Assembly: GCA_016928395.1 (NCBI GenBank)
Contig: JAFGKV010000254.1
Coordinates: 1 to 28,513, forward strand
Length of the DNA stretch: 28,513 bases
Reading direction: 5' to 3'
Origin: Candidatus Fermentibacterota bacterium
GTDB lineage: Bacteria; JAFGKV01
Shown: piece after piece, positions 1 through 28,513 of the stretch
How positions within the stretch are numbered: position 1 is the stretch's first letter
Layout of the letters: each line of letters opens with the position of its first letter
Notes under the pieces: generated by a model
What the model was told of the DNA's origin: nothing
Databases searched by the model: none
Seen by the model: the letters and a program-made list of their open reading frames with translations, nothing else
Position numbers and translations under genes: made by a program

Positions 1-365
1 GAACCTCCTTGGGAGCAACGATGCTCAGGTTCGGGGGTTCGGGGTCCAGAATTGTGCTCGCGAAAGCTCCCATTCGAAACCCCATAGGAGCACGGGGCAA
101 CGGAGAAGGCCGAGGAGAGCCGATGGTGACAGCCTTCCGCACTTCAGAACAACCGTGGAATCCACGCAGCGAGTAGACCAGGGCCCGATCATCCCACGCC
201 CACCCCGTACCCTTGACATGTCATCAGGTACCGCAGGCATCGGTTGTCCTTCTCCACGTGGTGGTGGCCAAGGAGTACTTGACCAGCCCCACTGGCAAGG
301 CTTTCCTTGCGAGCCTCTGCCGCGTTGAAGCGGCTTCTATATACTCTGACGAGGTTTGACGTCTC
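1..365. other. Left-edge spacer, no gene recognised
   Basis: I see no convincing gene, RNA or repeat here; open frames on both strands lack recognisable protein features. Two possible regulatory marks exist. A 10-bp palindrome TGACATGTCA lies at 214-223. A TATACT box at 340-345 would fit a -10 element for the gene starting at 366, but no good -35 sits 16-18 bases upstream of it, so the promoter is only a guess. Confidence 0.4.
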
Positions 366-1118
366 ATGCATCTTCCCTCAGCCCTTCTTCTCTTCCTCGC
401 CGCCTGGGCTGGACAGTCCATGGCGGCAGCCGCCTTGGAGGTGATCCGGCCCCAGGGGGGTGATCCAGCCCCGGCGCCTAATCCGCCGTTCGTCGAGGCC
501 CTCGTCACTGAGGCCCTCGTCGACGAAGGCGCCTTTGACATCACCATCGACGGCATCGCAGGCGATTTGGATGCTGAAGCCGATGGTATTGACAATGACG
601 GCGATGAGCTGGTGGACGAACCCGGCGAACGGCTGGTGACCTGGCCGAGTGGCTCCATGAGCAGGCTCATCGCGCGCTGGCCATGGTCGCTGACCGAGGA
701 TGATCCCGCAACCGCCGCGAATGAGGGGCTCCACCTGCTGAACATCACGGTCACACTTCCCGGGGGGGAGGTCGTGGAGCAGCGGGTGGCCTTCGCCGTG
801 TTCAGTACCGGGGGTCTGGACAGCCTCATGGTATGCCCCAGCCCCTTCGACCCGTTTCACCAGGGGGCACGAATCATCTATCGCACCAAGGTCTCTGGCT
901 CGGTGCGAATACGGATCCATGACTTCCAGGGGCGTGTAGTGACGACGCTGCGTGACTGGAGTGTCACTGATCCGGGGGGCCATTATCGAGGCGACACATG
1001 GAATGGAAGAGACCGAGAGGGCAGGCCTGTACCCAACGGTGTCTACTATGTTCGGGTCGAATTCGATGATGGGTGTGCCCGAAACGACGTAGTGGAATCA
1101 TGTCTCGTTACGCACTGA
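366..1118 (+). CDS. Secreted protein with Ca-binding-like loop and FlgD-type Ig domain
   Basis: The 250-residue product starts with a Sec-type signal peptide (residues 1 to about 22, hydrophobic core LLLFLAAWAG, Ala-rich cleavage region). An acidic loop, EADGIDNDGDELVDE (about 71-85), resembles Asp-rich calcium loops of secreted proteins. The C-terminal third (about 158-236) has the FlgD Ig-like pattern: a strand run VRIRIHDFQGRVV, then TWNGRDREGRPVPNGVYYVRV. In FCB-type bacteria such domains commonly sit at the C-terminus of exported proteins. GAGG at 351-354 is a possible ribosome site. The gene overlaps the next one by 19 bases, so the two are probably cotranscribed. The true role is unknown; a cell-surface or envelope protein is the best reading. 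Confidence 0.8.
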   Translation: MHLPSALLLFLAAWAGQSMAAAALEVIRPQGGDPAPAPNPPFVEALVTEALVDEGAFDITIDGIAGDLDAEADGIDNDGDELVDEPGERLVTWPSGSMSRLIARWPWSLTEDDPATAANEGLHLLNITVTLPGGEVVEQRVAFAVFSTGGLDSLMVCPSPFDPFHQGARIIYRTKVSGSVRIRIHDFQGRVVTTLRDWSVTDPGGHYRGDTWNGRDREGRPVPNGVYYVRVEFDDGCARNDVVESCLVTH

Positions 1119-1963
1119 TCCTCTTGGCCGGCATCGCGTGGGCGGATCGGGTGGATCCGCCCCTGGAGCCCCACCTCTTCGGCACCCATTCGGTGGCGCT
1201 GGCCGGTGCCTCAGTGGTGGGAGCGCAGGGAGTCGAGGCGCTCTTCGTGAATCCCGCCGGGCGAGTCGTCGGCGCGCGGGCACAGGCCGGTGCCGGGGTC
1301 CAGACGCTTTCGTGCGGGCGCACGGTCGCATGGACTGGCCTCGTGATTCCCCACGGGTCATGGGGCGTCTCGGCCTCCTGGGGAGCGGTTTCGGCGGTGG
1401 ACATACCACTGCGAGACGAGGGTGGCGCTCTCATGGGAACGGCCTCATGGGGGAGGCATCGCATTGGAGCCGGGGTTGCACGGGCGCTGGACTTTCTGAC
1501 CTATGCAGGCCTTGATGTCCACTACCTGCGCGTTGGCGGGGCAGGTGTGGAGGCCGATGGCTTCGGGGTGGACGCCGGTGTGGTCCGCTTGGTCTTGCCG
1601 CCTCTGCTTGCCGTGGGCGGCGCGGTGCATGATGTCTTCACATCGCTGGCCTATCGGGAGGGCGCCAGTCGACGTGAGACGATCCGGCCCCGCTTCACCG
1701 CCGGGGTGAAGATCGGGCTGGCCGAGGGAAGAGTCCAGATGGAATGGAATCTTTTCACGAGACGCGATTGGAGCCGATGGCGTGCGATGGCTGGCCTTCA
1801 GGCCAAGGTCGGGCGCGGGCTGGTTGCCCGTATCGGTTATGGTGACAGGGGACTGACGGCCGGCATCGGTCTGTCATCCGGCCACGTGGGCATAGGGTAC
1901 GCAATGATGCCAGACGGCTTGGGCAGCCTTGGCCGCGGCGTGGAGGCAGTATGGACGCGATAG
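1100..1963 (+). CDS. PorV/PorQ-like outer-membrane barrel protein
   Basis: About 287 residues from the ATG at 1100, chosen because a signal peptide (MSRYALILLAGIAWA) follows at once; an upstream in-frame ATG at 1073 would bury it. The mature start, with FGTHSVALAGASVVGAQGVE followed by ALFVNPAG, matches the opening of PorV/PorQ-type beta-barrels, where an Asn-Pro-Ala/Ala-Gly turn follows the first strands. The rest alternates glycine- and aromatic-rich strands (GVSASWGAVSAVDIPL, AGLQAKVGRGLVARIGYGDRG) and ends in a short barrel-like strand. It probably sits in the outer membrane. A type IX secretion link is possible but no other Por gene is in the window. It overlaps the previous gene by 19 bases and the next by 13 bases, indicating translational coupling. 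Confidence 0.7.
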   Translation: MSRYALILLAGIAWADRVDPPLEPHLFGTHSVALAGASVVGAQGVEALFVNPAGRVVGARAQAGAGVQTLSCGRTVAWTGLVIPHGSWGVSASWGAVSAVDIPLRDEGGALMGTASWGRHRIGAGVARALDFLTYAGLDVHYLRVGGAGVEADGFGVDAGVVRLVLPPLLAVGGAVHDVFTSLAYREGASRRETIRPRFTAGVKIGLAEGRVQMEWNLFTRRDWSRWRAMAGLQAKVGRGLVARIGYGDRGLTAGIGLSSGHVGIGYAMMPDGLGSLGRGVEAVWTR

Positions 1964-4428
1964 GCAGAGCGATCGTGTTGGTGCTTGACGGGGTAGGAGT
2001 CGGCGCGCTCCCAGATGCCGCGGAGTACGGAGATGAAGGCTCGGACACGCTGGGTAATGTCGCGAGGGCCCTCAAAGGTTTGACGCTCCCCAATCTTCAG
2101 CGATGGGGGCTGGGGAACCTCCATGAGATAGCCGGCGTCGGCACCGAGCCACAGCCCGTGGCCAGCTACGGCAAGATGAGCGAAATCAGCCCTGGGAAAG
2201 ACAGCACTTCGGGGCATTGGGAACTGATGGGTTGCCCCGTTGAGGCGCCATTTCCCACCTATCCCGATGGGTTTCCGCCGGAAGTAACGCGGATTGTCGC
2301 CGAGGTGGCCGGAAGTCCGCCCCTGGGCAATGTCGTTTCATCGGGAACGGAGATCATCGAGGAACTGGGCTCGGAGCATCTTCGCACCGGGAGGCCGATC
2401 CTGTATACCTCCGCAGACAGCGTCTTGCAGCTGGCCGTACACACCAAAGTGTGGCCCACGGACAAGCTCTACGCCGTGTGTACCGCGGTTCGAGAACGGC
2501 TTCTCCCCCCCCACCAGGTCGCCCGGGTCATCGCGCGGCCATTCTTTGGGGACCCAGGAACGTTCGTTCGGACGCAGGAGCGGAAGGACTTCACCGTGCC
2601 GCCGGTGAAGACAACCCTGCTGGACCTGCTCAAGGAGGCGGGTCACCCGGTGGTAGGCATCGGGAAGATCGATGACTTGTTCGGCGGTCGCGGCCTCACG
2701 GCATCTCGTCCGGCCAAGGGCCTGGACATCTGTCTGGAGGAGATTCTCGCCGTCATGGAGATTACTCATACCGGATTGGTCTTGGCAAACCTGGGCGATT
2801 TTGACACACTGTGGGGACACCGCAACGACGTCGCGGGGTTCGGGAATGGTCTCCTTCAATTCGATACATGGTTGCTTGCGTTCGAGGCCCTCCTCAGACC
2901 CGGGCATGATGTGGCCATCATCACGGCAGACCATGGGTGTGATCCGACCACCCCCTCCACCGATCATTCCCGCGAGTATGTGCCTCTCCTGGTGTGGAGC
3001 GGTGGAACTCCGGGTGTAGAGCTAGGGGTTCGGGCATCCTTCGCTGATGTGGCGGCGACTATCGGCGCCTTCTTGGGTGTATCCGCCAATCTGCCAGGTT
3101 CCTCGTTTCTTGCTGACTTGCCCCCCCCTCTCGCGTACGACACCCCAACGGAACCTGGATGCCACGACCTTCCTCCCGCCGACAGCGAATCCCCACCCGC
3201 CGGCGAGGATGTTCCTGGGAAGGGTTTCCTTCCCCTCGACGGGATTCTTCCGACCGGCACCGATTCGGTGGGGCATGGCGAGGAGATTGCACAACTGGTC
3301 AGGGAGATTCAAGAGGAACTCCCCTTTGGCGGCAACCTGTTCGTGACGGTGCTCCACCAAGAGGGGCAGATCCCCGTCGAGCTTCTCACGCGCCTCGGAT
3401 CGCTGGAACGGGAGCACGGAGCGTTCATCGGCGTGCGATTAGTGACAGATGGGACGCTCAGTCACGATGAACTCACGGAGTTCCTCAATCTGGCGTTGGG
3501 CCGCTGGCTGGATCAGGCCGGGCTTCTCAGCGGTGAGGTTCGCCGGGTCTTCGAGGGCCGTCAGAAGTCGACTTTCGCAGGTGAGGATCTCCTGGATGAG
3601 GGGCTGCTATCGGAAGAGCAGCTGGCGGCGTTCTATGTTCGCTCCTGCGGGATACCCTATATCCAGCTTTCGGGCTATCGCGTACCCAAGGAGGCATCGG
3701 GGATTGTTCCCCGGGAAGCGGCCGTGGCTGGCGGGGTTCTGCCCATCGCCAAAGAGGGCGACCTCATCACTGTGGCGACGTCCCGTCCCGCTGATTCCCG
3801 ACTGGTTGAAGAGGTCGCATCATGGACGGGCTGCCAGGTTCGCACGGTGCTGGCCATGCGAGCCCAGCTCATGGAGGCACTCGGCAGCGTGTACGCCCAT
3901 TCCGATGCGGATGCGCCGCAGGCGCTACCCCAAGATGCGCCGGAGCCGAGTGCCGCCGATGCTCCCGATTCGGGGTCTATCCCCGGCTCTTCGGATGCCG
4001 CGACCACGCTCAGCGAGTCGTTTGAGAACATCGAAATGGCCTGGCTTCTCCATGCGGCCAAGGCCATGACCAAGAACGCCTATGCCCCTCATTCCGGGTT
4101 GAAGGTCGGTGCGGCCGTCCTCGCCGACAATGGTGAGGTGTTCGCGGGATGCAATGTCGAGAATGATTCCTTCGGCCTCTCGATGTGCGCGGAGCGAATC
4201 GCGATCTTCAAGGCCATCAGCAGTGGCCGCAGACGCATCAAGGCGATCGCTGTCGTCGCTGATGGCCTCAGAGGTATCAAGCCGTGCGGGGCGTGCCTGC
4301 AAGTAGTCCGTCAATTTGGCCCGGATGCGGTACTCATATTCGAGTCCGAGACGGGCGGTGCGGAGACCAAGACTCTCGCCCAGTTGCTGCCCTACGCCTT
4401 CACGCTGCCGGAAGGGAAGGCCGAATGA
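1951..4428 (+). CDS. deoB: Fusion: phosphopentomutase + MshEN-like domain + cytidine deaminase
   Basis: An uninterrupted 825-residue frame holding three domains. Residues 1 to about 390 are phosphopentomutase (ribose/deoxyribose 1-P to 5-P). By alignment to the Bacillus cereus enzyme the metal ligands are present: D13, D285, H290, D327, H328, H339. The phosphorylated Thr85 position is Ser (GKDSTSGHWE). After a Pro/Asp-rich linker and an unassigned stretch (about 437-540) comes a T2SS protein-E N-terminal (MshEN) fold at about 541-648 (DEGLLSEEQL, GIPYIQLSGY, ITVATSRPAD). A second acidic linker leads to cytidine deaminase (about 690-825) with zinc site C746-A-E748, C779 and C782 and substrate motif NVEN. 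All three parts look intact. The gene is coupled at both ends (13-base overlap upstream, ATGA overlap with the phosphorylase). The domain assignments are strong for the two enzymes and fair for the middle one. Confidence 0.9.
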   Translation: MDAIGRAIVLVLDGVGVGALPDAAEYGDEGSDTLGNVARALKGLTLPNLQRWGLGNLHEIAGVGTEPQPVASYGKMSEISPGKDSTSGHWELMGCPVEAPFPTYPDGFPPEVTRIVAEVAGSPPLGNVVSSGTEIIEELGSEHLRTGRPILYTSADSVLQLAVHTKVWPTDKLYAVCTAVRERLLPPHQVARVIARPFFGDPGTFVRTQERKDFTVPPVKTTLLDLLKEAGHPVVGIGKIDDLFGGRGLTASRPAKGLDICLEEILAVMEITHTGLVLANLGDFDTLWGHRNDVAGFGNGLLQFDTWLLAFEALLRPGHDVAIITADHGCDPTTPSTDHSREYVPLLVWSGGTPGVELGVRASFADVAATIGAFLGVSANLPGSSFLADLPPPLAYDTPTEPGCHDLPPADSESPPAGEDVPGKGFLPLDGILPTGTDSVGHGEEIAQLVREIQEELPFGGNLFVTVLHQEGQIPVELLTRLGSLEREHGAFIGVRLVTDGTLSHDELTEFLNLALGRWLDQAGLLSGEVRRVFEGRQKSTFAGEDLLDEGLLSEEQLAAFYVRSCGIPYIQLSGYRVPKEASGIVPREAAVAGGVLPIAKEGDLITVATSRPADSRLVEEVASWTGCQVRTVLAMRAQLMEALGSVYAHSDADAPQALPQDAPEPSAADAPDSGSIPGSSDAATTLSESFENIEMAWLLHAAKAMTKNAYAPHSGLKVGAAVLADNGEVFAGCNVENDSFGLSMCAERIAIFKAISSGRRRIKAIAVVADGLRGIKPCGACLQVVRQFGPDAVLIFESETGGAETKTLAQLLPYAFTLPEGKAE

Positions 4429-5783
4429 GTGCCTCTCGTATGCCTCGGATGATCGATCGCAAGAAGCGGGGTGGTTGTTTGCGGGACGAAGAGTGGCGAT
4501 GGATCGTGGAGTCATTTACCGCTGGGCTCGTCCCTGACTACCAGATGTCGGCACTGCTCATGGCGGTATGGTTCAGAGGGCTCTCTGACACCGAGACAAG
4601 CGCGCTCACCCGTGCGATGATGGAGTCCGGCAGCTGCCTCGATTTCTCGACTCTGGCGCGCCCCACGGTAGACAAGCACAGCACCGGTGGCGTTGGCGAC
4701 AAGGTCTCACTGGCCCTGGCGCCGTGTGCGGCCGCGGCCGGCCTGGCGGTGCCTATGGTGAGCGGGCGTGGATTGGGACATACGGGAGGAACTCTGGACA
4801 AACTGGCGGCTATACCCGGGTTTCGTACGGTACTCACCATGACCCAGTTCATGGATCAGGTCCGGAGTCTGGGGTGTGCAATCACCGGGCAGAGCGACGA
4901 CATGGCGCCGGCGGACGGGATGATCTATGCCCTGCGTGACGTGACCGCCACTGTGGACTGCATACCGCTCATCGCGGCCAGCATCATGAGCAAGAAGCTG
5001 GCAGCTGGCCCCCAGGGGATTGTCTTCGACGTGAAGGTCGGCCGAGGCGCATTCATGCAGAACCTGGATGATGCCCGCCGTTTGGCCGGCGTATTAATCC
5101 GGATCGGTGCCGCGGCCGGAAGACGCTGCACTGCCCTTCTGACGAATATGGACCAGCCCCTGGGCGTTGCCGTCGGCAATGCCCTGGAAGTGTCGGAGAT
5201 CATCGACCTCCTGCGCGGTGGCGGCCCCGAAGATCTGAAGGAGATCACGGTGGCATTGGTCGCTGAGATGCTCATCACGGGGGGACTGATCGCCGAGGCA
5301 GGCGAGGCATGGGTCGCGGCCACACATGCCTTGGAAGGTCCGGCTCTCCAGTGTTTTTCAGACATGGTAGAGGCGCAAGGGGGTCAGACCGCTATCATTG
5401 CCGATGCTTCGCTGCTTCCTTCCGCGCCCGTCATCCGGACTCTGGAGGCCCCCCGGGGAGGGTTCGTTGCCCAACTTGATGCCAGGGTCATTGGCGAGAT
5501 CGCCGTTGTGTTGGGCGCAGGGCGATCTACGGTGCACGATGCTGTAGATCCCCGGGTTGGCATCATGTGCGACGTCAAGGTCGGATCGAGGATAGGCGCG
5601 GGTGAGGCGCTCCTGACGGTCCACGCAGCGGATGAGGCATCGGCTGAGCGCGCTCTGCGGGAGCTATATGAGGCGGTCTCCATCGTTGATCAACCCGTGC
5701 CGGCCCCTCCCCTGATTCTAGAACGCATAGACGAGACGGGAGCCACCCCATGGGTTCATCCGATGAGCGTAGCCCATGGCTGA
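4425..5783 (+). CDS. pdp: Pyrimidine-nucleoside (thymidine) phosphorylase
   Basis: A 452-residue nucleoside phosphorylase of family 2, cytosolic, which splits uridine/thymidine/deoxyuridine with phosphate into base and (deoxy)ribose-1-phosphate. Diagnostic stretches are KHSTGGVGDKVSLALAP (phosphate-binding), SGRGLGHTGGTLDKLAAIPGF (the family signature), ALRDVTATVDCIPLI and SIMSKKLAAG. The length is close to that usual for the family. The ATG at 4425 overlaps the stop of the phosphopentomutase-cytidine deaminase fusion (ATGA). That makes sense biochemically: the deaminase yields uridine, this enzyme releases ribose-1-P, and the mutase converts it to ribose-5-P. Whether it prefers uridine or thymidine cannot be told from sequence, so deoA is an equally fair symbol. 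Confidence 0.93.
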   Translation: MSASRMPRMIDRKKRGGCLRDEEWRWIVESFTAGLVPDYQMSALLMAVWFRGLSDTETSALTRAMMESGSCLDFSTLARPTVDKHSTGGVGDKVSLALAPCAAAAGLAVPMVSGRGLGHTGGTLDKLAAIPGFRTVLTMTQFMDQVRSLGCAITGQSDDMAPADGMIYALRDVTATVDCIPLIAASIMSKKLAAGPQGIVFDVKVGRGAFMQNLDDARRLAGVLIRIGAAAGRRCTALLTNMDQPLGVAVGNALEVSEIIDLLRGGGPEDLKEITVALVAEMLITGGLIAEAGEAWVAATHALEGPALQCFSDMVEAQGGQTAIIADASLLPSAPVIRTLEAPRGGFVAQLDARVIGEIAVVLGAGRSTVHDAVDPRVGIMCDVKVGSRIGAGEALLTVHAADEASAERALRELYEAVSIVDQPVPAPPLILERIDETGATPWVHPMSVAHG

Positions 5784-6546
5784 GCATGATGTGCCCGCTC
5801 GCCGGTCTCCCGGCGCCGCCCTTCGACAGCTTCGCGAATCTAAGGGATTGACCCTAGAGGCAGCGGCGGAAGCCACCCATGTGAAGCTTCGTTTTCTCCA
5901 AGCCTTGGAACAGGAGGATACTGGCTCACTGCTGAACCCCGCATACGCCAAGAGCTTTCTCAAGGCGTACGCTCGGCTCCTGGACGCCGATCCTGATCTT
6001 GTGGAAGACTATCGAGGATTGCTGGAGACTCGCCACAGTAGGCCTGCGGCCCCGGCGTTTCCGCACCATGGCCCTCGTGCTCGCCGTCGCTGGTGGGCAG
6101 GGCTTCTGCTTGTGCCGATTGTCGTGTCTGCCGCGCTGTGTATCCGACGCACATCGCGAGTCGAGAAGACTCTGACGGCGACCATTGCCATGCCTGATTC
6201 TGCCGAGTCTTTCCTCGATGACCCCGTCTTCGCCGCAGAGACGCTGGCGGTTGCTCCCATCGGTCAACCGATGCTTCCTCCCGACGCGCTCTCTGCGCTG
6301 CAGATCGTCGCCGTGGAGAGTACTTGGGTTGAGGCCAGCAGCGATGGACAGATCCGTCTCCATGAGTTGCTGGTGCCCGGCGAGGTACGCATCGTCGAAG
6401 CGGCTCATCAGTACCGTTTGACGCTGGGGAATGCCGGTGGAGTTGAACTCACACTGAATGGAGAGCACATGGCGCCTCCAGGGCCTCGGGGTATGGTCAT
6501 CCGCAACATGCTTATCGATGTCTCCCGGGAGACGGCCGAGCCCTGA
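5776..6546 (+). CDS. RodZ-like helix-turn-helix membrane protein
   Basis: 256 residues with the RodZ layout. A cytoplasmic HTH_25 domain occupies about 12-85 (GAALRQLRESKGLTLEAAAEATHV, split here as GAALRQLRESKG then LTLEAAAEATHV, followed by LNPAYAKSFLKAYARLL). A basic patch RARRR precedes one membrane helix (about 106-123), and the periplasmic end (about 170-250) resembles the DUF4115 beta domain (STWVEASSDGQIRL, GNAGGVELTLNGE). RodZ links MreB filaments to the elongasome; related proteins are also annotated as transcriptional regulators. The start at 5776 overlaps the phosphorylase end by 8 bases, and the stop is one base before the uvrB GTG start, so it is read as part of the operon. No mreB is in the window. 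Confidence 0.8.
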   Translation: MAEHDVPARRSPGAALRQLRESKGLTLEAAAEATHVKLRFLQALEQEDTGSLLNPAYAKSFLKAYARLLDADPDLVEDYRGLLETRHSRPAAPAFPHHGPRARRRWWAGLLLVPIVVSAALCIRRTSRVEKTLTATIAMPDSAESFLDDPVFAAETLAVAPIGQPMLPPDALSALQIVAVESTWVEASSDGQIRLHELLVPGEVRIVEAAHQYRLTLGNAGGVELTLNGEHMAPPGPRGMVIRNMLIDVSRETAEP

Positions 6547-6547
6547 G

Positions 6548-8548
6548 GTGTCGCGTTTCTCGCTGAGGGCACCCTATGGCCCAGCAGGCGATCAGCCTGT
6601 CGCCATAGAGATGCTGGTTCAGCGAATCCGGTCAGGGAACCGTGCCTCGGTGTTGCTGGGAGTCACGGGCTCCGGAAAGACCTTCACCGTAGCGAATGTC
6701 ATCGCTCGTGTCGGGCTTCCCACTCTGATCATCAGCCACAACAAAACATTGGCGGCCCAGCTGTATGGCGAGTTGCGCGAGTACTTCCCCCACAATGCCG
6801 TCGAGTACTTCATCTCCTACTACGACTACTATCAGCCCGAAGCGTACGTGCCTCAGACTGACACCTATATCGAGAAAGACGCCTCGATCAATGAAGAGAT
6901 AGAAAAGCTGCGCCTGAAAGCGACCTCGTCGCTCATGGAGCGTGAAGATGTGATTGTGGTAGCCAGCGTCTCATGCATCTACGGCCTTGGCAATCCGAGA
7001 GACTGGGGTGACCTCTACGTGGTTCTCGAAGTCGGCGGGTCTATTGCCCGCGAGTCTCTCGTGGAGCGGCTGCTCAACCTCCAGTATGAACGGAATGATG
7101 TCGCACCCGTCAGGGGATGTTTCAGGATCAGAGGCGATGCGGTGGAGGTGTTCCCTGCCTACGGGGATTCTCTGATCCGCCTGGAGTTCTTTGGCGCTGA
7201 ACTGGAGAGGATTTGCACGGTTGATCCCGTAGCCGGCGCCACCGGGCAGAGTCTCTCTCGGACAACCATCTACCCGGCACATCACTTCGTCACTACCACC
7301 CATCGGATCGTTCGCGCCATCGGTTCCATTGAAGAGGAGTTGGCCTCACGCCTCGCGCAGTTGCGGCACGACGGGTTGCTGCTGGAGGCGCAGCGGCTGG
7401 AGTCCCGAACCCGGTACGACCTGGAAATGCTCCGGGAAACAGGATTCTGTGCCGGCATCGAGAACTACAGCCGTCATCTGGACGGGCGAGCTCCTGGTGA
7501 GCGGCCTGCCTGCCTTCTGGACTACTTCCGCACCCCGTTCCTTACCGTGGTTGACGAGAGCCATGTTACTCTGCCCCAGCTTCGCGGCATGTGGGCGGGC
7601 GATCGGAGCCGGAAGATGACCTTGGTGGAACACGGATTTCGGCTTCCCTCGGCCCTTGACAACCGGCCCTTGGTGATGGAAGAGTTCATGGCCATGGCGG
7701 GGCAGATGGTTCTGGTATCGGCCACGCCGGGCCAGGAGGAGATCGATCTCGCCGGTGGGGAGGTCGTGGAGCAGATCATCCGGCCTACGGGTCTGGTGGA
7801 TCCGCCCGTGGTGGTGCGACCGGCCGCCACGCAGATGGACGATCTGCTCTTCAGGATCCGGGAGCGGACGGCGCGCGCTGAGCGAGTGCTGGTCACGACG
7901 CTGACCAAGCGTCTTGCGGAGGATATTGCTGACTACTTGACGGGTTTGGGCATACGGGTGCGCTATCTACATTCGGAAATCGATGTGTTGGAGCGGGTGC
8001 AGATCCTGCGCGACCTCCGCCTGGGCGAGTTCGACGTAGTGGTGGGCATCAACCTGTTGAGGGAGGGGCTTGATCTCCCTGAGGTCTCACTGGTGGCCAT
8101 CCTGGATGCAGACCGTGAAGGATTCCTCAGATCCAGCACCAGTCTCATCCAGACGGCCGGTCGCGCCGCCCGTCACGCCCGAGCCGAGGTGGTCATGTAC
8201 GCGGATACTCTCACCGGTTCGATGCAGCGCGCCATGCGTGAAACCGACCGCCGCCGCACCCTGCAGCTCGAGCATAATCAGCTCCATGGTATCGTTCCCA
8301 CAGGGGTCATCAAGACCAGGGACGAGATTCTCAAGACCGCGTCGGTCGCCGGGAGTACCGGCGAGAGTGAGCCGGCCGTGCCGTCTCACCTCGACCGGGA
8401 GACTCTCATCGAGCTGCTGCGGGACGAGATGCTCAAGGCCGCCTCCCGGATGGAGTTTGAGACTGCGGCAAGGCTGCGAGACAGGCTCAGAGAGTTGTCA
8501 GGCACCGTTTCCGAGAGAGCGCCCTCGCGTCGCCGACGCCGGCGATAA
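6548..8548 (+). CDS. uvrB: UvrB, excinuclease ABC subunit B
   Basis: 666 residues from a GTG at 6548. I chose it over the in-frame ATG at 6458 because UvrB proteins begin near SRFSLRAPYGPAGDQP and the longer start lies wholly inside the upstream gene. Visible parts are Walker A GVTGSGKT (38-45); the damage-binding beta-hairpin region with YYDYYQPEAYVP and DTYIEKDASIN; the helicase DESH box (VVDESHVTLPQ); motif VI (QTAGRAARHA); and the C-terminal UVR motif that contacts UvrC (LRDEMLKAASRMEFETAARL). It works in nucleotide excision repair with UvrA and UvrC, neither of which is in the window. Full length, no lesions. It ends 21 bases before the end of the convergent Fn3 gene, and no terminator-like hairpin separates them. 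Confidence 0.98.
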   Translation: MSRFSLRAPYGPAGDQPVAIEMLVQRIRSGNRASVLLGVTGSGKTFTVANVIARVGLPTLIISHNKTLAAQLYGELREYFPHNAVEYFISYYDYYQPEAYVPQTDTYIEKDASINEEIEKLRLKATSSLMEREDVIVVASVSCIYGLGNPRDWGDLYVVLEVGGSIARESLVERLLNLQYERNDVAPVRGCFRIRGDAVEVFPAYGDSLIRLEFFGAELERICTVDPVAGATGQSLSRTTIYPAHHFVTTTHRIVRAIGSIEEELASRLAQLRHDGLLLEAQRLESRTRYDLEMLRETGFCAGIENYSRHLDGRAPGERPACLLDYFRTPFLTVVDESHVTLPQLRGMWAGDRSRKMTLVEHGFRLPSALDNRPLVMEEFMAMAGQMVLVSATPGQEEIDLAGGEVVEQIIRPTGLVDPPVVVRPAATQMDDLLFRIRERTARAERVLVTTLTKRLAEDIADYLTGLGIRVRYLHSEIDVLERVQILRDLRLGEFDVVVGINLLREGLDLPEVSLVAILDADREGFLRSSTSLIQTAGRAARHARAEVVMYADTLTGSMQRAMRETDRRRTLQLEHNQLHGIVPTGVIKTRDEILKTASVAGSTGESEPAVPSHLDRETLIELLRDEMLKAASRMEFETAARLRDRLRELSGTVSERAPSRRRRRR

Positions 8549-8569
8549 GACTACCTCACGGGATCCGCG

Positions 8570-11500
8570 TCACGGCTCAGGGGTTGCAGAGCCGGTGGCC
8601 GGCTCTGCGTAGTTGAACCTCCAGTCAAAGGCTAAGACCGCGTAGTAGTAGTTCTGGCCGTTCGTGAGATCGGTATCAACCACTGTCGTCAGACTGGGGC
8701 CCAAGATCGCCACGATGGCGGATGTCCCGATGGCGGTTTCACCCGCGTAGTCCTCACCCTGGACGGGAAGATCAACCACCGGATCGGTCTCGCGACGGAG
8801 TACGATGGTTCCGATGCGATCCGGGTCCGCTGGGTTCTCCCACGACAGAGTATCGACACCGTCTCCGGCATCGATCGCAAGATGCAGAACCTGCCCTGGG
8901 GCAGTCACATCATACGTGGCGCTGTCGGTCTTGGCAGTCGAGTAGTTCGGCACCTCGTCCATGGCAAAGGCCGAATAGAAGTAGCGTTGCTCCACCGGTG
9001 AGGCATGGAGAATGGAGTCGGGGGTGGATGGTGTCCCCGGCTCAATACCCAAGAGAGTTCCGGAGGTCGGCGTGGCGGGGTACGAGGCCGTTCCATACCG
9101 CACCATCACGCTCTGAAAGTCAGCCGTCGACGGGCTGTTCCAGGTCAGCCGGATGCCTTCCTGCACCTGCCGGGCCGTGAAGTCAGTCACCGGAGCCGGG
9201 GAGGTCGTGTCCGCGGGGGTGCCGGAGGCCTGGCGGCCCTCAGAGTAATTCCATGCCATGTCGTAGCTGTAGGCGCGGTAGTAGTACGTGGAATCATTGA
9301 CCACGCTGATGTCGGACCACTGAGTACCGGTGCCGATGTAGACCACCGTGCTTGCGCCGTCGGGAAGGAACTGCCCAACTTCATAGTCAACTCGGGGCAC
9401 GGGGTTGGTGTTGACCGGTTGGCCCCTGCGCCTGCCGATGAGCACGCCTTCGTAGTCGCTGCTGGTGGGCGGTGTCCACGCCAGATGAAGCTTTCCATCA
9501 TCGGATTGCACGGCGAACGTGATCACATCAGGCGGCGGCGTCAAATCCGCCCCGCTGGCCACACCGGGAGAATTGGAGAGCACTGACCAATTCCCGGCAT
9601 CATCCCTGACCTTGAGGGCGATGTAATGCACTACATCGGGGGGGAGGCCGGTGATGAGAAGCGAGTCAGTAACGTCCGGCTCGGAAGGAACAGGTTCATC
9701 GGGCGCCTGTGTGGCAGCTTGGAATGCCGCCTCGGTGGTGATGGGAGAGCCTGTCCGATAGCGCAGGTCGTACTGCACGGCAGGGCCACCCCACGTCGAG
9801 TCGTCACCCACCGCAACCCATCGCGCCTTGAGCGTTCCCTGGCTCGGCCCCGTCAATGCCTGCAGGGTAGTGACTTTCGCCGGCGGCGTGACATCCACCT
9901 GCACCGTATCCGACGGGCTGTTGGACACTGCCGATTCGTTCGCATGATCGTCGAATGCCTTGCAGGCAAAGTACAGCACTGCGCCGGACGTGAGGTTCTT
10001 GGCGATGAGGGTGTCTTGGGCGAGCGGAGGTGAGAGCGACGGGCCCCGGAGGATTTGTGAGGATTGGAGTACAGTCGCGGTATTCCAGTTGAACTCGGTG
10101 ATGAGCTGGCCCGGCTGATAACGGAACTCATAGCCCGAGACCGTGCCGGTGAGCGAGTCGTCTCCCACGGCGGTCCACGTGAGCTGGATTTGGCCCTCAA
10201 CCAGAGTCGGTGCATTCCCGGAGGCGATCAGGTCATCCACCCGCGCAGGACGGGTGACATCAACCTGGGGCATTGACTGCGGGCTATTGGACACACCCGA
10301 CATGATGCCCGCATCATCCTCGGCGCGAATGGCGAAGAAGTACCAGATTCCTGGAGTGAGCGAACTCACCACCAATGACTCGGGCTCATCGGCACTGGCG
10401 GGAGGGAATGGCACCGGCACCGTGATGCAGGCCGGATTATCCCAGTCATTGGGGCCGATCTGCGCCCCTTGCCGGTACTTGAGATGATACGTCGATGCTG
10501 AGCCGGAGAGACTGTCATCACCGGTGGCGGTCCATGTCAGCAGCACCTGGCCCTCCACCAAGCCGGGCGCGGTGCCGGATGCCGATAGATCATCGATTGG
10601 CGCCGGAGGCGTCACGTCGCTCTGCGCGAACTCGGTGGCCTGCGCGGACATGACGGAGGCATTGTCCACCTCGTCGAGTACCCGAAGCCTGAAGTAGTAC
10701 TTCACGGTCGGCGTCAATCCTGCGGCCGCGAAGCTCTCCTCTTGCCCCGACGGTTTTGGCACCGGCGGGTTGGGCAGATCTATCGCGGCTTGGAACTGCT
10801 GCAGGGTAGTAATCGGTGACTGGGAAGCCCGGATCTCGTAGCGCGTGGCTGTTCCCACGTCGCCGTCATCGCCCGTGGCTGTCCACGTGAGTAGCACCTG
10901 GCCTTCGAGGGCGCCCTGCTGGGTGGCCGCAAGGTTCGCCACATAGCCCGGAGGCGTGACGTCGGCCTGGGCCGAGGTGGAGGCAGCATTCGAGAACGGG
11001 GACATGTTCTCTCTCGCGTCGGTGGAGCGAATGCAGAACCACACCTCACCGGTGGTGGGCAATCCCCGGGCGGTCATCTGTTGCGGCGTACCGGCCACAG
11101 ACGGCGCCGGAACCCCTTGGGTAACGGCCGTGGCCGAGTTCCAGGCAGTCTCGGTGGCGATGGAGTCGGCGGCGAACTTGACGAAGTAGGCCGATGCCGT
11201 GCCTTCATCACCGTTATCGCCCGGTGCGGTCCACGTCAAGATCGCCTCTCCCTCGAGCTGCCCGGGCACCGCCTGGAGGTCACGGATCGCGGCAGGCGCC
11301 ATCTCGTCATCAGATGACACCGGGCCCGCCTCATTTGAAGGGGCCGATTCCATCGAACCCTCGAAGGCAGTCACTCGATAGAAGTACGGTGTCAGATCCA
11401 CAACCCCAGTGTCCACGTACTCCGTCGTGCCGGGAGCGACCGACGTCAGGGGATTCCCATACACGCCGCTCTCGGTAGTACGGTAGAGGCGGTACCCATC

Positions 11501-12622
11501 GATGCCGATTCCCCCGTTGTCACTAGGACTCTTCTGCCAGAGCAGTTGGATGCGGCCGCCACCGTCGGGTGAAGGGTTGAGTGCCTGCAGGTTACCGGGA
11601 GGCTCGGGAGCACCGTTGTTTACGGCCATGGAGGAGTCCGCCGTGGAAAACGCGGAGAGACTCGTCGAATCCTTGGCTCGGACCCTGTAGTGGAAGATGC
11701 TGCCGGGCTGCAATCCTTCGTCGGCATAGTCCGCCGATCCGGCGCCTACCGTTCCCACACGGCTCATGGTGGTCGAATCCGGCCCAAAGCCTCGGTAGAT
11801 CTCATACAGGGAAACGTCGTTCGCGCCGGTGCCATCGTCAGGGGAGAGCTCCCATGCCACCACGATGGCGGTCCCCGCATCATCGGGCCTGTCAGTCGCC
11901 GTCAGGGCGGTGGCAGGCCTCGGCGGGATATTATCCACCGGGTTGGCGCTATGGGGGCCTGCTGGGTGCGAGAGCAGAGTATCAGCCAGGGCACTGACGC
12001 GGTAGTAGTAGAGCTTGCCTGGCGTGAGGCCGCAGTCAGTCACTGTGCCGATTCGGGCGGCTACCGTGGCAACGGGAGGGTACGAGCCTTCGAGCACGGT
12101 ATCCCGCGCCACCACATAGCCGGTGATCTCGCTCCCCACCGTGTCCATGGGTGACAACTGCCACTCGACAATAAGGCAGGTGCCCTGGTCGTTCGGCTCG
12201 TCTCTCACAACAACGCCATAGGGTGCGTCGACGCCCCGAGGATAGGCGGGCACGATGCCGGAGCGTCTGCTGGTCTCTCCGCGGGCGTAGGAGGCCACCT
12301 GATACTCATACCGCACATCCGGGGATACATTCCGATCGGTGTACACGGACTCCGGGCACGCAACGCGGGCAATCATCAGAAACGATGTGGTGTCCGTTCC
12401 ACTATCCATCCGGAACACGACGGTGGAATCGAGCCCCGGAACTGCAGGGACATCCCATGCCAGCCGTACTCCGCCTAACTGTCCTTCGGCTCTGAGGTCG
12501 AACGGATCATCGTTCGCGGGATCGAGAGGGTTCTTGTGATCTCTGGTGCACGATGGGCTCAGGGCGATGGCAACCAAGAGGGCGCCGAGCGCTCCTGCGC
12601 CCAACCCCATACGTATCGACAT
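8570..12622 (-). CDS. Giant fibronectin type III repeat lipoprotein
   Basis: A 1350-residue exported protein. The ATG at 12622 is preceded by AAAGGAG at good spacing and starts a signal peptide ending in LSPSC, a plausible though not ideal lipobox, so the mature protein is probably lipid-anchored at Cys25. The next residues, KNPLDPANDDPF, are typical of such FCB lipoproteins. I count about 12 Fn3-like units of roughly 100 residues. Each opens with a pattern like LTWTATGDDG or LTWTAPGDNG, contains YEIR/YHLKY strands and YYYRV or YFFAIRA strands, and is joined by D-V-T-P-P linkers. Middle units are most alike, suggesting internal duplication. The function is unknown; adhesion or an extracellular scaffold is likely. 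It lies 29 bases downstream of the CsgG-like gene, probably in one transcript. Confidence 0.88.
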   Translation of the reverse strand: MSIRMGLGAGALGALLVAIALSPSCTRDHKNPLDPANDDPFDLRAEGQLGGVRLAWDVPAVPGLDSTVVFRMDSGTDTTSFLMIARVACPESVYTDRNVSPDVRYEYQVASYARGETSRRSGIVPAYPRGVDAPYGVVVRDEPNDQGTCLIVEWQLSPMDTVGSEITGYVVARDTVLEGSYPPVATVAARIGTVTDCGLTPGKLYYYRVSALADTLLSHPAGPHSANPVDNIPPRPATALTATDRPDDAGTAIVVAWELSPDDGTGANDVSLYEIYRGFGPDSTTMSRVGTVGAGSADYADEGLQPGSIFHYRVRAKDSTSLSAFSTADSSMAVNNGAPEPPGNLQALNPSPDGGGRIQLLWQKSPSDNGGIGIDGYRLYRTTESGVYGNPLTSVAPGTTEYVDTGVVDLTPYFYRVTAFEGSMESAPSNEAGPVSSDDEMAPAAIRDLQAVPGQLEGEAILTWTAPGDNGDEGTASAYFVKFAADSIATETAWNSATAVTQGVPAPSVAGTPQQMTARGLPTTGEVWFCIRSTDARENMSPFSNAASTSAQADVTPPGYVANLAATQQGALEGQVLLTWTATGDDGDVGTATRYEIRASQSPITTLQQFQAAIDLPNPPVPKPSGQEESFAAAGLTPTVKYYFRLRVLDEVDNASVMSAQATEFAQSDVTPPAPIDDLSASGTAPGLVEGQVLLTWTATGDDSLSGSASTYHLKYRQGAQIGPNDWDNPACITVPVPFPPASADEPESLVVSSLTPGIWYFFAIRAEDDAGIMSGVSNSPQSMPQVDVTRPARVDDLIASGNAPTLVEGQIQLTWTAVGDDSLTGTVSGYEFRYQPGQLITEFNWNTATVLQSSQILRGPSLSPPLAQDTLIAKNLTSGAVLYFACKAFDDHANESAVSNSPSDTVQVDVTPPAKVTTLQALTGPSQGTLKARWVAVGDDSTWGGPAVQYDLRYRTGSPITTEAAFQAATQAPDEPVPSEPDVTDSLLITGLPPDVVHYIALKVRDDAGNWSVLSNSPGVASGADLTPPPDVITFAVQSDDGKLHLAWTPPTSSDYEGVLIGRRRGQPVNTNPVPRVDYEVGQFLPDGASTVVYIGTGTQWSDISVVNDSTYYYRAYSYDMAWNYSEGRQASGTPADTTSPAPVTDFTARQVQEGIRLTWNSPSTADFQSVMVRYGTASYPATPTSGTLLGIEPGTPSTPDSILHASPVEQRYFYSAFAMDEVPNYSTAKTDSATYDVTAPGQVLHLAIDAGDGVDTLSWENPADPDRIGTIVLRRETDPVVDLPVQGEDYAGETAIGTSAIVAILGPSLTTVVDTDLTNGQNYYYAVLAFDWRFNYAEPATGSATPEP

Positions 12623-12651
12623 CACTGCTCCTTTGGTAACAACACGGTATG

Positions 12652-13572
12652 TCAGAATCTGCGCGACACCATCATCCCCACTCCCCGGGGACAGACGGCC
12701 AGGACGGGAGACCAGGTCTTCGCCGAGGACGGCCCCGCGGACCACTGCTCGGATGAACCAAAGTCATGATTGAACCAGTAGTGTATGGTCAGCGCTAGGC
12801 CTCCCGCGGCAAGGACCGCCACGGCGTTGCGGGCCAGGAGATAATCACTGGACTTGTTGTAGAGACGGGTGATTTCGTATTGGCCGATGGCACGGAGATA
12901 CTCATCCCACGTGTCGGAGGCGCGCGAGTCGTAGTGATAGGTCAGGTAGCCCAGGGCGATGGTTGCACCGATGGCCGCCCATGGTCGCACATGGAGAAGT
13001 GGCGAAGAGCCTTTCCCCGTTCTGGCGACTGTAGGAGCCCGCTGCGGCGCAGACCCTACCGGTGTAATACCTGCTATCTGTCCCTGCACGACGCGGGCCG
13101 TCTCCATGCCCGCCTGGTCGGAGGTGATGTCGAAATTGGTCTCGATCTGTTCTATTGTGTGCACCGTCTTTGCCACGCAGTTGACGATGTATGTCTTAAT
13201 GTTGACGATGTCCCCAGTACGGGTGAACGAGCCGAAGACCACTTTTTCTGCATTCACGCTCTCGCCCAACCGGAACGCCTGGCGCTCATTCGTCAGATAC
13301 CCGAGCTCCGGAGCCAGCGTGTCCAGTACCGCGGATACTTCTTCCTGAGACACGATGAGGATCCGCCCTGTGGAGATGAGACGGGATGCAATTGCCTGCC
13401 GTATGATGCGCTGGAACGCATCCAGCGAGTCAATCTCGGTTCTGTTGCGGAAGTCAAGGACCGCAACTCTCGGCAGCTCATGTTGTTCCGGAGCGAGAAG
13501 CTCATCCTGTGCCAGGGATTGGGCGACGCCCGCGGTGACGAGCGCCGTCACGATCCAGAGAGTCAATCTCAC
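12652..13572 (-). CDS. Exported CsgG/FlgO-like protein with C-terminal membrane helices
   Basis: 306 residues from the GTG at 13572, picked because GAGG lies 7 bases upstream and a signal peptide follows directly (LWIVTALVTAGVAQSLAQ). A second GTG three codons upstream is possible; the longer ATG frame is not signal-like. The mature N-terminal half resembles the CsgG/FlgO nucleotide-binding-like fold: RVAVLDFRNR, then a helix ending in ASRLISTGRILIVSQEEV, then GESVNAEKVVFGSF and VNIKTYIVNC. The C-terminal third has two hydrophobic segments (AAIGATIALGYLTYHY and AVAVLAAGGLALTIHYWF). The same two-part layout recurs in the protein at 23956-25728. It is the first gene of the operon with the Fn3 lipoprotein, suggesting an envelope role; secretion of that protein is speculative. 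Confidence 0.72.
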   Translation of the reverse strand: MRLTLWIVTALVTAGVAQSLAQDELLAPEQHELPRVAVLDFRNRTEIDSLDAFQRIIRQAIASRLISTGRILIVSQEEVSAVLDTLAPELGYLTNERQAFRLGESVNAEKVVFGSFTRTGDIVNIKTYIVNCVAKTVHTIEQIETNFDITSDQAGMETARVVQGQIAGITPVGSAPQRAPTVARTGKGSSPLLHVRPWAAIGATIALGYLTYHYDSRASDTWDEYLRAIGQYEITRLYNKSSDYLLARNAVAVLAAGGLALTIHYWFNHDFGSSEQWSAGPSSAKTWSPVLAVCPRGVGMMVSRRF

Positions 13573-14040
13573 CTTGCTCACCTCTAGAGTTCGATGTGTA
13601 CGCCGCCCATCCAACCTGTTGGCCTCATGCCGAAAGGGAAACTTCCTGCCCAGGTCTGCCGCTATCACATACACCTCGTTCCGCGGCTTCGTTTCCCAGC
13701 TTCCCACCCGGCCTGCCCTTGCGTGGAAGAGCTTGGTGCCCAACGCGAGCCAGAGGGAATGCTGATCTGCCCAGGCCTGAAGGGTAGAGGCGCCTATCCA
13801 TGCCCGGAACATCGGGCGACTCCGAGGCGCATACCGTGGAGGAATGGGAGCTAGAGTTTGAGAAGAAACCTGAGCCCAAATTGCGGGTGCAGCAGCTTCG
13901 TGGCAAGTCCCGTGCACACACGCGTCCTCAAAGCGAGGGCTGCGTCCCGCCCCAAAGATGCCACGCCGCCAGCCTGGTCCATCGTTGCGGAGTGGCGCCC
14001 TGCGCCATACGTTTCGCGGTCTCCATTACAAGGATCAACA
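13573..14040. other. Divergent intergenic region
   Basis: This spacer separates the leftward CsgG-like gene from the rightward Minf_1886 gene and should hold both promoters. I see no clear sigma-70 pair. One inverted repeat, TGGCGC-CCT-GCGCCA at 13993-14007, could be an operator or a small hairpin about 35 bases before the rightward start. Frames crossing the region on both strands show no signal peptide, domain or plausible ribosome site, so I do not call a gene. Confidence 0.45.
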
Positions 14041-14388
14041 ATGGGATCGGATATTCAAAGACAGATACCCCGGGCCGAGCGGTTTGACACTCGGGCTCGG
14101 GAGTTGGTGTTGGAGGCCTTGGAGCGCGTGGCGCCGCCACGGACGCATGTTTCGGGGTCCACGGTCGTCAAGAAAGTGTGCGCCTTGGCCCAGGAGCGTT
14201 TCGGTATCGCGGCCCGTCTGGTCTTGGAGTACTGGGGAATTCGATCTACGCGCGACATCGGGCTTCTGGTCTTCGACATGGTCGAAGAGGGAGTCATCGG
14301 CGTTTCGCCCGAGGACTCCATAGATGACTTTTCCGAAGTGGTTGATCTTCATGAAGCCTTGGAAGTCGACTATCCGTGGGGAGGATAG
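14041..14388 (+). CDS. Minf_1886 family protein
   Basis: A 115-residue soluble protein. It fits the Minf_1886 family of uncharacterised proteins: an N-terminal helix ARELVLEALERV, then HVSGSTVVKKVCALAQERFG, the core LVLEYWGIRSTRDIGLLVFDMVEEGVI, and an acidic end EDSIDDFSEVVDLHEAL. The length matches the family. AAGGA sits 9 bases before the ATG at 14041; longer in-frame starts upstream would add a low-complexity, Arg-rich stretch not seen in relatives. No catalytic motif is evident. The family is known from several phyla, and its function has not been established as far as I know. Confidence 0.78.
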   Translation: MGSDIQRQIPRAERFDTRARELVLEALERVAPPRTHVSGSTVVKKVCALAQERFGIAARLVLEYWGIRSTRDIGLLVFDMVEEGVIGVSPEDSIDDFSEVVDLHEALEVDYPWGG

Positions 14389-14455
14389 GCCGCGGGCGCC
14401 ACGGAACATCGGTCGACCGTGATGCGCTCGTTCTCTGACACCGAAGGAGGCACGC

Positions 14456-14905
14456 ATGGATGAAGCCCCCGATGTTCACCCGGAATCGGCTGCCGCGGAA
14501 CTCCTTCGGTGGCGGGTGCACCCGGCCGCCAGACACCCCCGCAAGGCCACGCTGGTCGTCATCATTATTCTCTCGTTGGCGCTGGCCAGCGCCCTCTACG
14601 CCGGGGTGGCGCTGGGAGTCATGGCCTGTGTGCTTCTCACGGCAAGCCTCTGGCCTTTCTTCGTTCCGACCGACTACCTCATCACGGCCTGGGGCATCGA
14701 GCAGATTCGCTGGCCAACCAGGCAGCGGCGGGCATGGTCGACATTCCGACGGTTCCAGGTTGATCGGCGTGGAGTTCTGTTGAGCCCCTTCCCTCAGTCG
14801 TCGCGGTTGGATCCCTTCCGGGGCATGTACGTTCTCACCAGTCCGGATGTCGATGTTGAGGCGATGATTCGTTCGCTTATAGCCACGCCCCAGGAGTCTG
14901 AGTGA
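14456..14905 (+). CDS. Small membrane protein with PH-like C-terminal domain
   Basis: 149 residues with a strong ribosome site (GAAGGAGG ahead of ATG 14456). Two adjoining hydrophobic helices (about 31-68, VVIIILSLALASALYAGVAL then CVLLTASLWPFF) are followed by a cytoplasmic segment whose order, YLITAWGIEQIRWPTRQRRAWSTF written as YLITAWGIEQI then RRAWSTFRRF, matches bacterial PH-like (YdbS/YdbT-type) proteins. In these, a strand describing 'external/own frame' residues precedes a Trp-rich turn. The end, GMYVLTSPDVDVEAMIRSLI, also fits that fold. The stop overlaps the GTG start of miaA by 4 bases, so the two are coupled. The role is unknown. Confidence 0.65.
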   Translation: MDEAPDVHPESAAAELLRWRVHPAARHPRKATLVVIIILSLALASALYAGVALGVMACVLLTASLWPFFVPTDYLITAWGIEQIRWPTRQRRAWSTFRRFQVDRRGVLLSPFPQSSRLDPFRGMYVLTSPDVDVEAMIRSLIATPQESE

Positions 14906-15825
14906 CGGTCGAGATCTGGGCACTTCTTGGACCGACGGGTGTAGGGAAGACAGACGTGGCTGTTTCCTTGGCGGATCGTGTTCCCCTGGAAGTCGTCGGC
15001 CTTGACAGGGGGCAGCTCTACATCGGTATGGATATCGGCACGGCCACGCCTTCCGCGGCACAGCAAGCCATGGTGCCGCATCATATGCTGAATCTTATCA
15101 CGCCTGATATCCGGTGGGATGCCATGACCTATGCCCGGGCCGCGCGCACGATTATCGAGGAGATTCACGCCCGGGGTCGGCACCCGATGGTCGTGGGAGG
15201 AACAGGGTTCTACTTCAGCGCATTGTCGGGCCAACTCAGCAAAAATCTGCCGCCCAGGGATGAGGCGTTACGCGAGTCCCTGCGTGCCAAAGCGCGGGTC
15301 ATCGGGTCCGGTGGTCTGTGGGAGGAGCTGTGCGCCCGTGATCTAGCCACGGCAACGAGATTGCACCCCAATGATTTGTCCCGCATCATCCGGGCATTGG
15401 AGATTGTGACTCTTACTGGCAAGCCCATGGCGGAGCACACGGCCGCGGCCCCGCCGACGCCGTGGGGGCGGTGGCGTATCGTGGTGCTGACCATGGAGCG
15501 TGAGCGTCTGAAGGCGGCGATCCGTCGCCGCGTAGAGGCCATGATCCGGGCGGGATGGGCCGACGAGGTGCGGGGCCTTCTAGAGACAGGGTTCGGGCCC
15601 GAAAGCCCCGGCATGGCGAATCTGGGCTACCGTGAGATGATCGATCACGTCAGGGGAGCGCTCCCTTTGGATGAGGCGGCACAACGTATCGTGTTGCGTA
15701 CCTGGCAGTATGCGAGGCGGCAGCTCACCTGGTTCCGTCGCGTTCCCGCGGACCGGTGGGTCACGACCGGCGATGTCGTCGATGCCACGGCGCGTGTCTG
15801 GCGGCTATTGACTAAAGAGGCGTGA
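14902..15825 (+). CDS. miaA: MiaA, tRNA dimethylallyltransferase
   Basis: 307 residues, normal length. It transfers a dimethylallyl group to N6 of A37 in tRNAs that read codons starting with U. Walker A is GPTGVGKT (10-17). GMDIGTATPS, the segment VPHHMLNLITPD, VVGGTGFYFSALSGQL and DLSRIIRALEI are MiaA signatures, and the C-terminal QYARRQLTWFR is the usual conserved end. One oddity: the segment usually written D-S-x-Q reads D35-R-G-Q38, so the conserved Ser is Arg. The GTG at 14902 overlaps the upstream stop (GTGA), and the downstream ATG overlaps this stop (TGATG), so this is a coupled run of three genes. Confidence 0.95.
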   Translation: MTVEIWALLGPTGVGKTDVAVSLADRVPLEVVGLDRGQLYIGMDIGTATPSAAQQAMVPHHMLNLITPDIRWDAMTYARAARTIIEEIHARGRHPMVVGGTGFYFSALSGQLSKNLPPRDEALRESLRAKARVIGSGGLWEELCARDLATATRLHPNDLSRIIRALEIVTLTGKPMAEHTAAAPPTPWGRWRIVVLTMERERLKAAIRRRVEAMIRAGWADEVRGLLETGFGPESPGMANLGYREMIDHVRGALPLDEAAQRIVLRTWQYARRQLTWFRRVPADRWVTTGDVVDATARVWRLLTKEA

Positions 15826-17537
15826 TGCGGCGGTATTTCCCCGCGGGCGTGGCCCTGCTTGCCCTGGCCGCGAACGGGGCCGTGGCGGCGTGGACTGAGC
15901 GGCCAAGTCTCGGGGCCTCCTTGCGCCTGTTCCGCAGCGATCGTGAGCTGAAGCTTTCGGGGGCCGGCGCATACTCCCTGACAATGCCGTGGCTCCCGTC
16001 TCTTCGTTGGGAGAGCAGTGGCCGGATGACCAGAGTGGGGGCGCTCAATCGTGACAAACGGGACTCCTCGATGAGGGCAAGCCTCGACGTCGCCCCGTGG
16101 GATGGTCTCTCCCTCCGGCTTTCCACCAGTGGATGGCGTCGGAGGGATGAGGGGAGCCAGCTTCTGGAACGGGCCACGGGGGCCGCGGCCGAAGGCCGAA
16201 TGGTGCTGGATCTACCCGCGGGCTTAACCTTTGCCCAAGGGGTTGCCGCCATTCGAGACCGCGTTGCGTCCGCCGGTCTTTCCGGGGGCGATACCGACAA
16301 TGGCGGCGAACGAGCCGACACTGAGATTGGTTTTTCCCGGCGATGTGGCGATCGATCAGTCGCGGTACAATGGCGGCGCGCGGTCAAGAGGCTCAGGCTG
16401 GATGGCCTTGATGAACGAGGGGCGACTCTCAGGCTGGATGGTGGGCTTGGGCAGGCGGATGTGGAGGGGTTTTCCAACAGGAGGCGCTACGTCACCGGCT
16501 CAACACAGGAGCGCCGCACCGACCGAGGCGGCTCCCTCCGGATGGCGGGAGCGGTGGGAGATGGGTTTTCATGGGAATACCGAGGTTCCACATCGAGCAC
16601 CGAGTATCTGGAGGGGACAAATCAGGACTTTGCCACAGGCTCGCATGCACTGCGGATTCAGATCCAGACTCGTCTGGGCTCCGTGGCCCCATTCATCAGG
16701 ATGAACCTTCGGCACCGGTCATATGACGAACACGCCCGCACGATCTACGATCGAGAGGATGTAGGACGGGCCGTTGAGGCGGGCGTCCAGGCCGCTGGTC
16801 TGGACTCGGTGATGACTGCCCGGTTGACACACCAGGTATCGCTGGACAGAAACACCTATCTTGATGTGACCAACTTCAGTGACCACGATATCCGTGATCA
16901 ACGAATCGCCGCGGATCTTGCCTGGCAGCCCGGTCCGTGGTCCTGGAAGCTCACTCTGTCTCGAAGGCGGAACGATTTGGTGTACATCGATGCGGAACGT
17001 TCGGCCAACACTGTCAAGAATCTGGAGTATTCCGTATCGTTGGCCTATGGCCTTCAATTGCCCCTGCTTCGATGGTCGCAGAGCTGCCTCATTTCGGCCC
17101 GGTATGCCGACTATCGTTTCAAGCCGGATTCGGATGCCCTCAGCAGGCGAGGTGTGGTGGAGAGTAGGCTGGGCACTCAGCGAGGCATGTACGAGTTTGA
17201 GGTGTACCAGAAGTGGCTCTGGGATGACAACGGCCCCTTCCGTGACGAGCGATTTGCCCGGCTTGAGCTGATCGACGATCTCGAACTAGGGGCTCGGATG
17301 GGTGCAACGTGGGGGCGCTGGAGAACGGCGCCCAGTGTGCGCCAGCGCTGGCGGTTCCTCTACGGCCCACAAGGGCGTCAAGGTGGGTTGTCCAGGTCGG
17401 CACAGCGCGAACGCCGCGTTGGCATCGATTTGCACATGCCCGTGGGATCACGTGGCGTGACGGTGGCGGCAACCCGGGTCACCACCGGAGGCGCCGGGTA
17501 CTGGGAAGCCTCTGCCGAGGTGGGGTATGGGCTGTAG
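15825..17537 (+). CDS. Predicted outer-membrane beta-barrel protein
   Basis: About 570 residues. The start is the ATG at 15825, 4 bases after AAAGAGG, rather than the GTG just before it. A signal peptide (MRRYFPAGVALLALAANGAVA) leads to a mature chain of amphipathic strands with alternating aromatic or hydrophobic residues and charged turns, for example WSWKLTLSRRRNDLVYID, LEYSVSLAYGLQLPLLRW and RLGSVAPFIRMNLRHRSY. The protein ends in a short strand, AEVGYGL. This composition and periodicity are those of outer-membrane barrels. I do not recognise a family. It lies between miaA and a lipoprotein gene, overlapping both, so a barrel-lipoprotein partnership is possible. Confidence 0.65.
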   Translation: MRRYFPAGVALLALAANGAVAAWTERPSLGASLRLFRSDRELKLSGAGAYSLTMPWLPSLRWESSGRMTRVGALNRDKRDSSMRASLDVAPWDGLSLRLSTSGWRRRDEGSQLLERATGAAAEGRMVLDLPAGLTFAQGVAAIRDRVASAGLSGGDTDNGGERADTEIGFSRRCGDRSVAVQWRRAVKRLRLDGLDERGATLRLDGGLGQADVEGFSNRRRYVTGSTQERRTDRGGSLRMAGAVGDGFSWEYRGSTSSTEYLEGTNQDFATGSHALRIQIQTRLGSVAPFIRMNLRHRSYDEHARTIYDREDVGRAVEAGVQAAGLDSVMTARLTHQVSLDRNTYLDVTNFSDHDIRDQRIAADLAWQPGPWSWKLTLSRRRNDLVYIDAERSANTVKNLEYSVSLAYGLQLPLLRWSQSCLISARYADYRFKPDSDALSRRGVVESRLGTQRGMYEFEVYQKWLWDDNGPFRDERFARLELIDDLELGARMGATWGRWRTAPSVRQRWRFLYGPQGRQGGLSRSAQRERRVGIDLHMPVGSRGVTVAATRVTTGGAGYWEASAEVGYGL

Positions 17538-18111
17538 ATCCTTTTTCTTTGCCGCCGTACTGGCCATGGCCTGCGGTTGGTTTGACGCGAGGACTCCGTC
17601 GGAGCCCTCGGAAAACAATGTGCCATGGCGCCAGCCAACGCAAGCTCGGTATGTGGTCGAAAACCTGATCACTACGCTTGAAGGCCTGGACCTGACTCTC
17701 TATGGGAGGTGTTTCGATACCCAGGCCTTTTGGTTTGACGCGGATCCCGCCTTGGTTCAGCTTGACCCCGCGCGATACGAGAACTGGACCTGGAGTGTGG
17801 AGGAGGCAGGAACGCGCAGGTTGTTCCAGACGGTGGAGCAGTACTGGGGGGGTGCCGATTCAGCCATCGTGGTATCGCTCGGCCAGGAGGAATGGATGCT
17901 GAATGAAGCCGACTCGGCCATGGTGCAATTCGACTATGCCTTCACGGCCCACCACGGGAGAGCCGGAGTTGACAGCGTGGCATCGGGCACTCTTCGCTGG
18001 TCGTTTCATCGCGCCGAAGTGGACCGCCTGTGGTATCTGGCCGCATGGTGGGACTTCGCCGTGGAGGGGCAGCCGTCGTGGAGCGCGATCAAGGGTGCGT
18101 TTCGGGAATAA
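17527..18111 (+). CDS. Lipoprotein of unknown function
   Basis: 194 residues with a clear lipoprotein signal: MGCRSFFFAAVLAMAC, lipobox L-A-M-A-C, mature Cys16. The mature region is acidic and Trp/Tyr-rich, with repeated strands such as QTVEQYWGGADSAIVVSLG and TLRWSFHRAEVDRLWYLAAWWDF, which recalls NTF2-like or SnoaL-like small folds (a weak guess). The start overlaps the barrel gene by 11 bases, and GAGGTGGGG lies just upstream. A degenerate heptanucleotide array starts just after the stop. Probably the last gene of the transcript. Confidence 0.72.
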   Translation: MGCRSFFFAAVLAMACGWFDARTPSEPSENNVPWRQPTQARYVVENLITTLEGLDLTLYGRCFDTQAFWFDADPALVQLDPARYENWTWSVEEAGTRRLFQTVEQYWGGADSAIVVSLGQEEWMLNEADSAMVQFDYAFTAHHGRAGVDSVASGTLRWSFHRAEVDRLWYLAAWWDFAVEGQPSWSAIKGAFRE

Positions 18112-18118
18112 GGAAAGC

Positions 18119-18188
18119 TGTTCAGGAACAAGGATTCAGCTTTCAGTCGGGCATCGGTCCCGCCGCGCTGTGCGGTTCTCAGTTCTCA
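18119..18188. repeat. Degenerate heptanucleotide arrays (CAG-ended and GTTCTCA types)
   Basis: Cutting the sequence every seven bases from 18119 gives TGTTCAG, GAACAAG, GATTCAG, CTTTCAG. At 18175 and 18182 the unit GTTCTCA occurs twice in a row. The first array starts within 8 bases of the lipoprotein stop codon. Confidence 0.6.
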
Positions 18189-18260
18189 GTGGGACTTCTG
18201 GGCGCGGAGCCACCCAGGGTTTCCAGGGTTGAGAGCACGCCGGGGGTGTGGTTCGGGGCC

Positions 18261-18296
18261 GGTATCGGTTTCGTTGTCGTAATCGTGGTCGTGGTT
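18261..18296. repeat. Degenerate hexanucleotide array
   Basis: Reading in sixes from 18261 gives GGTATC, GGTTTC, GTTGTC, GTAATC, GTGGTC, GTGGTT, that is six in-phase units of the type GNNNTC. It differs in period from the heptads nearby. Confidence 0.65.
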
Positions 18297-18518
18297 GACG
18301 AGCGGGGCAATCGAGCATGAGTTCGCGTCCGTATATGAGCACGAGCCATGCATGTACTCTCAAGCAGGTTGCTGGTTCTCAGTCACGCCGGGAGTGCCGG
18401 CTGACAAGGGCTCGGGGTCGCCATTGATATCGCTCTCGACACCCGGCCTGTTGACTGAACTACGGCGGCGATTGCGAAGAGAGGCAAAGCGGTGTACTCT
18501 AAGAACAAGGCCACGTCG

Positions 18519-18555
18519 CCTTCTCCCTCGATGGGAGCAGGCGAAGATGAGGGTG
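18519..18555. repeat. Palindromic dispersed repeat, pyrimidine/purine type, copy 1
   Basis: CCTTCTCCC (18519-18527) faces GGGAGCAGG (18533-18541), followed by GATGAGGGTGAC. The layout, a C/T arm, a short loop, a G/A arm and then a GAGGG tail, recurs at 21495 and 22184. Confidence 0.55.
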
Positions 18556-18628
18556 ACATGGCCGGAGCGCGACGCCTGCAACCCGTGAGCAACCGTGAAC
18601 TGTGACCTGCGAGTGAAGTGAGCAGCCC

Positions 18629-19468
18629 ATGAGATACAGCGTTGCTATCCCTGCCTTTGACGCCGCCGATACTCTGCCTGCGGTTCTTCGCGGGGTCCGA
18701 TCTCTTCATTGGAAGCCCAGCGAGGTCGTCGTCGTGGACGATGGCTCCCGAGATGCCACCGCAGAGGTCGCCGAAGCAGCCGGCGCCCGCGTGGTGCGCC
18801 ACGGCAGCCGACGCGGATTGGCCGGCGCGAGGAACACCGCCCTGGCGGAAATCGCCGATCCCTTTGTGCTATGGTTTGACGCCGATTTCGTGCCCGAGCC
18901 GCAGGTGCCTGAGGTGCTATGGGAAGGGTTTGACGGCGACGAGGTTGCGGCCGTGGGAGGCCGGGCCAGGGAGGTCGCGGGATCCCGCGCGGATCTATGG
19001 CGGCGGGTGCACGCACCCCAGGATCACGGGGGAAGGCCCCGCGGGTCTGTCTGGATGGTGATGGGTTTGTGCGTCATGCACCGGGTCGATGCCTTGCGGG
19101 GTGTCGGCGGATTCGATGAACGCTTCCTCTCCTGCGCGGAGGATGTGGAAATGAGCCTCAGGTTGCGACGGTCAGGGTTTCGACTGGCGTACCGGCCTGC
19201 GGCCGTGGGCGAGCACCTGCGCCATGATGATAATGACCGCGTGGTCGCCCGCATGCAGGAGTATGTCAGGCAGACGAGCCTGGCGCTTATGCTGCACGGC
19301 ACGCGGCCACGCCGCTGGTTTGCGCCCATCCTACTGAAGCAGCTCATTACACATCCCCTTGGCGATGTGATTCATGGGCGGTTCGATCTGATTCCGCTGG
19401 ACCTGCGCGTGTGGCGGGCGCGATGTCGGGCTCTGCGGTCATTGGATTGGCCGAGTGACACGCCCTAA
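18629..19468 (+). CDS. Family 2 glycosyltransferase
   Basis: 279 residues, GT-A fold, no signal peptide. It transfers a sugar from a nucleotide-sugar donor to an unknown acceptor. Motifs: an N-terminal strand SVAIPAFDAADTL; nucleotide-binding VVVVDDGSRDAT (DDGS 37-40); GLAGARNTAL; metal-binding F-D84-A-D86; and the acceptor/catalytic-base region GGFDERFLSCAEDVEMSLRL (E171-D172). The C-terminal 60 residues carry no strong membrane helix. It lies 36 bases before a second GT2 gene of similar length and layout, so the pair may act on one glycan. Confidence 0.9.
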   Translation: MRYSVAIPAFDAADTLPAVLRGVRSLHWKPSEVVVVDDGSRDATAEVAEAAGARVVRHGSRRGLAGARNTALAEIADPFVLWFDADFVPEPQVPEVLWEGFDGDEVAAVGGRAREVAGSRADLWRRVHAPQDHGGRPRGSVWMVMGLCVMHRVDALRGVGGFDERFLSCAEDVEMSLRLRRSGFRLAYRPAAVGEHLRHDDNDRVVARMQEYVRQTSLALMLHGTRPRRWFAPILLKQLITHPLGDVIHGRFDLIPLDLRVWRARCRALRSLDWPSDTP

Positions 19469-19504
19469 GCGGCCTTCGTCGTCGAGGCATGGGAGGCATG
19501 CATC

Positions 19505-20353
19505 GTGTCGCCCTGTCTGAGCGTCGTGATCCCCACGCGTGACCGGTGCGGCATACTGAAAGGTGTGTTGGCGGAGTATCTGGCTCAGGCCGGGCAGGTG
19601 TGCGCCGAAGTCATAGTTGTCGATGACGGATCATCAGACGGCACTCGCGACCTGCTCGACGGCATTTCAAACACCGGAATCGCGCTCCGCTGGGTTTCCT
19701 GCCCGGCCGCGGGGCCGGCGGCCGCACGCAATCGCGGGGTTGCCATGGCACGAGGCCCTCTCCTGCTCTTTACGGGCGACGACATGTTTCCCCAGCCTGG
19801 GCTGCTGGCGGGGCATGTGCGTGCCCACGGGACGCTGCGCCGGGCCGCGGTGCTCGGTCATGTGCGGTGGGACCCCGCCATGCGAGTGTCGCCGCTCATG
19901 CGCTGCATGGCGCCCAATGGGCCTCTGTTTAACTACCGCAAGCTCATGCGGAGCGAGACGGGCCGGTATCGATTCTTCTACACGGCGAATCTTTCCATGA
20001 CAGCGGAAACCCTGGGCAAAGAGCGGTTCCATGAAGGCTTCAGGACCGCGGCCTTCGAGGACGCCGAGCTGGGATTCCGGCTTGAACGATCTGGTGTCCG
20101 CCTCGTGTATCGACGCGAGCTTGTCGTGCGCCATCGCCACGCCATGAGCGCCCGGGATATGGCGAGGAGGCTGCACACCTTGCGGCAAGGCCGTGAGTAC
20201 CTGAGTACCCTGCATCCCGAGTTGAAGCCCAGCGTGATGACCCGGGTTGCAGGACGTGCGCTTCTGGCCGCGGTGAAGGCCTGGGCGCCGCTGGAATCCC
20301 TGCTGTCGTTGGAGCCTCGAGTGCCAAAGAGGTGGACAAACGGGCGGTTGTGA
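19505..20353 (+). CDS. Family 2 glycosyltransferase
   Basis: 282 residues from a GTG at 19505, at which the conserved strand LSVVIPTRDRCGIL begins four residues in. Motifs: VIVVDDGSSDGTRDL (DDGS 40-43), GPAAARNRGVAMARG, the metal-site equivalent FTGDDMFPQP (D92-D93) and TAAFEDAELGFRLERSG. It is the second member of a tandem pair. The two share only the family core, so this is an old duplication or independent recruitment. Acceptor and donor are unknown; surface polysaccharide or glycolipid synthesis is the general role of such pairs. Confidence 0.9.
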   Translation: MSPCLSVVIPTRDRCGILKGVLAEYLAQAGQVCAEVIVVDDGSSDGTRDLLDGISNTGIALRWVSCPAAGPAAARNRGVAMARGPLLLFTGDDMFPQPGLLAGHVRAHGTLRRAAVLGHVRWDPAMRVSPLMRCMAPNGPLFNYRKLMRSETGRYRFFYTANLSMTAETLGKERFHEGFRTAAFEDAELGFRLERSGVRLVYRRELVVRHRHAMSARDMARRLHTLRQGREYLSTLHPELKPSVMTRVAGRALLAAVKAWAPLESLLSLEPRVPKRWTNGRL

Positions 20354-20407
20354 TGCACATTGGTTCTTTCGCGTTGTACGTGGTTGTGTGCATTGGGTGG
20401 AGGGCCC

Positions 20408-20767
20408 ATGGACGACCCTGCGGGCTCGGTTGAGCCTCGCCATTCAGATGTGTATGAAGCGCAAGGTATGGCTGACAGCCCCACCTGCGGTGATGTGGTG
20501 CGCGTCGCTCTCACCATCGACGGCAGCATCATCGTGGGCACTGGCTACCGCGTGTACGGGTGCGGTTCCGCCATGGCGCGCACTGCGGAAGCGCTTAGTG
20601 CCGTGAAGGGCCGGACCGTAGAGGTGGCTCGCGAGTTGATCGAGGCGGCCATGGAACGTGAGGCCGGCCCGGGCAATGGGAACGGCGGATGCGCGGCCGC
20701 GGAGATGGCGGTGCTGGCGGCCCTCGACGAGTTCACCCTGCATCGGGCGGACGTTTCGGGGTCTTGA
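20408..20767 (+). CDS. IscU/NifU-N-like iron-sulfur scaffold protein
   Basis: 119 residues from ATG 20408 (GGAGGG just upstream); an internal Met21 is an alternative. The core fits the NifU N-terminal/IscU fold: SPTCGDVVRVALTIDGSII, then VYGCGSAMARTAEAL, then a helix VEVARELIEAAM and GGCAAAEMAVLAALDEF. The three scaffold cysteines are present as C27, C52 and C95 with spacing close to that of IscU (25 and 43 residues). It could assemble or carry Fe-S clusters, but no cysteine desulfurase is next to it. It may belong to the divergent 'NifU-like' branch of unknown specificity. Confidence 0.8.
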   Translation: MDDPAGSVEPRHSDVYEAQGMADSPTCGDVVRVALTIDGSIIVGTGYRVYGCGSAMARTAEALSAVKGRTVEVARELIEAAMEREAGPGNGNGGCAAAEMAVLAALDEFTLHRADVSGS

Positions 20768-20841
20768 CTGGAGATGGCCGGCGAGTACCTTGAATGCTTC
20801 TTTAGGCTGAGCGGTTGACGCTTGTTCACGGGATGGTAGGT

Positions 20842-21048
20842 ATGGCAGCGCGCGCCCAGAAGCAGAACGGACAGTTTTCCATCGACAAATGGCCATTTCG
20901 CCGGAAGAACTATTTGGTGTTCGGGATTGGCCTTCTCAGCATCGCGCTGGGCTACGTGCTCCTCTCCAAGGGATCGATCACGGCGGCGCCGATTCTCCTG
21001 GTGCTGGGTTACTGCGTGCTGATCCCCATCGCCATCATGCTGAAGTAG
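20842..21048 (+). CDS. DUF3098-like small membrane protein
   Basis: 68 residues if read from ATG 20842; TTG 20815 and ATG 20833 are possible earlier starts. After a basic lead, SIDKWPFRRKNYLVFGIGLL begins the first of two membrane helices joined by LSKGSITAAP, and the second ends ...IPIAIMLK. The F-x-F/W-P-x-x-x-x-N-Y-x-x-x-x-x-G pattern matches DUF3098 proteins, best known from Bacteroidota-type bacteria. A TTGACG with TAGGTA 16 bases on (20815-20842) might be a promoter here, which would favour the later start. The gene ends 1 base before tRNA-Val. Confidence 0.7.
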   Translation: MAARAQKQNGQFSIDKWPFRRKNYLVFGIGLLSIALGYVLLSKGSITAAPILLVLGYCVLIPIAIMLK

Positions 21049-21049
21049 C

Positions 21050-21126
21050 GGGCGAATAGCTCAGCTGGTTAGAGCGCCTGCCTTACACGCAGGAGGTCAC
21101 AGGTTCGATCCCTGTTTCGCCCACCA
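21050..21126 (+). tRNA. tRNA-Val (TAC anticodon)
   Basis: A full cloverleaf: acceptor GGGCGAA pairs with TTCGCCC (21116-21122). The D-arm contains AGCTCAGCTGGTTAGAGC, the anticodon stem CCTGC/GCAGG encloses loop CTTACAC (anticodon TAC), and the T-loop is GTTCGATC. A73 and CCA are encoded. It starts one base after the stop of the small membrane-protein gene. Confidence 0.97.
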
Positions 21127-21152
21127 GGGCGATAGAAATCGCCTTCATGCAC

Positions 21153-21231
21153 GGGGCCGTAGTGCAGTTTGGTTTAACACGTCGGCCTGTCAAGCCGAAG
21201 ATCGCGGGTTCAAATCCCGTCGGCCCCGCCA
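21153..21231 (+). tRNA. tRNA-Asp (GTC anticodon)
   Basis: Acceptor GGGGCCG pairs with CGGCCCC (21221-21227); the D-arm is GTGCAGTTTGGTTTAACAC. The anticodon stem CGGC/GCCG holds loop CTGTCAA (anticodon GTC), and the T-arm CGGG-TTCAAAT-CCCG is regular. G73 and CCA are encoded. It follows tRNA-Val by 26 bases, probably in one precursor. Confidence 0.97.
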
Positions 21232-21239
21232 GAGAGAAG

Positions 21240-21273
21240 AGCCGGAATCCTCCACCGAGGGTTCCGGCTTTTT
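21240..21273 (+). terminator. Intrinsic terminator after the tRNA pair
   Basis: AGCCGGAA (21240-21247) pairs with TTCCGGCT (21262-21269); inner CCTC/GAGG can extend the stem. Five T residues follow at 21269-21273. It closes the transcript containing both tRNAs. Confidence 0.92.
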
Positions 21274-21285
21274 GCATTGGAGCAT

Positions 21286-21315
21286 GTGGGTTGGATGAGC
21301 GCAGCGTAACCCGAC
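21286..21315. repeat. Dispersed inverted repeat A (GGTTGGGTTAGCG family), copy 1
   Basis: GGGTT (21288-21292) and AACCC (21308-21312) flank GAGCGCAGCGT. Better-preserved copies are at 22477, 23048 and 25812. Confidence 0.7.
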
Positions 21316-21320
21316 AGATA

Positions 21321-21338
21321 GCGGGGACTTGTCCCCGC
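21321..21338. repeat. Perfect palindrome B
   Basis: GCGGGGAC-TT-GTCCCCGC: 8-bp arms with a 2-base centre, lying between repeats A and C in a head-to-tail string of three palindromes. Confidence 0.75.
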
Positions 21339-21346
21339 ATTGTAGG

Positions 21347-21365
21347 AGCGCCGACAGGCGCGAAC
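21347..21365. repeat. Dispersed palindromic repeat C, copy 1
   Basis: The 19 bases AGCGCCGACAGGCGCGAAC contain a GCGCC/GGCGC hairpin with loop GACA. An identical 19-base copy lies at 26584-26602. The lead-in TGTAGG recalls REP-type elements of other bacteria. Confidence 0.8.
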
Positions 21366-21401
21366 ACCTCATGGAATGCTGGAAGACCTGATATTCCAGC
21401 C

Positions 21402-21415
21402 ATAGAATATTCTAT
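21402..21415. repeat. AT-rich perfect palindrome
   Basis: ATAGAATATTCTAT, a 14-base perfect palindrome, stands out in GC-rich surroundings. It is followed by a related GTAGAATATG at 21418-21427. It could be an operator, though no gene starts within 200 bases. Confidence 0.6.
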
Positions 21416-21446
21416 AGGTAGAATATGCGATGAATGAGTCGCTCGC

Positions 21447-21474
21447 TGAGGAGTGAGGAGATAGGAGTGACAGC
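21447..21474. repeat. Heptanucleotide array (TGAGGAG type)
   Basis: In sevens: TGAGGAG, TGAGGAG, ATAGGAG, TGACAGC. It is the same family as the arrays at 22161 and 25726. Confidence 0.7.
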
Positions 21475-21494
21475 CGAGAGCCGGCTGCCGCGAT

Positions 21495-21524
21495 CCTTCT
21501 CCCCTGCCAAGGGGGAACGAGGGG
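21495..21524. repeat. Palindromic dispersed repeat, pyrimidine/purine type, copy 2
   Basis: CCTTCTCCCCTG, then CCAAGGGGGAACGAGGGG. The arms pair imperfectly, and the ACGAGGGG tail matches the copy at 22184 (ATCGAGGGGG). Confidence 0.6.
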
Positions 21525-21545
21525 TCACTTGGCCTCTTCTCTCGG

Positions 21546-21574
21546 TTGACGGGCGGCGCGTCTTCCCATATTCT
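21546..21574 (+). promoter_or_regulatory. Sigma-70-like promoter of the TlpA-like gene
   Basis: TTGACG (21546-21551), 17-base spacer, TATTCT (21569-21574). Transcription would begin near 21581, leaving a leader of about 50 bases before the ATG at 21630. Confidence 0.5.
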
Positions 21575-21629
21575 GATTCGGATATGTACCCGAATCGGAC
21601 TCTTGCCGGATCCATCCCGGGGGATCAAG

Positions 21630-22163
21630 ATGCATCGATTCCGTGCCTTCGCCCTAGCCGCTGTGCTGATCTCCTCTTCGGGCCTTGCCCTCGATGTGGG
21701 AGATCCCGCCCCGACCTTCGTGCTTCCCTCGCTGGGGGGCGACGACATCTTCCTCCGCGACTTCTGCGGGGAGAGGCTTCGCGATCCGTCCGCCACGCCT
21801 CGCGTGGTGATCCTGGACTTCTGGGCCACGTGGTGCGCCCCCTGCCGCAGGTCTTTGCCGGCCATCCGTGAAACCGTCGCGCGGTTCGATTCAACCAAGG
21901 TCGTTCTGATCATCGTCAGCGAAGATGACGCCAAGACTCGATCCCGCGTCGCGGGAGCCCTCCTTCCTCTGGCAGGCAACGAGTACTGCGCCCTGGATAC
22001 GTATCGCTGGGTGATGCAGAAGACCTACGGCCTCTCGGCCATCCCGAGGACGTTTGTGATCTCGCCCCGGGGCAAGATCGAGGCGATCCTGGCATCGCAT
22101 GAGGATCCGGCCGTGTTGTCGAATGAACTCTCGAAGGCCCTCGCACGTGTGCGTGCGGAGTGA
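21630..22163 (+). CDS. Exported TlpA/ResA-like thioredoxin-fold protein
   Basis: 177 residues from ATG 21630, with GGGGGA 5 bases ahead and a signal peptide (MHRFRAFALAAVLISSSGLA) following. The AhpC/TlpA-type fold shows in GDPAPTFVLPSLGG, the active site W-C-A-P-C (68-72) inside VVILDFWATWCAPCRRSLP, and the cis-Pro loop GLSAIPRTFVISPRGKI. It should act in the periplasm as a thiol-disulfide oxidoreductase, probably reducing. An insertion, CGERLRDPSATP, precedes the active-site strand. The stop codon is the first triplet of a heptanucleotide array. It stands alone just outside the toxin-antitoxin cluster, with no cytochrome-maturation gene nearby. Confidence 0.88.
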   Translation: MHRFRAFALAAVLISSSGLALDVGDPAPTFVLPSLGGDDIFLRDFCGERLRDPSATPRVVILDFWATWCAPCRRSLPAIRETVARFDSTKVVLIIVSEDDAKTRSRVAGALLPLAGNEYCALDTYRWVMQKTYGLSAIPRTFVISPRGKIEAILASHEDPAVLSNELSKALARVRAE

Positions 22164-22181
22164 GGAGTGACATCTGACGGC
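22161..22181. repeat. Heptanucleotide array at the TlpA-like stop
   Basis: TGAGGAG, TGACATC, TGACGGC: three in-phase heptads beginning with TGA at 22161, 22168 and 22175. The first TGA is the stop of the upstream gene; together the three stop all three forward frames. Confidence 0.7.
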
Positions 22182-22183
22182 TT

Positions 22184-22217
22184 CCCCCTTCGTGAAGGGG
22201 GATCGAGGGGGATTTCC
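22184..22217. repeat. Palindromic dispersed repeat, pyrimidine/purine type, copy 3
   Basis: CCCCCTT (22184-22190), loop CGTG, AAGGGGG (22195-22201), then ATCGAGGGGGATTT. This is the best-preserved copy, a perfect 7-bp stem. Confidence 0.75.
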
Positions 22218-22266
22218 TGTCTCGCCACTCGCCACGTGCCCTGTCGTCGGTCGGAGAGTGGGGGCC

Positions 22267-22294
22267 TTGACGTTTGCACACATACGTGTAGACT
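22267..22294 (+). promoter_or_regulatory. Sigma-70-like promoter of hicAB
   Basis: TTGACG (22267-22272), 16-base spacer, TAGACT (22289-22294). The start point would fall at or next to the hicA ATG (22301), and no ribosome site precedes that ATG, so hicA may be read from a leaderless transcript. The half-sites ACAC/GTGT inside the spacer could be an operator for HicB. Confidence 0.5.
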
Positions 22295-22300
22295 TCCGCG

Positions 22301-22486
22301 ATGAAGCGCACTGAACTCGAGAGACGCCTGAGACATCTCGGGTGGAGGTTTCTTCGTCACGGTGGCAAGCATGACGTGTGGGCGAAAGGCGATCGGGAGG
22401 TCATTGTGCCTCGACACAATGAGATCAACGAGTACACTGCCAAGGCCATTCTTAAGGAAGCCGGGGCAGACACGGAGGTTGGGTGA
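22301..22486 (+). CDS. hicA: HicA-type mRNA interferase toxin
   Basis: 61 residues, the usual HicA size. The double-stranded-RNA-binding-like fold shows as LERRLRHLGWRFLRHGGKHDVWAKGDREVIVPRH, here split into LERRLRHLGWRFLRHGGKHD and VIVPRHNEINEYTAKAILKE. The catalytic His is the one in GGKHD (His24). HicA cleaves mRNA and is neutralised by HicB, encoded 51 bases downstream. No ribosome site is visible before the ATG. The last residues (V-G) and stop are encoded by dispersed repeat A, so the native C-terminus may have been altered by repeat insertion. Confidence 0.9.
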   Translation: MKRTELERRLRHLGWRFLRHGGKHDVWAKGDREVIVPRHNEINEYTAKAILKEAGADTEVG

Positions 22487-22504
22487 GCGAATGCGTAACC
22501 CAAC
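22477..22504. repeat. Dispersed inverted repeat A, copy 2
   Basis: GTTGGGT (22478-22484) and ACCCAAC (22498-22504) are perfect 7-bp arms around GAGCGAATGCGTA. The element overlaps the end of hicA and fills most of the hicA-hicB gap. Confidence 0.85.
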
Positions 22505-22537
22505 AAGGCTTCCGAGCCAGGATCGAGGAGTGGACGG

Positions 22538-22984
22538 ATGAGGTTTCAGGGCCGCGTGTTCAAGGCAGGGCGATACTGGGCCATCGAGGTGTCCGTTCTG
22601 GGCGTTGTCACCCAAGGCAGAACCAAGAAGGATGCGTATCTGATGATCGCCGACGCCATCGAGGCGTTGGTGAACAAGGAAGGATTCACGGTTCAGGTGT
22701 ATCCCGGAACCGGGGAGTACTTCGAGATCGGCGCATGGGATCAAGGTGCCCTGACCGCCCTGTTGCTTCGTCGCGAGCGCGCCCGCGCCGGTCTGAGTCT
22801 CTCGCAAGTCGCCCAGCGAATGAACGCTCGATCTCTCAATGCGTACGCCCGTTATGAACAGGGCCGGTCCGTGCCCACGGTTCAGAAGCTGAGTGAGTTG
22901 GTTGCCGCGGTGTCGCCAGATAGGGACTTCGTGCTGGTCGAGAGCCGGGTTTCCGAGAAGTCGGGCAGAGAAGGATCGTCTTGA
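22538..22984 (+). CDS. hicB: HicB-type antitoxin with XRE/Cro helix-turn-helix
   Basis: 148 residues; GAGGAG lies 7 bases before ATG 22538. The N-terminal half is the degenerate RNase-H-like HicB domain (FKAGRYWAIEVSVLGVVTQG, KKDAYLMIADAIEALV). The C-terminal half is a helix-turn-helix of XRE type (LRRERARAGLSLSQVAQRMN, AYARYEQGRSVPTVQKLSEL). It should bind HicA and repress the shared promoter. It is longer than ribbon-helix-helix HicBs but normal for the HTH type. Toxin-before-antitoxin order is the usual one for hic operons. Confidence 0.87.
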   Translation: MRFQGRVFKAGRYWAIEVSVLGVVTQGRTKKDAYLMIADAIEALVNKEGFTVQVYPGTGEYFEIGAWDQGALTALLLRRERARAGLSLSQVAQRMNARSLNAYARYEQGRSVPTVQKLSELVAAVSPDRDFVLVESRVSEKSGREGSS

Positions 22985-23047
22985 TGTACGCATCCATTCA
23001 AGGCCAGCCGAGCAAGGCGTTACGGACCTGGCTGCGTTTCAGCAGAC

Positions 23048-23079
23048 GTAGGTTGGGTTACGCTGCGCTCGCCCAACCC
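23048..23079. repeat. Dispersed inverted repeat A, copy 3 (opposite orientation)
   Basis: GTAGGTTGGGTTACGCTGCG then CTCGCCCAACCC. Its reverse complement carries the GAGCGCAGCGTAACCC core of copy 1, so it is inverted relative to copies 1, 2 and 4. Confidence 0.8.
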
Positions 23080-23110
23080 AAATACGGTGCATATCTTGGC
23101 GCGAAACCCT

Positions 23111-23171
23111 GATCCGTGAACTCCCATTGCAGCGACGACCGGAGGGAATGCCCGTGAAACGAGGAATGATG
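23111..23171. repeat. Dispersed repeat F, copy 1
   Basis: It contains CCGTGAACTC, then GCGACGACCGGAGGGAATGC, then CCGTGAAACGAGGAATGATG. A close match lies at 23911-23972. A 39-codon frame starts at its ATG (23148) and overlaps the next gene's ATG, but I do not call it as a gene. Confidence 0.7.
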
Positions 23172-23263
23172 AAGCCGAAGAATCTGTTGAGCCTCCTGAG
23201 GAACTGCTTCGGACGACACAGAGGTCGTCGCGGCGTAGCCCACTATGATCGACGGAGGATGCG

Positions 23264-23470
23264 ATGAAGACGTTGGCGGAAATCGTGCAAGAGCTGCCGC
23301 CTGAATTGCAGCAGGAAGTGCACGACTTCGCGCAATGGTTGGCTGAGACACGAACGTATCCCAAACGGACGAGGTTGCGACAGGACTGGGCGGGCGCGTT
23401 GAGGGATCTGCGCGGGCAATACACCTCGGTGGAGTTGCAGCACAAGGCGCTAGAGTGGCGGGGAGACTGA
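23264..23470 (+). CDS. DUF2281-type antitoxin
   Basis: 68 residues, GGAGG 6 bases before ATG 23264. The sequence MKTLAEIVQELPPELQQEVH followed by DFAQWLAETR matches the DUF2281 helix pair (leucine-rich, LPPELQQEVxDFxxxL), which in known systems is the antitoxin partner of PIN toxins. The C-terminal half (RLRQDWAGALRDLRGQYTSV then ELQHKALEWR) is the part expected to wrap the toxin. The stop overlaps the toxin ATG (ATGA), typical of a coupled antitoxin-toxin pair. Confidence 0.85.
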   Translation: MKTLAEIVQELPPELQQEVHDFAQWLAETRTYPKRTRLRQDWAGALRDLRGQYTSVELQHKALEWRGD

Positions 23471-23907
23471 TGACATACCTTGTAGACACGAACGTGTGGC
23501 TCGAGCGCCTACTGGACCAAGAGCGTTCTCGGGAGGTTGCGCTTTTCCTTGATGCGACCCGTCCAGCGAGTCTTTCTATGACTGACTTCTGCCTCCATTC
23601 CATCGGCGTGGTGTTGACGCGACTGTCGAGAGGAGAGGCCTTCGGGAAGTTTCTGTCTGACACGATTGTGGACTCTGGCGTGAATCTGATCCGCCTCGAT
23701 GCTGAGGATCTTCGAACGCTGCTCCAGGTACATGGGCGATATGGGCTGGACTTTGATGATGCTTACCAGTACGCCGCCGCCGAGAAGTACAACCTGACCA
23801 TTGTGAGCCTGGATTCTGACTTCGATCGCACCGACCGCGGCCGGAAGACCCCGGGCGACGTGCTCAAGGAGATGACATCCGGGCCACGCCCGAACCATGA
23901 ACCGTAA
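23470..23907 (+). CDS. PIN-domain ribonuclease toxin (VapC-like)
   Basis: 145 residues from ATG 23470. PIN acidic residues are in place: D6 in YLVDTNVW, a mid-protein acid (D39 in SMTDF), D94/D96/D97 in YGLDFDDAYQYAAAEKYN, and D115/D117 in VSLDSDFDR. These coordinate Mg for RNA cleavage; the target RNA is unknown. The last residues (PNHEP) and the TAA stop are encoded by a heptanucleotide array, so the true C-terminus has probably been replaced by repeat sequence; the catalytic fold ends before that point. Confidence 0.88.
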   Translation: MTYLVDTNVWLERLLDQERSREVALFLDATRPASLSMTDFCLHSIGVVLTRLSRGEAFGKFLSDTIVDSGVNLIRLDAEDLRTLLQVHGRYGLDFDDAYQYAAAEKYNLTIVSLDSDFDRTDRGRKTPGDVLKEMTSGPRPNHEP

Positions 23908-23926
23908 ACCGTGCACTGTGAACTCG
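23892..23926. repeat. Heptanucleotide array (GAACCGT type) over the PIN gene end
   Basis: In sevens from 23892: GAACCAT, GAACCGT, AAACCGT, GCACTGT, GAACTCG. The gene's TAA stop (23905-23907) lies inside it. Similar units occur at about 18591 (AACCGTG, AACTGTG). Confidence 0.75.
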
Positions 23927-23972
23927 TCGCGTGGCGACGACCGGAGGGGATGCCTGTGCAACGACGAATGAA
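23911..23972. repeat. Dispersed repeat F, copy 2
   Basis: It shares CTGTGAACTC, then GGCGACGACCGGAGGGGATG, then CTGTGCAACGACGAATGAAG with copy 1 (mostly identical). This copy supplies the ribosome site and start codon of the next gene. Confidence 0.7.
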
Positions 23973-25728
23973 GACTCTGCCCGCCCTCGCCCTGATGTTG
24001 GCATCGCTGGCCGTGCCCGCCCTCGCCTTGGAACGCCTCGCCGTGCTCGATCTCCGCGCACAGGACGATCGGGTGGATGCGCGGGACGTGGCGCAGATCG
24101 GCGACGAATTGCGCACGCAGATCGTTGTCCTCGGCAGCCGTCGAGGCACCTTCAGATGCCTTGATCGCCAAGAGATGGAGTCGCGGCTGCGGGAGATGGC
24201 GTTCTCCCTCACGGATTGCGTAGACAACGAGTGCGTGTTGGAGGTCGGGCGTGCCCTGACCGCGAAGAAGATGGTGGCGGGCCAGGTCGGGAAGGTCGGA
24301 ACCCTATTCAGGATTTCCGCCCACCTTCTCGATGTTGAAACCGGCGAGATCGCGCAAGCCGCGTCGGTGCAGATAACCGGTGGCATCGAGGAAGTGCTGC
24401 GGACCGGCGTGCCGCAGATCGTGGCGAAGCTTTTCGGCCTTGCCGAGCCCACACCGACGCGTCCTCCAGCGCCCGAGCCCTCGCGTCCCACGGTTCAACC
24501 TCCCGCGACAACCGATGCGGCCGATCTTTTCGCCCAGGCGGGAAAAGCCTATACGGCGGGGAGGTGGCTGGAGGCGCTTCGCCTCTATGAGCGGGTTGAC
24601 GCGCTCGAGCCCGGCAATCCGGTGGTGGCGATGCGCATCAAGGAGTGCGCTACCAAGGCCGATGAAGCCAGCAAGGCAGCCGAGTATGAGGCGTGGCGGC
24701 AGGATGCCCTGCGGAAACGCGACTTCTACGTCGAGACCGCTCGGGGCCTCCTGAACGCCAACCGGTCGTGTGAGGCAGGGAAGTACGTCTTGCTGGCTTT
24801 TGCCGGTGATTGGCAGTGGAAGCAGGGAAGAGATCTTGTTGAAGACGTTCTTTGGAAGTCGTCGACGCCTGACCAGTGCTGCGATGCGGACGGGGCGTTC
24901 AGTTCGCTCTCACTGGATGCGAAGTATATCAACGACCTGAAGCAGAACGCCCGGCAGGTCTGCGCGGGGCTCAAACCTGGCTCGCTGGTCATCGAAGTCT
25001 CGGAGGAGGGGGCTTCGGTGGCGCTGGATGGCTCACGCATCGGCGCAAGCCCGCTTCCGGCGCGCAAGGTCAAGGCTGGGAGTCATCAGATAGCTGCGAC
25101 GAAGCAGGGCTTCCAGGATGCGCGGACCACCGCGGTGGTCTCGCCGGGAGCGACGGTGACGGCATCGCTGAGGCTGGTTCCCGACACCGGTGCCGCCGAC
25201 ATTCTGTCTACCCCCACGGGGGCTCGGGTAGTGGTCAATGGCGTCGAGATCGGCGTAACTCCTCTTCAGGGCGTGCGCCTGCCGGTGGGTCGGCAACCGA
25301 TCACGCTGACCATGCCGCGGCACGAGTCGTGGAGTGGATGGCTTGATCTCGGCCCCGAGCGTGCGACGCGGCTTTCGGAGACGCTGCTCCCCAAGACCAA
25401 GGGCAAGGCGCTGGCACGATCTGCCGCACTCCCGGGCTGGGGACAGCGCTACATGGAGCATCCGGGACGGGGATGGGCGTACACGGTAGTGCAGATCGCG
25501 GCGGTCGGCGCGGCCGTGTACGGCTACTCGGCGCACAGTTCCGCCCTCGACGAATACGACGAGGCGCGGGCCGCGTTCGTGAACGCGACTGCGGGTCACG
25601 AGGCCCTGTGGGAGACGATGGAGGCGAAGCACCAAGAAGCGACCGACACGCAGAAGACCGCGAACCTGACGATGTCGCTGGCGTTGGGCATCTACCTCTG
25701 GAATCTCGCCGATGCGCTGCTGTTCTGA
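23956..25728 (+). CDS. CsgG/FlgO-like exported protein with two PEGA domains
   Basis: 590 residues if read from GTG 23956 (GGAGGGG about 7 bases ahead); ATG 23968 gives a tidier signal peptide (MKTLPALALMLASLAVPALA). Layout: a CsgG/FlgO-like domain (ERLAVLDLRAQDDRV, RCLDRQEMESRLREM, ALTAKKMVAGQVGKVGTLFR); a Pro-rich linker; a TPR-like helical part (LFAQAGKAYTAGRWLEALRL, YERVDALEPGNP); two PEGA domains (GSLVIEVSEEGASVALDGSR and ADILSTPTGARVVVNGVEIG); and a C-terminal membrane segment (VVQIAAVGAAVYGYSAHSSA, MSLALGIYLWNLADALLF). Probably an envelope sensor or anchoring protein. It shares its end-to-end plan with the gene at 12652-13572. It stands alone between two toxin-antitoxin pairs. Confidence 0.78.
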   Translation: MQRRMKTLPALALMLASLAVPALALERLAVLDLRAQDDRVDARDVAQIGDELRTQIVVLGSRRGTFRCLDRQEMESRLREMAFSLTDCVDNECVLEVGRALTAKKMVAGQVGKVGTLFRISAHLLDVETGEIAQAASVQITGGIEEVLRTGVPQIVAKLFGLAEPTPTRPPAPEPSRPTVQPPATTDAADLFAQAGKAYTAGRWLEALRLYERVDALEPGNPVVAMRIKECATKADEASKAAEYEAWRQDALRKRDFYVETARGLLNANRSCEAGKYVLLAFAGDWQWKQGRDLVEDVLWKSSTPDQCCDADGAFSSLSLDAKYINDLKQNARQVCAGLKPGSLVIEVSEEGASVALDGSRIGASPLPARKVKAGSHQIAATKQGFQDARTTAVVSPGATVTASLRLVPDTGAADILSTPTGARVVVNGVEIGVTPLQGVRLPVGRQPITLTMPRHESWSGWLDLGPERATRLSETLLPKTKGKALARSAALPGWGQRYMEHPGRGWAYTVVQIAAVGAAVYGYSAHSSALDEYDEARAAFVNATAGHEALWETMEAKHQEATDTQKTANLTMSLALGIYLWNLADALLF

Positions 25729-25753
25729 AGAGTGAAGAGTGAAGAGTGAGGAG
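25726..25753. repeat. Heptanucleotide array starting at a stop codon
   Basis: TGAAGAG three times, then TGAGGAG, in exact register from 25726. The first TGA is the stop of the CsgG/PEGA gene; the next two place TGA in the other two forward frames. Confidence 0.85.
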
Positions 25754-25785
25754 AGTGCTGCCTCGTCGGAGTCTTTGGAGCTCGG

Positions 25786-25812
25786 CGTGGACGCCGCAGA
25801 GCGGCGTCCACG
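25786..25812. repeat. Perfect 12-bp hairpin D
   Basis: CGTGGACGCCGC (25786-25797), loop AGA, GCGGCGTCCACG (25801-25812). It abuts repeat A copy 4. It has no T-run, so it is not an ordinary terminator, although it could act as a transcript end after the CsgG/PEGA gene. Confidence 0.8.
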
Positions 25813-25842
25813 TAGGTTGGGTTAGCGAATGCGTAACCCAAC
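25812..25842. repeat. Dispersed inverted repeat A, copy 4
   Basis: GTAGGTTGGGTTAGCG then AATGCGTAACCCAAC. It has the same orientation as copy 2 and is near-identical to it, ending 27 bases before the MNT gene. Confidence 0.85.
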
Positions 25843-25868
25843 ATTGACCTGTGGAAAGTGACGTGACG

Positions 25869-26171
25869 ATGACCGAACAGGACAAGCAGGCGGTCAAACG
25901 GATGCTGGCGCAGTGTTTGAGTCGTGATCGCGAGGTCACCAAGGTCGTGGTGTTCGGGTCATTCCTGACCAGCGAGACGCCACATGACATCGACGTGGCG
26001 GTCTTCCAGGACAGCGGGGAGGGCTACCTCCCTCTCGCCCTGAGGTATCGCAAGAGGACACGCGCCGTCTCTCGGATCATTCCTCTCGATATCATACCCG
26101 TCGGCTCGCGTGCCGGGAGCGGGCCATTCCTTGCGGAAATAGCCAAGGGAGAGGTGATCTATGAGCGGTGA
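25869..26171 (+). CDS. MNT-type minimal nucleotidyltransferase
   Basis: 100 residues from ATG 25869; GTG 25863 or 25851 could extend it by 2 or 6 residues. GGAAAG at 25853-25858 favours the later starts. Pol-beta-fold motif: VVVFGSFLTSETPHDIDVAV, with G30-S31 and D40-x-D42, and a later Asp74 in IPLDII as third metal ligand. The GS-to-DxD gap is two residues shorter than in the classical motif. Such proteins pair with HEPN partners; in studied cases the MNT is the antitoxin and nucleotidylates the HEPN toxin. It overlaps the HEPN gene by 11 bases. Confidence 0.82.
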   Translation: MTEQDKQAVKRMLAQCLSRDREVTKVVVFGSFLTSETPHDIDVAVFQDSGEGYLPLALRYRKRTRAVSRIIPLDIIPVGSRAGSGPFLAEIAKGEVIYER

Positions 26172-26538
26172 GTCTCTTCGCTGGCTGAGCTACGCCGCGG
26201 AGAACCTACGATCCGCCGAGGTCTTGCTGGAGAGTGGATTGTACAACCCGAGTCTGCAGAATGCGCAACAGGCCGTCGAGAAATGCCTCAAGTCCCTCCT
26301 CATTCGGCACTCGCTGGAGTTCAAACGGACGCATAGCATTGCGGGCCTCAGAGCGCTCCTTGCCGAAGCCGGTGTGGTGGTTGACCTGAGCGATGACGAA
26401 TGTGATCTGCTCGATTCGATCTATCTTCCGTCGAGATACCCTCTCGGCAGTGCTCTGCCGGATTTCGAACCCGATGAGGAGCTGTGTCACCGGTGCAGCG
26501 AGATCGCCGAACGAGTGCTGAATGCCGCTGGGTTATGA
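26161..26538 (+). CDS. HEPN-domain protein
   Basis: 125 residues, all-helical. It matches the HEPN family that pairs with MNT proteins: LSYAAENLRSAEVLLESG, NPSLQNAQQAVEKCLKSLLI, THSIAGLRALL, and the ending IYLPSRYPLG. The RNase signature R-x4-6-H of toxic HEPN proteins is not obvious; the family-typical Ser-Arg-Tyr-Pro stands where it might be expected. It may therefore be a non-nuclease partner, or a toxin using other residues. The 11-base overlap with the MNT gene shows they form one unit; a toxin-antitoxin role is an inference from the pairing. Confidence 0.83.
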   Translation: MSGESLRWLSYAAENLRSAEVLLESGLYNPSLQNAQQAVEKCLKSLLIRHSLEFKRTHSIAGLRALLAEAGVVVDLSDDECDLLDSIYLPSRYPLGSALPDFEPDEELCHRCSEIAERVLNAAGL

Positions 26539-26583
26539 GACGATGTCGTCAGTTGGAGCCCCGGATCCAGCGGAGCTGGACCA

Positions 26584-26602
26584 AGCGCCGACAGGCGCGA
26601 AC
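26584..26602. repeat. Dispersed palindromic repeat C, copy 2
   Basis: Identical over 19 bases to 21347-21365 (GCGCC/GGCGC hairpin). It is preceded by another small hairpin, TCCAG/CTGGA, at 26566-26580. Confidence 0.8.
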
Positions 26603-26605
26603 GAA

Positions 26606-26647
26606 CTGAGAGCTGAGAGCGGATAGTCGATAGCAGATAGCTTCGAG
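26606..26647. repeat. Heptanucleotide array upstream of the DGR target gene
   Basis: In sevens: CTGAGAG, CTGAGAG, CGGATAG, TCGATAG, CAGATAG, CTTCGAG. TGA and TAG triplets fall in all three frames. It ends 25 bases before the ATG at 26673. Confidence 0.75.
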
Positions 26648-26672
26648 CGGAGCTCGGACACGGGAGGATGAG

Positions 26673-27800
26673 ATGCGAACATTGTTGATCGTGGCGGGTC
26701 TGGCGACGATTGGGTTCTTGTTGGTCCCACGTTGCGCCAAGGAGCCGACGGCGTTGCCAGCGCAGGAGTGGATTGACCTACTGTCGCCGACGCAGGGAAC
26801 TACCTGGACGGTCGGCGACACCGCCAGCGTCACCTGGACCTCCCGCGGAACCTCGGGCCAGGTGAAGATCGAGCTGAGCCGAGGCGGGTCATCGTGGACA
26901 ACTCTTGGGACCGTTTCTGCCAGTGCAAACGCATACGACTGGGTCGTGACCGGGCCTGAGGCAACCGGGTGTCGGGTGCGGGTGAGTGATTCCGCCGACG
27001 GGAGCCCAAGCGTCCAGAGCGGCGCCCTTGCCATCAGCGAGTTCCACTCCCTTCTCGACATGGTCTCCCTCTCAGGCGGGACGTTCCAGATGGGGTCGAC
27101 GTCGTCGTGGGCGTACTCCTGGGAGCAGCCGGTGCACCAAGTGACCGTATCGGCCTTCTCCATTGCCAAGGATGAAGTGACGCAGGCCCAGTATCAGGAG
27201 GTGATGGGGACGAATCCGTCGTATTTCCAGGGGGCGAACCGGCCGGTGGAGCAGGTGACATGGTGGGATGCGGCGAAGTTCTGCAATGCGTTGAGCGCGA
27301 GGGAGGGGTTGACGAAGTTCTACAACGATGATGATTTGAACAGTCAGGCGAGCACGGTGCGGATGACGTGGAGTGCGAACGGGTATCGGTTGCCGACCGA
27401 AGCGGAGTGGGAGTATGCGTGTCGTGCGGGGAGCACGACAGACTTCTACAACGGGAACCTGACGAATCCGTACTGTGAGCCATTGGATCCGAACCTGGAT
27501 CTTATCGGGTGGTACTGCGGGAACTCGAACGACCAGACCCACGACGTGGGCGGCAAGCAGCCGAACACGTTTGGGTTGTACGACATGAGCGGGAACGTAT
27601 GGGAGTGGTGCAATGACTGGTATGGGGACTATTCCTCGGGGTCGCAGACCGATCCGACTGGGCCGAGCAGCGGGTCGACCCGGGTGCGACGCGGCGGCAG
27701 CTGGTACAGCTACGCGCAGAGCTGCCGCTCCGCGTACCGCTACGACTACTCGCCCGGCTACAGCTACTACGACATCGGCTTCCGTCTCGTTCGCCGTTAG
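26673..27800 (+). CDS. DGR target: exported C-type-lectin (FGE/SUMF1) fold protein
   Basis: 375 residues; GGAGG 5 bases before ATG 26673. An export signal (residues 1 to about 20) ends V-P-R-C, a weak lipobox, so lipid anchoring is uncertain. Residues about 32-121 form an Ig-like domain of the Kre9/KNH type (DLLSPTQGTTWTVGDTASVT, DWVVTGPEATGCRVRVSDSA). Residues 127-375 are the formylglycine-generating-enzyme/sulfatase-modifying fold: GGTFQMGS, DEVTQAQYQEVMG, PVEQVTWWDAAKFCNALS, YRLPTEAEWEYACRAG, GLYDMSGNVWEWCNDW, RRGGSW, GFRLVRR. The copper-binding Cys pair of true FGE is not kept; only C351 remains near the site, so it is probably a binding protein. This fold is a standard DGR variable-protein scaffold. 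The downstream HRDC and Avd genes support that reading. Confidence 0.9.
   Translation: MRTLLIVAGLATIGFLLVPRCAKEPTALPAQEWIDLLSPTQGTTWTVGDTASVTWTSRGTSGQVKIELSRGGSSWTTLGTVSASANAYDWVVTGPEATGCRVRVSDSADGSPSVQSGALAISEFHSLLDMVSLSGGTFQMGSTSSWAYSWEQPVHQVTVSAFSIAKDEVTQAQYQEVMGTNPSYFQGANRPVEQVTWWDAAKFCNALSAREGLTKFYNDDDLNSQASTVRMTWSANGYRLPTEAEWEYACRAGSTTDFYNGNLTNPYCEPLDPNLDLIGWYCGNSNDQTHDVGGKQPNTFGLYDMSGNVWEWCNDWYGDYSSGSQTDPTGPSSGSTRVRRGGSWYSYAQSCRSAYRYDYSPGYSYYDIGFRLVRR
27690..27797 (+). other. Candidate DGR variable region (VR)
   Basis: The last ~36 codons of the target gene, from about RRGGSW to the end. At residues 345, 346, 347, 350, 355, 357, 358, 359, 363, 364, 365, 366 and 367 the codons are only TAC, AGC or GAC, each one substitution from AAC. 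Constant codons between them (GCG, CGC, TCC, CCC, GGC, TTC) carry no A in the first two positions. Codon use also shifts here to almost all C-ended codons, unlike the GGG/GAT/CGT-rich stretch before it. Exact boundaries need the template repeat, which is not in the window. Confidence 0.78.
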
Positions 27801-27840
27801 GTTTGGGATTTTGAAATTCTTACCTTTTGCGGGTCTTGGG

Positions 27841-27895
27841 CGCGGGGCCACAGCCGACGCGGCAGCGAAGCGGAGCCGCGGGCTGTGGCCCCGCG
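27841..27895. repeat. Large perfect hairpin downstream of the VR
   Basis: CGCGGGGCCACAGCC (27841-27855) is perfectly complementary to GGCTGTGGCCCCGCG (27881-27895), a 15-bp stem. Inside it CGCGGC (27858-27863) pairs with GCCGCG (27875-27880) around an 11-base loop. It lies 41 bases after the target stop, following an AT-rich tract (27801-27831). Hairpins downstream of the VR are known DGR target-site elements. Confidence 0.85.
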
Positions 27896-27900
27896 GGAGA

Positions 27901-27928
27901 CGCCGGAGCGCCCTTGGGCGTTCCGGCG
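27901..27928. repeat. Second hairpin, just before the HRDC gene
   Basis: CGCCGGAGCGCCC (27901-27913), TT, GGGCGTTCCGGCG (27916-27928): 13 pairs with a single G-T. It starts 5 bases after the first hairpin and ends 9 bases before the HRDC ATG. No T-run follows. Confidence 0.8.
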
Positions 27929-27937
27929 CAGCCGAAA

Positions 27938-28435
27938 ATGGCGGATCTTCCCGATAGCGGTCTCGATCACCGTTTGAGGATCTTCACGGTGGCGTTCGAC
28001 GCGGAGACGAAGACATTCCGCGATGAGGAGCTACGGCTGTTCCTGGCCGGCAGGCGGCTCCTGCGCTCGGAAGCCGCGTTCTTCCAGGTGGACGGCGTTC
28101 CCTTTTGGTCGGTGCTCTTGGAGTATCGGGAGGGGCCGCACGAAGGAGAACCCAAGGAGGAACCGCTGGCCGGGCCGGCGGGAGCGCTCATGGAGCGGCT
28201 TCGCGAATGGCGCAAGGAGGAGGCCGCGCGGCGAGGGCTTCCCGTGTACGTGATCGCCACGAACAGCGAGCTTCGGCAGGTGGCTGCCCGCATGCCGCAC
28301 TCGTTCGAGGGGCTGCGTTCCATCAAGGGTTTCGGGAAGCGCAAGATAGAGGAGTACGGCGCCGCGATTCTGGAGGAGGTCAAATCGTTCGTAGGGGAGC
28401 GCGCGCGCGCCGAAGGAGGCAGCCCTGATGCGTGA
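27938..28435 (+). CDS. HRDC-domain protein, DGR accessory type
   Basis: 165 residues from ATG 27938; the frame is open further upstream but runs through the two hairpins. The N-terminal half (RLRIFTVAFDAETKTFRDEE, LRLFLAGRRLLRSEAAFFQV, PFWSVLLEY) resembles the short alpha-beta module fused to HRDC in DGR cassettes. The C-terminal half (about 84-152) is an HRDC helical domain: LMERLREWRKEEAARRGLPV, VIATNSELRQVAARMP, LRSIKGFGKRKIEEYGAAIL. HRDC domains bind nucleic acid in RecQ and RNase D; proteins of this kind are known DGR accessory genes, possibly standing in for or adding to Avd. No strong ribosome site is seen. It overlaps the next gene by 8 bases. Confidence 0.88.
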   Translation: MADLPDSGLDHRLRIFTVAFDAETKTFRDEELRLFLAGRRLLRSEAAFFQVDGVPFWSVLLEYREGPHEGEPKEEPLAGPAGALMERLREWRKEEAARRGLPVYVIATNSELRQVAARMPHSFEGLRSIKGFGKRKIEEYGAAILEEVKSFVGERARAEGGSPDA

Positions 28436-28513
28436 AGACTATCCGGTGTTCGTGCACTGGTATCGCTTGCTGGATTGGATCCTCGACACCGTGGAGCGCT
28501 TCCCCAAGAGCGC
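28428..28513 (+). CDS. avd: Avd-like DGR accessory protein (N-terminal part only)
   Basis: The gene starts at ATG 28428 (GGAGG at 28415-28419) and is cut by the window end after 28 codons. The translation MREDYPVFVHWYRLLDWILD continues TVERFPKS. The pattern W-Y-x-x-x-x-W-[IL]-L-x-x-[TV]-E-[RK]-F-P-K is the opening of Avd / four-helix-bundle (23S-IVS-like) proteins. Avd forms a pentameric basic barrel that binds the DGR reverse transcriptase and template RNA. The call rests on only 28 residues plus context (HRDC gene and lectin-fold target directly upstream); an IVS-type four-helix protein is the alternative. Confidence 0.8.
   Translation, partial: MREDYPVFVHWYRLLDWILDTVERFPKS

Follow-up and report, generated by a model that had tools for sequence, protein, structure and literature searches.

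A Diversity-Generating Retroelement with Both HRDC and Avd Genes at a Contig End of a Candidatus Fermentibacterota Genome

Overview of the Locus

Three genes are crowded onto the forward strand at the right-hand end of contig C318 of Candidatus Fermentibacterota (source assembly of 4.79 Mb in 343 contigs), and the last of them is cut off by the contig edge. The entire contig (28,513 bp) is the window analyzed here. Are these genes the left half of a diversity-generating retroelement (DGR), as an original prediction made from the window alone proposed, and where in that case are the reverse transcriptase (RT) and the template repeat (TR)? Our analysis supports, at a probability of roughly 0.96, the view that the end of the window is the 5′ part of a DGR with the order target (an FGE-fold gene containing the variable repeat, VR), HRDC, avd, RT, and TR, working by adenine-mutagenic copying of TR into VR. 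An RT and a TR were found in the same genome, and the TR and VR differ only at adenines. The DGR is of a known kind, with HRDC and Avd together as helper genes in place of the usual single one. The data on this cassette come from one genome.

Genes of the Window

The three genes lie on one strand, overlapping or adjacent, in the order first described (Table 1).

Table 1. Positions of the DGR Features in the Window (C318) and of the Insertion Ends on Other Contigs
Feature	Position	Strand	Remarks
DGR target gene (variable protein)	26673–27800	+	Pfam FGE-sulfatase PF03781, E = 1e-56
Variable repeat VR1	27671–27794	+	124-base ungapped match to TR at C111:873–996
GC-rich inverted repeat (candidate hairpin)	27841–27895	+	15-bp perfect stem; 46 bases after VR; z = −5.2
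HRDC accessory gene	27938–28435	+	ATG at 27938, stop ends at 28435; Pfam PF00570, E = 6e-22
avd, 5′ end	28428–28513	+	28 codons, then contig end
Putative IS-like insertion ends in RT2	C334:7835–7921 (L011); C213 reverse complement 1–62 (L012)		Terminal inverted repeat and TTAC duplication

The target protein has an N-terminal hydrophobic segment, an Ig-like domain (weak Pfam match to Kre9_KNH), and a C-terminal FGE/CLec domain; PF03781 spans residues 129–374 of 375, and the VR lies at the C-terminus. Its nearest solved structure is 2y3c, the variable protein TvpA of Treponema denticola (E = 2e-42). Judging from the hydrophobic segment and the Ig-like domain, the protein may be exported and act as a binder held at the surface; the DGR product is probably an exported lectin-fold protein with at most 18 variable residues. 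Between template and current variant, 14 residues (positions 336–367) are changed, out of a maximum of 18 that can vary. Adenines occur in 18 TR codons; of these, 13 are AAC, a codon that cannot mutate to a stop. Directly upstream of the target (25851–26538), overlapping nucleotidyltransferase (Polbeta) and HEPN genes, identified by Pfam, look like an MNT-HEPN toxin-antitoxin pair.

The second gene had been called an HRDC-type accessory gene, and the profile match bears this out. A high-confidence structure prediction (mean pLDDT 91.5) gives it two domains, beta-alpha-beta-beta at the N-terminus and RecQ-type HRDC after it, the latter matching 1wud (Z = 14.6, rmsd 1.5 over 77 residues). The N-terminal domain has weak dodecin-/ACT-like fold matches (Z about 4–5), from which no relationship is claimed. 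HRDC domains bind single strands and junctions, so a role in cDNA priming or integration is plausible for this protein.

The third gene starts with an ATG that overlaps the HRDC gene by eight bases, and the contig breaks in its codon 29. The 28 visible residues, compared by eye with the start of an intact Avd elsewhere in the genome (contig C334, below), are identical at 23 positions. That complete protein scores 94.6 bits against NCBIfam DivGenRetAVD (cut-off 80) and 69 bits against bAvd, but 16 bits, below the cut-off, against 23S_rRNA_IVP; by this likeness the truncated gene is an Avd gene. The original prediction would have failed had the gene belonged to a 23S-IVS-type protein with no RT partner; the C334 copy is Avd rather than 23S-IVS, and the genome encodes an RT.

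The GC-rich inverted repeat between VR and HRDC gene is a candidate DGR target hairpin or cruciform, or else may be a terminator-like stem. It is bigger and farther from the VR than the hairpins of phage DGRs, with a branched 25-base center where those have a 4-base GRNA loop. We rejected the notion that this palindrome is a dispersed repeat, as it occurs at a single locus in the genome.

Reverse Transcriptase and Template Repeat on a Second Contig

A search for RTs in the same genome gave three places on three contigs. Contig C111 opens inside an RT frame, of which 269 codons are left; the frame is open and contains the motifs GNLTSQ and YMDD, so that SQ replaces SP, as had been expected of a DGR-type RT and in keeping with the (I/V/L)GxxxSQ motif of the DGR clade. 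Among solved structures it is closest to 8ub7 (E = 1e-41), a DGR RT complex, it matches a PHROG RT family (E = 4e-93), and in the RT tree it groups with RTs that have TR/VR pairs.

Sixty-two bases past this RT frame begins a near-copy of the end of the window gene. The predicted repeat, with A where the gene has T or G, is thus present, the gene having T, G, or C at those sites. TR1 and VR1 are identical at 109 of 124 bases, and all 15 mismatches fall at TR adenines (p = 1.3e-10, hypergeometric; 33 of the 124 TR bases are A), with agreement at every non-adenine position; such a pattern is the hallmark of the two repeats of a DGR. The adenine-mutagenized end proposed for the lectin/FGE-fold gene is therefore real, but its bounds move from 27690–27797 to 27671–27794.

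A query that included the suspected variable end matched five other contigs of the genome. We weighed FGE paralogs on contigs C291 and C28 as additional targets of these TRs but discarded them, since they show many differences at non-adenines. In the product of the C291 gene (L013 58–2418), an FGE domain is joined to a Ser/Thr kinase-like protein, and the C-terminus of the FGE domain can be aligned to the DGR TRs at roughly 72 percent, with many non-adenine differences; the fusion is a candidate relative or long-fixed former target.

A Second, Probably Disrupted Cassette

The same genome has a second DGR of the same layout across contigs C334 and C213: C334 carries the FGE protein, HRDC (47% identical to that of the window, PF00570 being matched in both), the complete Avd, and the start of the RT, and C213 the rest of the RT and the TR. 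Over 126 bases, TR2 and VR2 show 18 mismatches, 18/18 at adenines (p = 7.9e-13). RT1 and RT2 are sisters in the tree (support 99/95), and the clade to which they belong has RTs with HRDC, Avd, and TR/VR pairs of the adenine type.

Both contigs run just past one site in the RT, which separates GNLT from SQ, and then end. Their stray terminal bases make up a 12-bp terminal inverted repeat without mismatches (CCCAAGTTCACC), with a 4-bp duplication, TTAC, flanking it; the RT2 flanks continue into each other once these bases are removed. For these reasons an IS-like element most likely sits in the RT of the second cassette. As TR2 and VR2 still differ at adenines only, the insertion would be recent, or else RT1 would act in trans. 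In the other two of the three genomes covered for the phylum (one of them of the same genus), no DGR RT was found at E ≤ 1e-20, and the cassette is accordingly patchy in the Candidatus Fermentibacterota lineage.

Proposed Activity and Continuity of the Cassette

By analogy with Bordetella phage BPP-1 (PMC3240598), the TR next to the RT gene would be transcribed, and RT bound to Avd would copy the TR RNA into cDNA, misincorporating at adenines. The mutated cDNA would then take the place of the VR, which lies at the 3′ end of the target gene, with help from the identical flanks and perhaps from the downstream hairpin, while HRDC, a single-strand- or junction-binding domain, would probably work at cDNA priming or integration.

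It is conceivable, although we consider it improbable, that this machine has decayed or fallen silent, so that cassette 1 diversified its target formerly, no longer does so, and leaves the present VR fixed. The RT of the sister cassette is apparently broken by the IS-like insertion, the middle of cassette 1 (the 3′ part of avd and the 5′ part of the RT gene) falls in a contig gap, and other DGR loci with absent or pseudogenized parts have been described (PMC10907252). However, a decayed element fits poorly with the identity of TR1 and VR1 at all non-adenine positions over 124 bases, and the visible RT frame on C111 is open with its motifs intact.

The original prediction placed TR and RT beyond position 28513; both exist in this genome, on C111, and their direct adjacency to the window is our inference. 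Target and RT/TR are on separate contigs, about 0.4 kb being estimated as missing between them by comparison with C334. No overlap between C318 and C111 was found, nor was the missing avd/RT piece on any other contig of the assembly, small ones included. Remote targets are known for DGRs, and C318 and C111 could in principle be no neighbors at all, the window holding a remote target and an HRDC-avd remnant served in trans by an RT and TR elsewhere. We regard this as very unlikely: the break in C318 falls in avd codon 29, and the RT sequence that opens C111 begins about where a gap of that length predicts, no other copy of avd or RT remains to fill either gap, and order and strand fit all relatives. 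C318 and C111 are thus presumed to be physically adjacent in one cassette.

That an ordinary FGE-family gene happens to have a 23S-IVS-like gene and an HRDC gene of no relation to it as neighbors, with gene-family divergence behind the C-terminal likeness, can practically be dismissed: the FGE paralogs on C291 and C28 do have C-termini that align to the TRs, but these mismatch TR1 at many non-adenine sites (14/38 and 24/40, respectively), whereas VR1 and VR2 differ from their own TRs solely at adenines, which we count as already refuting, the profile scores of the C334 Avd point away from 23S-IVS, and an RT is present in the genome.

Relatives with HRDC and Avd

A scan of bacterial and archaeal genomes with an RT alignment (A2) yielded 80 loci, a sample of the nearest relatives; A2 took the place of a mixed alignment in which, with fragments of broken RTs among its rows, no segment was sufficiently conserved for scanning. 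HRDC and Avd were called by profile searches, and loci cut by contig ends may be under-called. On this basis HRDC homologs occur in 28 of the 80 loci: 22 have HRDC and Avd and six HRDC only, while 47 have Avd only and five neither. A relaxed search for Avd in the six HRDC-only loci found none (best E = 0.7). Of the 22 loci with both genes, 18 yielded a TR/VR pair; every one of these has a VR upstream of HRDC, and in 17 the TR lies at or past the end of the RT gene. Three DGRs with both genes (L074, L091, and L102) have two VRs, the usual one upstream of HRDC and an inverted one about 0.4–0.6 kb past the TR.

Plasmid pPAES01 of Prosthecochloris aestuarii DSM 271 (NC_011061) carries the whole layout in one piece with annotated genes, in the same order (FGE target with VR, HRDC, overlapping avd, RT, and TR) and with an RT of the same clade. 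It differs in being plasmid-borne, in having a second target downstream of the TR, and in an RT only about 46% identical. The expectation that HRDC and Avd between target and RT would be an uncommon layout is contradicted by this plasmid and by the 22 of 80 closest relatives that have both.

Phage BPP-1 (mtd/avd/TR/brt) has a phage tail target, and its TR precedes the RT. It resembles the window DGR in adenine-specific copying of TR to VR, in Avd and a DGR RT, and in an inverted repeat after the VR, a hairpin that BPP-1 requires (PMC3240598); it differs in having avd, not HRDC, as accessory gene and a shorter, 8-bp stem. The DGR of T. denticola likewise has an FGE/CLec target (TvpA) and, as its accessory, an HRDC gene that overlaps the RT gene, but this gene lies between TR and RT and Avd is not described (PMC4891356). 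A Treponema relative in the sampled set (L070) is also without Avd.

In the RT tree (89 rows) every HRDC-bearing row falls in one clade (99/95) that extends across many phyla; Avd-only rows surround it, and the six HRDC-only rows form one sub-clade (100/95). The simplest reading suggests that HRDC was gained once by an Avd-bearing DGR and that Avd was lost later in one branch. The nesting of the HRDC-only rows is unproven, because an AU test did not reject a tree in which the HRDC+Avd rows form a clade apart from them (p = 0.265); provided that the tree is rooted outside the HRDC clade, parsimony still implies that the HRDC-only branch lost Avd. We tentatively propose, at slightly less than even odds, that DGRs with both genes are one old and widespread lineage, in which an Avd-dependent machine acquired HRDC, with its own N-terminal beta-alpha-beta-beta domain, a single time, and that in the Treponema-type branch HRDC took over and Avd was lost. 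Dual cassettes such as that of the window would then be living intermediates between Avd-type and HRDC-type DGRs.

Accessory genes have been given as alternatives, “avd or HRDC” (PMC3240598), yet all sampled HRDC-bearing RTs form one clade and most retain Avd; the text of a 2021 survey in Nature Communications makes no mention of HRDC. The tree thereby makes it testable what HRDC contributes to the function of Avd or takes over from it. The locus itself adds a well-supported DGR to a sparsely sampled phylum (three genomes), in a genome that has two cassettes, the second apparently disrupted by an IS-like element.

Restriction-type genes come after both DGRs of this genome and after that of pPAES01. 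On C111 (L010 2022–8386) these are a type III methyltransferase-like gene and a helicase-like gene, the latter with a weak type III restriction endonuclease match; on C213 (L012 2267–4453) a large methylase-like gene, read by eye; and on pPAES01 (L033 7916–10219) an annotated restriction endonuclease.
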